A DNA stretch of 64,000 bases from Marinicella meishanensis. Its GTDB lineage: Bacteria > Pseudomonadota > Gammaproteobacteria > Xanthomonadales > Marinicellaceae. Below are positions 1 through 64,000 of this stretch, in pieces. Numbering within the stretch: the stretch's first letter is position 1; every line of letters begins with the position of its first letter. A model generated the notes under the pieces. It was not told the DNA's origin. It searched no databases and saw only the letters and a list, made by a program, of their open reading frames with translations. The translations under genes and the position numbers were made by a program. Location of the stretch: positions 62,001-126,000 of the forward strand of contig NZ_JAIOUV010000009.1 of assembly GCF_019931145.1 (NCBI RefSeq), read 5' to 3'.

Positions 1-2
1 AA

Positions 3-2477
3 TTACGTCATCACAGTGATGGCAGGTTGATATTGGCGACCAACAAAGGACTCTGGTCACAAGTTGAAGATACCCTGCAGTTTCAGCCAATCACAGTTAT
101 GAGTAAGAACATGGCATCTGGAAGCGCTTTGACAGCCAGGGCTTTGCTGCTAGGTAAGACTGGTTCATTGTGGGTAGGTGCGGAAGAAGGCATGTACCAA
201 CTGGCGGAGCATGGGGGTGAATTGGTTTTGACTAGCACCAACAAATTCAATGGAAAAAACATCAAGACTGATTCTGTTCAATCCCTCTATCAAAGTACCG
301 ATGGCATCATTTGGATCGGTACAGCCGGCGGTGGCGTCAGCAAGCATTACCTCCAAAACAGATTCAAACTTTTTTCAACAGCATCAAACAGCACATATCC
401 ATTGTCTGCTGCATCGGTGTGGTCCATTGCTGAAGATCAGCAAGACAATCTGTGGGTCGGCACCAAAAATGGTGGGTTAAATAAAATTAATTTCAAAACA
501 GAAACGGTCGAATACTTTAAACATGATCCAGAGGATGAAAATAGCCTCAGTAACAACACCATTCGGTCCATCTTGGTTGCTGAAAGTGGAGATCTTTGGA
601 TTGGAACTGATGGCGGACTCAATCATTTAAAAAAAGATGCCAGTCAATTCAGCCGATACTTACACAAGAAATCAGTTAAAACATCGATAAGTTCTGATTT
701 AATCAGACCCGTCCTGCAAACCCGTGATGGGATGATTTGGATTGGAACAACGGGTGCTGGTTTGAACCGAATGGATCCAAGCAATCCAGGCGTATTCACA
801 AGCTATCGTTACGATACCCTGAAACCAAATTCGTTACCGAGCAATGACATTTATCAACTTTATGAGGATCAACAGTCAAGGTTATGGGTTGCCACATTGG
901 GTGGCGGATTGAGTTATTTTGACCGGGTTAACAATCAGTTCACCACCTTTTCAAACAACCCAGATGACACCACCAGTTTGTCTGGCAATAACGTTTTAAG
1001 CCTCACTGAAGGCCAGGGTCAATCCATTTGGATAGGTACCACCAATGGACTTAATCGACTGGACAACATTGAACAGGGTCAATTCAAGCGAATTCACATG
1101 GACATGAATATTTTGGGCATTGTTGTTTATGGATTGCTCAGTACCGACGACAACAGCATTTGGCTCAGTACCAATAAAGGCATCAGCCAATATATACCTG
1201 AACAGAACTTATTCAGAAACTATGACAGCCTAGATGGCCTGCAAAGCAATGAGTTCAATGGCGGTGCCTATCATAAGTCAAAACAAGGGGTCCTTTATTT
1301 TGGTGGTATAGAGGGGATGAACGCTTTCAAAACAACAGACATTTCGAATCAATGGTATTCCTTACCCAGTCAAATCACCGAATTTACCATTAAGACCAAA
1401 CAAACCGGTGCCGATAACACCAATGTAACAGAACCAGCAATCAATTATTCAAACAGCGATGGGGTCTATGTTTTTGATGACTCATTACACAGTCTGCACC
1501 TCGAATTTTCATCTTTAAACTATGTCTCCCCAAGCAAAGTTAACTATAAATATCGCATGCTGGGTTACGAAGAGAATTGGAATGTGACCACTTCAGAAGA
1601 TAGGGTGGCTATATATACAAACCTCAATCCCGGCTGGTATCATTTTCAAGTACTGTCATCAAACAGTGATGGTTCTTGGGCCAATGAAGCCACACAGTTG
1701 GCCATAAAGATTCAACCACCCTACTGGCAAAGCTGGTGGTTCTTGAGTTTGGTCATGTTGATGGCATTGCTTGTGCTGAAATATGTGCTCACCTACAGGC
1801 TCAAATCTATAACAAGACAAAATGAGAATCTGGCCAATTTAGTGAATACAAAATCTCAAAAAATTATTGCGTTTGAGAGAGAAAAAATCATTCAAAAAGA
1901 AAGACAACGAATTAATCGTGACCTGCATGACAGCATTGGAGGACAGTTAATATCCACCATCATTCAGTTAAGACAAGGAAATTACGACGAACAAGAAGTG
2001 ATCAACCAAATACAAGACTCTGTCAAGGATTTAAAATACATCATGGACAGCATGGATCAAGCTGAACTGAATCTAGGCACCATTATTCAGTTTATTCTGG
2101 ATAAATTTCAGAAGAAAATTGAAACCCTTGGTATGTCAATTCGCGTTTTGGCTGACGAAAGACATCTTGATATTGCATTCTTGCCTGAGCAAGCGGTGCA
2201 CATTCAACACATCATCCAAGAAGCGGTTGTCAATGCTGTACGACACTCGCATGCACAATTGATTCTCATCAAAACAGAAAAAGACGGCCAGTGCTTGAAA
2301 ATTTTGATTGAGGATGATGGCCAAGGCATCAATCAGTCAAATGAACCTGGTAGAGGGATATTGAATATGAAGTACAGAGTAAATAAAGTTTCGGGTCACA
2401 TGCAAATCAACACCCACCCATCATTTGAAGGCACGCAACTGGTTCTCAAATTGCCCTTAACAGAATCTCGGGATTGA
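3..2477 (+). CDS. Two-component regulator propeller sensor histidine kinase (5' truncated by window edge)
   Basis: Hybrid surface sensor that couples a large periplasmic propeller to a cytoplasmic NarL-type kinase. The first 470 or so residues are repeated propeller blades (recurring patterns such as LWVGTKNGGL, IWIGTTGAGLNRMD), followed by a Y_Y_Y domain (about 480-565), one membrane helix (about 570-590) and a HisKA_3 dimerisation helix. The phospho-accepting His lies in RDLHDSIGG near residue 633. The HATPase domain shows the N box (EAVVNAVRHSHA) and the G box (DDGQGI, GRGILNMKYR). The reading frame is open to the left edge and the propeller starts mid-blade, so the TTG at 27 is not a real start and the N-terminus lies outside. 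It ends with TGA. No partner response regulator follows; it may lie upstream. The signal sensed is unknown. Confidence 0.9.
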   Translation, partial: LRHHSDGRLILATNKGLWSQVEDTLQFQPITVMSKNMASGSALTARALLLGKTGSLWVGAEEGMYQLAEHGGELVLTSTNKFNGKNIKTDSVQSLYQSTDGIIWIGTAGGGVSKHYLQNRFKLFSTASNSTYPLSAASVWSIAEDQQDNLWVGTKNGGLNKINFKTETVEYFKHDPEDENSLSNNTIRSILVAESGDLWIGTDGGLNHLKKDASQFSRYLHKKSVKTSISSDLIRPVLQTRDGMIWIGTTGAGLNRMDPSNPGVFTSYRYDTLKPNSLPSNDIYQLYEDQQSRLWVATLGGGLSYFDRVNNQFTTFSNNPDDTTSLSGNNVLSLTEGQGQSIWIGTTNGLNRLDNIEQGQFKRIHMDMNILGIVVYGLLSTDDNSIWLSTNKGISQYIPEQNLFRNYDSLDGLQSNEFNGGAYHKSKQGVLYFGGIEGMNAFKTTDISNQWYSLPSQITEFTIKTKQTGADNTNVTEPAINYSNSDGVYVFDDSLHSLHLEFSSLNYVSPSKVNYKYRMLGYEENWNVTTSEDRVAIYTNLNPGWYHFQVLSSNSDGSWANEATQLAIKIQPPYWQSWWFLSLVMLMALLVLKYVLTYRLKSITRQNENLANLVNTKSQKIIAFEREKIIQKERQRINRDLHDSIGGQLISTIIQLRQGNYDEQEVINQIQDSVKDLKYIMDSMDQAELNLGTIIQFILDKFQKKIETLGMSIRVLADERHLDIAFLPEQAVHIQHIIQEAVVNAVRHSHAQLILIKTEKDGQCLKILIEDDGQGINQSNEPGRGILNMKYRVNKVSGHMQINTHPSFEGTQLVLKLPLTESRD

Positions 2478-2560
2478 AACTTTCAAAGCATTTCCTCGAT
2501 TAACAAATGAGTGATATTTGGATGTTGATCGCTGTTCTTTATGAGCTGAAGCGTCATGAT

Positions 2561-3361
2561 TCATGATGGTTTGCTGATCAATTGTGTTGTTCTTGATTGT
2601 TCATTGGCCGATGAAATGTCAGCCATCAGTTGGGCATAGAAATAGTTGGGTGATTTATTCATAGGCCAATGCCCCAAACCATAAAACCTGATGTTTCTCA
2701 GGTTATTTTGGTGTAGAAAAGTTTAGCTTTCAGGCGACAAAGTTTCTTCGTTCCAATAATAAATTTTAGGACATTTGAGTTTGAGAAAATCAACCCCAGG
2801 CTGAGGATGATTTTGAATTGACTTCCCCAAAGTCCACAATGCCAGAGGGTCGGCAAATCGCAAGCCTGCAAAATAACTTTTAGGAACAATGCCCTCTGCT
2901 GTCAGGTTAAAAACTGTTTTTAAGAAATGTTGATAGAATTGATGTGGTTCTTTATAGTTAGCCGCTTGTCCTGAAAAATACGCATCTGTAGCTGATAAGT
3001 TGCCTTCAAGGCTGACCACCAAAGATGGGGCTATATGGAGTGTGCCAACTGTTTCAGTCATGATGATGCTGCCAACTGAATGACCGACCAAAACGATTCT
3101 TCTGTCTTTCGAAACACCATCAATCAGGGTACTACAAACATTGGCACAAGCTTTTATTGAGAGTCCTTCTGTTCTCGCCGGTGAAGCTCCAAAACCAGGC
3201 AGATCAAACAGTATCACCCGAAACTTTTTTTAGATTTTATGCTTATGCGCATCACGAAAGCATAAATGTGATTCACCAAACGCGGGAATGAACCACACAT
3301 CAGTATCACTCTCGGCGTAATCTCCAACCCACACAGCCATGTTGTCGATCACTTTCAGCAT
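2561..3361 (-). pseudogene. Alpha/beta hydrolase gene with two in-frame TAA stops
   Basis: Reading one minus-strand frame from ATG (3359-3361) to TGA (2561-2563) gives 266 codons of an alpha/beta-hydrolase, interrupted only by TAA at 3230-3232 and TAA at 2723-2725. The pieces join in frame: an N-terminal strand with WFIPAFGES (oxyanion-loop region), then VILFDLPGFG, the nucleophile elbow GHSVGS, and after the second stop a C-terminal piece with GLGHWPM holding the catalytic His. No frameshift is needed, and the length fits the family. Either codon could have been AAA (Lys) before a single A-to-T change, so decay looks recent. The middle piece alone (2723-3217, GTG start) would lack both the oxyanion strand and the His and should be inactive. 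It lies between unrelated genes on no obvious operon. Confidence 0.75.
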
Positions 3362-3386
3362 TGATACTCAGCCACTTAAGTCCATC

Positions 3387-6300
3387 TCAGAGGTTATCCT
3401 GCTCCACTGGGTCACCCCAGGGAAGTCCAGCATTGATCCCTTCTGTGACGGTCTTGTCATCACATCGAGACATGTACGGAAAACCATTGTCAATCAAGGC
3501 CTTCAAGGCAATGACCTCTTGATCAGTGAGTAAAGAGGAATGGTCATAGTTTCCTGTGTAGTTTTTCCGTGGGTCTAAATCCTGGCCGGTCAGCACCCCC
3601 AATAAATAACTGGTTTGAGCGAAATCCCCTCCCCGGCCAAAGTGACTGGGGTAAGGGATATCAGTTAAAAAGTAAAGCTCGCCATTTTCATCAGGTAAAA
3701 ATAAGGCTTGATAGCCGGGATCCCAAGGGGTTAATGCACCCATGGGCTGGTAAGGATTCATCGGGTCGATAAACTCATTGATGTAGTCACTGCCTTCGGT
3801 GATGATGTAATTTCTGGCAGCTGACCAAGCATACCCATAAACGCGCTCATTCACGGGAACCAATGTGTCGTAATTGTTGTTAACAACATCCGCCCACTTA
3901 CTCTCCGGAACGGGATAATTGGCAATTGCAGAGTAATTTTCAGCCAGCACCAGATCACCATCAGGATTAACAGCACCATGACATGAAAGGCATTTGTCAT
4001 TGATTAATGGACGAAAGAAATTTTTGAAAGTGAGTTTATGTTTGACCACTGCCGGATTTGAAACATCCACCGCTGTATTGGCTTCAGTGATGAAATCCAT
4101 TCCTGTTGCCAGCTGGTCATAATTTAATATGCTAACAAATGGTGCATTCAAGGATCCATGACAGGCCGAGCACTGGGCGTTGTATTGTGATCGTTTTACT
4201 GAGGTGTCAATCACATGTCCGGGAGGTAAGGCGAAAACCCTTCTATGTTGGGCCACCATAAAACCTTGTGCATCGATGCCTTGAAACAACAACAGTTGTC
4301 CGGCCGGAACAGTCATTCTAACGGACTGATCATTGTTAAGTGGGATGTCACCGTTTTGATCACCACCTAAGTTTGTCGGAACAACATAGCGAACATAACC
4401 TGTTGCGTTGTTAATGCCCAGGTGGGTGGGATGGTCATATACATCAGTCCAAACATTCTTGCGGATGGTAATGGCATCACTGGTACATGCGTTGTTATCG
4501 ATCGATTTGCTTAACACCCTGACGGCAACAATCTGATCCAATTGATTAATCAGGTTGGTTTTGTTTTGTGAATTGTTGGTAGAAAAAGACAGCCATAAGG
4601 GAAAATCGGCTATGTGAATTTGTGCCGTGTCCTGTGATTCGTCAGTCACCTTTGGTTGAATTTTTGGTGGCTGCCGTTTACCCACCCACGCAGGATACCT
4701 CAAAGCCCTCCCAGGATCAGGCGTCAATAACACGTTGGTCTGTCCTGAGTGATCAATAAGTGCCACTGCCAACTCTGGCACATAGGGCATGATGGCTGGA
4801 ATCGAGCCACCATAGTTTTGCCAAAAGCCATCCGCAGAATCATCATTGGAGTAATGCGTTTTATCAGGGTGATAAGTGATCAATGCCTGACCATTGGGGG
4901 CGTAGGCCGGGTCATCATAAAATCTTGAAGTGTGACAATTGGTGCCTTCAGGTGGTGACTGACAATAGGCAAAACTTGGTTCCATTTCTGCATCAATAAA
5001 AGGATCCAGTATCTCAAAACCAGGAAATGCACTGTCCAAACCGGTGCCTGTTGTGTGGTCAGAAGAAAATGGTACAAAATGACTGATTGACCCCCTTCTC
5101 CTGCCAGTCATGCCAAGCATTCGACCATTGGCCAGTTCCATGATGCTTCCCCACATGTTGGGTCCTTGCACACGCCCAAACAAAACAGGTAATTCCATCA
5201 TGCCATCGGCAGTCATTTGAATGTAACTGTGGCGATCCATTCTTTCAAGGTTCCAGACATGCAAGGCCAGGTTCCCATTCTTTAAAAAAGTCATTTCCTG
5301 TGCTGTGCCCCCTTCATTCAAATAGACACTTTGGGCATCGGTTCCTGTTAAATCCGTTGAGATGATGTTGTTGGTGTGTTCAAATCCGTGATAAGCTCGG
5401 GTACCACCCACCCCTGTCCGTGGGTCAACAGAACGGCTGCTGAAGTACACTCGCTGGTCATCTGGCGAGAAAATCGGATAGAAATCATTTTTCTTTCTCA
5501 TCCTCACATGGCGATCAAAAAGTCCCCTCACACCCCAGCCGTTGCTGTCAAATAAACCCAATGGGTCTATTCTGGACACTGACCATCCCATGTGCCTATC
5601 CGCTTCAGGCCTTAAAAACCTTGGATTGATGGCCTGTCCGTCAGCCCCGATTTCAGCGATACAAATATTCCAGCTCAAATCCAACCATGGGATGTCATCT
5701 CTGTCAGGATTGAGTCGACATTCAAAAACCAACTGGTTGCCAGCGTGGTTTGCTGAAGACCTGCCAAAATCACACATGCCATCAGAGCCGCAAAAAGTAC
5801 CATTCAGAAAATCGATGGGAGCACCGATCGGTTGCATGGTTGTTGGATTGATTCGCTGTAGCATCAATTTGGCACCCGTCCTTAACCCCCAGTCTGTTCG
5901 GACTGGCATTCGGTTGACAGCCCAATGCCAGGCGGGCTGATCAATGTAAGCAATGTAGGCCACCGATGCACTCATGCCACAATCGGCGCATTCAAGGTTT
6001 TTTTCGGCTTGTATCCACCGGATGATTGACTGGTAAATTTCACTGCTGGTGCTGATCAGTTCGCCACCAGCATGTGGAATCGAACGGCTGTCTGTTGTGG
6101 GCAACACTTTCGCTAATAAACGACTTTGATCAGGGGCATCCAGTGAAATCAGAGACTTGAAATTTTCATGGTTCAGTAAAGTATCTTCTTCGGTAAAATC
6201 CCCGCCACTTCTTTGCAAAGTGGTGAAACCAAATCTTTGACCCAAATGGCAACTGGAACAAGCTTCAGTCAGTTTCGGTTGCACATCGGTTTTGAAAAGA

Positions 6301-6425
6301 CCAAATGGTGTCAGTTCAAATCCATCTTGAAAAATCGAATCAAGGTTTGCGCCTTTGCTGATGGCTTGAGTTGCAAGCAAACCAGAACAAACAAGCATTG
6401 ATACCAAAAATAAGTTCTTATACAT
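3387..6425 (-). CDS. Secreted multi-haem c-type cytochrome / HZS-alpha-like protein
   Basis: A 1012-aa exported protein with a signal peptide (residues 1-22) and then a short IFQDGFE motif. CxxCH haem-binding motifs are visible as CSSCH (56-60), CSACH (about 751) and CLSCH (about 811); a CADCG near 148 lacks the His. The central part looks like a beta-propeller (PD40/WD-like stretches such as IFSPDDQRVYFSSR and YAPNGQALITYHPD). This arrangement resembles the family annotated as hydrazine-synthase alpha-subunit-like proteins, which is widespread in bacteria that do not make hydrazine. The actual substrate is unknown; a periplasmic electron-transfer or oxidase role is the safest reading. It is monocistronic, with a 14-bp palindrome upstream. 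Confidence 0.75.
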   Translation of the reverse strand: MYKNLFLVSMLVCSGLLATQAISKGANLDSIFQDGFELTPFGLFKTDVQPKLTEACSSCHLGQRFGFTTLQRSGGDFTEEDTLLNHENFKSLISLDAPDQSRLLAKVLPTTDSRSIPHAGGELISTSSEIYQSIIRWIQAEKNLECADCGMSASVAYIAYIDQPAWHWAVNRMPVRTDWGLRTGAKLMLQRINPTTMQPIGAPIDFLNGTFCGSDGMCDFGRSSANHAGNQLVFECRLNPDRDDIPWLDLSWNICIAEIGADGQAINPRFLRPEADRHMGWSVSRIDPLGLFDSNGWGVRGLFDRHVRMRKKNDFYPIFSPDDQRVYFSSRSVDPRTGVGGTRAYHGFEHTNNIISTDLTGTDAQSVYLNEGGTAQEMTFLKNGNLALHVWNLERMDRHSYIQMTADGMMELPVLFGRVQGPNMWGSIMELANGRMLGMTGRRRGSISHFVPFSSDHTTGTGLDSAFPGFEILDPFIDAEMEPSFAYCQSPPEGTNCHTSRFYDDPAYAPNGQALITYHPDKTHYSNDDSADGFWQNYGGSIPAIMPYVPELAVALIDHSGQTNVLLTPDPGRALRYPAWVGKRQPPKIQPKVTDESQDTAQIHIADFPLWLSFSTNNSQNKTNLINQLDQIVAVRVLSKSIDNNACTSDAITIRKNVWTDVYDHPTHLGINNATGYVRYVVPTNLGGDQNGDIPLNNDQSVRMTVPAGQLLLFQGIDAQGFMVAQHRRVFALPPGHVIDTSVKRSQYNAQCSACHGSLNAPFVSILNYDQLATGMDFITEANTAVDVSNPAVVKHKLTFKNFFRPLINDKCLSCHGAVNPDGDLVLAENYSAIANYPVPESKWADVVNNNYDTLVPVNERVYGYAWSAARNYIITEGSDYINEFIDPMNPYQPMGALTPWDPGYQALFLPDENGELYFLTDIPYPSHFGRGGDFAQTSYLLGVLTGQDLDPRKNYTGNYDHSSLLTDQEVIALKALIDNGFPYMSRCDDKTVTEGINAGLPWGDPVEQDNL

Positions 6426-6461
6426 TTTTCCAATTCAACAATCAGGTTGGGTTATCTAGTC

Positions 6462-6475
6462 TACAGTTAACTGTA
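6462..6475. promoter_or_regulatory. 14-bp perfect palindrome upstream of the cytochrome gene
   Basis: TACAGTTAACTGTA is a perfect palindrome 37 bp before the start codon of the multi-haem protein, in the position of an operator. No matching regulator is visible next to it, and no second copy was seen. Confidence 0.35.
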
Positions 6476-6855
6476 ATGGCGCTGATATCAGCCTCACTTT
6501 TATCCAAATGACCAACCTTAAGGAGTCTACAGGGTTTTATCAAAGCCTCAATCACCTATTTAGGGGATACAAAAACTTACTACTGTAGGTTTTTAGCCAA
6601 ACTGGCTATTACTCATTGTTTATTGTTTATTAGGTAAAGCCTGGTCTTAATCTCACAAGCGGAAGAGTGTGTATAAAGCACCAAAGAACAGTGATTTCAA
6701 AAGACAATCTTATATATCAGTTATTTGAATTAACTTTTGAAAGCTTTGTCAGGAATTTCGACCAACACTCAACTAACAGCTAAACTGAAACCATAAATCA
6801 GCGGGGTCAGAGTAACTGATTCATGGTCATTTCTTAAGGAAAACTTCGTTTTCCC
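6476..6855. other. Non-coding stretch between the cytochrome gene and the tmRNA-linked repeat
   Basis: No credible gene is seen on either strand. The stretch is AT-rich and holds a motif GGGGTCAGAGTA at 6803-6814, of a kind often seen near REP-type transposase remnants, and a small hairpin (GGAAAAC, loop TTC, GTTTTCC) at 6838-6854 next to the four-hairpin element. Confidence 0.4.
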
Positions 6856-6867
6856 GACGGCGGGAAT

Positions 6868-6940
6868 TATGAAAGTGCTTCCTGCACTTTTACCCTTCGG
6901 GCTGCCTTCGGCATTCAAAAATGCTTTCCTGCATTTTTAG
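6868..6940 (-). repeat. Four-hairpin element E1 inside a duplicated tmRNA T-arm
   Basis: A 73-bp core of four consecutive hairpins on the + strand: AAAGTGC/GCACTTT (loop TTCCT), CCC/GGG (loop TTC), GCC/GGC (loop TTC), AAAAATGC/GCATTTTT (loop TTTCCT). Its flanks, GACGGCGGGAAT on the left and TCGAACCC(C)GCG on the right, are the T-arm of the nearby tmRNA split exactly in the T-loop. It lies behind the tmRNA terminator, in the same orientation as tmRNA. On the minus strand the outer loops read AGGAAA and AGGAA. It belongs to the same family as the elements at 29353-30314. Confidence 0.8.
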
Positions 6941-6990
6941 TCGAACCCCGCGTGGCGGTGGGTTCTATTCAAATCCGCCGGCTTCGCCAA

Positions 6991-7016
6991 CAAAAAAACC
7001 GCCCGGAGGCGGTTTT
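6991..7016 (-). terminator. Rho-independent terminator of tmRNA
   Basis: A hairpin with arms ACCGCC and GGCGGT and a TCCG loop, followed on the minus strand by a run of T, begins a few bases after the tmRNA CCA end. Confidence 0.85.
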
Positions 7017-7022
7017 CTTTGT

Positions 7023-7375
7023 TGGTGGAGACGGCGGGAATCGAACCCGCGTCCGCAAGCTCTCTGCTTGAGGCTCTACATGCTTAGTTTTGGCTTTTTA
7101 TCTTATGTTGGTAGCTCCGCCAATCAGGATTTACCAACACCAGTTCGGATTTGATTTAACCCAACGCATCCAAACGGTACGTTGAGCGATCTTGCTGGTT
7201 ATGACGGACAGTTCACGAACGCAAGAAATCGCGAGTGCCCGTTAGCAATTAAGCTGCTAAAGCGTAGTTATCGTCGTTTGCAACTATAACTTTGACACAG
7301 ATATTTACGAGGTTTATGTCGCCCTCGGCATGCACCATCAAGTTTCGCAACCCACGTCGAAGCCAGGTCGTCCCC
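7023..7375 (-). ncRNA. ssrA: Transfer-messenger RNA (tmRNA)
   Basis: One-piece tmRNA of 353 nt, which rescues stalled ribosomes together with SmpB. The 5' end GGGGAC pairs with GTCTCC before the 3' ACCA to form the acceptor stem; the T-arm reads GCGGGTTCGATTCCCGC. The tag reading frame is at 7249-7281 and encodes ANDDNYALAA followed by TAA, one residue different from the E. coli tag ANDENYALAA. A terminator lies directly downstream and an extended -10 promoter upstream. The 3' T-arm has been duplicated 70 bp downstream and there carries a four-hairpin element. Confidence 0.97.
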
Positions 7376-7390
7376 TTGAAATCAGTAGTC

Positions 7391-7422
7391 TTGAATATGG
7401 GGCCGAAAGGCCGTCTATTCAA
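7391..7422 (-). other. Hairpin in the tmRNA leader region
   Basis: TTGAATA and TATTCAA arms enclose an inner GGCC-TTTC-GGCC hairpin (minus strand). It lies between the predicted start of transcription and the mature tmRNA 5' end, so it would be in the leader removed by RNase P. Confidence 0.45.
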
Positions 7423-7430
7423 GGAGCTTC

Positions 7431-7458
7431 ATTGTATCACCGGTGGACTGAATAGCAA
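7431..7458 (-). promoter_or_regulatory. Predicted sigma70 promoter of tmRNA
   Basis: On the minus strand TTGCTA, 16 bp, then TACAAT preceded by TGA (extended -10, TGATACAAT). The expected start lies near 7424, giving a leader of about 50 nt before mature tmRNA. Confidence 0.5.
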
Positions 7459-7651
7459 CTGAATTCATTTCAGGGTGCTGGCCGGGCATTTGACCAGGCT
7501 GTCATCTCATTGTTTTTATTGCGCTTTTTTGATTTTTACCAGATTGTTCCAGTGCTTCTGACCTGCTTGCCCCCTGGCTTGGGTACACTGGGGCCCTGCT
7601 TTCCATCAGGGAAGCCAAAAAAAACATAATCAACATCAGAGGAGTCAACAC

Positions 7652-7960
7652 ATGAAACAATTATCTTTGGTCAAAGCGGCTTTGTTCACGGGCAGTTTGT
7701 TGTTGGGCGCGGTTTCGGCCCAAGCCGCCTGCAACGGTTGTGTCGGTACCGGTCCAGTGGACTTGGACTTGGATGACATCCGCTCTTACAGCGCGGTGGT
7801 GAAATACCGGGTTTGGTTTTACAATTCAAATGGCCAGTACACCTCTCAGGTCCAGTTTTTGACCTTGACCGGTTCCACCATGGCTTATTGTCAACAACAG
7901 TTGGCATCGGTCACCAACAGCCCAGGCGTGACCGTGGTGCAATACTGTCAAGCGGATTGA
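7652..7960 (+). CDS. Small secreted Cys-containing protein, function unknown
   Basis: A 102-aa protein with a clear Sec signal peptide (MKQLSLVKAALFTGSLLLGA, cleavage after about AQA at residue 25) and a short mature domain beginning with CNGC, plus two further Cys (YCQQQ, YCQAD), so one or two disulfides are likely in the periplasm. A Shine-Dalgarno AGAGGAG precedes the ATG. I do not recognise the family. It stands alone between tmRNA and the zinc-receptor genes; the TonB-receptor pair downstream is on the same strand but 130 bp away. Confidence 0.65.
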   Translation: MKQLSLVKAALFTGSLLLGAVSAQAACNGCVGTGPVDLDLDDIRSYSAVVKYRVWFYNSNGQYTSQVQFLTLTGSTMAYCQQQLASVTNSPGVTVVQYCQAD

Positions 7961-8089
7961 TTCAGCACCCTTGATTTGACCGGCCTGCCTGGGTGTGGCT
8001 TTTGCTAAGGGCAGGTTTTTGGCTGTTTTTTTGATTTAATTGACTTTTGACCCATTGAATTTCACGGCCCGACACCTATAATTCTGGTC

Positions 8090-8359
8090 ATGACCCACAA
8101 ATGGCTGATCAGTTTTCTGTTTGTTTTTGTGCTCTCTTTGAGTGTGCATGCTGCGCATGAGCTGAATGCAGAGGAAGACGTCATCTGTGAAGTGTGTCTG
8201 CATGGCAAGTCGCAGGATGATGTTTTGCCCGTGGCCAATGCCACGTTCGATCAGCAAATCCTGCGTGCCAATCAAGTCAATCAGCTGTGGATCAATGCCT
8301 TTGTTGATGCCACGCATGCCTCTGCGGACCCCATCCGCGGCCCACCCCACTTCTCATAA
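8090..8359 (+). CDS. Small exported protein upstream of TonB receptor (zinc-chaperone-like)
   Basis: An 89-aa protein with a signal peptide (MTHKWLISFLFVFVLSLSVHA) and a mature part rich in acidic residues and Cys/His (HELNAEEDVICEVCLHGKS). Its size, the CxxC motif and its place just before a metal-type TonB receptor resemble small periplasmic proteins annotated as zinc-uptake chaperones or DUF2946-like in other gammaproteobacteria. That link is from context and memory, not a firm match. It is probably cotranscribed with the receptor at 8468; an inverted repeat (CTGCAGG/CCTGCAG, 8428-8446) lies between them. Confidence 0.55.
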   Translation: MTHKWLISFLFVFVLSLSVHAAHELNAEEDVICEVCLHGKSQDDVLPVANATFDQQILRANQVNQLWINAFVDATHASADPIRGPPHFS

Positions 8360-8427
8360 ATCCAACGCAATAAACAATAACCGGCTGGTGCCTGTCTCAG
8401 GCTGCTGGCTGTTTGACAATTGAGAAT

Positions 8428-8446
8428 CTGCAGGCCACCCCTGCAG
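8428..8446. promoter_or_regulatory. Inverted repeat before the TonB receptor
   Basis: CTGCAGG, CCACC spacer, CCTGCAG: perfect 7-bp arms in the gap between the small exported protein and the receptor. It could be an attenuating hairpin or an operator; it does not resemble a Zur box. Confidence 0.3.
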
Positions 8447-8467
8447 TCAGATTTATGAGAACACAAC

Positions 8468-10828
8468 ATGAAAAATTTATTGAAGGTGGCGTCCATCCTG
8501 GCATGGACCCTGCTGGCCGGCTTGGCCTACGCCCAAAACAGTCAGGCACAATCCAACCCTGACCTGCAAGGTCGGGTGATCAACGCCAAAGAACAAAACA
8601 TCGCCAATGCCTTGATTCGCTTGAAAGGCACCGAACAAGCCCCGGTTTATACCGATCAACAAGGGGCATTCAGCTTCGCCGCCCTGCCCGTCGGTGAATA
8701 CCAAGTCGACGTGGAAGTGTCCAACAGCAAACACTACCACACCACCATCGACCACCAAGGTGATGCGATCACCATCAACATCGACAACCTAAAGCTGGAT
8801 GATTTGGTGGTGACAGCCAATCCCTTGGAACACAACCAATTGAAAATGACCACCCCGGTGGCCATCCTGACTGAAGAAGACCTGGTGGTTGACCGCGGTT
8901 TGTCATTGGACCAGACCTTGAATCAAATCAGTGGGGTGAACTCCGGCAGCTTCGGTACCGGTTCGGGTCAAATCGTGATCCGTGGACAACAAGGCCCCCG
9001 CGTGATGGTGTTGAACAACAACATCACCAATCAAGATGCCGCTGCGGTTTCACCGGATCACTGGATCACTTCTGAGCCCTTGTTGGCCAAGCAAGTGGAA
9101 GTGCTTAAAGGCCCGGCCACTTTATTGTATGGTGGTGGCGCTGTGGGCGGCTTGGTCAACGTCGTGGATGACACCATTCCCACCCAGCCATTGGATGGAT
9201 TGAGTGGTGGCATTGAAGGCCGTTTTTCTGACAGTGCTGTGGGCGAACGGGCCGGTGTGTTGTCCTTGAACTATGGCTTCAATGACCAATTTGCCGCACA
9301 CTTCAGTTACTTTGACAGCCAAACCGATGACTATGAAATTCCCGGTGAAGCCGAATCTGAAATCCTGCATGAAGCCGAAGGCCATGACGATGAGGAAGAA
9401 GAGGAAGAAGAATCCATGGGCATTTTGGAGAATTCTTCGGTCGACTCCAAAGGGGTGAATGTGGGCTTCTCTGTCTTCAATGACAACGGCTATTGGGGCC
9501 TGTCTTATTCTGATTTTGACCGCAATTATGGCATCCCTGGTCACGAACACGGCCATGAAGATGAGCACCACGACGATGGCATCAGCCAAACCCTGGCCGT
9601 GGCCCGAGACGATGACGACGAAGAAGAGGAAGAAGAAGAAATCGTACGCATTGATTTGGACAAATCGGTATTCAACTTGAAAGGTGTGCATCGCTTTGGC
9701 AATGGCGGCTTTTTCAACCAATTCAGAACCCACTATTCCAACACCGATTACCAGCACATTGAATTGGAAGGCGATGAAATCGGCACCGTCTTTGACAACC
9801 AGGCCGATGAGTTTCGCTTTGAGTTGGGTCACACCCATTTCGCCGGCTTTGAAGGGGTCTGGGGCTTCCAATGGTCAAACCGTGATTTTTCAGCCGTCGG
9901 TGAAGAAGCTTACATCCTGCCTTCAGAAACCCAAATCTGGAGCTTGTTCCTGGTGGAAGAGCGTGACTTTGACGGCTGGCATGGCGAATTCGGCATCCGT
10001 TATGACGACCAAACCGTGGACACTGCCTTGTTCAATGACATCACCGATTCGGCTTTGAGCGTGTCCTTGGGGGCCACGTTTGATTTGAATGAGCGTTGGA
10101 CTTTGCCGGTTAACCTGACCTCGGCACAACGCTTGCCCACGGCCGAAGAATTGTTCTCCAACCAATCAGGTGCCGATGAGCTGGTGCCGCATTTGGCCAC
10201 CTCAACCATCGAGATTGGTAACCCCGACTTGACCCACGAAACGTCCAACAATTTGGACTTGGGTCTGCGCTACCGCCACGACGGCTTGAGCTTCAACCTG
10301 TCGTTCTTCTACAACCAACTGGATGATTACATCTTTCTGCGAGACACCGGCTTGGAAGAAGAGGAAACCCCGATCTTTGTGTACACCCAACGCAACACCA
10401 CATTCCATGGCTTTGAAACCGATTTGGGTTATGAGTTCACTGATTCTTTCAACAACCAATGGGCCTTCCGTGTGTTCGCTGACATGACTGAGGCCGAATT
10501 GAACTCGGGTGAAAATGTGCCGCGCATTCCGGCTGAGCGTTATGGGGTCAACATCGATTGGATGCGGGGCAATTGGTCGGCTTCTTTGGACCACACCCAC
10601 GTCGGTCGCCAAAGCACCTTGGCCCCTTTTGAACTGCCTACCGAGGGCTATGACCTGCTGGACTTGAGCGTCAATTGGGTGCACTACACCGACCAACTGG
10701 AAACCTTGATCTTCCTTAAAGGCTCGAATTTGTTGGATGAAGAGATCCGTGATCACGCTTCATTCATCAAAGACATTGCCCCACGGCCTGGCCGCAGCAT
10801 CACCGCCGGGTTCCGCCTGACTTTTTAA
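8468..10828 (+). CDS. TonB-dependent receptor with acidic/His-rich loops, probably zinc (ZnuD-like)
   Basis: Outer-membrane active transporter of 786 aa. It has a signal peptide (1-22), a carboxypeptidase-regulatory-like domain (about 33-100), a plug domain (about 115-235, with QIVIRGQQGPRVMVL) and a 22-strand barrel ending in the expected aromatic residue (AGFRLTF). Barrel loops carry unusual metal-ligand clusters: HEAEGHDDEEEEEEE near 300-315, HEHGHEDEHHDD near 359-370 and DDDDEEEEEEE near 381-391. His/Asp-rich loops like these are known in ZnuD-type zinc receptors, so zinc or another divalent metal is the likely cargo. The small Cys/His protein just upstream supports this. A 17-bp hairpin follows the stop. 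No obvious Zur site was found. Confidence 0.8.
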   Translation: MKNLLKVASILAWTLLAGLAYAQNSQAQSNPDLQGRVINAKEQNIANALIRLKGTEQAPVYTDQQGAFSFAALPVGEYQVDVEVSNSKHYHTTIDHQGDAITINIDNLKLDDLVVTANPLEHNQLKMTTPVAILTEEDLVVDRGLSLDQTLNQISGVNSGSFGTGSGQIVIRGQQGPRVMVLNNNITNQDAAAVSPDHWITSEPLLAKQVEVLKGPATLLYGGGAVGGLVNVVDDTIPTQPLDGLSGGIEGRFSDSAVGERAGVLSLNYGFNDQFAAHFSYFDSQTDDYEIPGEAESEILHEAEGHDDEEEEEEESMGILENSSVDSKGVNVGFSVFNDNGYWGLSYSDFDRNYGIPGHEHGHEDEHHDDGISQTLAVARDDDDEEEEEEEIVRIDLDKSVFNLKGVHRFGNGGFFNQFRTHYSNTDYQHIELEGDEIGTVFDNQADEFRFELGHTHFAGFEGVWGFQWSNRDFSAVGEEAYILPSETQIWSLFLVEERDFDGWHGEFGIRYDDQTVDTALFNDITDSALSVSLGATFDLNERWTLPVNLTSAQRLPTAEELFSNQSGADELVPHLATSTIEIGNPDLTHETSNNLDLGLRYRHDGLSFNLSFFYNQLDDYIFLRDTGLEEEETPIFVYTQRNTTFHGFETDLGYEFTDSFNNQWAFRVFADMTEAELNSGENVPRIPAERYGVNIDWMRGNWSASLDHTHVGRQSTLAPFELPTEGYDLLDLSVNWVHYTDQLETLIFLKGSNLLDEEIRDHASFIKDIAPRPGRSITAGFRLTF

Positions 10829-10834
10829 ACACCG

Positions 10835-10873
10835 CCACCTGCCGCAAGCCCGTTCTGGGCTTGCGGCAGGTGG
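10835..10873. terminator. Strong 17-bp hairpin between convergent genes
   Basis: Arms CCACCTGCCGCAAGCCC and GGGCTTGCGGCAGGTGG are perfectly complementary around a GTTCT loop. It lies between the stops of the TonB receptor and the beta-helix protein. There is no T-tract, so it may be a bidirectional terminator or an RNA-stabilising hairpin. Confidence 0.6.
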
Positions 10874-10877
10874 CCAG

Positions 10878-11972
10878 TCACTCCAAACGATTCCAAAAAA
10901 TCAAATCCGGTTCGTGGACCGATTCCACGGCACCGATGTCTATGCGGCTGCCTTGTTCCCGCTGTTGGCCTTTGATGTCGTGAGATGGGTGGGACCAATC
11001 ATTTCTAAATGGTGTCGGGAAAGGACACACTTGACCACAAGGGTTGGTGCCGGCACCCACCAGTGGCGAGGTCAAATCAGGCTCAAAGGTTTCGGTGTTC
11101 ATGAAAAACCTGGGCGGCAAATCAAACTCATTGAAGGACTCGGTGGGCACTGAGCCGCTGTCATTTTGTAAATTGTTGCTGTAGCGATAAATCTGGGCGG
11201 TGGCGGTGGCGCGCAAGTCAAACTGGTCATTATCGCGCAAAACGTTGTTGGCAATCAGCATCTGTGTGCTGCCAGAACCACTGAGCAACACCCCGCCTGT
11301 GTGATTCCAGGCTGTGCCATCCATGGTGTTTTGCAGCACCGTGTTGTTGTGAAAATAGATGCCATCGGCGTCATTCATGATGATTTCCACATTACCGGTG
11401 ACCGTGGCGTGGTTTTGATACACCAGCGCATTCATCACATTGATCCGGGCCGCACCACTGAGTGACAGCGCACCGCCGAATTGGGCTTCATTGTTAACAA
11501 ATATAACCCGGTCAAACACCATTTCACCGGTGTTGAGGTTGTTCAGTTTGGTCACATTCAAACCGGCTCCACGCCCGTTCAAATCCAAGCCATTAATGAA
11601 TGACAGCCCATCCACAAACAAACTGGCGTCTTGAGACAGGGTGATGCGCATCACCCGCGATGCCATCTCACCATCCAACACCGTCATGAAGGCGTTCAAG
11701 GATTGTCGCCGGGCACAAGGGCTGCCATTGAAGGTGGTCCAACCACCAGAAATGGTTAAATCCATGCCGTCGGTTTCCAGGTAATCGAATTGGCTGCCAT
11801 TGGTTTCATACAAGCCAGTTTCCAGGCGGATTTCATCGGCCTGTAAGTTGGCTTCTGCGGTGCTCAGTGCGGCCCGCAATTCAGCGGTGTTGCGCGCACA
11901 CAGCAGTTCTGCCTGGGCTGCCAGGCTGCCAATACACAATCCGATCAAGACAAATATTTGCAGTGGTTTCAT
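10878..11972 (-). CDS. Secreted right-handed beta-helix (pectin-lyase-fold) protein
   Basis: A 364-aa protein with a signal peptide (MKPLQIFVLIGLCIGSLAAQA). The mature part has CARNTAELRAALSTAEAN, the usual start of choice-of-anchor beta-helix proteins, then repeated N/D/G-rich rungs (FVNNEAQFGGALSLSG, IYFHNNTVLQNT, MLIANNVLRDND). No catalytic polysaccharide-lyase residues can be assigned. It ends EPDLIFWNRLE, a short terminal motif similar in style to those in other exported proteins here. Convergent with the TonB receptor; monocistronic. Substrate unknown. Confidence 0.65.
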   Translation of the reverse strand: MKPLQIFVLIGLCIGSLAAQAELLCARNTAELRAALSTAEANLQADEIRLETGLYETNGSQFDYLETDGMDLTISGGWTTFNGSPCARRQSLNAFMTVLDGEMASRVMRITLSQDASLFVDGLSFINGLDLNGRGAGLNVTKLNNLNTGEMVFDRVIFVNNEAQFGGALSLSGAARINVMNALVYQNHATVTGNVEIIMNDADGIYFHNNTVLQNTMDGTAWNHTGGVLLSGSGSTQMLIANNVLRDNDQFDLRATATAQIYRYSNNLQNDSGSVPTESFNEFDLPPRFFMNTETFEPDLTSPLVGAGTNPCGQVCPFPTPFRNDWSHPSHDIKGQQREQGSRIDIGAVESVHEPDLIFWNRLE

Positions 11973-12080
11973 GATGGCCTCATTCCTGTGACTTCCTGGT
12001 TAACAATGCCATCGCGGCCAAAAACACACAAAAAAATCCACTGGCGTCGGCTGACATGTTGCTGCTGCTGGTTTTCTGTT

Positions 12081-12116
12081 AAAATGCGCCCCTGAATTTT
12101 CACGGGCGCATTTTTT
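12081..12116 (+). promoter_or_regulatory. Terminator-like hairpin whose T-tract touches the prfC start codon
   Basis: AAAATGCGCCC and GGGCGCATTTT pair around a 12-nt loop, followed by TTTTTT directly before the ATG. There is no Shine-Dalgarno. A -10-like TAAAAT (12080-12085) with TTGCTG (12059-12064) would start transcription inside the first arm. It is either the terminator of upstream transcription or an attenuator or translation control for prfC. Confidence 0.45.
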
Positions 12117-13709
12117 ATGGCTGGCAACAAATCCAACACCTATTTGAATCGCAGGACTTTTGCGATCATTTCTCACCCCGATGCGGGTAAAACCACCATC
12201 ACCGAGAAAATTCTGTTGTTTGGTGGCGCCATTCAAGTGGCCGGTTCGGTGAAATCCAGAAAAGCCGATCGCCACGCCACTTCTGACTGGATGGCCATGG
12301 AACAAGAACGGGGCATCTCCATCACCTCATCGATCATGCAGTTTCCTTATAAAGGTCGCATCATGAACCTGTTGGATACCCCAGGCCACGCCGACTTTTC
12401 AGAAGACACCTACCGCACCCTGACCGCGGTGGATTCGGCCTTGATGGTGATCGATTGTGCCAAAGGGGTTGAGGAACGGACCATCAAATTGATGGAAGTG
12501 TGTCGCCTGCGCACCACCCCGATCTACACCTTCATCAACAAATTGGACCGTGAAGGCAAGGACCCGATTGAGCTGTTGGATGAAGTCGAAGAAGTCTTGA
12601 ACATCCAATGCGCCCCCATCACCTGGCCCATCGGCATGGGCAAACGCCTCAAAGGCGTGTACCACTTCCTCAATGACGAAGTGCTGTTGTATGAAGCCGG
12701 GAAAAACTACGAAACCCAAGAAGCCCAGGTGATCAAAGGTTTGGATTCGCCCGAGCTGGATGCTGCGCTGGGCACGGCAGCGGCTGAATTCCGCGAAGAA
12801 ATCGAATTGGTGCAAGGGGCTTCGCATGAGTTTGATTTGGACGCCTACCTCAAAGGCGAGATGTCACCGGTGTTTTTTGGCTCGGCGATCAACAATTTTG
12901 GCGTACAGCCCCTGCTCGACTCGTTTGTGGAAAACGCCCCGGCCCCACAACCCCGGGCCACCACCGACCGCGTGGTGGAACCCAGTGAGCCCAAGTGCAC
13001 CGGCTTTGTGTTCAAAATCCAAGCCAACATGGACCCCAACCACCGCGACCGAGTGGCCTTCATGCGCATTTGTTCCGGGGTGTTCACCCAGGGCATGAAA
13101 CTGAAAAACAGCCGCACCGAAAAAGACATCAAGATCCCCAATGCCTTGACCTTCATGGCCGAAGAGCGCGGCACCGTGGACCAGGCGTTCCCGGGCGACA
13201 TCATTGGCATCCACAACCACGGCACCATCAGCATCGGCGATTCATTCAGTGAAAACGAAGTGCTGCAATTCACCGGCATCCCCAGTTTTGCCCCCGAACT
13301 GTTTCGCCGGGCCCGCTTAAAAGACCCTTTGAAACTGAAAGCCCTGCAAAAAGGCCTGGCCCAACTGTCCGAAGAAGGCGCGACGCAGTTTTTCCGGCCG
13401 TTGCTGAGCAATGAGCTGATTCTGGGCGCGGTCGGGGTGCTGCAATTCGAGGTGGTGGCCTACCGCTTGAAACGCGAGTACAACGTCGAAGCCATCTTCG
13501 AGAACGTCGACACCCGCACCGCGTATTGGGTGGATGCCGATGACGACAAAAAGATGCAACAATTCAGGAACAAAAACGAAGCCAACCTGGCCGAAGACGC
13601 CCATGGCCACCTGGTTTATTTGGCCCCTTCGATGGTCAACTTACAACTGGCCCAGGAACGCCACCCGGACATCCGTTTCCACAACACCACCGAAACCTTG
13701 AAAGCTTAA
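12117..13709 (+). CDS. prfC: Peptide chain release factor 3 (RF3)
   Basis: Translational GTPase that recycles RF1/RF2 after termination. The 530-aa length is right for the family. Motifs: G1 SHPDAGKTT (19-27), G2 region RGISITSS (65-72), G3 DTPGH (87-91), G4 NKLD (141-144). The N-terminus [19 protein letters not shown] and CAPITWPIG are hallmark RF3 sequences that separate it from EF-G. The ATG start matches the usual N-terminal length but has no visible ribosome-binding site and follows a hairpin with a T-tract. Monocistronic; the XRE gene behind it is convergent. Confidence 0.97.
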
Positions 13710-13732
13710 ACCCCATGAGCTCGGCTGGATAA

Positions 13733-14536
13733 TCAGTCGGCGTGGGCAGTGAATAAGGCGGCGGTGGCGACATCGGCCGGGTACAACATTTCCAGGCGGA
13801 TTTCCTGGGTGGTCAAATCCAATGGCGTGCCAATGGTGGCGATGGTGGTGAAAAAGCGCCCCACTTGGTCGCCCACAGCCAACTCCAAAGTCAACATCGG
13901 CAGGCCATAATCCCACACCCCAGTCCAATCGGCGGTGAGCTCATCTGTGTCCATCTGACTGACCCAATCCAACAGCCAGGGATCCTGGCTGCTGATGGCT
14001 TCTTCCCGCACCCGGGCGAACAACAGCGGCGCCACTACCGACCAGTTGTGCACATGGGGCCTGAGGCCATCGGCGGCAAAAAACAGCTGCAAAGCGTTGG
14101 GAAAACGGGTCAGCACATCCGGGCCCAATAAGTGACCCATCATGGCCTCATAGCCGGCATTGTGCAGCAATACATCGTAGCGGCTGTTGAGCACCAAGGC
14201 GGGCATCGGGTTGTGGTTCTGCAACAATTGCTGCAAAGATTGCTTGACCACCTGCAAGGCATCGCTGTCGAGGTTTTGTTCTTTGAATTGGGGCGCGTAG
14301 CCGGCGGCCACCAACAGGCTGTTTTGTTGCCGATAAGGCAGCTGTAGGGCTTGACCCAGATACAGCACCATCTCTCTGGAGGGTTGTGATTTGCCATTTT
14401 CCACAAAGCTCAGGTGGCGTGTCGAAATGCCCACATCCAAGGCCAACTCCAATTGGCTTTTGTTTTTTTGTTGGCGCCAAAATTTCAATTGTGAACCGAC
14501 GTCACTGGATGCATGCTGCAAGGTTTGGGTGTTCAT
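13733..14536 (-). CDS. XRE-family transcriptional regulator with MmyB-like ligand domain
   Basis: A DNA-binding regulator of 267 aa. N-terminal helix-turn-helix at about residues 14-70 (LKFWRQQKNKSQLELALDVGISTRHLSFVENGKSQPS), followed by the C-terminal domain typical of the MmyB family (about 95-260; VLNSRYDVLLHNAG, FFTTIATIGTPLDLTTQEIRLEMLYPAD), which in homologues can bind fatty-acid-like ligands. The start at 14536 is preferred over an ATG 30 bp upstream because AGAGGT sits at the right distance. Its neighbour, transcribed divergently, is the interrupted DUF2834 gene, a possible target. Confidence 0.85.
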   Translation of the reverse strand: MNTQTLQHASSDVGSQLKFWRQQKNKSQLELALDVGISTRHLSFVENGKSQPSREMVLYLGQALQLPYRQQNSLLVAAGYAPQFKEQNLDSDALQVVKQSLQQLLQNHNPMPALVLNSRYDVLLHNAGYEAMMGHLLGPDVLTRFPNALQLFFAADGLRPHVHNWSVVAPLLFARVREEAISSQDPWLLDWVSQMDTDELTADWTGVWDYGLPMLTLELAVGDQVGRFFTTIATIGTPLDLTTQEIRLEMLYPADVATAALFTAHAD

Positions 14537-14618
14537 GGCACATGACCTCTGAGGTAATGGCGTCATTTAATCATACCTGGCAACATACAACCACCTTTTC
14601 ACAGATTGGAGAACGCGC

Positions 14619-14921
14619 ATGTTTCGTTTCATCACGGTTATGGTTTTGTTGTTGTTTTTGGGCTTGACGGCGGTGGCCGTTTGGCAGCACGGTTATGTTG
14701 GTTTGTTCACCTTCCAGTTGAGCAGCTATGCCGGCATGCAGGTGTTGGCCGATTTGGTCATCGCCCTGGGCTTGTTTCTGCTGTGGTAGTGGCACGATGC
14801 CCGCCAAGCAGGCCGCAAGCCATGGCCCTGGATCTTGGCCACCGGTCTCACCGGATCCATTGCACCGCTGATTTATGTGCTCTTATACAAGACCCAAACC
14901 CAGCCTTCACACAACGGATAA
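14619..14921 (+). pseudogene. DUF2834 membrane protein gene with in-frame TAG
   Basis: A 100-codon frame beginning MFRFITVMVLLLFLGLTAVA, preceded by a good GGAG site, with three hydrophobic helices. It matches the DUF2834 pattern (WQHGYVGLF, DLVIALGLFLLW, then WHDARQAGRKPWPW, TGLTGSIAPLIYVLLY). A TAG at 14787-14789 (codon 57) falls between LFLLW and WHDAR, where homologues have an ordinary residue. Both sides are in the same frame and well preserved, so one substitution seems to have disrupted it. It could give a 56-aa fragment only. Divergent from the XRE regulator. Confidence 0.7.
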
Positions 14922-14972
14922 GTCCAAATACTCGAGGGAAGTGGAATTTGCGTCATTTTTTATTTGTAGCAC

Positions 14973-15001
14973 TTGACAAAACGGTCAATTACATAGAAAA
15001 T
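14973..15001 (+). promoter_or_regulatory. Predicted promoter of tRNA-Met
   Basis: TTGACA (14973-14978), 17 bp, GAAAAT (14996-15001), followed by a GC-rich discriminator (CGCGCTC), as expected for a stable-RNA promoter. Confidence 0.55.
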
Positions 15002-15013
15002 TCGCGCTCTCGT

Positions 15014-15090
15014 GGCTATATAGCTCAGTTGGTTAGAGCACAGCATTCATAATGCTGGGGTCCCAGGTTCAAGTCCCGGTATAGCCACCA
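15014..15090 (+). tRNA. tRNA-Met (CAT), elongator type
   Basis: 77 nt including CCA. The cloverleaf starts GGCTATATAGCTCAG; the anticodon arm CAGCATTCATAATGCTG carries CAT; T-arm GGTTCAAGTCC. Acceptor stem and body match elongator tRNA-Met rather than the initiator, which lacks the first base pair. Confidence 0.95.
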
Positions 15091-15227
15091 CTTTCCTCTT
15101 TTTGTTGCTTCTTACCATCGCGCTCGACATGTTGCTCGCGGCCTCTGGCCTTCGCGGGATTGATTTTTCCTTGTGATCTGCCGCACAAGTCCTGCACGCG
15201 CTGCCTGGCTTGGGCTATAATGAATGC

Positions 15228-15746
15228 ATGAAACTCATCATGCTGCTGATCATTGGCCTGACTGGCATCAACACCCACCCCGAACAGTGGGTTAAAGTGG
15301 GTGAGTCCGAAATCAGTTGGGGCTACAAAACCCCCTACCGCATCAACCTGCGCGCACCCAAAGGGGTGCATGACATCGACGACATCAGAAATGGGGTGCA
15401 AGACATCCAATTTGACCTGGAATGGTTGGCGCCAGTCACCACCCAAGAACAAGTCACAGCGCATTTCAAAGAGCTGCTGGAAAATCAGCTCAAAGACCCC
15501 GAATCCATCAAATTCAACCGCGTGATCATTGACCGACTGTTGAATAAGCTACCTGCGGCCAATCGGTTTGACCATTGGCAATTCTACTTTTCACCCGATT
15601 CTGGCACCGCCGTTTACATCAATGGTGAAAAGGTCCACAACATCATTGGCTCGGAAATCAACCGCGCCTTGCATGCCGCCTGGTTGTTCCGTGACCCGGT
15701 GACCACTTCTAAACTGTTAACTCGACTGCTCAAACTAGGACAATAA
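15228..15746 (+). CDS. Chalcone-isomerase-like exported protein
   Basis: A 172-aa protein with an N-terminal signal sequence (MKLIMLLIIGLTGINT) and the pattern of the chalcone isomerase-like family (SWGYKTPYRINLRAPKGVHDIDDI, IQFDLEWLAPVTTQEQ, WQFYFSPDSGTAVYING). Bacterial members are periplasmic and probably not flavonoid enzymes. The start at 15228 is chosen because a TTG 18 bp upstream would overlap a perfect -10 TATAAT (15216-15221). With that -10, the mRNA would begin at or near the ATG (leaderless). The stop shares a base with the next gene (TAATG), so it is cotranscribed with the amidohydrolases. Confidence 0.75.
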   Translation: MKLIMLLIIGLTGINTHPEQWVKVGESEISWGYKTPYRINLRAPKGVHDIDDIRNGVQDIQFDLEWLAPVTTQEQVTAHFKELLENQLKDPESIKFNRVIIDRLLNKLPAANRFDHWQFYFSPDSGTAVYINGEKVHNIIGSEINRALHAAWLFRDPVTTSKLLTRLLKLGQ

Positions 15747-18700
15747 TGACCACAAAACTCAAACTCACAGCCTGGGCTGTGCTGGCCAGCAGCCCTTGGG
15801 CGCTGACCGCGCAGGTGCCCACCGAAACCATCAATGGCAACCTCGATCAACGCGACACCCTGATTGCTTTGACCGACGCCACCATCCACCTCAATCCCGA
15901 TGAAACCATTACCCAAGGCACATTGCTGCTGCGCAATGGTCGCATTGTCGGGATCAACCGCAACAACCAAACACCCGCTGACGCCTTGATCAAGGATTAC
16001 ACCGGCATGCACATCTACCCCGGGTTCATTCACCTGGACAGCAGTGTTGGTTTACCAGAACCCGATGCCAGGCCGCCGTTCTCATGGAACAAAGCCGAGA
16101 CCATCAACAGCACCACCGAAGGGGCTTACAACAGCAATGAAGCGATCAAAGCCTCATGGAATGCCGCGGCCCATTACGTGCACGATGACAAAGCCAGCAA
16201 AGAATTGCGTGAAGCCGGCTTCACCACCGCATTGTCGCACCGCAAAGACGGCATCATGCGTGGCACCTCGGTGCTGGTGAACCTGGCCGATCAGGCTGAG
16301 GAACTGAATCTGGTGGCCACCCAAGCAGCCCAGCATTTTGCTTTTGACAAAGGGTCTTCGAAACAGGACTTTCCGGTGTCGCTGATGGGTGAAGTGGCGT
16401 TGATCCGCCAAACCTGGCTGGATGCCGAATGGTATGCCCAACAACAGCAAATGACCGACCTGGACTTGGCCGCCATCAATGCCAACCGCGCCTTGCCCAA
16501 GATCATCACCGTCAGTAACTGGCAAGAAACCCTGCTGGCCGATAAAATTGGCGACGAATTCAACACCCAATTTGTGGTCCGCACCGCCGCCGATTCATAC
16601 CGCAACCTCGATGCCATCCAAGCCAGTGGACAAACCTTGATTGTGCCACTGAGCATACCGGATGCACCGGCGATCAGCGATGAGTTGGATGCCTGGAATG
16701 TCTCTTATCAAGATTTGAAAGCCTGGGAAGTGGCGCCGCACAACCCCGCGCTGCTGCAACAAGCCGGCATCACCTTTGCGTTGTTGCCTGATCCCGGTAA
16801 AAAAGGCTTGGGCAATTTCCTCAAGGACTTGCGCAATGCCCACCGACATGGGCTGGATGAAGCCACCGCATTGCGCGCTTTGACCACCGTCCCCGCGGCC
16901 ATTTTGGGCCAATCTGATTTGGGTACCCTCGCCAGCGGCCATTGGGCCAACTTTGTGGTCACATCCGGGCCCTTGCTGGAGGCAGAAACTTACGTGGCAG
17001 AAACTTGGGTGGCCGGTCACAACCACCCGGTCAACGGCTTGCCCAGCCTGTTGCCTGGCGCCTACCAACTGTCCCATGATGACCAATCGATGGGCATCCA
17101 CCTGCACGACGACAAAGGCAAACTCAAATTGACCCTGGCCGATGAAGACAGTGAAGTCAAAATCAAAGTCAAACAAACCGGTCAGTTCGTGACCCTGACC
17201 ATCAGCCAAGACGACTCCGACCATGAGTTGTTCGGGGTCATCAACAACCGCCAGCTGGTTGCCATAGCTCCACAGGAATGGACTTTACAGCGTCAGGGAG
17301 ACCTGCCGGCCAGCGATGACAGCGATGAGAGCGACAGCAACGATGCAGAGTTGCCACAAATCCCACAACCCTTCACGGCCTACGGCCTGGCCACTGCCAG
17401 CACCGCGGATGACATCCTGGTTCAAAATGCCACCGTGTGGACCAATGCAGATGATGGCATCTTGGCCAACACCGATGTGTGGGTCCAAGGCGGCCAAATC
17501 AAAGCCATCGGCCAAAACCTGTCCGCACCCAAAGACGCTTTGGTGGTGGATGGCTCTGACATGCACCTGACCAGCGGCATCATTGACGAACACGCACACA
17601 TTGCCTTGTTGGCGGTGAATGACATTGCGGTGAACTCCTCCATGGTGCGCATGGCCGATGCCCTCAACCCACATGACGTCAACATCTACCGGAACTTGGC
17701 TGGCGGTGTCACCGCCGCCCAATTGTTGCATGGTTCGGCCAACCCCATCGGTGGCCAATCGGCTTTGATCAAAATGCGTTGGGGGGTCGACCGCCCAGAA
17801 GACATGTTGATCGAAGGGGCCGATGGATTCATTAAATTTGCCTTGGGAGAAAACGTCAAGCGTTCACGCAATGCCCAATCCATTCGCTATCCCCTGACCC
17901 GCATGGGGGTGGAACAGGTTTACCGCGACGCCTTCACCCAAGCCAAAGCCTATGAACAGGCCTGGGCTGATTACCACGCTTTGAGCCGCCGGGCCAAACA
18001 AAACGCCACCCCGCCACGGCGGGATTTGGCCTTGGAAGCCACTTTGGAAGTGATCAACCAAGAGCTGTTCGTGTCTTGTCATTCCTATGTGCAATCCGAA
18101 ATCAACATGCTGATGCATGTGGCCGACGACTTTGGCTTCAACATCAACACCTTCACCCACATTTTAGAAGGCTACAAAGTGGCCGACAAAATGCAACAAC
18201 ACGGGGTCGGCGGCTCCACTTTCTCCGATTGGTGGGCCTATAAATGGGAAGTCAACTACGCCATCCCTTACAACGCCGCCCTGATGCACAATGCCGGGGT
18301 GGTCACTGCGATCAATTCGGACTCGGGTGAAATGTCTCGGCGTTTGAACCAAGAAGCCGCCAAGTCGGTGAAATATGGTGACTTGTCGGAACAAGACGCC
18401 TGGAAATTGGTGACCTTGAATCCAGCCAAATTGCTGCACCTGGATGACCGCATGGGCAGCATCGAAGTCGGCAAAGACGCCGACATGGTGTTGTGGTCTG
18501 ATCACCCCTTGTCGATTTATGCCCGCGCAGAGAAAACCATGGTCGATGGGGTCATTTACTACGACCGCAGCCAACAAGCGGCCCTGGAAGCGCAAATTGC
18601 CGAAGAAAAGAGCCGTTTGATCGAAGCCAGCCAAAACAGCAAAGGCAAAAAATCCAAACGCCGCTCGGCACCACCCCAATTGTTGCACTGTGACACCATC

Positions 18701-18751
18701 ACCGGTGATCACGCCACTGACCACGAACTGTACCACGGAGCTGCCCAATGA
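15746..18751 (+). CDS. Large two-lobed amidohydrolase-family protein
   Basis: A 1001-aa exported metal-dependent hydrolase with a signal peptide (about 1-22). It contains two amidohydrolase-like lobes. The first (about 35-440) has the composite sandwich but reads PGFIHLD where the HxH metal pair is expected. The second (about 555-960) has the pair (SGIIDEHAHIAL), a possible bridging Lys (GFIKFALGE), downstream His (CHSYVQSE, THILEGYK) and the late Asp (AINSDSGEM), ending with the usual TLNPAKLLHLDDRMGSIEVGKDADMV style of sequence. So only the C-terminal lobe looks catalytic. Homologues are peptidase- or imidazolonepropionase-like; the substrate is unknown. It overlaps the next gene by ATGA. 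Confidence 0.8.
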   Translation: MTTKLKLTAWAVLASSPWALTAQVPTETINGNLDQRDTLIALTDATIHLNPDETITQGTLLLRNGRIVGINRNNQTPADALIKDYTGMHIYPGFIHLDSSVGLPEPDARPPFSWNKAETINSTTEGAYNSNEAIKASWNAAAHYVHDDKASKELREAGFTTALSHRKDGIMRGTSVLVNLADQAEELNLVATQAAQHFAFDKGSSKQDFPVSLMGEVALIRQTWLDAEWYAQQQQMTDLDLAAINANRALPKIITVSNWQETLLADKIGDEFNTQFVVRTAADSYRNLDAIQASGQTLIVPLSIPDAPAISDELDAWNVSYQDLKAWEVAPHNPALLQQAGITFALLPDPGKKGLGNFLKDLRNAHRHGLDEATALRALTTVPAAILGQSDLGTLASGHWANFVVTSGPLLEAETYVAETWVAGHNHPVNGLPSLLPGAYQLSHDDQSMGIHLHDDKGKLKLTLADEDSEVKIKVKQTGQFVTLTISQDDSDHELFGVINNRQLVAIAPQEWTLQRQGDLPASDDSDESDSNDAELPQIPQPFTAYGLATASTADDILVQNATVWTNADDGILANTDVWVQGGQIKAIGQNLSAPKDALVVDGSDMHLTSGIIDEHAHIALLAVNDIAVNSSMVRMADALNPHDVNIYRNLAGGVTAAQLLHGSANPIGGQSALIKMRWGVDRPEDMLIEGADGFIKFALGENVKRSRNAQSIRYPLTRMGVEQVYRDAFTQAKAYEQAWADYHALSRRAKQNATPPRRDLALEATLEVINQELFVSCHSYVQSEINMLMHVADDFGFNINTFTHILEGYKVADKMQQHGVGGSTFSDWWAYKWEVNYAIPYNAALMHNAGVVTAINSDSGEMSRRLNQEAAKSVKYGDLSEQDAWKLVTLNPAKLLHLDDRMGSIEVGKDADMVLWSDHPLSIYARAEKTMVDGVIYYDRSQQAALEAQIAEEKSRLIEASQNSKGKKSKRRSAPPQLLHCDTITGDHATDHELYHGAAQ

Positions 18752-20013
18752 AAAGCCTGTTCTTAACCACACTGTTGTTCATCATGGGGCCAGCCAGCGC
18801 CCTGCCACCGGCACCCAACGACGCCCCACCGGCTGAGCAGGTGTTCATCAACGCCAACATCCACGTGGGCAATGGCCAAGTGTTGGAAAATGCCCAGTTT
18901 GCCATCGCCGATGGTAAAATCACCCGCGCCGGATACTACAAAATCGCTTACACCGGCGATGAAATTGATTTGCAAGGTCAGCACATTTATCCGGGCTTCA
19001 TCCTCACCGCCACCAATTTGGGGCTGACCGAAGTCGATTCCTTCAAAGCCACTTTGGACTTCAATGAGACCGGTCAATTGAACCCCAATGTGCGCAGCCT
19101 GATCGCTTACAACACCGATTCAGAGCGCATCCCTGCCATGCGCTACAACGGCATCTTATTGGCCCAGACCACCCCTTCTGGCGGCTTGGTCAGCGGCACC
19201 TCTTCGGTGGTGCAACTGGATGCCTGGAACTGGGAAGATGCGGTGGTGGCAGCCGACAATGGTTTGCATGTCAACTGGCCGGCCGAATGGGCCAAACGGT
19301 TTGATTGGAGCACTTTTTCGATGCAGTTGCAAGAGGACAAAAAGTACGCCGAGAAAATCAGCCAGATCAAACAACTGTTTGAAGAGGCGCGCGTGGATCA
19401 AAGCCAAACCAACATGAAACTGAATGCGGTCAAGCCGGTTTTTTCCGGTGACAAGACGGTCTACATCCACAGCAACTCACCCAAAGCCATCATTGAAAGC
19501 ATCCAGTATTTTCAGTCTCTGGGCATCGACCAACCGGTGTTGGTGACCAACCAAGCGGCCGAACAGGTGCTGTCATTCATTGCCCAATCGGGAGTCAGTG
19601 TGATTCTGACGGCGGTACACACCCTGCCACACCAAAGTGACAGTTCCATCGATGCCGCTTATGCCCTACCAGCGAAATTGCAAAAAGCCGGTATCCTCAC
19701 GGCCCTGAGTTATCCTGGATCGATGAGTTCACGCAATTTGTCATTCACTGCAGGCACCACCGTGGCTTATGGCAATTCAGCGACCGATGCCTTACAAATG
19801 ATCACCTTAAACCCGGCCAAAATCCTGGGCATCGATGGCCAATATGGATCTCTGGAGGTTGGCAAGAGCGCCACTTTTTTCATCAGCCAAGGCGATGCCT
19901 TGGACATGCGCAGCAACCGCATCGCAGCCGCTTACATCGATGGTCGCGAGATTGTCCTGGACGGTCGACAACAGGCCTTGTATGAACGCTTCAAACAGAA
20001 ACTGAAGCAATGA
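18748..20013 (+). CDS. Amidohydrolase-like protein lacking the HxH metal pair
   Basis: A 421-aa exported protein (signal peptide about 1-19) with the amidohydrolase sandwich and barrel (FINANIHVGNGQVLENAQFAIADGKI; late SATDALQMITLNPAKILGIDGQYGSLEVGKSATFFI). At the first metal site it reads IYPGFILTATNLGL, with no HxH, and no clear replacement ligands are seen. It may be a non-catalytic partner of the 1001-aa protein upstream, which it overlaps by four bases (ATGA), indicating translational coupling. The operon ends at a strong terminator. Confidence 0.75.
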   Translation: MKSLFLTTLLFIMGPASALPPAPNDAPPAEQVFINANIHVGNGQVLENAQFAIADGKITRAGYYKIAYTGDEIDLQGQHIYPGFILTATNLGLTEVDSFKATLDFNETGQLNPNVRSLIAYNTDSERIPAMRYNGILLAQTTPSGGLVSGTSSVVQLDAWNWEDAVVAADNGLHVNWPAEWAKRFDWSTFSMQLQEDKKYAEKISQIKQLFEEARVDQSQTNMKLNAVKPVFSGDKTVYIHSNSPKAIIESIQYFQSLGIDQPVLVTNQAAEQVLSFIAQSGVSVILTAVHTLPHQSDSSIDAAYALPAKLQKAGILTALSYPGSMSSRNLSFTAGTTVAYGNSATDALQMITLNPAKILGIDGQYGSLEVGKSATFFISQGDALDMRSNRIAAAYIDGREIVLDGRQQALYERFKQKLKQ

Positions 20014-20030
20014 CTGCTGACATGCAACCA

Positions 20031-20062
20031 CAAAAAAAGGAGCCGATGGCTCCTTTTTTTGT
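20031..20062. terminator. Bidirectional terminator between the amidohydrolase operon and ppiD
   Basis: AAAAAAAGGAGCC and GGCTCCTTTTTTT arms around a GAT loop; A and T tracts on both sides let it act for both convergent transcripts. Confidence 0.9.
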
Positions 20063-20079
20063 TCATTGTGGATCAAGGA

Positions 20080-21987
20080 TCAGAACGGAGATGCCTGATT
20101 CAACAGGTCTTCGTTGATGGTCACTGAGCCGGCTTCACGCAAAGCTTGTAACAACAACTGCTGTTCATTGTTTCTGATGTTGCGGTTCAGCTGCACACTC
20201 TCGGCCGCCAAATCTTCCACTGCGTCCAGCTCCACGTCATTGACCGCGATCAGGTTGACCACGACTTTGTCGTTGCCATTGCCGGACAACACATGGGCTT
20301 GGCGCTCACCGGCTGCGGGACGACCCAGTTCAAACACATTTTTCACCAAATTGAATGGCAAGCTGGAACCCACTCGGGCCACGGCTTCGGCGTTCTGGGC
20401 GGTTTTCTCATAATCAGCGGCCACTTCAGCCAAGGTTTGCTCGCCCGCTTCAAACAGCTCGACCAAGGTGTTGGCCATCTCGTCGGCCGCCGATTCGGCT
20501 TTGTCGCTCTTCAGTTGGGCTTCGATGGAGCCTTTCACCTCTGCCAAAGGCCGCACTTCAGGATCTTTGATTTCATTGATGTGAATGAATGCCACATGGG
20601 TGTCACTCAGATAGATGGCGTCGGAATTGTTCAACTGCTCTTTGACATTGGGCGAGAAGGCCGCTTTGACAAATTCAACATTGGCAGTGACGGCATCGGC
20701 TCCACCATTGCGCGAAAACAACTCTGAAGTTTTCAATTCAAAACCGGTGTTGATCGCCACTTGGTCCAAACCGCTGAAGGCGTCCAAGGCCGCTTCAGAC
20801 ACTTCGGTCACTTTTTCCAAGAACACAGTTTCAGATTGACTCGCCTGTAAAGCCTGCACAATGTCGGCTTGCACCGCTTCGAACACCGGTTCGGCTTCTG
20901 CACGAACCTCGTTCAACTGGATCAAGTGCCAGCCGAATTGGGTTTCTACGGGTTCACTGACGGTACCGGCTTCCATGGCGAACAAGGCATCGTTGAAGGC
21001 TTCGACCATGTCTCCAGGCAGCACCCAACCCAAGTCACCGCCTTGTTCGGCCGAACCCGGATCTTGTGAATAGGTTTTGGCCAATTCCGCGAAGTCTTCA
21101 CCGGCCGCCAATTTGTCTTGCAATTCTTGCAAGACCTCTTCTTCGCTGCCGTCTTTGTTCACCAGGATGTGTGAAGTCAGGCGCTGTTCTGGGGTGGTGT
21201 ATTGTGCTTTGTTGTCTTCAAAATAAGACAAGGCTTCGGCATCGGTCACAACAATTTCACCGGCCAAATCCTCGGCTTTGATTTCGATGTAGTTGACCGC
21301 CACTTGTTCTTCGGTCATGTATTGGGCCGAATTCTCATCATAATGGGCCTGCAATTCTTCTTCAGACACCGTGACTTGCGCCATGAAATCAGCCGGCGAT
21401 ACCGTGACGTATTCAAAATCACGGGTTTGTTTGTTCAAATGGGCCATTTTGCGCGATTCAAACGGGGTGATGAAGGCGGTGGTGGTGAACAATTCATTCA
21501 AAGCGGCACTGGCTTGGTCATCGGCCAATTTCATTTGCAACAATTGTGCAGATTGGTTGGTTTGGCTGAGGAAAGCGGCGTACAAAGTTTTGTCAAATTG
21601 ACCGTTTTCATCTTTGAATGCAGGGGCTTCTTCAATGGTTCTTTTCAGGTCAGCCGCTGTCACCGTGTAACCATTGCCTTGGGCAATTTGTTTGATCAAC
21701 TCCCGATCAATCATTTGTTCCAGGTATTGCCGTCGCATCATCGGCGAGTCAAACACACTCGGATCCATGCCCTGTCCATATTGAGCGATCATGTTTTGCC
21801 GTTGGGTGGCAAACTGACGATTGAACTCCGTGTAAGTGATGGTTTCGCCATTGACTGTGGCCAATTGGTCATTGCTGGACTGGGTGAAATAATCACCCAC
21901 GCCCCACAAGGCAAAAGCCGCAATCAGCAGAATCATCACGATGGTCATGAACAGACCCGTCGATTTTTTTCTTATCCAAGTTAACAT
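20080..21987 (-). CDS. ppiD: Periplasmic chaperone / peptidyl-prolyl isomerase PpiD
   Basis: A 635-aa membrane-anchored SurA/PpiD-type folding factor that helps newly exported proteins leave the Sec translocon. One N-terminal helix (about residues 12-32, GLFMTIVMILLIAAFALWGVG), a SurA_N-like region (about 40-190) and a parvulin domain (about 265-365: LTSHILVNKDGSEEEV, FAELAKTYSQDPGSAEQGGDLGW, QFGWHLIQL). Length is close to E. coli PpiD (623 aa). It follows hupB and the tRNA pair in the conserved lon-hupB-ppiD order. The tRNA terminator lies just before its start, so it needs read-through or its own promoter. Confidence 0.93.
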   Translation of the reverse strand: MLTWIRKKSTGLFMTIVMILLIAAFALWGVGDYFTQSSNDQLATVNGETITYTEFNRQFATQRQNMIAQYGQGMDPSVFDSPMMRRQYLEQMIDRELIKQIAQGNGYTVTAADLKRTIEEAPAFKDENGQFDKTLYAAFLSQTNQSAQLLQMKLADDQASAALNELFTTTAFITPFESRKMAHLNKQTRDFEYVTVSPADFMAQVTVSEEELQAHYDENSAQYMTEEQVAVNYIEIKAEDLAGEIVVTDAEALSYFEDNKAQYTTPEQRLTSHILVNKDGSEEEVLQELQDKLAAGEDFAELAKTYSQDPGSAEQGGDLGWVLPGDMVEAFNDALFAMEAGTVSEPVETQFGWHLIQLNEVRAEAEPVFEAVQADIVQALQASQSETVFLEKVTEVSEAALDAFSGLDQVAINTGFELKTSELFSRNGGADAVTANVEFVKAAFSPNVKEQLNNSDAIYLSDTHVAFIHINEIKDPEVRPLAEVKGSIEAQLKSDKAESAADEMANTLVELFEAGEQTLAEVAADYEKTAQNAEAVARVGSSLPFNLVKNVFELGRPAAGERQAHVLSGNGNDKVVVNLIAVNDVELDAVEDLAAESVQLNRNIRNNEQQLLLQALREAGSVTINEDLLNQASPF

Positions 21988-22010
21988 ATTTCAATTCACT
22001 GCATGGTTGA

Positions 22011-22044
22011 TAAAAAAAAAGGGTGTCTGAATGACACCCTTCTT
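22011..22044 (-). terminator. Terminator of the tRNA-Val/tRNA-Asp transcript
   Basis: GGGTGTC and GACACCC pair around a 5-nt loop, followed on the minus strand by nine T. It lies between tRNA-Asp and the ppiD start. Confidence 0.9.
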
Positions 22045-22049
22045 TGGTA

Positions 22050-22126
22050 TGGCGGAGCGGACGGGACTCGAACCCGCGACCCCCGGCGTGACAGGCCGGT
22101 ATTCTAACCAACTGAACTACCGCTCC
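22050..22126 (-). tRNA. tRNA-Asp (GTC)
   Basis: 77 nt with encoded CCA. Acceptor GGAGCGG pairs with CCGCTCC; anticodon arm CCGGCCTGTCACGCCGG carries GTC; T-arm GCGGGTTCGAGTCCCGT. Confidence 0.96.
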
Positions 22127-22131
22127 GAATC

Positions 22132-22207
22132 TGGTGGGTGCTGAGGGGATCGAACCCCCGACCCTCGCCTTGTAAGGGCGATGCTCTCCCAGCTGAGCTA
22201 AGCACCC
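22132..22207 (-). tRNA. tRNA-Val (TAC)
   Basis: 76 nt with encoded CCA. Acceptor GGGTGCT pairs with AGCACCC; anticodon arm CGCCCTTACAAGGGCG carries TAC; T-arm GGGGGTTCGATCCCCT. It sits five bases from tRNA-Asp, in one transcript behind hupB. Confidence 0.96.
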
Positions 22208-22219
22208 GATTCAGGGGCG

Positions 22220-22492
22220 TTAGTTTACTGCGTCTTTCAGCGCTTTACCAGCTTTAAATGATGGAATTTTGGCAGCAGCAATTTCGATGGTGGCACCAGT
22301 TCTTGGGTTACGACCTTGTCTGGCAGCACGCTCTTTAACAGCAAAAGTTCCGAAACCAACAAAAGTCAGTTTTTCACCTTTTTGCAAAGCAGAAGTAATG
22401 GTATCGACCACAGCATCAAAACAGTCAGCTGCAGTTGATTGTGATACATTCGCACTGTCAGCAACGGCTTTGATAAAATCTTGTTTTTTCAT
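22220..22492 (-). CDS. hupB: DNA-binding protein HU
   Basis: Nucleoid-associated histone-like protein of 90 aa, the usual HU length, which bends and compacts DNA as a dimer. Typical sequence throughout: MKKQDFIKAVADSANVSQ, LTFVGFGTFAVKERAARQGRNP (the beta-arm) and AKIPSFKAGKALKDAV at the end. The start at 22492 is fixed by AAGGAG upstream and by homology; an ATG 48 bases earlier adds a non-HU extension. It is followed by tRNA-Val and tRNA-Asp. A 12-bp palindrome lies 32 bp upstream of the start. Confidence 0.97.
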   Translation of the reverse strand: MKKQDFIKAVADSANVSQSTAADCFDAVVDTITSALQKGEKLTFVGFGTFAVKERAARQGRNPRTGATIEIAAAKIPSFKAGKALKDAVN

Positions 22493-22523
22493 TGTGTAAC
22501 TCCTTCGTCTCGTTATTTTAAGT

Positions 22524-22535
22524 GTTGACGTCAAC
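22524..22535. promoter_or_regulatory. 12-bp palindrome upstream of hupB
   Basis: GTTGACGTCAAC is a perfect palindrome that overlaps a -35-like TTGACG and lies just before a -10-like TAAAAT, so it could be an operator over the hupB promoter. The spacing is shorter than ideal. Confidence 0.35.
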
Positions 22536-22733
22536 GTCAAGAAAGGCGCATTTTATAACAGTTTGCAGCCCTTTTGCTAATATATTTTTATTATTTTCTT
22601 TCGCATGAAAATCTCGCTCAATCCTAAGCATAGCTTGATTTGAGAAGCAAGATTTAATTCATGAATTGTGACGGATTTGGCCTTAAATATTCAAAAAAAT
22701 ATACATTAAGAAAAGCACTTTAATCATTCATTA

Positions 22734-25139
22734 TTAATGACTTTTCTCTTTGCCCACATTTTCACTTTTCTTAATCAGTCCAACCTCGTCTTTGTCGTTG
22801 GTTTCATCCGCTGAAATGTGCTTAATGCGCTGAGACAAGGCCAATGTCAGCACCTCATCAATCCATTTGACCGGGATGATTTCCAGCTTTTGGGTGATTT
22901 GCTCGGGTAATTCCGCCAAATTCTTTTCATTCTCTTGGGGAATGATCACCGTTTTCACCCCACCGCGCAGGGCCGCCAGCAGTTTTTCTTTCAAACCACC
23001 AATGGCCAACACGCGACCACGCAAGGTGATTTCACCGGTCATGGCCACCGCGGATTTGACCGGGTTGCCACTCAAGGCCGAAACCAATGCCGTGCACATG
23101 CCGATACCGGCACTGGGGCCGTCTTTGGGCGTGGCACCCTCAGGCACATGCACATGGATGTCGTTTTTGGTGAACAGGTCTGCAGGCACCCCAAACAGGG
23201 CCGCTCTGGACTTCACCACGGACAGTGCCGCTTGGATCGATTCTTTCATCACATTACCCAAGTGTCCGGTCAGATTCAGCTTGCCGGTGCCGGGGTAAAC
23301 CGCGGCTTCAATTTGCAGCAAATCACCACCCACTTCGGTCCAGGCCAAACCGGTGACAATGCCCACCTCATTGGCTTTTTCAGCCACGCCAAAACTGACT
23401 TTGTGCACGCCCAGGTAGTCGGTCAGGTTTTTCACCGACACACTGATCGCTTGTTGCTCGGGATCGGTCAACAACTGCTTCACCGCTTTGCGGGAAATTT
23501 TCGCAATCTCTCGCTCCAAACCACGCACACCGGATTCACGGGTGTAATACCTGACGATGTCTTTGATCGCCGCTTTGGACAGCTTCACTTCGGCTTTCTT
23601 CAAGCCGTGGGCTTTGAGCTGCTTGGGCAACAAATAACGCACCGCGATTTCAATCTTCTCTTCTTCGGTGTAACCGGGGATGCGGATGATTTCCATGCGG
23701 TCACGCAACGGTGCCGGAATGTTCAATGAATTGGCGGTGGCGATGAACATCACCTCAGACAAGTCAAAATCCACTTCCAGATAATGGTCGGTGAAGGCAC
23801 TGTTCTGTTCTGGATCCAACACTTCCAACAAGGCCGCAGCCGGATCACCACGAAAATCTCGGGACATCTTGTCCAGCTCATCCAGGATCATCACTGGATT
23901 GCATTTTTTTGCTTTGGTGATGTTTTGAATCACCCGGCCCGGCATGGAGCCGATGTAGGTGCGGCGGTGACCGCGGATTTCGGATTCATCGGACACACCG
24001 CCCAACGAAAAGCGGCTGAATTTGCGGTTGGTGGCTTTGGCAATCGACTTACCCAGTGAGGTTTTACCCACCCCCGGTGGTCCGACCAAACACATGATCG
24101 CCCCTTTCATTTTGGGCGTTCTTTGTTGCACCGCCAAATATTCCAGGATGCGTTCTTTGATTTCGTCCAAACCGTAATGATCTTCATCCAACACCTTTTT
24201 GGCATAAGCCAGGTCCAGTTTCAGGTCACTGCGCTGCTGCCATGGCAAGGCCAGGATGGTGTCCAGATAATTGCGTACCACCGTGGCTTCAGCCGACATG
24301 GGTGACATCATCTGCAATTTCTTGAATTCAGACTCGACTTTTTCACGGGCTGTTTCTGTCAGCTTGGTCACACTGATTTTTTTCTCAAGGTCGGCATATT
24401 CAGAATTCGACTCGTCGATGTCGGTCAATTCTTTCTTGATCGCCTTGATTTGCTCATTCAGGTAGTATTCCCGTTGGTTCTTTTCAATTTGTCCTTTGAC
24501 CCGGCCCCTGATTTTCTTTTCCATCACAATCAGTTCCAACTCGGCCTCAATCATCGCCAGGATGTGTTCCAAGCGCTCAGACACATCGAGCATTTCAAGG
24601 AGCTTTTGCTTTTCTTGGTGTTTGATCACCAAGTGGGCTGAAACGGTGTCGGTGAGCTTTGACAAATCATCGATGTTGGTGATGTTGTTGATGATTTCTT
24701 TGGGAATTTTTTTGTGTTTTTTGACATAATCTTTGAACCGCTCACGCAAGGCGCGCTTCAGGGCCAATGATTCATTGTCTTCCAAATCACCGTGGTTTTT
24801 CAATTCGGTGTAATGGGCTTTGAAATAGCCATCGTCTTCCAAGTCATTGATTTTGACCCGCACTTTGCCTTCAATCAGCACTTTGTGTGTGCCGTCTTGT
24901 AATTTCACCATCTGCAAAATGGACGACAGGGTGCCGACCGCATACACGTCATCGGCATGGGGGTCATCGACCTCGGATTGTTTCTGTGCCACCAACACCA
25001 CTGGGGCGTTGTTTTTCATGGCGTTTTCCAACGCCAGCACGGATTTCTCACGTCCAACGAACAGGGGCACCACCATGCCGGGAAAGATCACCACATCCCG
25101 TAAGGGTAAGACCGAAGATTTGTGTTGTGGGTTTTGCAT
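22734..25139 (-). CDS. lon: ATP-dependent protease Lon
   Basis: An 801-aa AAA+ serine protease that degrades misfolded and regulatory proteins. N-terminal LON substrate domain (LPLRDVVIFPGMVVPLFVGREKS), Walker A GPPGVGKTSLGKS (about 350-360), Walker B VMILDELDK, and a C-terminal protease domain with the catalytic Ser in PKDGPSAGIGM (about 675) and Lys in GLKEKLLAA (about 718). Length and order clpX-lon-hupB are as in E. coli. A hydrophilic tail (after residue 775) is slightly longer than typical. The gap to clpX is 29 bp, so read-through from clpX is possible. Confidence 0.98.
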   Translation of the reverse strand: MQNPQHKSSVLPLRDVVIFPGMVVPLFVGREKSVLALENAMKNNAPVVLVAQKQSEVDDPHADDVYAVGTLSSILQMVKLQDGTHKVLIEGKVRVKINDLEDDGYFKAHYTELKNHGDLEDNESLALKRALRERFKDYVKKHKKIPKEIINNITNIDDLSKLTDTVSAHLVIKHQEKQKLLEMLDVSERLEHILAMIEAELELIVMEKKIRGRVKGQIEKNQREYYLNEQIKAIKKELTDIDESNSEYADLEKKISVTKLTETAREKVESEFKKLQMMSPMSAEATVVRNYLDTILALPWQQRSDLKLDLAYAKKVLDEDHYGLDEIKERILEYLAVQQRTPKMKGAIMCLVGPPGVGKTSLGKSIAKATNRKFSRFSLGGVSDESEIRGHRRTYIGSMPGRVIQNITKAKKCNPVMILDELDKMSRDFRGDPAAALLEVLDPEQNSAFTDHYLEVDFDLSEVMFIATANSLNIPAPLRDRMEIIRIPGYTEEEKIEIAVRYLLPKQLKAHGLKKAEVKLSKAAIKDIVRYYTRESGVRGLEREIAKISRKAVKQLLTDPEQQAISVSVKNLTDYLGVHKVSFGVAEKANEVGIVTGLAWTEVGGDLLQIEAAVYPGTGKLNLTGHLGNVMKESIQAALSVVKSRAALFGVPADLFTKNDIHVHVPEGATPKDGPSAGIGMCTALVSALSGNPVKSAVAMTGEITLRGRVLAIGGLKEKLLAALRGGVKTVIIPQENEKNLAELPEQITQKLEIIPVKWIDEVLTLALSQRIKHISADETNDKDEVGLIKKSENVGKEKSH

Positions 25140-25168
25140 GTTTTATTTTGTCTCGGTTGTGACCTGGT

Positions 25169-26428
25169 TTACTCAGACTTTTGGTTGGGAATCTTGCCGT
25201 AAACCAAGTAGGGTTTGTTACCGTCTTCAATCACCGCTCGATCAATCACCACTTTTTCGATGTTTTCTTGATCCGGCAATTCATACATGATGTCCAACAA
25301 GGCCGATTCCATGATGGTTCTCAAGCCTCGGGCACCGGTTTTTCTGGCCAAAGCCAATTTGGCGATGGCTTCATAAGCGTCTTCACGAATTTCCAATTCC
25401 ACATTTTCCATGTCGAACAATCGCATGAACTGCTTGGAGATGGCATTCTTGGGCTCTTTAAGGATTCTGACCAAAGCACTTTCGTCCAACCGTTCTAAAG
25501 TGGCTGAGACCGGCAAACGACCCACAAACTCAGGGATCAAACCATATTTCACCAAATCATCCGACTCCAATCCTTTGAAGATGGCCAGTTCAGCCTCGTT
25601 CTCCAACGGGGATGACACCTCGGCGAAAAAACCAATGCCGGTTTTCACCGAGCGTTCTTGGATGATTTTTTCCAATCCAGAGAAAGCACCGCCACAAATG
25701 AACAAGATGTTGCGGGTGTTCACCTGCAAAAACTCTTGTTGTGGGTGTTTCCGACCACCTTGTGGTGGAATCGAAGCCACCGTGCCTTCAATCAGTTTCA
25801 ACAAGGCCTGTTGCACCCCTTCCCCAGACACATCACGGGTGATGGAGGGGTTTTCGGACTTGCGTGACACTTTGTCGATTTCATCGATGTAAATGATGCC
25901 CGATTCGGCTTTGTCAACATCGTAGTCACAATTTTGCAGCAGTTTCTGAATGATGTTTTCCACGTCTTCACCCACATAACCGGCTTCGGTTAAGGTGGTG
26001 GCATCGGCGATGGTAAACGGCACATTCAGAATGCGGGCCAAGGTTTCGGCCAACAAGGTCTTGCCTGAACCGGTCGGGCCCACCAACAAAATGTTGGACT
26101 TGGACAACTCCACCTCTTCGGCATCGGCGTGATTGGATCGAATTCTTTTGTAATGGTTGTACACCGCCACCGCCAGTACTTTTTTGGCCGTGTCCTGGCC
26201 AATGACGTATTCATTCAACAGTTCGTGAATGCGTTTTGGGGTGGGCAGATCCTCCAGGCTTTCGGCCAAGGTGTCTTCCATTTCATCGCGAATGATTTCA
26301 TTACACAAGTCAACACACTCATCGCAAATGAACACACTGGGACCAGCGATTAATTTGGTCACTTCTTGTTGGCTTTTGCCACAAAAGCTGCAGTGTTTGA
26401 CTTCTTCTAAACCTTTATTTTCACTCAT
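25169..26428 (-). CDS. clpX: ClpX, ATP-dependent unfoldase subunit of ClpXP
   Basis: A 419-aa AAA+ unfoldase that feeds substrates, including tmRNA-tagged proteins, to ClpP. The N-terminal zinc domain has Cys13, Cys16, Cys35 and Cys38 ([14 protein letters not shown]). Walker A GPTGSGKT is at 117-124, with Walker [11 protein letters not shown] ClpP-contacting IGF-like loop is present ([10 protein letters not shown]). A terminator separates it from clpP, so it may have its own promoter in the 265-bp gap. Confidence 0.98.
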
Positions 26429-26640
26429 GGATCTGATTTAATTCGGTTGTAATATAGGTATGATACAAAAATTGGTCGCTTGTGGATACAGTGAAGCGGC
26501 TAAATCCTGCATTAATTGTCGGTAATATGCGGGTTGAAAAGCGAGATTCAAGGGCCACAGGAGGCCAGTTGACAGAAAGTTTAACCCGGTTGGAAATCCT
26601 GCTTTGGCGGCCCTTGCCACCCGTTTGCCAAGACCCTTAA

Positions 26641-26676
26641 CCCAAAAAACCACAACCGTGGGTTGTGGTTTTTCTG
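26641..26676 (-). terminator. Terminator between clpP and clpX
   Basis: Arms AAAAACCACAACC and GGTTGTGGTTTTT form a stable hairpin with T-tracts on both strands. It lies just after the clpP stop. Confidence 0.85.
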
Positions 26677-26693
26677 AAACTGGGTTGGCTGGA

Positions 26694-27296
26694 TCAGCGC
26701 GATGCCACGACCTGATCAATCAGCCCGTATGCTTTGGCTTCATCGGCACTGAGGAAATGATCTCGGTTGGTGTCTTTTTGGATCTTTTCCACCGATTGAC
26801 CCGAGTGTTTTGCCATCAACTCATTCATGCGCTTCTTGATTTTCAGGATTTCTTTGGCCTGAATATCGATGTCTGAAGCCTGGCCTTGGAAACCACCAGA
26901 AGGTTGGTGAATCATGACCCGCGAATTGGGCAATGCAAAGCGTTTGCCTTCGGCCCCGGCATTCAGCAGGAAAGCCCCCATCGAAGCGGCTTGACCAATA
27001 CACATGGTGCTGACATCCGGTTTGATGAACTGCATGGTGTCATAAATCGACATGCCAGCGGTGATCACCCCACCCGGGCTGTTGATGTACAAACTGATGT
27101 CCTTGTCTGGGTTGTCGGCTTCCAAAAACAACAATTGCGCCACCACCAAGTTGGCCATGTGGTCTTCGACCGGGCCCACCATGAATATGATGCGCTCTTT
27201 CAGCAGACGGGAGTAGATGTCAAAAGAACGCTCACCACGAGCGGTTCTTTCGATCACCATCGGGACTAAATTCATCGCTTCTTCAATGTGCTTCAT
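26694..27296 (-). CDS. clpP: ClpP protease subunit
   Basis: A 200-aa self-compartmentalised serine protease. Catalytic triad visible: Ser105 in [11 protein letters not shown], His130 in MIHQPSGG, Asp179 in NRDHFLSA. The sequence [18 protein letters not shown] is a family hallmark. The ATG lies four bases after the trigger-factor stop, so translation is coupled to tig. A terminator follows. Confidence 0.98.
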
Positions 27297-27300
27297 CGGT

Positions 27301-28605
27301 TTATGCCGTTGGTTTCATGACGTCATCAAATGACATTTTTTTCTCTTTGATTTCAACCTGTGACTCAATCCACTCCATCACTTGCGTTTCGATCACACTT
27401 TGCTCGATGCTGGCCATCAATTCTTGGTTTTGGTAATACATTTGAATCACCTCTTGCGGCTGTTCAAAGGTTTGTGCGATTTCATTGATTTGTTCACGCA
27501 CCTTGGCGAAATCGGTTTTGATGTCTTGCTGTTTGGCCACGTCTTGAATGATCAAGGTGTTCAAAATGCGGTCTTTGGCGGCATCAACAAATTCAGTGGC
27601 TTCACGCAATGGGGCGTTTTCTTGGCCCATTTGTTTGGCCCGCTGTTGTTCTTGTTGGGCCATGTGTTGGCTTTCACGGGTGATCATGGACTCTGGCAAC
27701 AAGGTGTCTTTGGCGGCTTTGCGCAAAGCTTGCAAGGCCTGATTCTTGAAACTGATGTTCACGGCTTGCGTCAATTCACGATCCAAGTTTTTCTTGATGT
27801 CGTTGCGGAAGTCTTCTTCTTGGCCGCTTTCGACCCCAAATGATTTGACAAACTCTTCATCAATATTTGGCAGCTTGGCTTTGCGCACATCCGTCACTTC
27901 AAAACTGAACTTGGCTTTCTTTCCGGCCAATTCTTGGACATTGAATTCTTTGGGAAAGGTCAATTCCAATTCACCCGCTTCTTTCACTTTCAAACCAACG
28001 ATGGCGTCTTTCAGCTCATCGGGAATGCGGCTTTCACCCAACAGCACACCCATTTTTTCGGTGCCTTTTTCAGGGTAACTGAAGCCCTTGCCTTTGGCGC
28101 TGTATTCAATGGTCACCAAATCTTTGTTGGCAATCTTGCCTTTGCTTTCTTTCCAATCTTGCTTTTGCTTTTGCAAGTTCTTGATCATGCCATCAATGTC
28201 TTTGTCGGTGACTTCAGCCACCATTTTCTCGACTTTCAGTTTACCGTACTCAATGGCCGGCACCTGAGGCATCAATTCAACCTTGGCTTGGAACTCAAAA
28301 CCACCGTTGTCGGTGTCATCAGCTTTCACCACTTCAGGTGCCGCGATGATTTCCAACTCATTGTCTTCAATGGCTTTTTCAATGGAGTCTTGCATCAGTT
28401 GACCCAGCACTTCTTGTCTGGCGTGCTGACCAAATCTCTGTTGCAAAATGTTTTTCGGGACCCGGCCTTGTCTGAAGCCTTTCAACCTCACTTCTTTGCC
28501 CAGCTCAACTAATTTGGCGTCCACTTTAGATTGAATGTCATTGGGTTCAAAAGCCACATTGACTAAGCGCTCTAAACCTTCTGATTGATCTATTGAGATT
28601 TGCAT
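27301..28605 (-). CDS. tig: Trigger factor, ribosome-bound chaperone
   Basis: A 434-aa chaperone at the ribosome exit tunnel. The N-terminal ribosome-binding domain has [16 protein letters not shown] (the signature loop is GFRxGxxP); the central PPIase domain has [12 protein letters not shown]- and [18 protein letters not shown]-type sequence; the C-terminal domain is helical. Two adjacent ATG codons occur; the second (28605) lies at better spacing from GGAG and gives the usual [13 protein letters not shown] start. It heads the tig-clpP pair and follows the tRNA cluster. Confidence 0.97.
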
Positions 28606-28635
28606 CATAACTCCACGTGTAAATCGATAATTTTT

Positions 28636-28722
<87 letters not shown>

Positions 28723-28762
28723 TATGTTCGCTAATAAATATAAATGATATGAGGAATGAATA

Positions 28763-28838
28763 TGGGGTGGCCGATGGGGCTCGAACCCACGACAACCAGA
28801 ATCACAATCTGGCGCTCTACCAACTGAACTACGGCCAC
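28763..28838 (-). tRNA. tRNA-His (GTG)
   Basis: 76 nt with encoded CCA. Starts GTGGCCGTAGTTCAG; the anticodon arm CAGATTGTGATTCTG carries GTG; T-arm GTGGGTTCGAGCCCCAT. Confidence 0.96.
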
Positions 28839-28856
28839 CATAACAGATGTCCCGCC

Positions 28857-28933
28857 TGGCGCGCCCGGCAGGACTCGAACCTGCAACCCTCGGCTTAGAA
28901 GGCCGATGCTCTATCCAGTTGAGCTACGGGCGC
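28857..28933 (-). tRNA. tRNA-Arg (TCT)
   Basis: 77 nt with encoded CCA. Starts GCGCCCGTAGCTCAACTGG; the anticodon arm CGGCCTTCTAAGCCG carries TCT; T-arm GCAGGTTCGAGTCCTGC. Confidence 0.96.
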
Positions 28934-28955
28934 ATTGCGGTTTTTATCATAAATG

Positions 28956-29032
28956 TGGTCGGGGTAGAGAGATTCGAACTCCCGACCCACTGCTCCCAAA
29001 GCAGTTGCGCTACCAGGCTGCGCTATACCCCG
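28956..29032 (-). tRNA. tRNA-Pro (TGG)
   Basis: 77 nt with encoded CCA. Starts CGGGGTATAGCGCAGCCTGG; the anticodon arm CTGCTTTGGGAGCAG carries TGG; T-arm GGGAGTTCGAATCTCTC. The C at the first acceptor position is typical of bacterial tRNA-Pro. Confidence 0.96.
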
Positions 29033-29166
29033 ATTAATTCACTCATTTCATCAAGCTGGCGAATTTTAATACCTAAAACCACCAAGTTCAATGATAAAGT
29101 GAGGTTTCTTGTTCATATTTCAATGAACGATTGGAATATAAAATCCATCATCCCAACCTCAAAAAA

Positions 29167-29244
29167 TGGCGCGCCCGGAAGGATTCGAACCTCCGACCAC
29201 CTGGTTCGTAGCCAGGTACTCTGATCCAACTGAGCTACGGGCGC
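29167..29244 (-). tRNA. tRNA-Arg (ACG)
   Basis: 78 nt with encoded CCA. Starts GCGCCCGTAGCTCAGTTGG; the anticodon arm CTGGCTACGAACCAG carries ACG, normally edited to ICG; T-arm GGAGGTTCGAATCCTTC. The D-loop is one base longer than usual (GGATCAGAGTA). Confidence 0.95.
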
Positions 29245-29352
29245 TCAAGGGTAGCGAATTATCTTGTTTTTTTTGATGCAAGTCAACAACTAATCATCGC
29301 TAATTTTTACAAGCCTGATTCAGCGCTTGAAATATGGCGGAACGTTCGGGAT

Positions 29353-29421
29353 GATTGAAAACCTCCTGTTTTCACCGCTGTGCGGCGCCTCCGGCGATAA
29401 AAAATGCTCCAAGCGTTTTTT
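29353..29421 (-). repeat. Four-hairpin element E2 in a tRNA-Ser-like 3' end
   Basis: A 69-bp core: GAAAAC/GTTTTC (loop CTCCT), CCGC/GCGG (loop TGT), CGCC/GGCG (loop TCC), AAAAAATGC/GCGTTTTTT (loop TCCAA, one G-T pair). The left flank at 29335-29352 resembles the tRNA-Ser 3' end, with both TGGCGGA (acceptor plus CCA) and GGGAT in place; the right flank TCGAACCTCG resembles its T-loop. It lies downstream of the intact tRNA-Ser in the same orientation. Confidence 0.75.
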
Positions 29422-29455
29422 TCGAACCTCGGCTTCTCAACCTTCGTGCTCCGTG

Positions 29456-29493
29456 ATATTTATTTCAGCCCGCTTTATGGGCTTAAATAAATA
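29456..29493 (-). terminator. Long hairpin directly after tRNA-Ser
   Basis: ATATTTATTTCAGCCC and GGGCTTAAATAAATAT arms with one mismatch around a 7-nt loop, beginning at the tRNA CCA end. It is a candidate terminator or processing signal between tRNA-Ser and the rest of the cluster. Confidence 0.55.
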
Positions 29494-29584
29494 TGGCGGA
29501 GAGTGAGGGATTCGAACCCTCGATGAGCTTTTAACCCATACTCCCTTAGCAGGGGAGCGCCTTCAGCCGCTCGGCCAACTCTCC
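29494..29584 (-). tRNA. tRNA-Ser (GCT), intact copy
   Basis: 91 nt with a long variable arm and encoded CCA. Starts GGAGAGTTGGCCGAGCGGC; the anticodon arm CTCCCCTGCTAAGGGAG carries GCT; T-arm GAGGGTTCGAATCCCTC. It is the only complete copy in the locus; four partial copies lie upstream on the same strand. A promoter-like TGGAAT-17 bp-TAAAAT lies at 29603-29631. Its place behind csrA matches the E. coli csrA-serV order. Confidence 0.96.
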
Positions 29585-29602
29585 AAATTCTTCAATTGCG
29601 GT

Positions 29603-29631
29603 ATTTTACTTGTTGCAAACACAAGATTCCA
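29603..29631 (-). promoter_or_regulatory. Predicted promoter of the intact tRNA-Ser
   Basis: Minus strand TGGAAT (29626-29631), 17 bp, TAAAAT (29603-29608), 19 bp before the mature 5' end. The same arrangement recurs at 29818-29846 and, as TGGAAC-17 bp-TAAAAT, at 30357-30385. The -35 is weak. Confidence 0.45.
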
Positions 29632-29655
29632 TCTGCGATGGAACGAGTTCGGGAT

Positions 29656-29726
29656 TTACAAAACACGTCCGGTGTTTTGCCCTTCGGGTCGCCTACGGCG
29701 ATCAAATTTGTTCCCGACAAATTTAG
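29656..29726 (-). repeat. Four-hairpin element E3a
   Basis: 71-bp core: AAAACAC/GTGTTTT (loop GTCCG), CCC/GGG (loop TTC), CGCC/GGCG (loop TAC), AAATTTGT/ACAAATTT (loop TCCCG). It is flanked by GGGAT on the left and TCGAACCC on the right, i.e. set into the tRNA-Ser T-loop. Minus-strand outer loops read CGGGA and CGGAC. Confidence 0.85.
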
Positions 29727-29799
29727 TCGAACCCTCGATGAGCTTTTAACCCATACTCCCTTAGCAGGGGAGCGCCTTCAGCCGCTCGGCCAACTCTCC
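29727..29799 (-). pseudogene. Partial tRNA-Ser (GCT), 5' 73 nt, T-loop interrupted
   Basis: Identical to the intact tRNA-Ser from base 1 to the T-loop TTCGA, then replaced by element E3a. It lacks an intact T-arm and acceptor 3' strand, so it cannot be charged unless the insert is removed. Confidence 0.85.
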
Positions 29800-29870
29800 A
29801 AATTCTTCAATTGCGGTATTTTACTTGTTGCAAACACAAGATTCCATCTGCGATGGAACGAGTTCGGGAT

Positions 29871-29941
29871 TTACAAAACACGTCCGGTGTTTTGCCCTTC
29901 GGGTCGCCTACGGCGATCAAATTTGTTCCCGACAAATTTAG
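29871..29941 (-). repeat. Four-hairpin element E3b
   Basis: An exact copy of E3a, 215 bp further on. Confidence 0.85.
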
Positions 29942-30014
29942 TCGAACCCTCGATGAGCTTTTAACCCATACTCCCTTAGCAGGGGAGCGCCTTCAGCCGC
30001 TCGGCCAACTCTCC
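29942..30014 (-). pseudogene. Partial tRNA-Ser (GCT), second 5' 73-nt copy
   Basis: Identical to the copy at 29727-29799. Its promoter-like sequence upstream is TTGAAT-17 bp-TAAATG (30030-30058), from the neighbouring 161-bp unit. Confidence 0.85.
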
Positions 30015-30083
30015 GAATTCATTTTCTGGCATTTACTAGACTTGTTCACCAGATTCAAGTGGCGCTCCCAATGGGAGGCGCCT

Positions 30084-30153
30084 TGTTCCGGGCTTCCTGC
30101 CCTTCACCCTAAAGGGTCCGCTTCGCGGGGCAAAAATGATCCCGTCATTTTTG
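30084..30153 (-). repeat. Four-hairpin element E4a
   Basis: 70-bp core: GGGC/GCCC (loop TTCCT), ACCCT/AGGGT (loop AA), CCGC/GCGG (loop TTC), CAAAAATGA/TCATTTTTG (loop TCCCG). It is flanked by GGGAGGCGCCT and TCAGCCGCTCGG, matching the tRNA-Ser D-arm/anticodon-arm boundary. Minus-strand outer loops read CGGGA and AGGAA. Confidence 0.85.
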
Positions 30154-30175
30154 TCAGCCGCTCGGCCAACTCTCC
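30154..30175 (-). pseudogene. 22-nt 5' fragment of tRNA-Ser
   Basis: Matches bases 1-22 of tRNA-Ser(GCT), then runs into element E4a within the D-arm. Confidence 0.75.
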
Positions 30176-30244
30176 GAATTCATTTTCTGGCATTTACTAG
30201 ACTTGTTCACCAGATTCAAGTGGCGCTCCCAATGGGAGGCGCCT

Positions 30245-30314
30245 TGTTCCGGGCTTCCTGCCCTTCACCCTAAAGGGTCCGCTTCGCGGGGCAAAAATGA
30301 TCCCGTCATTTTTG
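30245..30314 (-). repeat. Four-hairpin element E4b
   Basis: A copy of E4a, 161 bp further on, with identical hairpins. Confidence 0.85.
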
Positions 30315-30336
30315 TCAGCCGCTCGGCCAACCCTCC
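30315..30336 (-). pseudogene. 22-nt 5' fragment of tRNA-Ser, first in the array
   Basis: As the fragment at 30154-30175 but with GGAGGG in place of GGAGAG. It is the promoter-proximal end of the array. Confidence 0.75.
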
Positions 30337-30356
30337 GAATTCATTTGTTCAAAGAT

Positions 30357-30385
30357 ATTTTACTTGGCTTTGTTCCAAGGTTCCA
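30357..30385 (-). promoter_or_regulatory. Predicted first promoter of the tRNA-Ser array
   Basis: Minus strand TGGAAC (30380-30385), 17 bp, TAAAAT (30357-30362), about 20 bp before the first tRNA-Ser fragment. The flanking sequence (GATGGAA, CTTG, AAGTAAAAT) is shared with the 215-bp units, so it is probably the ancestral tRNA-Ser promoter. Confidence 0.45.
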
Positions 30386-30559
30386 TCTTGACTGGAATTC
30401 CAGTATGTTGATCTGCTTGGGTATGGCACCCCCCTGACCTACTTTTGATGGAACCGATTTCAGGACCTGAAGGGGCGACATGATGATGCTGAATCATGCC
30501 AATCAGAGGGCGTGTATTTTAATTCAATACAACAAGATTGCAACTTTAAAATGTGGGAT

Positions 30560-30808
30560 TTATTGATTGCCTACGTTGTCGTCGTCAATTTCTGGTTGGT
30601 TGGCATTGCCATCATTGCCATCATTGCCATCATTACTGGTTGATTGCTCATTCTTGATGCGTTCATAAATTTCTTCGCGATGCACGGCAATCTCTTTCGG
30701 TGCATTGATCCCTATCCGCACTTGATTGCCTTTGATGCCCAATACTGTCACGGTCACATCATCACCAATCATCAAGGTTTCACCCACTCTTCTTGTTAAA
30801 ATTAACAT
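30560..30808 (-). CDS. csrA: Carbon storage regulator CsrA with Asn/Asp/Gly tail
   Basis: A small RNA-binding dimer that represses or stabilises mRNAs by binding GGA motifs in hairpin loops. The first 55 residues are canonical ([50 protein letters not shown]), including the RNA-contacting Arg44 region. At 82 aa it is longer than the usual 60-65. The extra tail holds a run [10 protein letters not shown] encoded by three 9-bp direct repeats, which can expand without a frameshift. AAGGAG precedes the ATG. It lies behind alaS and ahead of the tRNA-Ser array, whose hairpin loops carry GGA. Confidence 0.96.
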
Positions 30809-30921
30809 TTAAATTCTCCTTATGTTGTCTCACAGTCCCTCGGGCAGAACTGTACAGACAGGTATTTCTATACCCATCTTATTAAACAAATTAGACTATA
30901 CTTCGGTCAAAAAATGAAGCG

Positions 30922-33543
30922 CTAATTTGATATATTGCCAGCCATCTCAGACAGGGTCTGCGCGATGGCATGCTTGATTTCGTCGTTTGAAGCCTCACCG
31001 CCACCTTGGGCAAAATCGGGTCTTCCGCCGCCGCGTCCTCCAATTTGTTCCAGCACGTGCTTGATCACATCACCGGCTTTCAGTTGTTTGGTCAGGGCCT
31101 TGGTCACACCGACCAACACCTGCACTTTGGGTCCGGTCACATTGGCCAGCACCACCAAGCCAAATTCAAATTGGCTCTTGAAACCGTCGATGGCGTCTCG
31201 CATGACCTCCAGATCTGAATTTTCCAGCACCTGACTCAAGACATGGATGCCATTGATGCTTTCAACCTGTTGTTGCAGGTCGCCCACAGACTCACTGGCC
31301 TGGGCTTTGTGCAAGTCACTCAACTCTTTTTCCAACTGTTTGTGTTGGTTAACCAAAGTTTCCACCGCGGTGAACACCTGGTCGGCTTTCACATTGAAAG
31401 TATGGCTCAATTGTTTCAGTTGCGATTCTTGGTTTTGCATCATCGCCAAAGCCGCGTCACCGGTCACCGCCTCAATGCGGCGAATCCCGGAAGCCACAGC
31501 CGCTTCGTAAGTGATTTTAAACAGGCCAATGTCACCGGTGCGGTTGACGTGGGTACCACCACACAATTCAACCGAAAAACCACCAAAATCCATGACCCTG
31601 ACTTGATCGCCGTACTTTTCACCGAACAAAGCCATGGCACCATAATCAATGGCTTGATCGTACGACATTTCAACATCTTTGGCGTGAAAATTTTGTCTGA
31701 TGGCGCGGTTCACTTCGGCTTCTATGGCCTGCAATTGTGCCAATGGAATGGGTTGGTCATGCGAAAAGTCAAAGCGCAATTTTTCGGCATTGACCAGCGA
31801 ACCTTTTTGTTGCACATGGGTGCCCAACACATCACGCAAAACTTTGTGCAATAAATGGGTGGCAGAATGATTGCGAATCACCTGTTGGCGGTGAGCCCCA
31901 TCGATCTCGGTTTGCACCGTGGCTGCCTGGGACAGGGTGCCTGACTGCACCGTCACTTGATGCAAATGAAATTGGCCAGCGGCTTTTTGTGTGTCGGTCA
32001 CTTGGGCGGTGAAACCGGATCCCTTGATGCTGCCGACATCACCCACTTGGCCTCCAGACTCGGCATAAAATGGGGTTTGGTCCAACACCACCACACCTTG
32101 GTCGCCCACCTGCAGTTGGTCCACGGGCTTGTTGTCTTGCAACAGCATGATCACTTGAGCGCTGCCTTGCTGTTGGTCATAGCCGGTGAATTCGGTCGGC
32201 GTCAGTGCCTTGATCACATCGGCAGAAATTTGATTGACTTGAGAGAATTGTTTGTTCGATTTGGACTGCGCTTTCTGTGCCTGCATGCAAGTGGCAAATG
32301 CCACTTCATCCACCACCCGGCCATCTTCTCTGGCCACATCTTGGGTCAGATCCAGAGGAAAGCCAAACGTGTCATACAGCTTGAAGGCCACCTCACCTGG
32401 CACCGCTTGCCCTGCAGGCAATTGGGCGGTGGCTTTGCGGTATTCTTGCATGCCCACATCCAAGGTATCGGAGAACTTCACTTCTTCTTTTTGCAAAGCC
32501 CCTTCAATGGCTGCTTGTTCGGACACCAACTCAGGGTAATCCTCACCCATGACCTCGATCAAGGGTTGGACCATGTGGTGGAAAAACAAGCCTTGGGCAC
32601 CCAATTTGTGCCCATGTCTGGCCGCCCGCCTGATGATGCGCCGGAGCACATAACCGCGGCCCTCATTGGAAGGCAACACGCCATCGGCAATCAAAAACGC
32701 ACAGGTGCGGATGTGGTCGGCAATCACTTTGAGTGAGGGGTTGGCCAAATCGCTGGCGCCAGTTAATGCGGCAGCGCGTTGGATCAGGTGTTGAAACAGA
32801 TCGATGTCGTAATTGTTGTGTTTGCCCTGCATGATGGAGGCGATGCGCTCCAGTCCCATGCCGGTATCCACACACGGACTGGGCAATGGTTCCAGGGTAC
32901 CATCGGCTTGCCGATCAAATTGCATGAACACCAGGTTCCAGATTTCAATGAAGCGGTCACCGTCTTCTTCTGGCGTCCCCGGCGGGCCGCCAGCAATGGC
33001 TTCACCGTGGTCATAAAAAATCTCGGTACAGGGCCCACATGGACCGGTGTCACCCATTTGCCAGAAATTGTCTTTGGCGCCGATGCGGGAAATCTTGTCA
33101 GCCGGAAAACCGATTTCATGTTCCCAAATGGCGGCGGCCTCATCGTCTTCTTCAAACACCGTGACCCACAATTTTTCCACCGGCAAGCCCAGTTCTTCAG
33201 TCAAAAAATCCCAGGCAAACTGAATCGCTTCGCGCTTGAAATAATCACCAAAGCTGAAATTACCCAGCATTTCGAAGAAAGTGTGATGTCTGGCGGTGTA
33301 TCCCACCTGGTCTAAGTCGTTGTGCTTGCCGCCGGCACGCACACAACGTTGGGACGATGCCGCCCGGGTATAAGCCCGTTTCTCGGCACCCAGAAACACG
33401 TCTTTAAACTGCACCATACCGGCGTTGACGAACAACAAAGTCGGATCATTGCCCGGAATCAACGAGCTGCTTTTCACAGCCTGGTGTTGATGCCGTTCAA
33501 AAAACTCAATGAATTTGGCCCTGATTTGTCTGGTCGATAACAT
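30922..33543 (-). CDS. alaS: Alanyl-tRNA synthetase
   Basis: An 873-aa class II synthetase (E. coli 876 aa) that charges tRNA-Ala and edits mischarged Ser/Gly. N-terminal catalytic core with RCVRAGGKHNDLDQVG and ARHHTFFEMLGNFSFGDYFK; editing domain with zinc ligands HSATHLLH and CGGTH (VELCGGTHVNRTGDIG); C-terminal oligomerisation domain with the glycine-rich GGRGGGRPDFAQGG. The alaS-csrA order is conserved in gammaproteobacteria. The csrA start is 113 bp behind it. Confidence 0.98.
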   Translation of the reverse strand: MLSTRQIRAKFIEFFERHQHQAVKSSSLIPGNDPTLLFVNAGMVQFKDVFLGAEKRAYTRAASSQRCVRAGGKHNDLDQVGYTARHHTFFEMLGNFSFGDYFKREAIQFAWDFLTEELGLPVEKLWVTVFEEDDEAAAIWEHEIGFPADKISRIGAKDNFWQMGDTGPCGPCTEIFYDHGEAIAGGPPGTPEEDGDRFIEIWNLVFMQFDRQADGTLEPLPSPCVDTGMGLERIASIMQGKHNNYDIDLFQHLIQRAAALTGASDLANPSLKVIADHIRTCAFLIADGVLPSNEGRGYVLRRIIRRAARHGHKLGAQGLFFHHMVQPLIEVMGEDYPELVSEQAAIEGALQKEEVKFSDTLDVGMQEYRKATAQLPAGQAVPGEVAFKLYDTFGFPLDLTQDVAREDGRVVDEVAFATCMQAQKAQSKSNKQFSQVNQISADVIKALTPTEFTGYDQQQGSAQVIMLLQDNKPVDQLQVGDQGVVVLDQTPFYAESGGQVGDVGSIKGSGFTAQVTDTQKAAGQFHLHQVTVQSGTLSQAATVQTEIDGAHRQQVIRNHSATHLLHKVLRDVLGTHVQQKGSLVNAEKLRFDFSHDQPIPLAQLQAIEAEVNRAIRQNFHAKDVEMSYDQAIDYGAMALFGEKYGDQVRVMDFGGFSVELCGGTHVNRTGDIGLFKITYEAAVASGIRRIEAVTGDAALAMMQNQESQLKQLSHTFNVKADQVFTAVETLVNQHKQLEKELSDLHKAQASESVGDLQQQVESINGIHVLSQVLENSDLEVMRDAIDGFKSQFEFGLVVLANVTGPKVQVLVGVTKALTKQLKAGDVIKHVLEQIGGRGGGRPDFAQGGGEASNDEIKHAIAQTLSEMAGNISN

Positions 33544-33648
33544 GATTGGTGCATTTAAAAAATTAAGCGGGAAATTTTATTGATTCAGTTCCCAATATAC
33601 AACCCCTATTGTTTACGGGTTGGTTATTATTTTACATTATTGTATATT

Positions 33649-34431
33649 TCAATTGTTTTCGAACCGTGCCACATCCGCTGCGGTGTCAATGCCATGCGGC
33701 ATCGGCGCCACCGCCGCAGCCGCCACAATGACTTTGCCCATGGCCAAAGCCCGCAGTTGCTCCAATGATTCAGCTTGCTCCAAAGCGGCCATCGGCGCTT
33801 GGCTGAATTGGCGCAAAAAGTTCACCTTATACATATACAGACCGATGTGGTGCTTAAAACTAACAGCCGTCGGCAACTGATTTGATTGGGGGTCTAAAGA
33901 ATTGAATTCGGCTTGCACCCAAGGAATGGGTGCCCGGCTGAAGTACATGGCCTCCTGTTGTTCATTGGTCACCAATTTCACCACATTGGGGTTGAACAAA
34001 TCGGCTGTGGATTGGACGGGTTGGTAGAGGGTGCCGATGCTGGCCCGCGGATTGGCTTGCACCACTTGAATCACTTGCTGCACGTTGGCTTTGGGAATGT
34101 TGGGTTCATCGCCCTGATAGTTCAGCACCCAAGTGTCATCGTCCCAGCCCATCAACTCGGCACATTCAGCAATGCGATCGGTGCCCGTGGCATGGTCTTG
34201 GCGGGTCATCACGGCTTGATGCCCGTGCTGCTGCACCACTGCCAGGATGCGCTCATCATCGGTGGCCACCACCACTTCTTTGGCACCCAATTGGGCCGCG
34301 GCCTCTGCGGCCCACAGCACCAGGGCTTTGCCTTTCAGTTCAATCAGGGGCTTGCCGGGCAAACGGGTTGAGGCATAACGCGCCGGGATGCACACCACGA
34401 ATTCGAATTCTTTATCGGCAAATTCATTCAT
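33649..34431 (-). CDS. kdsB: CMP-Kdo synthetase (3-deoxy-manno-octulosonate cytidylyltransferase)
   Basis: A 260-aa cytidylyltransferase that activates Kdo with CTP for the LPS inner core. Typical motifs: CIPARYASTRLPGKPLIEL (nucleotide loop), ATDDERI, TRQDHATGTDRIAECA, NYQGDEPNIP, YFSRAPIPW. It overlaps lpxK by four bases (ATGA) and is the last gene of the exbB-exbD-msbA-lpxK-kdsB run. The C-terminal end differs slightly from the common ..GVDTPEDL pattern (HGIDTAADVARFEN) but keeps the sense of it. Confidence 0.97.
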   Translation of the reverse strand: MNEFADKEFEFVVCIPARYASTRLPGKPLIELKGKALVLWAAEAAAQLGAKEVVVATDDERILAVVQQHGHQAVMTRQDHATGTDRIAECAELMGWDDDTWVLNYQGDEPNIPKANVQQVIQVVQANPRASIGTLYQPVQSTADLFNPNVVKLVTNEQQEAMYFSRAPIPWVQAEFNSLDPQSNQLPTAVSFKHHIGLYMYKVNFLRQFSQAPMAALEQAESLEQLRALAMGKVIVAAAAVAPMPHGIDTAADVARFENN

Positions 34432-35411
34432 GACATCACCCGTTGAATCAAATCATCCATTGCTTGGCGGGTGGCTGCTGGCATGTGCAGATCCATTTTC
34501 ACCACCCACACATGAGGCAAATTCATGTTTTCACATTTGACCGCATCTTTTTCGGTGATCAACACCGCGGTGTCCTCATATGGGGCGAAATCCGCTTCGC
34601 TGATATCATGGTGGTCAGGCAAGGGTTGTTTGACAATGGCCATGCCGGCCGCTGCCAACAGCGAAAAGAAACTGTCCGGGTTGGCGATGCCAGCCATGGC
34701 CACCACTTTTTTGTTGCGAAATTCGGCCACGTCCTGGGTCACGCTGGGGTGGTTCAATTGGTGGATGCCAGCCAGGCCAATTTCATAATGGTGCTGGTCT
34801 TCCATGTGGCCTTTGAACACCACCAAATCGACCGAATTCAAGCGTTCCAGCGGTTCACGCAAGGGCCCGGCAGGAATCATTTGGTGATTTCCGGTGCGCC
34901 AGCGGGCATCCAGCATCACAATTTCGGCATCCCGCCCCAAGGCCAAGTGTTGCAAGCCGTCATCTGCCACAAGCACGTTCACCGAATAGTTTTTGATCAG
35001 CATCCTGCAGGCTTTGACCCGGTCTTTACCCACCATCACCGGCAATTGGGTTTTTTTGGCCATCAACAAAGGCTCATCGCCCGAGGCCGCTGGGTTGGCG
35101 TTGGCGGTCACAAACATGGGCTCCACTTTGCGCTTACCCCCATAGCCACGCGACACGATGCCAGGCTTGTACCCCAAAGTTTGCAAATGCTGTGCCAACC
35201 AAATCACCATCGGCGTTTTGCCACCACCGCCAGCGGTGATGTTGCCCACGACCAGCACCGGCACATTGACCTTATGCGTCCGTTTCAAGCCGACCCGATA
35301 CAACCAACCGCGCAGTGCCACCAAGCGGGAGAACACCCAGGCCCCCAACTTGTGCCACCAGTGGATCGGTCCATCGCCATACCACCGTTGTCTGATGCGG
35401 GTCTCATTCAT
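34428..35411 (-). CDS. lpxK: Tetraacyldisaccharide 4'-kinase
   Basis: A 327-aa membrane-associated kinase that phosphorylates the lipid A disaccharide precursor at position 4'. P-loop in VGNITAGGGGKTPMVIWLA (about 50-68), followed by KPGIVSRGYGGK and DDGLQH, all family hallmarks. The start at 35411 gives MNETRIRQRWYGDGP; an upstream ATG in msbA would add 16 residues unlike LpxK. It overlaps msbA by eight bases (ATGAATGA) and kdsB by four, so translation is coupled. Confidence 0.96.
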   Translation of the reverse strand: MNETRIRQRWYGDGPIHWWHKLGAWVFSRLVALRGWLYRVGLKRTHKVNVPVLVVGNITAGGGGKTPMVIWLAQHLQTLGYKPGIVSRGYGGKRKVEPMFVTANANPAASGDEPLLMAKKTQLPVMVGKDRVKACRMLIKNYSVNVLVADDGLQHLALGRDAEIVMLDARWRTGNHQMIPAGPLREPLERLNSVDLVVFKGHMEDQHHYEIGLAGIHQLNHPSVTQDVAEFRNKKVVAMAGIANPDSFFSLLAAAGMAIVKQPLPDHHDISEADFAPYEDTAVLITEKDAVKCENMNLPHVWVVKMDLHMPAATRQAMDDLIQRVMS

Positions 35412-37149
35412 GCACTGTGATTCCGTTGTTGATTTGTTGACTTTGCTGCAGCTGGGCATAAATTCCGGGCTCAGCCATCAGTTGATCGTGGCTGCCCATC
35501 TGGGCCACTTGGCCGGCATCCAAAACCACCACTTGATCGACGTTTTCGATGGTGGACAGGCGGTGGGCGATCACCAAAGTGGTGCGGTTTTTCATCAATT
35601 GTTCCAAAGCCAACTGAATGTGCTTTTCTGATTCGGTGTCCAAAGCCGACGTTGCCTCATCGAGGATCAACACCGGTGCATCCTTGAGGATGGCGCGGGC
35701 AATGGCGATGCGTTGCCGCTGGCCACCCGACAACCGGGTACCATTGTCACCCAATTCGGTGTCCAGTCCATCGGGTAATTGTTCAATGAATGACCAGGCA
35801 TTGGCTTGCTTGGCCGCCTGAACGATGTCAGCCTCACTGTGATTGGCTTGGGCCCCGTAGGCAATGTTGTTGCGCACCGAGTCATTGAACAGAATCACTT
35901 CTTGACTGACCACCGAGATGTGATCACGCAAACTGCTCAGGGTGAAGTCCTGGATGTTGGCTCCATTGACCAAGATGCGACCGTTGGTGACATCATAAAA
36001 CCGCGGCACCAAATTCACCAAAGTGGTTTTGCCACCACCGGAAGCACCGACAAAGGCCACGCTTTGGCCCGCTTTTAAATCCAGGTTGATGCCGTGCAAA
36101 GCCGTGGTTTCGCCGTCGTATGAAAAACCCACCTGCTCAAACACAATACCCACTTGGTCGGCTTGAAAGGATTGGCTGCCGGTGTCTTTCTCGGGTTGTT
36201 CAGCCAGCACATCCATGACACTGTCAGCCGCGGCTAAAGTGGTTTGGATGGTGGAAAACACCGCCGACAGGTTTTTGATGGTTGGCATCAAAGCCAACAT
36301 GGCCATCATGAATGACATAAAATTGGCCGCGCTCATGCTTGAAGTGGCCGCCACATACATGATGAAGGACAAGGCCACCGCCACCAGCATCAGATTGATC
36401 GATGACATGACCTCTTGGGTGGCGACGATCTTGACTTGGAGCTGGCGGTTGTTGTTGATGTTTTGTGCAAACTTCTCTGACTCTTGTTGTTGGCCTTTAA
36501 AGATTTTCACGATTTTATGGCCTTTGACCACCTCTTCCACGGTTTGGGTGATGCGGGCGATCGATTGTTGGATGCCGTGACCGATGCGCCGAAAGCGCTT
36601 GTTGACCAGGCGAATGATCAAGCCGATGATCGGAAAGGCCACGAAGGCCGCCAAGGCCAACTCCCAGGAATAGTAGAACATCACCATCAAATAAAACACG
36701 ATGGTCAGCATTTCCCGGATGATGATGACAAAGTTTTTCGACACCCCATTGGCCATTTGTTCAATGTCATAGGTGATGCGCGAGATCAATCCGCCGGCGG
36801 AATGTTGGTCATAAAACCGTTGTGGCAATTGCAAATATTGACCAAACACTGCACTGCGCAAGTCGTTGATGATTTTGCGCCCCACCCAGGTGAAGCCGTA
36901 TGCGGCGGCAAAGTTGCCCACACTGCGGATCAAAAACACGGTGATCACAAACAAGGGGATGCCTTTGATCCACATGGGGTCTTGTTGTTCAAAGGCGTGT
37001 TCCAAGATGTATGACAATGACCAGATGAAAAAGGCTTTCATGGACGCATCGATGATGGCTCCAATGATGGCCGCCGTGAACACCAGGCGATAGGGTTTCA
37101 CATAGCGCAACAACCCGAGATAGGTTGACTGATGCGGGGTTTTATTCAC
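35404..37149 (-). CDS. msbA: Lipid A export ABC transporter MsbA
   Basis: A 581-aa half-transporter that flips lipid A-core across the inner membrane. Six membrane helices in the first 310 residues, then an ATPase domain with Walker A GASGGGKTTLV, the signature LSGGQRQRIAIARA, Walker B VLILDEATSALD and the H-loop IAHRLST. Length equals E. coli MsbA (582). It overlaps exbD by four bases (37146-37149). Confidence 0.96.
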   Translation of the reverse strand: MNKTPHQSTYLGLLRYVKPYRLVFTAAIIGAIIDASMKAFFIWSLSYILEHAFEQQDPMWIKGIPLFVITVFLIRSVGNFAAAYGFTWVGRKIINDLRSAVFGQYLQLPQRFYDQHSAGGLISRITYDIEQMANGVSKNFVIIIREMLTIVFYLMVMFYYSWELALAAFVAFPIIGLIIRLVNKRFRRIGHGIQQSIARITQTVEEVVKGHKIVKIFKGQQQESEKFAQNINNNRQLQVKIVATQEVMSSINLMLVAVALSFIMYVAATSSMSAANFMSFMMAMLALMPTIKNLSAVFSTIQTTLAAADSVMDVLAEQPEKDTGSQSFQADQVGIVFEQVGFSYDGETTALHGINLDLKAGQSVAFVGASGGGKTTLVNLVPRFYDVTNGRILVNGANIQDFTLSSLRDHISVVSQEVILFNDSVRNNIAYGAQANHSEADIVQAAKQANAWSFIEQLPDGLDTELGDNGTRLSGGQRQRIAIARAILKDAPVLILDEATSALDTESEKHIQLALEQLMKNRTTLVIAHRLSTIENVDQVVVLDAGQVAQMGSHDQLMAEPGIYAQLQQSQQINNGITVHE

Positions 37150-37568
37150 TGAGCATCACTGGCTTGGGTGGTGGCCATGGACACTTTGGCAAAACCCATG
37201 GCACCCAACACATCCATCGCCATCACCACGTGCTTGTGCGCCACATTGGCATCAGCCCGGATGATCACCGGCATGTCCCGCGCATCGGCCACGGTGTTTT
37301 GCAGGGCGTTTTGCAGGGATTGCCTTTGCGCATTGACCAATTCGTTGTTGTTGACGAAAAACACCCCTTTTTGACTGATGGAAATGACCAGATCTTGGGC
37401 TTCTGTGGTGGTCGGTTTGGCGCTGGCCTCTGGCAACTCGATCTTTAATTTGGCCTGCTTTTCAAAGGTGGTGCTGACCATGAAAAAGATCAACAACAAA
37501 AACACCACATCAATCAATGGCGTTAAATTGAGTTTACTGCCCTCATTTTGTTGGCTGGAAATTTTCAT
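37146..37568 (-). CDS. exbD: ExbD/TolR-family energy-coupling protein
   Basis: A 140-aa inner-membrane protein that works with ExbB to use the proton motive force. One helix (about 18-38, LIDVVFLLLIFFMVSTTF) containing the essential Asp (PLIDVVF), then a periplasmic domain (VISISQKGVFFVNNNELV, PVIIRADANVAHKHVVMAMDVL). Overlapping stops and starts (ATGA) tie it to exbB and msbA. This exbB-exbD-msbA-lpxK arrangement is common in gammaproteobacteria. Confidence 0.92.
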   Translation of the reverse strand: MKISSQQNEGSKLNLTPLIDVVFLLLIFFMVSTTFEKQAKLKIELPEASAKPTTTEAQDLVISISQKGVFFVNNNELVNAQRQSLQNALQNTVADARDMPVIIRADANVAHKHVVMAMDVLGAMGFAKVSMATTQASDAQ

Positions 37569-38173
37569 GACCGACTTTTGGAGATGGCATCAATCAACTG
37601 CATGACCTGCTGCTCCATGACGATGGTTTGATCGGCAATCTTGTTCTTGAAATGGCGGTAAAACAACACCGCTGGAATGGCCACAATCAAACCGGCCGCA
37701 GTGGTGGTCAAGGCTTGCGAAATGCCGCCAGCCAATTGATTGGCATTGCCGACACCGAATTCCATGATGTTGGCAAACACCTTCATCATGCCGATCACGG
37801 TGCCCAACAAGCCCAACAAAGGTGACACTTCACCGATGGCATTCAACCAGTTCAGTGGTTTTTCCAATTGATGCGAAACATGTCGCCCGGCGTCTTCCAC
37901 CGCTTCGATGATTTCATCCCGCTCATCGTGGCGTTTGCGCAAGGCCACCGCCAGCAAAAAGCCCAACGGTGAAGTCTCACCCAATTGGTCGATGTGTTTG
38001 TCATCCAGGTGTTTTTTCTTCGACCATTCAATCACTTGGTCGGGCAATTCTTGCGGAATGATTTCTTTGTCACGCAAAGACCAAAACCTTTCACCCACGA
38101 TCATCATGGCCAAGGCCATCAAGATCAGCAAAAAGATCATCACCACACCACCGCTGCTGACTATTTCAAACAC
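37565..38173 (-). CDS. exbB: MotA/TolQ/ExbB proton-channel protein
   Basis: A 202-aa inner-membrane protein with three helices: about 10-30 (GGVVMIFLLILMALAMMIVG), about 110-130 (SPLLGLLGTVIGMMKVF) and about 148-170 (GISQALTTTAAGLIVAIPAVLFY). The last two carry the conserved G-rich and TTAAGL motifs of the ExbB channel. First gene of the operon that runs through msbA, lpxK and kdsB. It could energise one of the TonB receptors in this window, but no tonB gene is seen. Confidence 0.92.
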   Translation of the reverse strand: MFEIVSSGGVVMIFLLILMALAMMIVGERFWSLRDKEIIPQELPDQVIEWSKKKHLDDKHIDQLGETSPLGFLLAVALRKRHDERDEIIEAVEDAGRHVSHQLEKPLNWLNAIGEVSPLLGLLGTVIGMMKVFANIMEFGVGNANQLAGGISQALTTTAAGLIVAIPAVLFYRHFKNKIADQTIVMEQQVMQLIDAISKSRS

Positions 38174-38275
38174 GCATACACTCCTATGGAATCGGCTGTA
38201 AAAAAATTTGCCTGTATTGTAACGATTGCCGCAGTAAATTTCTGTAAAGAATTTTCTGCGGCATCCGGTTCACGG

Positions 38276-40261
38276 TTACCAGTGCACGCCGCGCATCAAA
38301 CTGGCAAAGGCCATTTGTTCTGGTGACACCTCACGTGGGGCACTGCTGGTATCGCCGCGGGCCGCCGCGGAATCTGGGAACATGTTGAATGCGGTGTTCA
38401 TCATCACTTCCATCGATTTTGGCATCACCGCGTGCATCACTTGGGCAAAAATACCCAAGCGGGTGGCAATGCGTTGGGGCCGTCGAATGATGGCATCTTT
38501 GATGAACAAGGCCGCTTCCTCGGGCGAAATGGTCGGCACGTTGTTGTACATCTTGGTCGGCGCGATCATCGGTGTTCTGACCAACGGCATGTTGATGGTG
38601 GTGAAGGCCACATTCAGATCATTGTATTCGGCAGCCGCACAGCGTGAGAACGCGTCCAATGCCGCTTTGGAAGCGACGTAGGCAGAAAATCGGGGGGCAT
38701 TGGTCAACACCCCGATGGAAGAAATGTTGATCACGTGCCCGGCCCGTCGCTCTGACATGCCTGGCAAAAAGCCCATGATCAAGCGCAAGGAGCCGAAATA
38801 GTTCAAGTCCATGGTTCGCTCAAAATCATGGAACCGGTCATAAGACAGCGCAATCGAACGGCGAATGGAGCGACCGGCGTTGTTCACCAGAATGTCCACC
38901 CCACCCAAATCTTTCAACACGTTCTTGACCAAGGAATTGGCCGATTTTTCGCTGGACAGGTCGGCCACATAGGGCGACACTTTAACGCCTTTTTTCTTCA
39001 AGGCTTTGGCCGTTTCTTTCAATTTGTCTTCACCGCGGGCGACGATGATCAGGTGAGCGCCGGCCTCGGCCAGCATTTCCGCCACCGCCAAACCGATGCC
39101 GGAAGTGGCGCCGGTGACCATCACCCGTTTGTCTTTGACCCGGCCAGAGAGGGATTTGTCGATGAACAAATCCGGGTCCAGGTTGCGCTCCCAGTAATCC
39201 CACAAACGCCAGGCATAGCTTTTCAGTTTTGGCAACTTGATGCCCGAGCCTTTCAACGCTTTTTGGGTTTCCCGATCATCGAACCGGGTCGGGTAATTGA
39301 TGAAGCTCAAAATGCCGGGGGGAATCCCCAAGTCATTGAAAATTTGGGCCCGGATGCGCTTCACCGGTGACAGCATCATCAAGCCCTGCTTCACCGCGCC
39401 GGGGATGAAGTTAAAGATGCGGGCATCCACCCGCATGTTCATTTGCGGTGCGTTGGCGGCATCAGCGAAGATGTTCAAAACCGAGCCAATGCGTTTGGGG
39501 TTGGGGTCGGTCAAATGGAAACAGCCGCCATCCAAACCAGGCTTGTGTGAAATGTGATCCAGCGCATCAACCACATAATCGACCGGCACCATGTTCAAAC
39601 GGCCGCCCTCGATGCCCATCATCGGCATCCATTTGGGGAAGGTGTTGCGCAGTTTCTGGATCAGTTTGAAGAAGTAATATGGGCCGTCAATTTTGTCGAT
39701 TTCACCGGTCTTGGAATGGCCCAGGACCATGGCGGGTCGGTAAATCCGGTAGGGGATTTGGCAAGTGTGCCGAACCACCCCTTCGGATTCGTGTTTGGTT
39801 TTGAAATACGGATGATCCAAATCTTCGGCTTCGTCGAACATGTCCTCGCGAAACACCCCGGGGTACATACCCGCAGCGGCGATCGATGAGACGTGGTGGA
39901 AGCATTTGGCCTTGATGGCTTCGGCCAAGTGCACCGCGTGTGAGGTGCCATCGACATTGGCCGCCATTTGTTCGTCCAGGCCGGCTTTCATGTCATAGAT
40001 GGCCGCCAAATGATAAAAATGCTTGACCTTGCCGGTCATTTGGTCGCGGTTTTTCTTGCTCACGCCGAGACTGTTGCGGGTCAAATCTCCGGTCACCAAA
40101 TCAATGCGGCGCATCGGCGCACCCATATCCTCCAGCATCTTTTTCATTTTGGTTTTCGAACCGGAACGGACCAACAGGTAGATGTGTCCTGACCTCGCGA
40201 ACAATTTTTTGAGGAAGTGACGACCGATAAAGCCTGTGGCACCCGTGACGAAATATGACAT
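38276..40261 (-). CDS. Two-domain fatty acyl-CoA/ACP reductase (FAR, Marinobacter type)
   Basis: A 661-aa NADPH-dependent enzyme that probably reduces fatty acyl-CoA or acyl-ACP through the aldehyde to a fatty alcohol. N-terminal extended-SDR (male-sterility-like) domain: TGATGFIGR (6-14), HLAAIYDM, FHHVSSIAAAGMYPGVFREDMF, HPYFKTKHESE, YRIYRPAMVLGHSKTGEIDKIDGPYYFFK. Linker with FINYPTRFDDRETQKALKGS and DYWERNLDPDLF. C-terminal classical SDR domain: VTGATSGIGLAVAE (about 380), NNAGRSIRRSIALS, YVASKAALDAF (about 530). Length and many blocks match, from memory, the Marinobacter wax-ester FAR of 661 aa. Divergent from the acyl-CoA-binding protein gene. Confidence 0.88.
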   Translation of the reverse strand: MSYFVTGATGFIGRHFLKKLFARSGHIYLLVRSGSKTKMKKMLEDMGAPMRRIDLVTGDLTRNSLGVSKKNRDQMTGKVKHFYHLAAIYDMKAGLDEQMAANVDGTSHAVHLAEAIKAKCFHHVSSIAAAGMYPGVFREDMFDEAEDLDHPYFKTKHESEGVVRHTCQIPYRIYRPAMVLGHSKTGEIDKIDGPYYFFKLIQKLRNTFPKWMPMMGIEGGRLNMVPVDYVVDALDHISHKPGLDGGCFHLTDPNPKRIGSVLNIFADAANAPQMNMRVDARIFNFIPGAVKQGLMMLSPVKRIRAQIFNDLGIPPGILSFINYPTRFDDRETQKALKGSGIKLPKLKSYAWRLWDYWERNLDPDLFIDKSLSGRVKDKRVMVTGATSGIGLAVAEMLAEAGAHLIIVARGEDKLKETAKALKKKGVKVSPYVADLSSEKSANSLVKNVLKDLGGVDILVNNAGRSIRRSIALSYDRFHDFERTMDLNYFGSLRLIMGFLPGMSERRAGHVINISSIGVLTNAPRFSAYVASKAALDAFSRCAAAEYNDLNVAFTTINMPLVRTPMIAPTKMYNNVPTISPEEAALFIKDAIIRRPQRIATRLGIFAQVMHAVMPKSMEVMMNTAFNMFPDSAAARGDTSSAPREVSPEQMAFASLMRGVHW

Positions 40262-40282
40262 TAATTTTCTCCCGTTATTTGA

Positions 40283-40311
40283 TTGACCGATGAATTAAAA
40301 TCGTGTCAAAT
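40283..40311 (+). promoter_or_regulatory. Predicted promoter of the ACBP-TetR operon
   Basis: TTGACC (40283-40288), 17 bp, TCAAAT (40306-40311). The expected start near 40318 leaves a 24-nt leader before the ATG at 40342 and argues against the GTG at 40303, which lies within the promoter. Confidence 0.45.
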
Positions 40312-40341
40312 GATGCTTATTCAATTTCCGATAATCATAAC

Positions 40342-40599
40342 ATGACTGAATTAAGTGATGCATTTGAGAATGCACAGATTGCGGTAAAAAGTTTGTCCAA
40401 ACGCCCAGATGATGCCACTTTGCTGAAGCTGTATGCCTTGTATAAACAAGGTTCAACCGGTGACGTCCAAGGCGACAAACCGGGCTTTTTTGATTTCGTG
40501 GGCGCTGCCAAATATGAAGCTTGGGAACAGCTCAAAGGCATGGACGGCGATGAGGCCAAACAACAATACGTGGACCTGGTCGAAAAACTGAGCGAATAA
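40342..40599 (+). CDS. Acyl-CoA-binding protein (ACBP)
   Basis: An 85-aa soluble carrier of long-chain acyl-CoA. Near full-length match to the family: LSDAFENAQIAVKSLSKRPD, LKLYALYKQGSTGDVQGDKPGFFDFVGAAKYEAWEQLKGM, AKQQYVDLVEKL. The ATG at 40342 gives the usual ACBP length; the GTG at 40303 would overlap the promoter. Divergent from the fatty acyl reductase and followed directly by a TetR regulator, which fits a role in handling acyl-CoA for that enzyme. Confidence 0.9.
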   Translation: MTELSDAFENAQIAVKSLSKRPDDATLLKLYALYKQGSTGDVQGDKPGFFDFVGAAKYEAWEQLKGMDGDEAKQQYVDLVEKLSE

Positions 40600-41226
40600 T
40601 TGAAAACCAAGGAGCGCATATTGGCCACCGCCTTGGTTTTGTTCAACGAGGAAGGTGAGCCCAATGTGACCACCAACCACATTGCCGATGAAATGGACAT
40701 CAGTCCTGGCAACCTCTATTACCACTACAAAAGCAAAGACGACATCATTTGGCAAATCTTCTTGCAGTATGAAAAGAAGATCAAAGCCGTGCTCGAATCC
40801 AATGACCTGAACCATGCCTCAATGAAGGACATGTGGTTGTACTTGAACATGGTGTTTGATGTGATCGTGGAATACCGGTTCTTGTACCGGAACCTGATTC
40901 AGTTGATGAACCGCATTGAGTTTCTCAAGCGCCACTTTCGCCACATCCTGGCCTTGAAATCACAAACCGCATTGCGCATCCTGGAACAGTTGCGTCTGGA
41001 CGGGGTGATCTCGGCCGATCAGCGCACCACCGCCAACCTGGCCGACCAAATCGCCCTCACCTCAACTTTCTGGTTGAACTATTCGGTGGCAATTTTTGAT
41101 GACAACTTCGATGAGCAAAAGAAACTGTCGCACGGTATTTTTCACATCCTACAAATGATCGCGCCGTTCCTCGATGAGAAACAGCGCGCGTTCTTGGATG
41201 AACTGTCGAAACAGTTTTTGTCTTAA
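40600..41226 (+). CDS. TetR-family transcriptional regulator
   Basis: A 208-aa repressor-type protein starting at a TTG directly behind the ACBP stop (TAA then TTG). N-terminal helix-turn-helix at about 3-50 (KERILATALVLFNEEGEPNVTTNHIADEMDISPGNLYYHYKSKDDII), then a helical ligand domain of the type found in a group of TetR proteins near fatty-acid genes. It may be translationally coupled to ACBP, and may control the divergent acyl reductase and itself, sensing an acyl-CoA. This is inference from position. Confidence 0.85.
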   Translation: MKTKERILATALVLFNEEGEPNVTTNHIADEMDISPGNLYYHYKSKDDIIWQIFLQYEKKIKAVLESNDLNHASMKDMWLYLNMVFDVIVEYRFLYRNLIQLMNRIEFLKRHFRHILALKSQTALRILEQLRLDGVISADQRTTANLADQIALTSTFWLNYSVAIFDDNFDEQKKLSHGIFHILQMIAPFLDEKQRAFLDELSKQFLS

Positions 41227-41241
41227 TTCTGGTTGTGAGAT

Positions 41242-42849
41242 TTACCTCAGCCGATAAAAAGTTAGATTATCTGATTCTCGATCAATTCCACTGTAATCAA
41301 TGCCATCAGCTTGGCCCAAATACATGGTAAAGACATTCATCCCAATGTCTTGAAAATAGACTTTCCCATTGGTAGAAAAATCAGATTGACTTAACCCGAA
41401 ATTTGCCGTGCAGTTGGGTTGTATGTAGCTTGGCAGTAGGTCGAAACCCTCTCTTGTAACAGTACAAATCATACTCAGTCCAAATGAACCGGCTTCATTG
41501 TTTTGATCGAAGGATTCATATCCTCTGGCCCCTAAATACCAAGGAACAGCGGGAGAAATGCGGCTATTGGGCTCAAAGAAACTCAAGTCAATCACATCTA
41601 ATAGATTCAATTCATTGTCAACCACAACCCACCGGCCAGTCTGGTCTGGAAAAGAGTACTTTTTATCATTAATCATCAACTGCTCGGTCTTAAACAACTC
41701 AATGCCAAAATTCACATTCTGGATGTGTTTCACCGGCGAACCATCGACGCTGAAGGTGGCCAGCTCGGTGCCCAGCAATTGAATTTCCAGTTGCTGGATT
41801 TGATCGGTGTAAGTCGCTGAAGTTTTGCCGTCGATACCAATCGGCGAACCGCCTACAGTGCTGCGCAATTCGGTTTGCAGCAAGCCGTTGGCGTCGAATG
41901 CCCCAGCCGCGATTGACCAGGCCGCGTTGCCGGCTTCATCGTATGAGTACATCAGCACCACGGTGTAGGGACCTTGGCTGACCAGCACCAAACCACCGCC
42001 GACATCGGGGTCGTCTTCAGGCCGCCAGTAACCGTCATTCGGTTGTAAAGAGGCACTGGATGGGCGAAAACCAGTGAATGATTGTGATTCATCGGCAGCC
42101 ACCAATTGCATTTGTTTGACGCCCAAATCAGCAAAAGACACATTCAACAAAGGTTCGCTCTCCTGGCGGCGATCCAGGGTGCAAAACGGTTGTGAAAAGG
42201 GCAAGGTGTTGGGGATGAATTGCCAAGGACAGCGCAGCTCCCAACCATCGGTGCTGGGGTGGGTGCTGACAAAGGTTTTCTCTAAAAAGGCCGCGTTGCC
42301 TGATTCGTCATTGGCTGCCACCAGATCCAACACAAACGCCAAGTCTGAATCCACACCGCCCACCAGCCAGGTGCCAGTTGGATCGGCCACTTGGTAGTTG
42401 GTGCCATCGGTCAAAGTTTGGTGTTCGGTGTCCCAGGTCGGGTAAGCAAAATTCATTGACTGCATGGTTTTGATGGGTTGGTCATCGATTAGGAATGACG
42501 CGGTTTGTGAACCATAAAAATCAATGGTCAACTGCCGTGCGGTGGGCAAGTAAGATGCCGAAGGCGGGTTGCTGACCAAAATGCTGGTGCCATCCGTGGT
42601 TTCTTTCAATTCAGCCGCAAAGCGGCCATTCTCGTCGATCGATCCCACGGCCAAATACCAGCGTGGCTCACCATCTGGGGTGTAACTGAACACTGTGGCC
42701 AAGGTGATGCCACCTTGGGTGATCATCATCATACCTGAACCGATGTCTGGGTCATCGGTGGTCCGCCACAAGCCATCGGCTGGTTTGATTTGGGCCTGTG
42801 CCAAACCCACGGTGATCCATAAAAAAATGATCAAAAATGTATTTTTCAT
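41242..42849 (-). CDS. Exported protein with a duplicated beta-rich domain, function unknown
   Basis: A 535-aa protein with a signal peptide (MKNTFLIIFLWITVGLAQA). It contains two related halves: DGLWRTTDDPDIGSGMMMITQGGITLATVFSYTPDGEPRWYLAVG (about 25-70) and DGYWRPEDDPDVGGGLVLVSQGPYTVVLMYSYDEAGNAAWSIAAG (about 280-325), each with a following TARQLTIDFYGSQTASFLID-type strand. The start at 42849 is supported by GGGAG and the signal sequence. Only two Cys pairs are seen. I do not recognise a named family. Convergent with the TetR gene; 15 bp separate the stops. Confidence 0.65.
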   Translation of the reverse strand: MKNTFLIIFLWITVGLAQAQIKPADGLWRTTDDPDIGSGMMMITQGGITLATVFSYTPDGEPRWYLAVGSIDENGRFAAELKETTDGTSILVSNPPSASYLPTARQLTIDFYGSQTASFLIDDQPIKTMQSMNFAYPTWDTEHQTLTDGTNYQVADPTGTWLVGGVDSDLAFVLDLVAANDESGNAAFLEKTFVSTHPSTDGWELRCPWQFIPNTLPFSQPFCTLDRRQESEPLLNVSFADLGVKQMQLVAADESQSFTGFRPSSASLQPNDGYWRPEDDPDVGGGLVLVSQGPYTVVLMYSYDEAGNAAWSIAAGAFDANGLLQTELRSTVGGSPIGIDGKTSATYTDQIQQLEIQLLGTELATFSVDGSPVKHIQNVNFGIELFKTEQLMINDKKYSFPDQTGRWVVVDNELNLLDVIDLSFFEPNSRISPAVPWYLGARGYESFDQNNEAGSFGLSMICTVTREGFDLLPSYIQPNCTANFGLSQSDFSTNGKVYFQDIGMNVFTMYLGQADGIDYSGIDRESDNLTFYRLR

Positions 42850-42905
42850 TGGTACGCTCCCTCTGCTGGTGGGAGTCATGATACCAATTTTTGTTTAATA
42901 AAGCG

Positions 42906-43970
42906 CTAATTTTCAAGGATTTTTGTGCCTGGCAGCTGTTCAATCAAGTCCACACCCAACAGGGTGCTGGGGGTGTGGTAGCCAGTGGCTTGCCGATGAG
43001 TGGTCAACAAGGCTTGGGTCACATGCACCGAACCCGTGGCTGTGAGGTTGTAACCATTGGCCACTTCAATGCGATGGGTTTTGACCTCTCCTGCTTCGTT
43101 TTTCACTTCACCCCACACGAAGGTGGTTAACTTATCACGGGTGGCTTGATCCGGTCCTTTGACTTTTTTATCGATGCGTTTTTTCAAGAAGTTTTGCACC
43201 AATCCCCACTTCAGAATCGGCTTGAGCCAATTCATGCGCTTGACTTGTTTGATCATGCCGGGTGAAGCCGGGATGTACACTTCGATGTTGGGGATGCCGG
43301 TGTTGTGAAAGGCCGTGGACACATCGCCCCAGGGAATGGTCATGGCCAGTTTTTCTCCGCCACCAAAATCAATGCGACGGGTTTTGGCCGCCAAGGGCAC
43401 GGTTTTGATCACCCCATTTTCACGGATCTTACCACCTTGCGGCAGCGCCTCGACCGAGGTTTTGGCGGTGCCTGGACTGAAACCAGAACGTGAATCAAAA
43501 CCCAACGCCAAGTGGGTGGCTTCGGGCATCTGGGCCTGCAAATAGCCCGCCACACAATCGGTGGGGATCACATCAAAACCCACCCCGGGGCACAGCACCA
43601 CACCTTGGGTCTTGGCCGCCTCATCCAGACTGGCTGCCAACTCAAACACCTCGATTTCGCCGGTGATGTCCAGGTAATGAGCCCGTTGTTTGAGACAGGC
43701 TTGCATCATCACTTCAGCGGTTTGGGAAAATGGGCCGGCACAATTGAGCACCAAATCCATGCCCACAATCAAGGCATCTGATTGGGCCAACATGTCGATG
43801 CTGAACACCCGATATTCCAAGCCATGCTGCGCTGCCAAAGTCTTGACTTTGTCCTCACTGCGACCAGCCAACACCGGCCGCAAGCCGGCTTTGACCGCTT
43901 GTTTGACGATGAGTTGCCCCGAATAACCGGTGGCGCCATAAATCATCCAGTTGTTTGCCGTCTCACTCAT
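42906..43970 (-). CDS. Saccharopine-dehydrogenase-like NAD(P)-dependent reductase
   Basis: A 354-aa oxidoreductase with an N-terminal Rossmann fold (MIYGATGYSGQLIVKQAVKAGLRPVLAGRSEDK, residues 9-41) and CAGPFSQTAEVMMQACLKQRAHYLDITGEIEVFE, typical of the saccharopine-dehydrogenase-like family that includes trans-acting enoyl reductases of lipid synthesis. Lysine biosynthesis is unlikely given the neighbourhood. It overlaps the SDR gene at 43967 by four bases, so the two form an operon. Confidence 0.8.
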   Translation of the reverse strand: MSETANNWMIYGATGYSGQLIVKQAVKAGLRPVLAGRSEDKVKTLAAQHGLEYRVFSIDMLAQSDALIVGMDLVLNCAGPFSQTAEVMMQACLKQRAHYLDITGEIEVFELAASLDEAAKTQGVVLCPGVGFDVIPTDCVAGYLQAQMPEATHLALGFDSRSGFSPGTAKTSVEALPQGGKIRENGVIKTVPLAAKTRRIDFGGGEKLAMTIPWGDVSTAFHNTGIPNIEVYIPASPGMIKQVKRMNWLKPILKWGLVQNFLKKRIDKKVKGPDQATRDKLTTFVWGEVKNEAGEVKTHRIEVANGYNLTATGSVHVTQALLTTHRQATGYHTPSTLLGVDLIEQLPGTKILEN

Positions 43971-44767
43971 TTGAACATCCTCTTAACCATTTTCAGTTTT
44001 TGCTTGAAGAAATAATTGGGGAACCAACGAGCCACCCGCCACTGCCAGCGGGTTTGGCTGTCACACAACACCATGAAGCGACGCTGTTTGACGGCCGCCA
44101 ATGTCATGTTGGCAACGTCCTCAGCTGTGTAATTGGAGTTGTCCATCCAACGGTTGATTTGATTCCTGACTTTGTCATTGGCATCGTGCATGGAGGCAAC
44201 CAAATTGGTTTTGAAAAATGCCGGACACACCACCGTCACATGGATGCCGTCCTGCGCCACTTCACCACGCAAGGATTCGCTCAAGGCCAACACCCCGGCC
44301 TTGGCCACATTGTAGGAGGCCACGCCGGGTGCCAAAGCGATGGCAGCAAAGGAGGCCACATTGACAATCGCCGCTTGGGGGCTTTGGGCCAATTCAGGAA
44401 TGAAGGCTTGACAGCCACGCACCACACCCATCACATTGATCTGCCATTGACGTTGCCACTGGGCTTCGGTGGCTTCCATCACCGTGCCTTGGGCGCCCAC
44501 CCCGGCGTTGTTGACCAGCACGTCCACTTGCCCGAAATGGGCCAGCACCTGATTTTTTAACTCAATCAAGGCACTTTCGTGGCCCACATCAGAATGAAAA
44601 TAGGCCGCATCAACACCCAGATCCTTGAGGGCAGCGACCGTGTCTTGCCCCGCTTGGTCTTGCACATCAACCACCGCGATGTCGTATTGTTCTTTGGCGG
44701 CGACCATGGCGATGGCCTGCCCCAAGCCACTGGCCGCACCAGTGATTACCATGACTTTTTTGTTCAT
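43967..44767 (-). CDS. Short-chain dehydrogenase/reductase (SDR)
   Basis: A 266-aa classical SDR: TGAASGLGQ (9-17) for cofactor binding, VDVQDQAG with an acidic residue suggesting NAD preference, NNAGVGAQGTV, and the catalytic SYNVAKAGVLALSES (Y-x3-K). The start at 44767 gives the usual MNKKVMVITGAASGLG; an upstream ATG would add 24 unlike residues. A hydrophobic/basic C-tail (WRVARWFPNYFFKQKLKMVKRMFK) suggests membrane association. Pairs with the saccharopine-dehydrogenase-like gene by ATGA overlap. Substrate unknown, probably a lipid. Confidence 0.85.
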   Translation of the reverse strand: MNKKVMVITGAASGLGQAIAMVAAKEQYDIAVVDVQDQAGQDTVAALKDLGVDAAYFHSDVGHESALIELKNQVLAHFGQVDVLVNNAGVGAQGTVMEATEAQWQRQWQINVMGVVRGCQAFIPELAQSPQAAIVNVASFAAIALAPGVASYNVAKAGVLALSESLRGEVAQDGIHVTVVCPAFFKTNLVASMHDANDKVRNQINRWMDNSNYTAEDVANMTLAAVKQRRFMVLCDSQTRWQWRVARWFPNYFFKQKLKMVKRMFK

Positions 44768-44869
44768 GCGCGCATCATAGCAAAAAAAGCGAACATCTGC
44801 TCGATTTTTGTTATAATCATGGTCGTTGTGAGAAACCAATTGCCCACAAATCCCGCCCCTGGCTGGGCA

Positions 44870-44899
44870 TTACCCCGTTACACGCCATCTGTGTATAAT
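44870..44899 (+). promoter_or_regulatory. Predicted promoter of the acyl-CoA dehydrogenase operon
   Basis: TTACCC (44870-44875), 18 bp, TATAAT (44894-44899). It lies 76 bp before the chosen start of the dehydrogenase and overlaps an earlier in-frame ATG. Confidence 0.5.
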
Positions 44900-44975
44900 G
44901 TGTGGCGCTGAAATGACCCAAGACCATAAAAAACAACCAGCCGGTCATGCAGATTTCCATCAAAAAAAGAGGAAC

Positions 44976-46157
44976 ATGAGCCAAGATCAATTTGCCAACA
45001 TGTTGCAACGCATTGCAACCATCATGCGCGAGCGAGTGATGCCACAAGAACCCTTGTTGTTGACTCAACAATGGGAGCCGCTGTTCACTGCACTCGACGC
45101 CATCCGTGACCTCGTCAAACAACAGGGTCTGTGGGCCCCCAACTTGCCGGCCTCGGTTGGTGGCATGTCACTGAGCACCCAACAATTGGGCCAGATTTCT
45201 GAAGTCACCGGTCAGTCCCCGCTCGGCCACTACTGTTTTGGCTGCCAGGCCCCGGATGCCGGCAATGCCGAGTTGCTGCATTTGTATGCCAATGACTTCA
45301 TCAAAGAACAGTTCTTGCTGCCCTTGGCTCAAGGTGACATCCGCAGTTGTTTTGCCATGACCGAACCGCACACCGCTGGTTCCAACCCCACCCTGCTGGA
45401 CACCACCGCTGAGTTGATCGATGACCACTGGGTGATCAATGGCCGCAAATGGTTCACCACCGCCGCCGATGGCGCCGCCTTCACCATTGTCATGGCGGTG
45501 ACCGATCCCGAGGCGCCCAAACACGGCCGCGCCAGCATGATCATTGTGCCGCTGGACAATCCTGGATACCAAAACCTGCGCAACATCCCGGTGATGGGCC
45601 ACAGTGGCTCGGGCTATTATTCTCACAGTGAGGTGTCCTTCCACCAATGCCGGGTCCCGGCCAACCACCTGATTGGACAACGCGGTGCTGGCTTTAAAAT
45701 GGCCCAACAGCGTTTGGGGCCAGGCCGCATCCAACACTGCATGCGTTGGATTGGCATCGCCAAACGCTGTTTTGAATTGATGTGTGCACACGTCAAAACC
45801 CGCCAAATCACGCCCACCAGCACCTTGGCAGACCAGGCATTGATCCAAAGCAAGATCGCCGAGTCGTTCGCCGCCATGAACGCCTCCCGCGCACTGGTGA
45901 TGGAAACCGCCCGCATCGTCGATGAACAAGGCTTTGATGCCGCCAAGCACCACATTTCAATGATCAAATTTGAATGCGCCAACATGCTGCAAACGGTGAT
46001 GGACAATGCCTTGCAATCGATGGGTGCCCTGGGCATGACCGATGACAGCATCGTGGCCTTTTATTACCGCGAAGAGCGGGCCGCCCGCATTTATGACGGT
46101 CCCGATGAGGTGCACAAGTTGTCACTGGCCAAGAGTTTGCTTAAAGCCCAACCATGA
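44976..46157 (+). CDS. Acyl-CoA dehydrogenase family protein
   Basis: A 393-aa FAD enzyme of the large ACAD10/11-like type, introducing a double bond into an acyl-CoA. Motifs: CFAMTEPHTAGSNPT (FAD/substrate region), NGRKWFTTAADGA, GHSGSGYYSHSEVSF, GPGRIQHCMRWIGIAKRCFELM and the late REERAARIYDGPDEVHKLSLAKSL. The start at 44976 follows AGAGGA and gives MSQDQFANM; earlier ATGs fall on the promoter. First gene of a five-gene operon; it overlaps the TetR gene by ATGA. Confidence 0.88.
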   Translation: MSQDQFANMLQRIATIMRERVMPQEPLLLTQQWEPLFTALDAIRDLVKQQGLWAPNLPASVGGMSLSTQQLGQISEVTGQSPLGHYCFGCQAPDAGNAELLHLYANDFIKEQFLLPLAQGDIRSCFAMTEPHTAGSNPTLLDTTAELIDDHWVINGRKWFTTAADGAAFTIVMAVTDPEAPKHGRASMIIVPLDNPGYQNLRNIPVMGHSGSGYYSHSEVSFHQCRVPANHLIGQRGAGFKMAQQRLGPGRIQHCMRWIGIAKRCFELMCAHVKTRQITPTSTLADQALIQSKIAESFAAMNASRALVMETARIVDEQGFDAAKHHISMIKFECANMLQTVMDNALQSMGALGMTDDSIVAFYYREERAARIYDGPDEVHKLSLAKSLLKAQP

Positions 46158-46846
46158 ACCTCAGTCACGAGACATTCTTGGATGAATTCAGCGCCCTGAT
46201 TGGCGATGAGTGGTCTTGTTTGTTTGACCTGAACCACGAAAAACTGAATCTGAAAAACCGCAACATCGCCACCAAAAAATTCCAAACCATCATTGAGTCG
46301 GTGTTCAAACTGTCACAGTCCAAAGGCTTCAAAGCCATGACCATGCGCGATTTGAGTCAGGAAGCCGGCATCAGCATGGGCGGCTTGTACAAATACTTTG
46401 CCAACAAAAACCAAATTGCCGAAATGATCCACTCGGCGATGATTCACATGGCCGAAACCTGTTTGAAGATCAAGGAATACCGCCATCAAGACCCCGTATT
46501 TGAGTTGAATGAATTGTTGGCCCGCCACATTTACCTCAGTGAACGCCTGAAAAAATGGTTCTATTTTGTGTTCATGGAATGCAAAAGCCTGGACCGGGAT
46601 TTGATGGACACCATCATTGCTTCCGAACAATTCATGGAAACGGCCATTCTGGAGCGCATCCTGGACGCCAATCAACAAGGCTTGAGCCAATGCACCAACC
46701 CGGATTTTGTGTCGGCCATGCTCAAGGTGATGCTGCAGGAATGGTACCTGAAATCCTGGAAATACCAGGAAAAGAACATCAATGCCGACCAATACGTGGC
46801 CAATTTGTTGCTGGCCGTTTACCAACTGATTCAAGTCAAATCATGA
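46154..46846 (+). CDS. TetR-family transcriptional regulator
   Basis: A 230-aa regulator with a 40-residue N-terminal lead, then the helix-turn-helix (IIESVFKLSQSKGFKAMTMRDLSQEAGISMGGLYKYFANKNQIAEMI, about 44-90) and a helical effector domain. Embedded inside the operon and overlapping both neighbours by ATGA, which suggests autoregulation of the acyl-CoA dehydrogenase genes. The effector is probably an acyl-CoA (inference). Confidence 0.88.
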   Translation: MNLSHETFLDEFSALIGDEWSCLFDLNHEKLNLKNRNIATKKFQTIIESVFKLSQSKGFKAMTMRDLSQEAGISMGGLYKYFANKNQIAEMIHSAMIHMAETCLKIKEYRHQDPVFELNELLARHIYLSERLKKWFYFVFMECKSLDRDLMDTIIASEQFMETAILERILDANQQGLSQCTNPDFVSAMLKVMLQEWYLKSWKYQEKNINADQYVANLLLAVYQLIQVKS

Positions 46847-47844
46847 ACCCAGAACAACAAGCCCAGATCGCCACTTACCTGCAAAGCCAGCTACCGGTGA
46901 CCGGCGAACTGGCCTTTAAAGCCTTCAAAGGCGGCGCCTCCAACCTGACCTACTCGGTCACCGACGATGCCCATGAGTGGATTTTGCGCACCTCGCCACC
47001 CGGCACCAAGGCCCAAGGCGCGCACAACATGCAGCGCGAGCATGATTTGCTGAAACACCTGCACCCCGGCTTTCCCTTGTGCCCCGAAGTGGTGCTGCTG
47101 TGTCAGGATCCAGCGGTATTCGACCGCGATTTTTACCTGATGAAACCGATCCACGGCCTCATCATCCGCCAACAATTACCCGACGTCTATCAAGGCGCTG
47201 ACTTGGGTGATTTGTGTGAAGAGTTGATCGGTGTGCACCACCGCTTACACCAAGCACCGATTGCCGCCTTACAGCACCTGAACAAAGGCCAAGGCTACAT
47301 TGAGCGGCAAATCAGCGGCTGGATTCACCGCTACCAACAAGTGGCCCCGGAAAAAGATTTGGCGCCGCCAGTGATGCAGTGGTTGCGTCAGCACCAACCC
47401 GCTGACCAACGTTCATACACCCTGATCCACAATGACTACAAATTCGACAATGTGGTGTTCGATCCCTTGGACCAAGCCAGCATCATTGGGGTGTTGGATT
47501 GGGAATTGACCACCATCGGTGATCCGCTGATGGATTTGGGCTGTTCCCTGGCCTACTGGATCGAAGCCGGTGATTCGGATCACCTCAAACAAATGAGCAT
47601 GATGCCAACCCATCTGCCAGGCATGTGGACCCGCGATCAAGTGGTGCAACACTACGCCACCATCAGTGGCCAGCCGATTGATGACTACCGCTATTATTAT
47701 GTCTATGGGCTGTTTCGCCTGGCGGTGATCGTACAACAGATTTTTTACCGCTATGAGCGCGGCCAGACCGACAACCCAGCCTTCAAACCCTTGGGCCTGG
47801 TGCGGGATCTGATGCTGCAACAAGCCCTGCAACAAATTGCATAA
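46843..47844 (+). CDS. Phosphotransferase (APH/ACAD10-type kinase fold)
   Basis: A 333-aa aminoglycoside-phosphotransferase-fold kinase of the type linked to acyl-CoA dehydrogenases (ACAD10/11), where it phosphorylates a 4-hydroxyacyl-CoA before elimination. Motifs: FKGGASNLTYSVTDDAHEWILRTSPPG (N-lobe, like FxGGxSN), LIHNDYKFDNVVFDP (catalytic HxD/HND loop) and GVLDWELTTIGDPLMDLG (metal-binding DW..GDP). The ATG at 46843 overlaps the TetR stop (ATGA); the longer upstream reading frame lies inside that gene and is not real. Confidence 0.88.
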   Translation: MNPEQQAQIATYLQSQLPVTGELAFKAFKGGASNLTYSVTDDAHEWILRTSPPGTKAQGAHNMQREHDLLKHLHPGFPLCPEVVLLCQDPAVFDRDFYLMKPIHGLIIRQQLPDVYQGADLGDLCEELIGVHHRLHQAPIAALQHLNKGQGYIERQISGWIHRYQQVAPEKDLAPPVMQWLRQHQPADQRSYTLIHNDYKFDNVVFDPLDQASIIGVLDWELTTIGDPLMDLGCSLAYWIEAGDSDHLKQMSMMPTHLPGMWTRDQVVQHYATISGQPIDDYRYYYVYGLFRLAVIVQQIFYRYERGQTDNPAFKPLGLVRDLMLQQALQQIA

Positions 47845-47874
47845 ACAACCCAGCCCCAAAACACAGAGGAAACC

Positions 47875-48627
47875 ATGAGTCAATTCAACCAGCAAGTCGT
47901 TCTCATCACCGGCGCCAGTCGCGGCATCGGTGAAGCCATTGCCCACCAATTCGCTGAGCAAGGCGCCCATGTGGTGGTCAGCTCACGCTCGCAGGAAGGC
48001 ATCGATGCGGTGGCCACTGCGATCCGTGCCAACGGCGGTCAAGCCACGGCCATCACCTGCCACAACGGCGAACGCGAATCACGCGAACAATTGATCGATC
48101 AAGTCGTGCAACAATTGGGCCGCATTGATGTGTTGATCAACAACGCCGCGGCCAACCCCTATTTTGGCAACGTCCTGGACATGGGCTATGCCGCCATGGA
48201 AAAAACCATTGAAGTCAACATCGAGGGTTATTTTCACATGAGTCAATTGGCCGGCCGGGTGATGCGCGAGCAAAAATCCGGCGTCATCATCAACACCGCC
48301 TCAGTCAACGGCCGGGTCAGTGGTTTCAACCAATCGCTCTACTCGGCGTCCAAAGCCGCGATCATCTCCATGACCGAAAGCTTTGCCAAAGAATGCGCCG
48401 CCTTCGGCATCCGGGTCAATGCCGTGTTGCCCGGTTTGACCGACACCAAGTTCGCCTCAGCCCTGACCCAAAACGAAGCCATGCTGAAAATGATCCTGCC
48501 ACAAATTCCCTTGGGCCGCATGGCCCAACCCGAAGAAATGGCCCCAGCGTATCTGTTTCTGGCCTCAAAGGCGGCTGCTTACATCACCGGTGTGAGTTTG
48601 CCCATCGATGGCGGGTATTTGGCATGA
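47875..48627 (+). CDS. Short-chain dehydrogenase/reductase (SDR)
   Basis: A 250-aa classical SDR: TGASRGIGEAIA (12-23), NNAAANPYFG, catalytic Ser in NTASVNG and Tyr/Lys in LYSASKAAIISM, and the end YLFLASKAAAYITGVSLPIDGGYLA typical of FabG-like enzymes. AGAGGA precedes the ATG. It follows the kinase and overlaps the next gene by ATGA. In ACAD/kinase operons such SDRs act on hydroxyacyl substrates. Confidence 0.9.
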   Translation: MSQFNQQVVLITGASRGIGEAIAHQFAEQGAHVVVSSRSQEGIDAVATAIRANGGQATAITCHNGERESREQLIDQVVQQLGRIDVLINNAAANPYFGNVLDMGYAAMEKTIEVNIEGYFHMSQLAGRVMREQKSGVIINTASVNGRVSGFNQSLYSASKAAIISMTESFAKECAAFGIRVNAVLPGLTDTKFASALTQNEAMLKMILPQIPLGRMAQPEEMAPAYLFLASKAAAYITGVSLPIDGGYLA

Positions 48628-49040
48628 ATCACGATCCGGCATCAGGGCCCATCCACCAAGCCATCACCGGGTGGCACCACGTGTTGCAACAAGGCGATCT
48701 GGAGGCATTGAATGCTTTGTTGGCCAATGAGGTGGTGTTCCATTCACCCGTGCTGCACACCCCGCAGGCCGGCAAGCCCTTGACCAAAATGTATTTGGCC
48801 GCCGCCTTTCAAGTGTTGGTGCCCAATGGTTTCAAATACCTGCGTGAGGTGTTGTCAGGTCACCAGGCTGCCCTGGAATTCCAAGCCCAAATCGACGGCA
48901 CCGTGATCAATGGTGTGGATTTGATCGAGTGCAACGAGCAAGGCCAGATCACCGATTTCAAGGTCATGCTGCGCCCCTTGAAAGCCTTGCAGCTGGTACA
49001 ACAAAAAATGCATGAAATGCTGCAAGCAGGCCATGCTTGA
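48624..49040 (+). CDS. NTF2-like / SnoaL-like small protein
   Basis: A 138-aa protein with the cone-shaped NTF2-like fold pattern (HHVLQQGDLEALNALLANEVVFHSPV, LEFQAQIDGTVINGVDLIECNEQGQITDFKVMLRPLKAL). Such proteins are isomerases, hydratases or binding proteins; the exact role is not clear. The ATG at 48624 overlaps the SDR stop; the longer reading frame starting within the SDR gene is not real. Last gene of the acyl-CoA dehydrogenase operon. Confidence 0.8.
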   Translation: MNHDPASGPIHQAITGWHHVLQQGDLEALNALLANEVVFHSPVLHTPQAGKPLTKMYLAAAFQVLVPNGFKYLREVLSGHQAALEFQAQIDGTVINGVDLIECNEQGQITDFKVMLRPLKALQLVQQKMHEMLQAGHA

Positions 49041-49119
49041 ATCACTTGTTCACAATTTGCCCTGCACGAGTGGTCCTCACTTGCTAAAATGATTGCATCA
49101 TTCAATGTGGAGGAACACC

Positions 49120-50364
49120 ATGAAACAATACCTGGTTTGGATCACTGTGCTGCTGACAGCAGCCATTGGGCCAGTTCACAGCCAAACATCAGCGGCCGAA
49201 GAACTGGAGCAACTGTCCACGGAAAATAATTCCACCGAAGAACAATACAACCAAAGCAAACAGCAAAAATCCATGGGCCAGAAAAATTATGGTCAGGGTG
49301 ACCGCTTTGTTTGTGAATCATACCGCGGTGGGCGACAACATTGTCGGGCCGATACCTCAGGCGGGGTGCGTTTGGTGCGACAAATGGGCTACAACAGCTG
49401 CCAAGGCAACTGGGGCTACGATTATTATGGGGTGTGGGTGACCAACGGTTGTCGCGCTGAATTCCAGATCGACCGGTACCAAAATCACTATGGCACCACC
49501 GAACACATCATCCGCTGTGAGTCTTACAGCTACCGACGCCAAACCTGCGCCCGCAACCTCAATGGCGCTGAAGTGTCCTTGATCCACCAACTGAGTCACC
49601 GCAGCTGCCGCGGCAACTGGGGTTACAACCAGAATGAAGTCTGGGTGTCCAATGGCTGCAAAGCCGACTTCCTGGTGGTCAGCGGTGGTTTCAATGACCC
49701 GTACAATCCAGGTTATGGCGATGGCTTGGTCGAGTGTCGCTCCCAAGGTACTTACATCGAACATTGTCAGGTTCCCGATTTGCAAAGCGTGGAGTTGGTG
49801 CAAGAAATGGGTGGCCTCTTTGGCGACCGTTGTCGCGGCAACTGGGGCTATTCCAGCCACGGTTTGTGGGTGCGCAATGGCTGTCATGCCCAATTCAGGG
49901 TGGTCGAATACCAAGGCAACGCCAACAGCGGTCCAGGGTACAACGAACCCAGGGGACAAGAAGTGGTCTGTGAATCCAATTTTGGCCAGGTCCACACCTG
50001 TCAGGCCGCCACCGCCGGTGGGGTGGAATTCGTGCAGAACCTGTCCAACACTTCATGTCAGAATCGCTGGGGTTATGACCAAAGCGGCATCTGGGTGAAA
50101 GACGGCTGTCGGGCCCGCTTCATGACTTATCCAGGTCAAGTGGGCAGTCAAGCCCCGCCGGTGAGTGAAAGCTTTGAAATCAAATGCAAATCTCGCCGCA
50201 ATGAGCTGAAAATTTGCGACACCCGTGGCCCGTTCCGAGAAGTCAAATTCAAACGCGAAATCAGCAAGGGCAAATACCCATGCGAGGGCAACTGGGGCGT
50301 CAATCAAAACGGTGAGCTGTACGTCACCAACAACTGCTACGCCGAATTCAAAGTGTTCAAATAG
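49120..50364 (+). CDS. Exported repeat protein with five DUF3011 units
   Basis: A 414-aa secreted protein: signal peptide (1-22, MKQYLVWITVLLTAAIGPVHS), a Gln/Asn-rich segment (about 25-55), then five similar Cys-containing units of about 60-75 residues. Each reads roughly C-x-S-x5-R-x3-C, V-x-L-V-x2-M or L, then SCxGNWGY-x5-VWVxNGCxAxF. The units start near residues 60, 127, 200, 284 and 355. The Cys are in disulfide-capable pairs. DUF3011 function is unknown; a carbohydrate- or surface-binding role is possible. GGAGGA precedes the ATG. A strong terminator follows. Confidence 0.82.
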   Translation: MKQYLVWITVLLTAAIGPVHSQTSAAEELEQLSTENNSTEEQYNQSKQQKSMGQKNYGQGDRFVCESYRGGRQHCRADTSGGVRLVRQMGYNSCQGNWGYDYYGVWVTNGCRAEFQIDRYQNHYGTTEHIIRCESYSYRRQTCARNLNGAEVSLIHQLSHRSCRGNWGYNQNEVWVSNGCKADFLVVSGGFNDPYNPGYGDGLVECRSQGTYIEHCQVPDLQSVELVQEMGGLFGDRCRGNWGYSSHGLWVRNGCHAQFRVVEYQGNANSGPGYNEPRGQEVVCESNFGQVHTCQAATAGGVEFVQNLSNTSCQNRWGYDQSGIWVKDGCRARFMTYPGQVGSQAPPVSESFEIKCKSRRNELKICDTRGPFREVKFKREISKGKYPCEGNWGVNQNGELYVTNNCYAEFKVFK

Positions 50365-50376
50365 GCCGGCACAACG

Positions 50377-50425
50377 CCCACAAAAAAACCCAACAGACCA
50401 GGCGGTTGTTGGGTTTTTTTGTGGG
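50377..50425. terminator. Bidirectional terminator after the DUF3011 gene
   Basis: CCCACAAAAAAACCCAACA and TGTTGGGTTTTTTTGTGGG pair perfectly around an 11-nt loop. Confidence 0.93.
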
Positions 50426-50604
50426 TGAAGCCCAAGAGGAAGTGGCCTCACCCGCACCCGCAGCTGGGGTGGTCAGTGTAAAAAAGCGCCATCACCGATG
50501 TGTTCACTGGATAGATGCAATTTTTTGAGTCAGAGAACATATGTTGACCGCAACAACCGAGTCAAGGATTGCTGGCTGGTGGTGATGGCACAAGTTGGTC
50601 GAAC

Positions 50605-50644
50605 GTGCATGGACCCACTGATTGGAGAACTTCGGTCCATGCAC
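50605..50644. other. Hairpin downstream of the second TonB receptor
   Basis: GTGCATGGACC and GGTCCATGCAC, perfect 11-bp arms with an 18-nt loop, 23 bp behind the receptor stop. It may protect or end the receptor mRNA; there is no T-tract. Confidence 0.45.
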
Positions 50645-50666
50645 CACAACCAATTCAAGCAAAACG

Positions 50667-53258
50667 TCAGAAAGTTTGCGTGTATCTGAAGTAAGTCACC
50701 CGCCCAAATCCATCATACAAATTGAAGTCGTAATTGCGCGAGCCGATGTTGCCACGACCAATGGGCGGGAACTTCTCTCCGGCATTGCGCACCCCCAAGG
50801 TGAATCGACCATCCCAATTGGCATGGTAATTCAACTGCAGATCGTGGGTGGTCCAGGACGGTGCCGAGGTGTTGTTGGCATCGGCATCCTGATCGCCAAT
50901 GTAATTGATGTTGTAAGCAAAGCTCCAATCTCCAATGGCATACTGATTGGACACCACCACCCGATTCTCGGGCACGCCGGGGGATTTGACCAACTCCCTG
51001 CCACCATCAACCGATTGGTCCAGCAAATGGCTCAATTGGATGTTGGTGGTCATGTTACCACCCCAAAATGCGTAGTTGAAACGGGCATTGACGTCCAATC
51101 CCGATGTTTCAACCAAACCTTGGTTACCAAAGCCAGAAAAACACTGGGTGATCGAACCATTGGGTGAGCGCTGGCAACTCAAGCCAGCGGGAATGGGATC
51201 ACCATTGATTTCGGCATTGATAATGAATTGCGCCGTGAAAGAACGGATGCGGTTGCTGATTTCGATGTTCCAATAGTCAAGGGTGAAGTTGAACCAATCC
51301 ACCGGTTCATAAGCCACACCCAGTGAAAACTGGTCGGAATCTTCCGGTTGCAGATTGGGGTTGGCTTGGATGATGTCATTGATTTGCAACGTACAAGTAG
51401 GGACCTGGCCTTGATTGACGCAGGATTGTGGGTCTCGCACTGAGGTGGCCGAGAATGAAGGCTTGGCGGTCAATACGGGTAAGGTTGGGGCCCGGAAGCC
51501 TTGGCCGTAGGAACCGCGCACGGTCAAATTATCCAATGGTTGCCAACGCACCGACAGCTTGGGTGAAAAATTATCGCCAAAATCTGAGTAGTCATCATAA
51601 CGACCGGCCAGGTTGAACTCCAAATTATCCAGCACCGGAAACAGGGCTTCAAAGAACAACGATGTCACGTCGCGATTGCCCGCGGCTGAATTACCCGAAG
51701 AACCGCCCACTTGGCCGGCCTCAGACTGCGGATCGTATTGATCCGAGTACTTCTCTTCTCGGTATTCGGCACCCAAATACATCGATGCCGGACCGCCATC
51801 CAAATCAAACAGGTCAAAGGCCACCGACCCAAACAACTCATCTTGGTCGTATTTTGATTCGCGGAAAATGGTGATCCGCATGGCATTCAAGACGCTGTCT
51901 GGGGCGTTGTATGGATTGGCCAGGTTGTAAGCACCGGACTCAATCAGGTTGACCGCGGCTGAGCGCAGCAGGTAGTTTTTGCCCACGGTGTCATCGCGGT
52001 TGTCGGTGTGCCGCAAGCCAAACTCCACTTCAGCCCGGCCGATTTGGCCAGTGGTGCCAATCAAGAAATCCAGCTGTTGTGAGGTCACTGTGCCATCCCG
52101 ATTACCCAAGGCATCAAAGCGGTGCCACCAATTCACGGCTTGCGGATCCAAGCCCAAGGAAGGGTCATACAAAGGTGAATTGGGGTTGGTAGGGTTGTTC
52201 GGGCTGTTGGCACTCAGCGGGGTCGAGAAAAATGACGAATCAGGCACCGGCGCATACCGACCAAATGATTCGGCTTGGGAAAACGTGGTGTTGGCCCACA
52301 ACACCCAGTTGGTATTGATTTCATGGGTCGCCTTGGCATAAAACGATTTGTTTTCGGTCGACGCTTCATTGGCCGACACCAAAGTGAAATCATAGGCACA
52401 TCGGGTGCCATTCAGGGAGTTGGCGTTTGGCGTGGTGAAAAATCCCGTGCCCGGAAAATCACAGCCAGCGCCATTGGCAAAAGAAGTCCAGTTGAAGTTG
52501 TCAAAACCGTCGGTGATGGTGGTGAAGCTGTTGCCATAAACCGAAGCACCAGGTACGTTCCATGGAAAATCTCTGGCGAAGACAATTTCTCGATCATTCC
52601 ATGACACCCCGGCCAACAAGCTGGAGCGATCGGCCGAGGCACCAAACACAATGGAGCCTTCTTCACGTTCACCACCGTTGGCAGGAATCGACACGTCAGC
52701 CGTACCCAGCATCAATTCTGCCCCTTGGTAATCTGAACGGGTGATGATGTTGATGACCCCGCCGATGGCATCTGAGCCGTAGACCGCTGAAGCGCCATCT
52801 GACAGCACTTCGATGCGCTCAATGGCGCCCATGGGCAAGGTGCTTAAATTTTGCGATGAACCGGTGGAAGGTGATTTCGGCAAGCGGCGGTTATCGATCA
52901 AAACCAGTGTTCTGGCTGAACCCAGGCCACGCAATGACACCGTGGCCTCACCTTGGGCGGAACTGCCCGATTGGGGTCGGAATGAACCCGAACTGTTGAA
53001 CGTTAAATTGCGGATGTAGTCGGCCGCATTGGACTCACCACTGAGTTCAATTTGTTCGCGGGTGATGACGGTGATTGGCAAAGCCCCTTCCACATCTGAG
53101 CGTTTGATGCGTGAACCGGTCACCGTGATTTTACCTTGCTCTTCGACGTTTTCGTCGGACTCATCTTGGGCCCACAACGCCGGACTGTAGACACCGGTCG
53201 TCACCACACCCAGTATCAATGAGCGGCGTATGGCTTCAGTCAAAAAGTTCTGTTTCAT
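50667..53258 (-). CDS. TonB-dependent receptor, substrate unknown
   Basis: An 863-aa outer-membrane receptor with a signal peptide (1-30, LILGVVTTGVYSPALWA), a plug domain (about 45-185: ITVTGSRIKRSDVEGALPITVITREQI, VSLRGLGSARTLVLIDNRRL, IERIEVLSDGASAVYGSDAIGGVINI) and a barrel ending YFRYTQTF. The plug pattern GSRIKR with RTLVLIDNRR is of the oar/BtuB-like group often used for peptides or oligosaccharides in marine bacteria; the cargo cannot be told. An AraC regulator lies upstream on the same strand. No fecR-type signalling extension is seen. Confidence 0.92.
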   Translation of the reverse strand: MKQNFLTEAIRRSLILGVVTTGVYSPALWAQDESDENVEEQGKITVTGSRIKRSDVEGALPITVITREQIELSGESNAADYIRNLTFNSSGSFRPQSGSSAQGEATVSLRGLGSARTLVLIDNRRLPKSPSTGSSQNLSTLPMGAIERIEVLSDGASAVYGSDAIGGVINIITRSDYQGAELMLGTADVSIPANGGEREEGSIVFGASADRSSLLAGVSWNDREIVFARDFPWNVPGASVYGNSFTTITDGFDNFNWTSFANGAGCDFPGTGFFTTPNANSLNGTRCAYDFTLVSANEASTENKSFYAKATHEINTNWVLWANTTFSQAESFGRYAPVPDSSFFSTPLSANSPNNPTNPNSPLYDPSLGLDPQAVNWWHRFDALGNRDGTVTSQQLDFLIGTTGQIGRAEVEFGLRHTDNRDDTVGKNYLLRSAAVNLIESGAYNLANPYNAPDSVLNAMRITIFRESKYDQDELFGSVAFDLFDLDGGPASMYLGAEYREEKYSDQYDPQSEAGQVGGSSGNSAAGNRDVTSLFFEALFPVLDNLEFNLAGRYDDYSDFGDNFSPKLSVRWQPLDNLTVRGSYGQGFRAPTLPVLTAKPSFSATSVRDPQSCVNQGQVPTCTLQINDIIQANPNLQPEDSDQFSLGVAYEPVDWFNFTLDYWNIEISNRIRSFTAQFIINAEINGDPIPAGLSCQRSPNGSITQCFSGFGNQGLVETSGLDVNARFNYAFWGGNMTTNIQLSHLLDQSVDGGRELVKSPGVPENRVVVSNQYAIGDWSFAYNINYIGDQDADANNTSAPSWTTHDLQLNYHANWDGRFTLGVRNAGEKFPPIGRGNIGSRNYDFNLYDGFGRVTYFRYTQTF

Positions 53259-53549
53259 TCAATTCTCCAAAGTTAAATAATGCCAAAGACTGGTCGGTCA
53301 AAAGGGTGGAGGTTGAGACGTCTTAACCAACTTTTAACTTTTCAGTCGCTAGTCGCCATTAAATAACAATGAATGGGCCCTTGATAGTAAATTTCGATTA
53401 TCCATTTGAGCGCATCGACAAACCAGATAATGATCCATAAATCACTGATTTAGATGGTTTTTAATTCAACCCAATGAGTTAAAAAATGGCCCCGGTTAGG
53501 TCCACTTAGGGGCATGCGGATTGAAGCCGAAGGATGGGCCCTTAGGTGC

Positions 53550-54344
53550 TCAGGCCGAGAGGTATTTGGATGGGGTTTTGCCAACCACCGATTTAAAATC
53601 TTTGATGAAATGGGATTGGTCAAAGTAGCCAAAATCATACACAATATCAGTCAGTTTCTGATGTCCTTGGGCGCGTTCCATGGCCGACAAGATGGCGTTA
53701 ACTTTGATCACTTTGGCATACTTTTTCGGTGACAAACCCACCTCTTCGCGAAAGCGTTTTCTGAATTGGGCGGTGCTCAAGGCCGACTGCCGTTCCAATG
53801 ACACCATGTCCACCATGCCCTGACAGGACAATATGGCTTGCACCGATTGATCGATGACTGAGTGTTGTCGGACATGCACTTTGGGTTCCAAAAAATCGGC
53901 AATGGTGTGCAACTTGCTGAGCGGATCGGCGCATTGTTTCAGTTTGTTTTGTAAACGCACACCGGCCCGTGACCACAACTCACTGATCGGCACTTTTTGA
54001 TTCATGAAGTCATTCAAACGGCCGGAAAACACATATTTGAAGGCACCGTGCTTGAACCGCACCGACATGATCTCGGTGTCAGGTGGCAGTTTCAGCTGGT
54101 AACCTTGCTGGTGTAAGCCACCAAGGAAAGCTTCGTCCCGCCGTCGCCACACGCCATCACAACGGTCTTTTTGCCACACCGAATTGTCACTTTGAAAGAT
54201 CAACTCGAACACCCCTTCTGGACAGCCCTCAAACAGCAAGGACTGACTGTCCTGGTGGTGTTCATTGCGGTAAAAGCTGACCGAATCCACGTATTGCCTG
54301 AGTGCAGGCAATTGGTAAGATTGGGTGGCACAGAGTTTTTTCAT
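53550..54344 (-). CDS. AraC-family transcriptional regulator
   Basis: A 264-aa regulator. The N-terminal sensor part (about 1-150; LRQYVDSVSFYRNEHHQDSQSLLFEGCPEGVFELIFQSD) is of the DUF6597-like group, and the C-terminal part has two helix-turn-helix motifs (about 175-262; VDMVSLERQSALSTAQFRKRFREEVGLSPKKYAKVIKVN and LTDIVYDFGYFDQSHFIKDFKSVVGKTPSKYLS). It stands 290 bp before the TonB receptor on the same strand and may control it. Effector unknown. Confidence 0.88.
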   Translation of the reverse strand: MKKLCATQSYQLPALRQYVDSVSFYRNEHHQDSQSLLFEGCPEGVFELIFQSDNSVWQKDRCDGVWRRRDEAFLGGLHQQGYQLKLPPDTEIMSVRFKHGAFKYVFSGRLNDFMNQKVPISELWSRAGVRLQNKLKQCADPLSKLHTIADFLEPKVHVRQHSVIDQSVQAILSCQGMVDMVSLERQSALSTAQFRKRFREEVGLSPKKYAKVIKVNAILSAMERAQGHQKLTDIVYDFGYFDQSHFIKDFKSVVGKTPSKYLSA

Positions 54345-54491
54345 GGTGAATCAGGGTGTTGCATCTACGAAATTTATTGTACACCAATTGTTGGTGATGT
54401 CTTGTAAAAAACGATTATCCCCATTCGACTGGTCCCTGTCATGGACCAGTGGTCATTCAAACAATGGCATTGTTGGCCAAGATTTGAACCA

Positions 54492-55262
54492 TCAGTTTTG
54501 TTTTGGTGACAACAGCTGTCCCCAACGCACTTTCAATTCGTGTTCCAGCATGGGTAAAAATTCTTGATACAACCCCAGCAATTGATCATATGCGAGGATC
54601 CGTTCTTTGGTAATTAAACTGATTGCCGATACCGATCTAACCACCAATTGGTCCTGACACATTTCATTGATGTCGAAGATGATCGCTGCACTGGCACTGG
54701 ATACATTGCTTAAAGATTGACTCAAATCATATTCGATGTACCTATCCACCAAGAGTCGATGTTGCTCCACTGCGCGCATGACCGAATCAGTTACTCCATG
54801 CCTGAATTCAACTTCAGCAATCATGTGGGTCAGGTGGCTTCTGATTTCGATGTTTTTCAACACATCGTATCCACCCGTTGCCGTAATTTCATTGATGGTT
54901 CTGCGTAAAAACCTGGGTGGATTGATGTAGCCCAATTGGTTGATGCCACGTTGAAACAACATGAAATCATTTTCTGCCACTTCACAGTGATGTAATGACT
55001 TGATTATGACGGCTTGATCAGACAGTTGTTGTTGGTGAAAGCTGTTGTCATCAGACAAGCCTTTGACATTGGCCAAAAAGTCTTGGTGCAACCTGATCAG
55101 CAGTGACTTTTCTCGCTCTTTCTCCTTGCGACTTTCATTCCAATTGGCCACTTGGATACCGATAAAAACACCCACGACCACAATCATGAAATCAATGAAA
55201 ACAGCGGTCCAGTTTTGTTTTTCAATGTGTTTTGCAATGCGCCGAAATAACACGATTCTCAT
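54492..55262 (-). CDS. DUF6090-family membrane protein
   Basis: A 256-aa protein with a short N-terminus rich in basic residues, one membrane helix (about 20-40, AVFIDFMIVVVGVFIGIQVANWNESRKEKER) and a mostly helical remainder with charged heptads. The N-terminal pattern (FVIVVVGVFIGIQVNNWNE type) is that of DUF6090, common in marine bacteria and of unknown function. It is monocistronic. The helix is followed by the typical positively charged stretch, which places the bulk on one side of the inner membrane. Confidence 0.75.
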   Translation of the reverse strand: MRIVLFRRIAKHIEKQNWTAVFIDFMIVVVGVFIGIQVANWNESRKEKEREKSLLIRLHQDFLANVKGLSDDNSFHQQQLSDQAVIIKSLHHCEVAENDFMLFQRGINQLGYINPPRFLRRTINEITATGGYDVLKNIEIRSHLTHMIAEVEFRHGVTDSVMRAVEQHRLLVDRYIEYDLSQSLSNVSSASAAIIFDINEMCQDQLVVRSVSAISLITKERILAYDQLLGLYQEFLPMLEHELKVRWGQLLSPKQN

Positions 55263-55462
55263 CTATAAATTGGGGCGTCAAAGACGCAGGATCTGTGGAG
55301 TCATTCATTTTCTCAGTATAAGACAATGTGAATCACAGTTCGAGAAATGGGTTTGATCAATCAATAGTTAATTGCCATCTGCTTGTGCCATCAATGGGAA
55401 TTGGCGCCATTAATCATGATGACATCAGCAAAAAACCAAACCGATGCTTTCATCTGCCAGAC

Positions 55463-56809
55463 TCAGTATTGAAACCGCAAGCGGGCAAACCAATTGCTGG
55501 CGTCTTCAAATTGACCAAAGAAGGTGTGCTCATCAGCACCTGTGAAGAGGTTGCCACCGACACTGAACAACCACCGGTCACTGTGGCGGTATTGCACCGT
55601 TGGGCGCCAATAACTGTCTTCATCTGTGGGTGAGTAATACATGAACAAGGACCAGGTCAACTTGTCTTGCATGGCCCGATAAGTCAGGCGGTTGGTGATC
55701 ACATGGCGGTTTTTCTCAGGCTCGAACTCTGGGGACAGGGAATTGGCCAGCAAGCGTTCATGATCCTGGGTGTGTTCCAGGTAGTATTGCACCCCCCAAT
55801 TCAGCTGGCTAATCAACTCCCGCTCATAACCGAGCAAAACCCGCCATTGCGAATTGGGCACCCAAGGGTTGTTGCCCTGGCGGTCCTCCAGGGCTTGGTG
55901 CTGACCCACTTCGGCATGGTACAAACCTTTACCCACGATACCTTGGACACTGGCACCCCAGACATTTTTCGCCGGAAAATAGGGACGTTGCTGGTCATTC
56001 ACTCCCAGCGGTGATTTGCTTATGCCGTGGTAGCCATACAAGGCCCATTGCAGCCCTTGGTGGTTGCCAAACACCCGCATGGCATACTCTGGATCGCTGG
56101 GATCTTGGGGGTTGATCACTTCAAAACCACCCAGCCGGCCTGCGGCAGACGGCACAAACAAAGCAAAGCGCTCGCCATTGATGAAGCGATCGGGGGCTGC
56201 CGTTGGGGTGATCACCCAATCCACATTGAAGGGTTTGAAATAGCGTGTGATTCGAATGGCGTCGGCTGGGGCTTTGAGGTAATTGTCATCGCGGCCGCTG
56301 AAGAATGACAGCCAATCTTTGGGAAACTGGTCGTTGATGAACAGCAGGTCACCGGTGCCCCAGGTGGTGATTTGGCGCCCCAGCACCACATCGGTTTGTT
56401 GGCCCACCGGAAATTGAAAATTCAGTTCACGCAAGTCAAACAACAAACCACCCTCGTCGCTGTTGGGCACCGCATCAAACCACACATCATGGCTCCAATT
56501 GAACACCCAGCGCTCGTGGCTGTAGTCAAACTGTTGGTGCCAACGCAGTTCACTGAGGGTGGTTGTATTGGCCAACAAGGGATCGCGATCGAGGCGCTCG
56601 CCATGTCCCCATTCCAGAAATCCCGCATGAGTCACGGGACTGTCCTGTTCGCTCCAATCGTCGCCCCATTCATCACTCCATTCATTGGCCTTGGCATCAC
56701 CTGGCGCGGCAGACTGGCCATCGGTGATGTCTTTTTGCGGCTCATCGGCTTGGGCCAACACCACCGCCGTGGTGAGCAACAGCAGCAGGCCTGTGAGCCA
56801 GGTTTTCAT
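55463..56809 (-). CDS. DUF1302-family outer-membrane protein
   Basis: A 448-aa predicted beta-barrel with a signal peptide (1-21), an acidic Trp-rich linker (EWSDEWGDDWSEQDS, about 42-56) and alternating aromatic strands ending WFARLRFQY, with the terminal Tyr expected for barrel assembly. Homologues with LGRQITTWGTGDLLFINDQFPKDW are DUF1302 proteins, which occur in operons with RND permeases. It overlaps the LolA-like gene by four bases (56806-56809). A role in moving a hydrophobic substrate across the outer membrane is inferred. Confidence 0.8.
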   Translation of the reverse strand: MKTWLTGLLLLLTTAVVLAQADEPQKDITDGQSAAPGDAKANEWSDEWGDDWSEQDSPVTHAGFLEWGHGERLDRDPLLANTTTLSELRWHQQFDYSHERWVFNWSHDVWFDAVPNSDEGGLLFDLRELNFQFPVGQQTDVVLGRQITTWGTGDLLFINDQFPKDWLSFFSGRDDNYLKAPADAIRITRYFKPFNVDWVITPTAAPDRFINGERFALFVPSAAGRLGGFEVINPQDPSDPEYAMRVFGNHQGLQWALYGYHGISKSPLGVNDQQRPYFPAKNVWGASVQGIVGKGLYHAEVGQHQALEDRQGNNPWVPNSQWRVLLGYERELISQLNWGVQYYLEHTQDHERLLANSLSPEFEPEKNRHVITNRLTYRAMQDKLTWSLFMYYSPTDEDSYWRPTVQYRHSDRWLFSVGGNLFTGADEHTFFGQFEDASNWFARLRFQY

Positions 56810-57591
56810 TGTGCTTTGAGCCAGGTGCGTGGTGGGTTGCGCAAAGAACGGGTGGTGAACACCGACTCTTCCATACCCAAGTCATAGCGGGGACCCCTGA
56901 ATTGCAACAAGGTGTGGCCACCGGTTTGGAGGTTGCTCACTTTTGATTGCATGACGGTGGGGTGGCCTTGCACGGCATCAACCGCCAACACCTCAACCCG
57001 TCGATAGATGCGGTCATGGGCATCATGGTACTCAATCAACATGGGCAGAAAAGTCTGCCGGTCAATTTTCATGGTGTAGCGCGCAAACTCCACCAGCGTC
57101 GGATCTTTGGGCACGCTTGCCAGGTGGTAATGGGTTTCATCTTGTCCCACCAACTGATGTTGATCGGCCGCCGGGTTGCGACCTGAGACGTCTTCATAAA
57201 AAAAATCTGAACCAACAAAACTGGTGCGGTTGTCTGATGCCGCAATGCGTTTTTCCAGATCCAGTGCGGGCAAATAAAGCCAACGGTCATCATCTGCAGC
57301 CACTTTTTTGTGCACCAAGAACACCGTGTCTTTGACGTCTGAGGGCCTGGAAAAGACCACCAAAAATTGTTGCTCACCGCCTTCTGACAAGTCATTGCGC
57401 AAGATCACAAACTGCCGCATTTGCTTGTTGCCTTTGGCATCTTCAATCAACATGCGGGCTTCGGCCCGGCCGTCATCGCCGGCATAAAAAGACGCCAAAT
57501 TGGCCCGCTGAACGATCTCATCAACCGCCAAGTCATTGGCCGACACGACCAGGCTCATGAGCAGGCCAAAACACCAGAGAATCATTTTCAT
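56806..57591 (-). CDS. LolA-like outer-membrane lipoprotein-sorting protein
   Basis: A 261-aa periplasmic protein (signal peptide about 1-18, MKMILWCFGLLMSLVVSA) of the family annotated as outer membrane lipoprotein-sorting protein (AEARMLIEDAKGNKQMRQF, RWLYLPALDLEKRIAASDNRTSFVGSDFFYEDVSG, YTMKIDRQTFLPMLIEYHD). The LolA-type open beta-barrel can carry lipids. The start at 57591 overlaps the RND stop (ATGA), better than an ATG 21 bases upstream. Acts with the RND permease and DUF1302 protein as a possible lipid route. Confidence 0.85.
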   Translation of the reverse strand: MKMILWCFGLLMSLVVSANDLAVDEIVQRANLASFYAGDDGRAEARMLIEDAKGNKQMRQFVILRNDLSEGGEQQFLVVFSRPSDVKDTVFLVHKKVAADDDRWLYLPALDLEKRIAASDNRTSFVGSDFFYEDVSGRNPAADQHQLVGQDETHYHLASVPKDPTLVEFARYTMKIDRQTFLPMLIEYHDAHDRIYRRVEVLAVDAVQGHPTVMQSKVSNLQTGGHTLLQFRGPRYDLGMEESVFTTRSLRNPPRTWLKAQ

Positions 57592-60104
57592 CGCTGTACT
57601 CCAAAGGCCCAACGGACCAAAATTTTCAACAAAGCCGGTAACATCATCAAAGTCACCAAGGCCGACACCGCCATGATGGTGGCCAGGAAAAAGCCCACCG
57701 TGATGTACGGCACCAAGGGGGCCAATAACAAGGGGGTGAAGCCAATGGCAATCACCACCGCATTTTTGCTGATGGCCGCTGCCGGCTCTTCAAACATCAA
57801 CTGCATGGTTTGCTTGAAATCATTGGTTTCTTGATACAAATCCCGTGCCCGCTGTAAAAAGTGAATGGCAAAATCCACCGACAAGCCCAAGGTCAATGCC
57901 GACAGCACCGCAATGGGCATGTCATAATCCTTGCCCACCCAACCAATCAAGCCATAAATGAAAGCAATGGTCAGGGTCAACGGCAACATGGCCAACACCC
58001 CAAACAACAAACTTCTGAACAACACCACCATCATCACGAACACCACCACAAAGGCACTGACCAAGCTCATGCCCATGCCCATCACCATTTCTTCTTGCCA
58101 CACCTTGTTCAAAAAGGTTTTGCCCGCCCAAGCCACCGACACACCGGCCGGTGGTGGGTTGTCGGCCAGGAACTGGTCCATGTGGTTAACCACTAGGCTC
58201 ATGTCCTGGTTGTCACCACTGGTCAATTGCACCCAAATCAAGCTGCTGCTGTGGTCTTGGCTGACAAAATGCCACAGGTCATGCGGTCGGTGTGATGACT
58301 GGTATTGCAACAAGGCTTGGGCCACACCGGCGGCGGTGGGTGGCAAACGAAAATCGCTGGCCGCCCCTCCCATCAATTCGCGGTACACGGTCTTGACCAC
58401 ATCGGCCAGGGAATTGGATTTGCCGACCAGCCCGCTGTCTTGTAAGGCTTGTTGCAGACGTTCGACATAAGCCAGATTGGCCGGTTGTTTGAACGCCGCG
58501 ATGTCGGCCAGGGTTTGCTCAGCAGCCACCATCAATGGCTCCAATTCGGCCACACCGGCGTCATCCGCGGCAAACAACTGGTCTTCGGCCCAAAACAGCC
58601 ATGCCGTCAAAGCCGCTGTGAAATCGGGGTTTCGTTGCAGCAGCTGGGTCATTTCTTGCTCGGCCGCTGACCCATCAGCCAGTTGGCTCATGAACTGCTG
58701 TTGGTGACTTTGGCGGTCTGACTCCAGCACCAAATAGGCATCATAGGTGCCAGCAAAGTGTTCATTCAACACCCGATCAGCGACCCGAATGGGATGCTCG
58801 GCCTTGAACCAACGCACCGGGTTGTCATTGATCTGAATGCGCAGCACCCCCAGCACGCTGATTGCCAACAGCACCAGAAACAACAGCACCATTGCTTTGC
58901 TGTGGGTCAGGCTGAATTGGCCCAGGCGCTTGACCCCTTTGAGCAAGCCAGAGCGGCTGTGGTGAATGTCCCGCAAAGACTGCAAAGCGGCCGGTTTGAG
59001 CACCGCCAAGTAAGCCGGCACAAAAACAAGGGTTAACACAAATGCCAGCAAAATGCCCATCCCAACAAAAGCACCAAAAATTTGTACCGGAGGGATGGGG
59101 GTCAACAACAAAGAAAAGAACCCAACTGAAGAGGTCAGACTGGTGAACAGCATGGGCTTGAACAGGTTGTTCAACACCTGCCCGATCACCGTTTCCCGGT
59201 CCTCGTCCGCCTCATAGTTCTCAACAAATTCGGACAAAATGTGGATTGAATCGACCACCGCAATGGGCATCAAAAAGATGGCGATCATGGAGCTCATGAT
59301 GTGCACGGTGTAACCCATGCCAATCATGGTGCCCATGATGATGATCACTGTGGCCATGGCCACCACCATTGGCGCGGCAATGAATTTCAAATTACGGAAA
59401 AAAACCCACATCAAGACAAAAATCATCAGCCCAGCCAGCGGCGCTGAAATGCCCATTTGGATGAACATTTGGTAACCAAAAGTGTCTTCGGCCACTGGTA
59501 AGCCGGTGATGTGGTACTCGTCAGTGGATCCAACACCAGCAATGATGGTTTGGATCTCAGTGGCGATGCGATGGGATTCGTTTTTATCGGCAATCGGCAC
59601 ATAGATGCTGGCCGCTTTGAGGTCTTCTGATACCATGGTGTTTTGCAACAACGGCAAGCGCGCCACCTGCTCGGCTATGGCCACTGCCGCCGGTTGGTCC
59701 ACCGGTGCTTGTTTCATCAACCACTCAAAACGTATGGTACCAGGCCCTTGTTGAGTTATGTTGTCAACATGAGACAAGGCCATCAAGTCATGGGCAATGA
59801 CCCCTTCGATGGCCTCAATTTGATTGGCCACAGTCAATAAGGCTTGCAATGACTGGGGATTGAAAATGCCCTGCTCTGAGCGGTTAACAGCCCCCACCAC
59901 GATCAAATCAGAGAGGTTGAAGCGCGCTTTGACTTGGTTGTGAAACACCCGTTGGGCTTGATTTTCCGGCAGCATGTTCTCGGGGTCGGTGTCCACCTGT
60001 ATCAATGGCATCATGGCCGCGGTTAACACCGTCAACAACACCAGGCCTATGAAGATTTTTTTCGGGTGGTGCAGCACCAAATGGGTCAGTCGTTCTGGGT
60101 TCAT
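57588..60104 (-). CDS. RND-superfamily (MMPL-like) membrane exporter
   Basis: An 838-aa inner-membrane transporter with two matching halves, each starting with a helix (about 16-33 and 400-420), a large periplasmic loop, and a cluster of five helices (about 205-365 and 690-830) with sterol-sensing-domain character (GMGYTVHIMSSMIAIFLMPIAVVDSIHILSEF; DYDMPIAVLSALTLGLSVDFAIHFLQRAR). The pattern is that of MMPL/hopanoid-type RND proteins that move lipids. Operon with the LolA-like and DUF1302 genes; an ArsR-type regulator is divergent, 128 bp away. Confidence 0.9.
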   Translation of the reverse strand: MNPERLTHLVLHHPKKIFIGLVLLTVLTAAMMPLIQVDTDPENMLPENQAQRVFHNQVKARFNLSDLIVVGAVNRSEQGIFNPQSLQALLTVANQIEAIEGVIAHDLMALSHVDNITQQGPGTIRFEWLMKQAPVDQPAAVAIAEQVARLPLLQNTMVSEDLKAASIYVPIADKNESHRIATEIQTIIAGVGSTDEYHITGLPVAEDTFGYQMFIQMGISAPLAGLMIFVLMWVFFRNLKFIAAPMVVAMATVIIIMGTMIGMGYTVHIMSSMIAIFLMPIAVVDSIHILSEFVENYEADEDRETVIGQVLNNLFKPMLFTSLTSSVGFFSLLLTPIPPVQIFGAFVGMGILLAFVLTLVFVPAYLAVLKPAALQSLRDIHHSRSGLLKGVKRLGQFSLTHSKAMVLLFLVLLAISVLGVLRIQINDNPVRWFKAEHPIRVADRVLNEHFAGTYDAYLVLESDRQSHQQQFMSQLADGSAAEQEMTQLLQRNPDFTAALTAWLFWAEDQLFAADDAGVAELEPLMVAAEQTLADIAAFKQPANLAYVERLQQALQDSGLVGKSNSLADVVKTVYRELMGGAASDFRLPPTAAGVAQALLQYQSSHRPHDLWHFVSQDHSSSLIWVQLTSGDNQDMSLVVNHMDQFLADNPPPAGVSVAWAGKTFLNKVWQEEMVMGMGMSLVSAFVVVFVMMVVLFRSLLFGVLAMLPLTLTIAFIYGLIGWVGKDYDMPIAVLSALTLGLSVDFAIHFLQRARDLYQETNDFKQTMQLMFEEPAAAISKNAVVIAIGFTPLLLAPLVPYITVGFFLATIMAVSALVTLMMLPALLKILVRWAFGVQR

Positions 60105-60232
60105 TCGCTCTCAGTTCTCCGCAAAAGTTAAGCACATATTATATATTAGTTTTTTCTAATTTACAAACAGTTGTTTCCCGCCGCATTATCATGCAAAATA
60201 CTGGCTGTTTAAAAGGCTGAGGGTGATTATAA

Positions 60233-60568
60233 ATGAGACAATCCATGGAAAACATGTTGATCCATTCCGGATCGGCATCGGCTTTGTTGAAACTCATTTC
60301 CAACCAACAGCGACTGTTGATTCTGTGCCTGCTCCATGAAAAGGAAATGTCCGTTTCGGAGCTGAATGAAACCCTGTCTCAATTGAGCCAATCGGCATTA
60401 TCACAACACCTGGCCCAGCTTCGCAAAGCCAAATTGGTGAAGATCAGACGCCATGCCCAAACCATCTATTATTCCTTGACCGACAGCAAAGCGGTCAGCA
60501 TCATCCACCTGCTGCATGAGTTGTACTGTGCCGATGATTGCCCGGCAGAAAACACCAACCCCAACTGA
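60233..60568 (+). CDS. ArsR/SmtB-family transcriptional regulator
   Basis: A 111-aa winged-helix repressor: SGSASALLKLISNQQRLLILCLLHEKEMSVSELNETLSQLSQSALSQHLAQLRKAKLVKIRRHAQTIYYSLTDSK. It has the ELxxxLxLSQSALSQHLxxLRxxxLV recognition-helix pattern of the family. The classic CVC metal site of ArsR/SmtB is absent (LILCLLHEKE has one Cys), although CADDC lies near the C-terminus, so it may sense thiol or redox signals. Divergent from the RND operon, a likely target. GAGGGTG precedes the ATG. Confidence 0.85.
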   Translation: MRQSMENMLIHSGSASALLKLISNQQRLLILCLLHEKEMSVSELNETLSQLSQSALSQHLAQLRKAKLVKIRRHAQTIYYSLTDSKAVSIIHLLHELYCADDCPAENTNPN

Positions 60569-60957
60569 TTGACCCAGCACCTGGCTTTGAGATTTAATGA
60601 GCAGTCATGATGAGGCTGCGACCAGCTCAGCCAGCTAGGGAAAGAAAAAGCAAGTAGGATGAGCTTGGCCCATCATCAGTCCCAAATAAAGATCACCGCG
60701 TTGTGCTGAGCCAGTCGAAGTGAGCCTGTCGAGGTGTGGTGACATGGCAGCAACCCCAGCCATCACCAACAGGCATCGGCAAGTGTCCTATTGAGCCTAA
60801 AAGAATGAACCTGTCAGGTGCTATTACAATCCCAATCACACATCCATGCGCTTAAAGAATGCATAATTTTCAAAAAAATATGTTACCTTTGGGGGGTTGA
60901 GGCCGTTCATACCCCTAACTAGAATCTAACACATCAAGGCTTTTTCGTAGGGGACCC
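60569..60957. other. Intergenic region with palindromic repeats
   Basis: No gene is seen. It holds a hairpin GATGAGC-TTG-GCCCATC (60659-60675) and a stretch with CTGAGCC, AGTCGAAG and GAGCCTGTCGAGG (60706-60735), both related to repeats near 63200-63330 and 63900. The DUF5916 gene starts downstream at 60958, preceded by GGGGAC. Confidence 0.5.
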
Positions 60958-63162
60958 ATGAAACATTGCATCTGGCTCATTTTGTGCTGCTTGTCAGCCA
61001 CCGCCCAAGTCATCGACACCAAACAAGTGCCCCTGATCGAGGGCGATTTCAAAATCGACGGGGTGCTGGATGAACCCGAATGGCAGCAAGCCTTGATGAT
61101 TCCCTTGGAGTGGGAAACCAGCCCCGCCGAAAACGCACCGGCCATGGTTAAGACTGAAGCGTACCTGATCGACACCGGCAGCACCCTGGTGGTGGGATTC
61201 CATGCGGAAGACCCAGATCCTGACAGCATCCGGGCCTTTCTGCGCGACCGCGATGCCTCCTACAGCGATGATTTTGTCGGCGTCATCCTCGACACCTACA
61301 ACGACGAACGCCGGGCCTTGGAATTTTTCACCAACCCATTGGGCGTACAAATGGATTTGATCCTGACCAGCAATTCTGAAGACGATTCCTGGGACGCCAT
61401 CTGGGATTCGGCTGGAAAAATCACCGAATTTGGTTACGTGGTGGAGATGGAAATCCCCTACAACGAATTACAAATGCCAGATTCCGATGGTGAAAAAACC
61501 TGGGGTCTGTATGTCCAGCGCACCCACCCACGGGATGACCGCCGCCAGTACCGCAACGTGAAAATTTCCCGCGACAACGATTGCTTCTTGTGCCAAACCG
61601 AAAAAGTGACTGGTTTTCCCAATGCCGATCGCGGCATGGATTTGGAGATTACCCCCACCCTGACCGCCCTGGCCTCACGCAGTCGCGACCCCGAAGATGC
61701 CGACTACGGCCCTTCTGACACCGATGTGGAAGCCGGCCTGGATGTCAATTGGGGCATCAATTCCAACCTCACCTTGAATGCCACCATCAACCCGGATTTC
61801 TCACAAGTGGAAGCCGATTCGGCGCAGCTGAATGTGAACCAAAACTTCGCCTTGTTTTTTCCGGAACGGCGCTCGTTTTTCCTGGAGAACTCCGATTATT
61901 TCGATTCCAACATGAACCTGGTATACACACGCAACATCGCCGACCCCGATTATGGGCTGCGCGCTGTGGGTAAATACGACGCCAATGCCTATGGTGTTTA
62001 TTTTGCCAAAGACACCCTGACCAACTTGGTTCTGCCCGGCACCTTGGGCTCCGATTTCACCACCTTGGAAACCGAATCCAACAACCTGGTCGGCCGCTAC
62101 CGCCGCGATTTTGGTCAATACGCCTCCACCTTCGGCGGCACCATCACCAGCCGCGAAGGCGGTGATTACCGCAACACCGTGGTTTCAGCAGATATGAACT
62201 ACCGCCTGACCCCCAAAGACCTGTTCCGGGTGCAATTCGCCAACTCCGAAACCGAGTACCCCGATGAGTTGAGTGAAGAATTCGACCAACCCTTGGGCTC
62301 TTTTTCTGGACAGTACTACTTGGCCCGCTACAACCACAATGGCCGCAATTGGCGCTTCAATGCCTACCACGAAAGCAAAGACGGCGGCTTCCGCGCCGAC
62401 AGTGGCTTCATTTCACAAGTCGGCACCAAAAAATCCATCATCGGTGGTGGTTATGTGTGGATCGGCGAGGAAGACAACTGGTGGAACCGCATGGACATCT
62501 ACTCTGACTGGGACATCACCCACGATCAAGACGGCACCGTGTTGGAAAAGGAGTTTGAAGGCAGCTTTGGCATCAACGGTCCCCTGCAATCCTTCTATCG
62601 GGTGGGCCTTGGGGTGCGTGACCGCTTCTGGGACGACCGACTGTTCCGCGAAAATTACCGCTTCTTTGACTTTGACATCAAGCCCTTATCCGGTTTATCC
62701 CTGGGCTTTTACGTCGATTTCGGCCACAACGTCGACTTCCGCAATGACCGATTGGCTGACTCCCGGCGCTTGGGCGGCTATGTACGGGCCAACATCGGTA
62801 AACACTTCAGTGTCAATGTCGACCACAACTACCGCAACCTGTCGATCACCGACGGCAACATCTTCACCGCCAACCAAACCGACATCCGTTTGTCCTACCA
62901 GTTCAACATCCGCCAACGCCTGCGTCTGGCCATCATCAACACCGACGTCAACCGCGACTTGAGCTTGTACAACAACCCCGAAGACTTCAACAAAAACAGC
63001 GAGAACCTGGCCACCCAGTTGATCTATTCCTACAAAGTCAATCCCCGCACCCTGCTGTTCGTCGGCTACTCCGATGCCGGCACCCAATTCGATGACATCG
63101 AAAGCTTCGTTAAAACCGACCAAAGCGTGTTTATGAAGTTCAGTTATGCCTGGAAACGGTGA
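60958..63162 (+). CDS. DUF5916 outer-membrane protein with CBM9-like domain
   Basis: A 734-aa protein with a signal peptide (MKHCIWLILCCLSATA), an N-terminal carbohydrate-binding-module-9-like domain (about 20-215: EGDFKIDGVLDEPEWQQA, EAYLIDTGSTLVVGFHAEDPDPDSIRA, WDAIWDSAGKITEFGYVVEMEIPYNEL) and a C-terminal DUF5916 barrel (about 225-734: NPDFSQVEADSAQLNVNQNFALFFPERRSFFLENSDYF, ending VFMKFSYAWKR). The family is common in marine Bacteroidota and gammaproteobacteria. Cargo or ligand is unknown, probably a carbohydrate or surface polymer. Confidence 0.85.
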   Translation: MKHCIWLILCCLSATAQVIDTKQVPLIEGDFKIDGVLDEPEWQQALMIPLEWETSPAENAPAMVKTEAYLIDTGSTLVVGFHAEDPDPDSIRAFLRDRDASYSDDFVGVILDTYNDERRALEFFTNPLGVQMDLILTSNSEDDSWDAIWDSAGKITEFGYVVEMEIPYNELQMPDSDGEKTWGLYVQRTHPRDDRRQYRNVKISRDNDCFLCQTEKVTGFPNADRGMDLEITPTLTALASRSRDPEDADYGPSDTDVEAGLDVNWGINSNLTLNATINPDFSQVEADSAQLNVNQNFALFFPERRSFFLENSDYFDSNMNLVYTRNIADPDYGLRAVGKYDANAYGVYFAKDTLTNLVLPGTLGSDFTTLETESNNLVGRYRRDFGQYASTFGGTITSREGGDYRNTVVSADMNYRLTPKDLFRVQFANSETEYPDELSEEFDQPLGSFSGQYYLARYNHNGRNWRFNAYHESKDGGFRADSGFISQVGTKKSIIGGGYVWIGEEDNWWNRMDIYSDWDITHDQDGTVLEKEFEGSFGINGPLQSFYRVGLGVRDRFWDDRLFRENYRFFDFDIKPLSGLSLGFYVDFGHNVDFRNDRLADSRRLGGYVRANIGKHFSVNVDHNYRNLSITDGNIFTANQTDIRLSYQFNIRQRLRLAIINTDVNRDLSLYNNPEDFNKNSENLATQLIYSYKVNPRTLLFVGYSDAGTQFDDIESFVKTDQSVFMKFSYAWKR

Positions 63163-63174
63163 TTGAATTCGATT

Positions 63175-63330
63175 AACAGCCTAATTCTCATTTAAGGCCT
63201 AAGGTCACCGAGCCTGTCGAGGTGTGTTGAATGATATGAATGACCCGTCAAACGTGATGCGGCTTCGACAGGCTCAGCCAGCTTGTGATTGATTGAGTCT
63301 GCAGGATGGGCCCCGCCCATCATCATGACC
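63175..63330. repeat. Palindromic repeat region after the DUF5916 gene
   Basis: Contains GAGCCTGTCGAGG (63210-63222), the inverse CTTCGACAGGCTCAGCC (63263-63279) and a hairpin GATGGGC-CCC-GCCCATC (63304-63320). Related copies lie at 60659-60735 and 63900-63917 (GATGGGC-TTG-GCCCATC), so these are dispersed REP-like repeats. Confidence 0.6.
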
Positions 63331-63388
63331 ACCAGTACTTGACGATCTCTGCGTCAGGCTGAGACTCAATCTCGACTCAAAGTGTGCT

Positions 63389-63859
63389 TCATTCAATCCC
63401 TCGATTTTGACCGAGTATGTCGCTGTGAATGAAGACGTTTCCTTTGGTGAAGCCATCCAAATTCAAGGATCCACCGATGGCTGGGTCCAACGCCGGGTGG
63501 TATATTTCATCAGCTGCTAGTGGGCCGAGTATTTTCACCAAAGCCTTCACATCTTTTTCAGTGATCGGATACAAGCCATATTGAGGAAAAGACGGCTCTT
63601 TAAGTATGCGCTCCTCAAATTCTGCAATGTCGGGAAACTCACCATAATTTTTGCAATTATTTCCGGGCATGCTGGGATAAAAAATCAAGTATTCTTTGCT
63701 GTCTGGTGCGAACAACAAAATGGAACCTGTCACTGAATAACCTACAACCTGGGTAAATGATCCGAGGTGTTTTTGCCACACCCCCAGCTTATCTGATGAC
63801 ACCGGCTCTTTGTACAGTTGATAAATTTTGATACCCGACTTTTTTTTCCAAAACATCAT
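63389..63859 (-). CDS. DUF1851 / Tdi1-like immunity-type protein
   Basis: A 156-aa cytosolic protein. The C-terminal third (VKILGPLAADEIYHPALDPAIGGSLNLDGFTKGNVFIHSDILGQ) fits the DUF1851 domain found in T6SS immunity protein Tdi1 and relatives; the N-terminal part (GYSVTGSILLFAPDSKEYLIFYPS) is the preceding beta-rich segment. It may neutralise a toxin. A toxin gene would be expected on the same strand upstream, i.e. beyond the right edge; a short open frame there (63945-64000) could be its end. Family match is from memory of its pattern. Confidence 0.65.
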   Translation of the reverse strand: MMFWKKKSGIKIYQLYKEPVSSDKLGVWQKHLGSFTQVVGYSVTGSILLFAPDSKEYLIFYPSMPGNNCKNYGEFPDIAEFEERILKEPSFPQYGLYPITEKDVKALVKILGPLAADEIYHPALDPAIGGSLNLDGFTKGNVFIHSDILGQNRGIE

Positions 63860-63944
63860 AATGACTTCCTGTTGGCTTGATTGTGGTTATGGACTTCTGG
63901 GATGGGCTTGGCCCATCTGGGTCCTGATCCCCTTGATTTAATCA

Positions 63945-64000
63945 TTATCGGAGTTTTTGCTTGGCTTCGTCATTCAGTTTGACGGCATAACCCATTAAAC
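63945..64000 (-). CDS. Possible C-terminal end of an unidentified gene (cut by window edge)
   Basis: The minus-strand frame open from the right edge reads LMGYAVKLNDEAKQKLR and then TAA (63945-63947). The composition looks protein-like and it stands upstream of the immunity-type gene, but 18 codons are too few to identify it. Confidence 0.35.
   Translation of the reverse strand, partial: LMGYAVKLNDEAKQKLR

Follow-up and report, generated by a model that had tools for sequence, protein, structure and literature searches.

The window, a stretch of 64,000 nucleotides from Marinicella meishanensis, carries six copies of a four-hairpin element which, judged from sequence and predicted fold, are tRNA-linked repeats (TLRs), of one kind with RrA, RrB and RrF, the rrn sRNAs of E. 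coli. New on these grounds are that tRNA- and tmRNA-linked members keep two CsrA-type hairpins here and cluster at csrA, and that the TLR-type element ranges over the class and behaves as a small mobile element. We consider it probable that TLRs are what remains of such a mobile hairpin element and have been retained in stable-RNA operons as putative CsrA-binding RNAs. What was observed is a common core, GGA in the outer loops, copies of stable-RNA ends, linkage to csrA and one clean filled/empty site.

An earlier sequence-only reading of the window had named six copies (E1, E2, E3a/b and E4a/b). All were confirmed in the sequence, and R1, a covariance model of 13 sequences with T-loop flanks included, found exactly these six and no others over the window at E ≤ 0.01 (Table 1). 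They all lie on the minus strand, that of the tRNA-Ser and tmRNA genes, and the cores of E3a and E3b are identical, as are those of E4a and E4b. On this strand an A/T-rich hairpin and a second outer hairpin enclose two short ones in each copy. The four-hairpin plan of the earlier reading thus stood, but not all of its details: the A/T-rich loop of E1 has 6 nt, one inner hairpin of E4 has a tetraloop where mostly triloops had been described, and the A/T-rich stem of E2 carries one mismatch. The precise T-loop and D-loop sites that it claimed were borne out for the window copies: E2 and E3 follow GGTTCGA in T-loops of tRNA-Ser copies, E1 follows the same motif in a tmRNA copy and E4 follows GGCTGA in the D-loop of a tRNA-Ser copy. 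E1 sits in a T-arm copy beside the intact tmRNA gene, and other genomes have tmRNA-linked counterparts. The outer stem of the tRNA-like host of E2 is only partly paired (79% of cells in the alignment) and hence we do not claim a working acceptor stem for it. Two features were absent from the earlier reading: GGA in both outer loops of every window copy, on the RNA strand, and the neighbouring csrA gene.

Table 1. Element copies and neighbouring genes in the window
Feature	Position	Strand	Remarks
E1 four-hairpin element	6862..6945	minus	tmRNA 3′ copy, T-loop; GGA loops AGGAAA, AGGAA
Intact tmRNA (ssrA), upstream of E1	7023..7375	minus	ARAGORN and Rfam RF00023
E2 host, shortened tRNA-like	29335..29452	minus	acceptor-like 5′ strand, T-arm, 3′ ...CCGCCA
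E2 element	29348..29426	minus	T-loop, shortened tRNA-Ser copy; GGA loops TTGGA, AGGAG
Intact tRNA-Ser(GCT)	29494..29584	minus	
E3a element	29651..29731	minus	T-loop, tRNA-Ser 5′ copy; loops CGGGA, CGGAC
E3b, tandem copy of E3a	29866..29946	minus	215 bp apart
E4a element	30079..30158	minus	D-loop, tRNA-Ser 5′ copy, after GGCTGA; loops CGGGA, AGGAA
E4b, tandem copy of E4a	30240..30319	minus	161 bp apart
csrA, directly upstream of E4b	30560..30808	minus	Pfam PF02599, E 1.3e-26
alaS	30922..33543	minus	gene order alaS-csrA-tRNA-Ser-tRNA-Arg

Five of the six window copies lie within the csrA-tRNA-Ser-tRNA-Arg locus. Immediately upstream of E4-E3-tRNA-Ser-E2 stands csrA, followed by alaS, and the order alaS-csrA-tRNA-Ser-tRNA-Arg is the same as in alaS-csrA-serV-argV of E. 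coli. Besides the window, csrA was present in the fetched stretch of 10 element-bearing loci of the genus (L088, L090-L094, L096, L098, L163 and L174), in 5 of 20 element loci from other families of the order and in 2 of 19 from the class sample. Two loci of named Marinicella, L009 and L021, have csrA and no element between tRNA-Ser and tRNA-Arg; in L012, E2 is absent from this position and the locus has two E4 copies instead. At 30600-30660 of the window a short tandem repeat encodes part of the CsrA C-terminal tail; it was not noticed in the printed csrA ends of relatives.

The proposal that the copies form one family with covarying stems held above chance on 13 aligned sequences (alignment A2). 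Fourteen of 23 pairs had changed on both sides, a number reached in 0 of 500 shuffles, and structures slid along the alignment gave 0-4 such pairs; the covariation value was 0.468, against 0.156 for shuffled alignments and at most 0.103 for slid structures. In alignment A5, for which long outer stems were the selection rule, 17 of 19 pairs had changed on both sides. Perfect DNA stems can, however, persist through template-switch correction without selection on an RNA.

We then examined the GGA loops. Among 143 distinct R1 matches, a crude hairpin finder located GGA 126 times in the first loop and 133 times in the last (150 of 168 R1 matches were aligned for this count), a tally that is not independent since R1 and R2, the core-only model described below, were both trained on GGA-bearing copies. 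A fairer test of GGA conservation is the positional comparison of E2, which has orthologs in eight other genomes. In alignment A6, which covers the E2 position between tRNA-Ser and tRNA-Arg in these nine genomes and leaves out a tenth locus (L096), both GGA were invariant (9/9) while adjacent loop letters varied, and 13 of 38 pairs had changed on both sides; every E2 copy thus carries GGA in two hairpin loops, the minimum expected of a CsrA-binding sRNA. The locus left out (L096/L020, genome G008) is of E2 type and holds two consecutive elements, so that a single stretch carries four GGA hairpins. Of the 29 A5 sequences, 27 have CAGGANG at the second hairpin; selection for A5 required a 5-nt GGA loop but left the flanking C, A and G free. 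The repeat of CsrB is CAGGA(U/A/C)G (PMC7652899). GGA may also serve mobility, since it is kept in dispersed copies as well. Simpler searches were set aside: a generic scan for GGA hairpins was noisy, a plain ANGGA count (301 in the window, fewer than the 500 in shuffles) was uninformative on the copies, and a 12-base right-end pattern, of whose five forward matches two were unrelated to the element, had 0 matches in reverse and so fewer than its reversed control (9 forward, 2 reverse).

A covariance-model search, as the sequence-only reading had proposed, found 22 copies with R1 at E ≤ 0.01 in the window's genome (G000; 3.99 Mb, 15 contigs). The trigger factor encoded there shares 85% identity with its counterpart in Marinicella marina X102, which marks a Marinicella-like gammaproteobacterium. 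Because R1 contains tRNA flanks, we built R2 from the core alone, using 29 sequences of same-order genomes with no tRNA flanks and no E. coli sequence; pairing of the first and fourth hairpins (H1/H4) was the rule for selecting its training set. R2 gave at least 22 matches in the same genome and, at E ≤ 0.01, at least 79 matches in at least 45 loci over four genomes. Among the matches listed, 42 of 79, at 18 of 45 loci, lay within 500 bp of a tRNA or tmRNA gene. This zone makes up about 1% of each genome (binomial P 5e-9, 8e-9, 3e-9 and 8e-3), so the link to tRNA is real. Enrichment was therefore as predicted, but the claim that all copies sit at tRNA or tmRNA was too strong: 27 of the 45 listed loci of the four genomes are elsewhere, a figure that includes copies at the tmRNA of genome G018, which could not be located. 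RNA-linked sites in the window's genome were tRNA-Ser (GCT, GGA and TGA), tRNA-Arg (TCG) and tmRNA. Two side observations concern this genome. One dispersed copy (L079, C8:354434) lies within a dense cluster of REP-like repeats. At 1670-2081 of L055 (C7:57670-58081) stand three consecutive tRNA-Gly-like genes with anticodon arms enlarged by about 50 bases each; they score 55-58 bits with Rfam and received no ARAGORN call.

Beyond this genome, 31 of the family's 33 genomes gave R1 matches at E ≤ 0.01, as did 103 of 200 genomes of the order sample at E ≤ 1e-4. Twenty loci were taken from the order's other families and 16 of them hold a tRNA gene, though the 20 were picked among high scorers and the R1 flanks favour T-loop sites. 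With R2 at E ≤ 1e-6 the class sample gave matches in 123 of 369 genomes and 100 of 272 genera; among the 19 top loci outside the window's genome, 11 hold tRNA. By eye, the common class form reads GA/C-AAATCGCC-GGGA-GCGATTT, two short hairpins, GGGC-AGGAT-GCCC and GGAGTA/A (slashes mark the edges of the element). BLAST of one class copy (L209) matched 3542 of 5426 E. coli genomes, and the two matches that were opened both lay after 5S rRNA genes; it also matched 34 records among 72,556 from plasmids and 3 among 50,697 from phages. When the complete tRNA stretch was compared with plasmids by BLAST, 540 records matched in part, none of them offering a lead.

The earlier reading knew of no described repeat that targets tRNA loops in this way; the TLRs and the RrA, RrB and RrF sRNAs of E. 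coli had in fact been described. R2 matched rrnA, rrnB and rrnD of MG1655 (4.7e-15 each), which rules out an element wholly unlike anything known, and gave no match at E ≤ 0.1 on the fetched ends of rrnC, rrnE, rrnG and rrnH. According to PMC8144298, RrA, RrB and RrF are encoded between terminators T1 and T2 of rrnA, rrnB and rrnD and belong to the TLR family, described since 1978 and with 22 members in K-12. The same account reports that RrB binds CsrA (MS2 pull-down and EMSA, KD about 100 nM), that RrB with three GGA motifs changed gave no EMSA shift, that the other 19 K-12 TLRs have a predicted CsrA-binder score below 0.01 and that the phenotypes of the Rr sRNAs are modest and partly contradictory. 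The rrnB copy lies inside a duplicate of the 5S 3′ end (GTAGGA/../AACTGCCAGGCATCAAAT), at the matching point. The Marinicella copies share with RrA, RrB and RrF the four-hairpin core, two GGA hairpin loops, a presumed tie to stable-RNA transcription and, in part of the copies, a site after ..GA within a copied 3′ end of the RNA gene upstream. They differ in being linked to tRNA-Ser, tRNA-Arg and tmRNA, often in tandem, in adjoining csrA for five of the six window copies, and in including D-loop copies and copies upstream of an intact tRNA. RrA, RrB and RrF are reported for Enterobacteriales (PMC8144298).

As regards TLRs in general, each window copy lies beside an RNA gene, five adjoining tRNA-Ser and E1 tmRNA. 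A 3′-terminal identity of 18-19 bp with the RNA gene upstream was found in the E2 orthologs of 7 genomes (ATCCCTCACTCTCCGCCA); it is not exact in the window E2, L089 and E1, and E3 and E4 lie in 5′ copies instead. In part, the copies resemble TLRs and rttR, in which the repeat follows a tRNA and ends in a sequence copied from that tRNA's 3′ terminus; rttR is likewise set in the T-loop of a tRNA-Tyr copy (TTCGA/..GAGTA/ATCC). Besides the 5′ tRNA copies of E3 and E4, they differ in the GGA loops, which are missing from the three K-12 tRNA TLRs inspected (one rttR unit, argV-argY and argZ-argQ, the latter two forming the arg cluster beside csrA); these keep the inner hairpins and the GAGTA/ATCC end. 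Because 19 TLRs are predicted below 0.01 and these three are without GGA loops, CsrA binding is not general to TLRs. In direct comparison, R1 scored only 9.8-13.0 bits on rttR and found no match at E ≤ 1 in the K-12 arg cluster, the RtT model (RF00391) scored 31.1 bits on the E2 ortholog L088, below its 45-bit gathering threshold, and an Rfam search of the window gave no RtT match. A literature search on rtT RNA with tyrT found nothing.

How the element spreads was approached through filled and empty sites. In genome G013 a second element lies inside an IS5-like MITE (L114), copies of which in G012 are empty at the same point (CTTGCC/AATAACAGG; L124-L126 and L128-L130); in this one pair compared, the insertion was clean, with no target duplication. 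The MITE, named from ends like GAGACCTCTGCATAAGTC, carries the element at L114, L124-L126, L128-L130, L135-L137 and L149-L151. In these copies the letter before the second-loop GGA varies and GGA is constant, and the first stem of L128 and L129 departs from that of the other copies in both of its arms at once. The window's genome has a Y1-transposase gene broken by two inverted elements, one placed after TTTATGA and the other after TTCCCA, and large Y1-transposase genes are interrupted at several points in several genomes (L077 1049-2122, L133, L111 and L115). Together, the MITE site and the insertions in Y1 genes show an element that apparently moves alone. It seems to sit mostly after GA (TTCGA of T-loops): (G/C)A preceded the A-run in 193 of 213 distinct matches, with GA in 153 and TCGA in 84, as counted by a regular expression with no shuffled control. 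Most likely it would have spread as DNA, as a small non-autonomous element via single-stranded DNA in the manner of IS200/IS605, a model that would fit its end hairpins, lack of duplication and fixed point after (G/C)A; T-loops (TTCGA/AT) would then be frequent targets.

The suggestion of a RAYT transposase fared poorly. The genome holds three Pfam Y1_Tnp matches, none near an R2 match. The interrupted large Y1 gene resembles, by assignment from motifs, TnpA-Y1 subclass 2.3, which PMC6006769 describes as a 325-aa protein with WE and YVDLNP motifs and with no REP known. Of three genome matches to the large Y1 protein, the one on C12 holds copies and the two others (C7:341085 and C10:468659) have no R2 match beside them. 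Among 200 order genomes, assuming that the same genomes were drawn for both searches (their handles agree), 47 had element and large Y1, 56 the element alone, 31 Y1 alone and 66 neither (p 0.06); without the window's family the counts were 22, 51, 30 and 64 (p 0.87). Thus RAYT was set aside as mobiliser, its matches being away from the copies and the large Y1 gene not co-occurring outside the family, and these searches found no mobilising enzyme. With REP/REPIN and IS200/IS605 non-autonomous elements the copies share short hairpins, clean insertion (one pair) and copies within Y1 genes. They differ from REP/RAYT systems in being, by eye, without the GTAG or CGTC foot that defines REPs (PMC3733652), in beginning C?(T/A)AAA after (G/C)A, in having four hairpins with GGA loops, and in that no RAYT is flanked by copies in this genome.

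Four-hairpin copies beside csrA suggest a putative growth-linked CsrA decoy RNA. The CsrA dimer has two RNA-binding surfaces. The element would be transcribed with tRNA and tmRNA genes and its RNA released by processing of the tRNA/rRNA type; each RNA would offer two hairpin GGA sites, which one CsrA dimer could hold, and would thereby titrate CsrA in step with stable-RNA transcription. Copies adjoining csrA would couple the regulator with its decoy. Compared by motif alone, the element is akin to the CsrB, CsrC and RsmZ sRNAs in having GGA in hairpin loops and the CAGGANG motif; it differs in having only two sites per unit and in being set into stable-RNA copies. The elements would be extra sponges at most, since the genome also holds a CsrB-like candidate (L063, C7:232421-232732, minus strand), which scores 24 bits against an Rfam CsrB cut-off of 71 and has 20 GGA in the surrounding 470 nt. 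A literature search on CsrA in Marinicella found nothing.

The copies might instead be a selfish hairpin element and nothing else, with GGA as recognition letters of a transposase, tRNA loops as frequent target words (TCGA/A) and the CsrA binding seen in E. coli as a by-product. GGA kept in copies within the IS5-like MITE and the Y1 genes would fit, as would the clean filled/empty pair and the many same-score copies scattered in some genomes (G320 and G444). We find it unlikely, as GGA persists alongside compensatory stem changes in the positional orthologs at csrA-tRNA-Ser of nine genomes, the E. coli copy is reported to bind CsrA via GGA (PMC8144298) and no Y1 gene co-occurs outside the family.

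A role confined to stable-RNA operons, in which the hairpins and the copied 3′ end act as spacer or guide RNase E/P cleavage or termination and have nothing to do with CsrA, could draw on the copied 3′ end of RrB, a proposed RNase E signal (PMC8144298), and on the E2 orthologs, which end in tRNA 3′ sequence with CCA in 7 of 8 other genomes. But it leaves the invariant outer-loop GGA and the csrA link unexplained and does not account for the listed loci away from RNA genes; we judge it quite improbable. Removal as RNA from a tRNA or mRNA, as by an intron, would agree with the precise loop positions and with a single insertion that preserves the reading frame of the L077 Y1 gene. Intact tRNA and tmRNA genes stand beside the window copies, however, the host tRNA copies are shortened and some interrupted Y1 genes look decayed (L133 and L155), hence introns were set aside as barely credible.

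The mobile element kept as a putative CsrA-binding RNA suggests an origin for TLRs, insertion of a small element after GA, and suggests that having CsrA-type hairpins is the common, and probably the ancestral, condition and that the inspected E. coli tRNA copies have lost them. Tentatively, and with a little less than even confidence, we extend this to TLRs as a class: they would be resident, decaying copies of a transposable regulatory RNA of about 70 nt with its own CsrA-binding hairpins, preferring the loops of tRNA, tmRNA and 5S gene copies and wiring CsrA to stable-RNA transcription across Gammaproteobacteria, with working copies in E. coli only in rrnA, rrnB and rrnD. The E. coli copy is itself part of the rrnB T1-T2 block of many cloning vectors (PMC8144298). 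The old puzzle of the TLRs thus becomes testable in marine bacteria, where a regulator of carbon use would be tied to tRNA and rRNA output.
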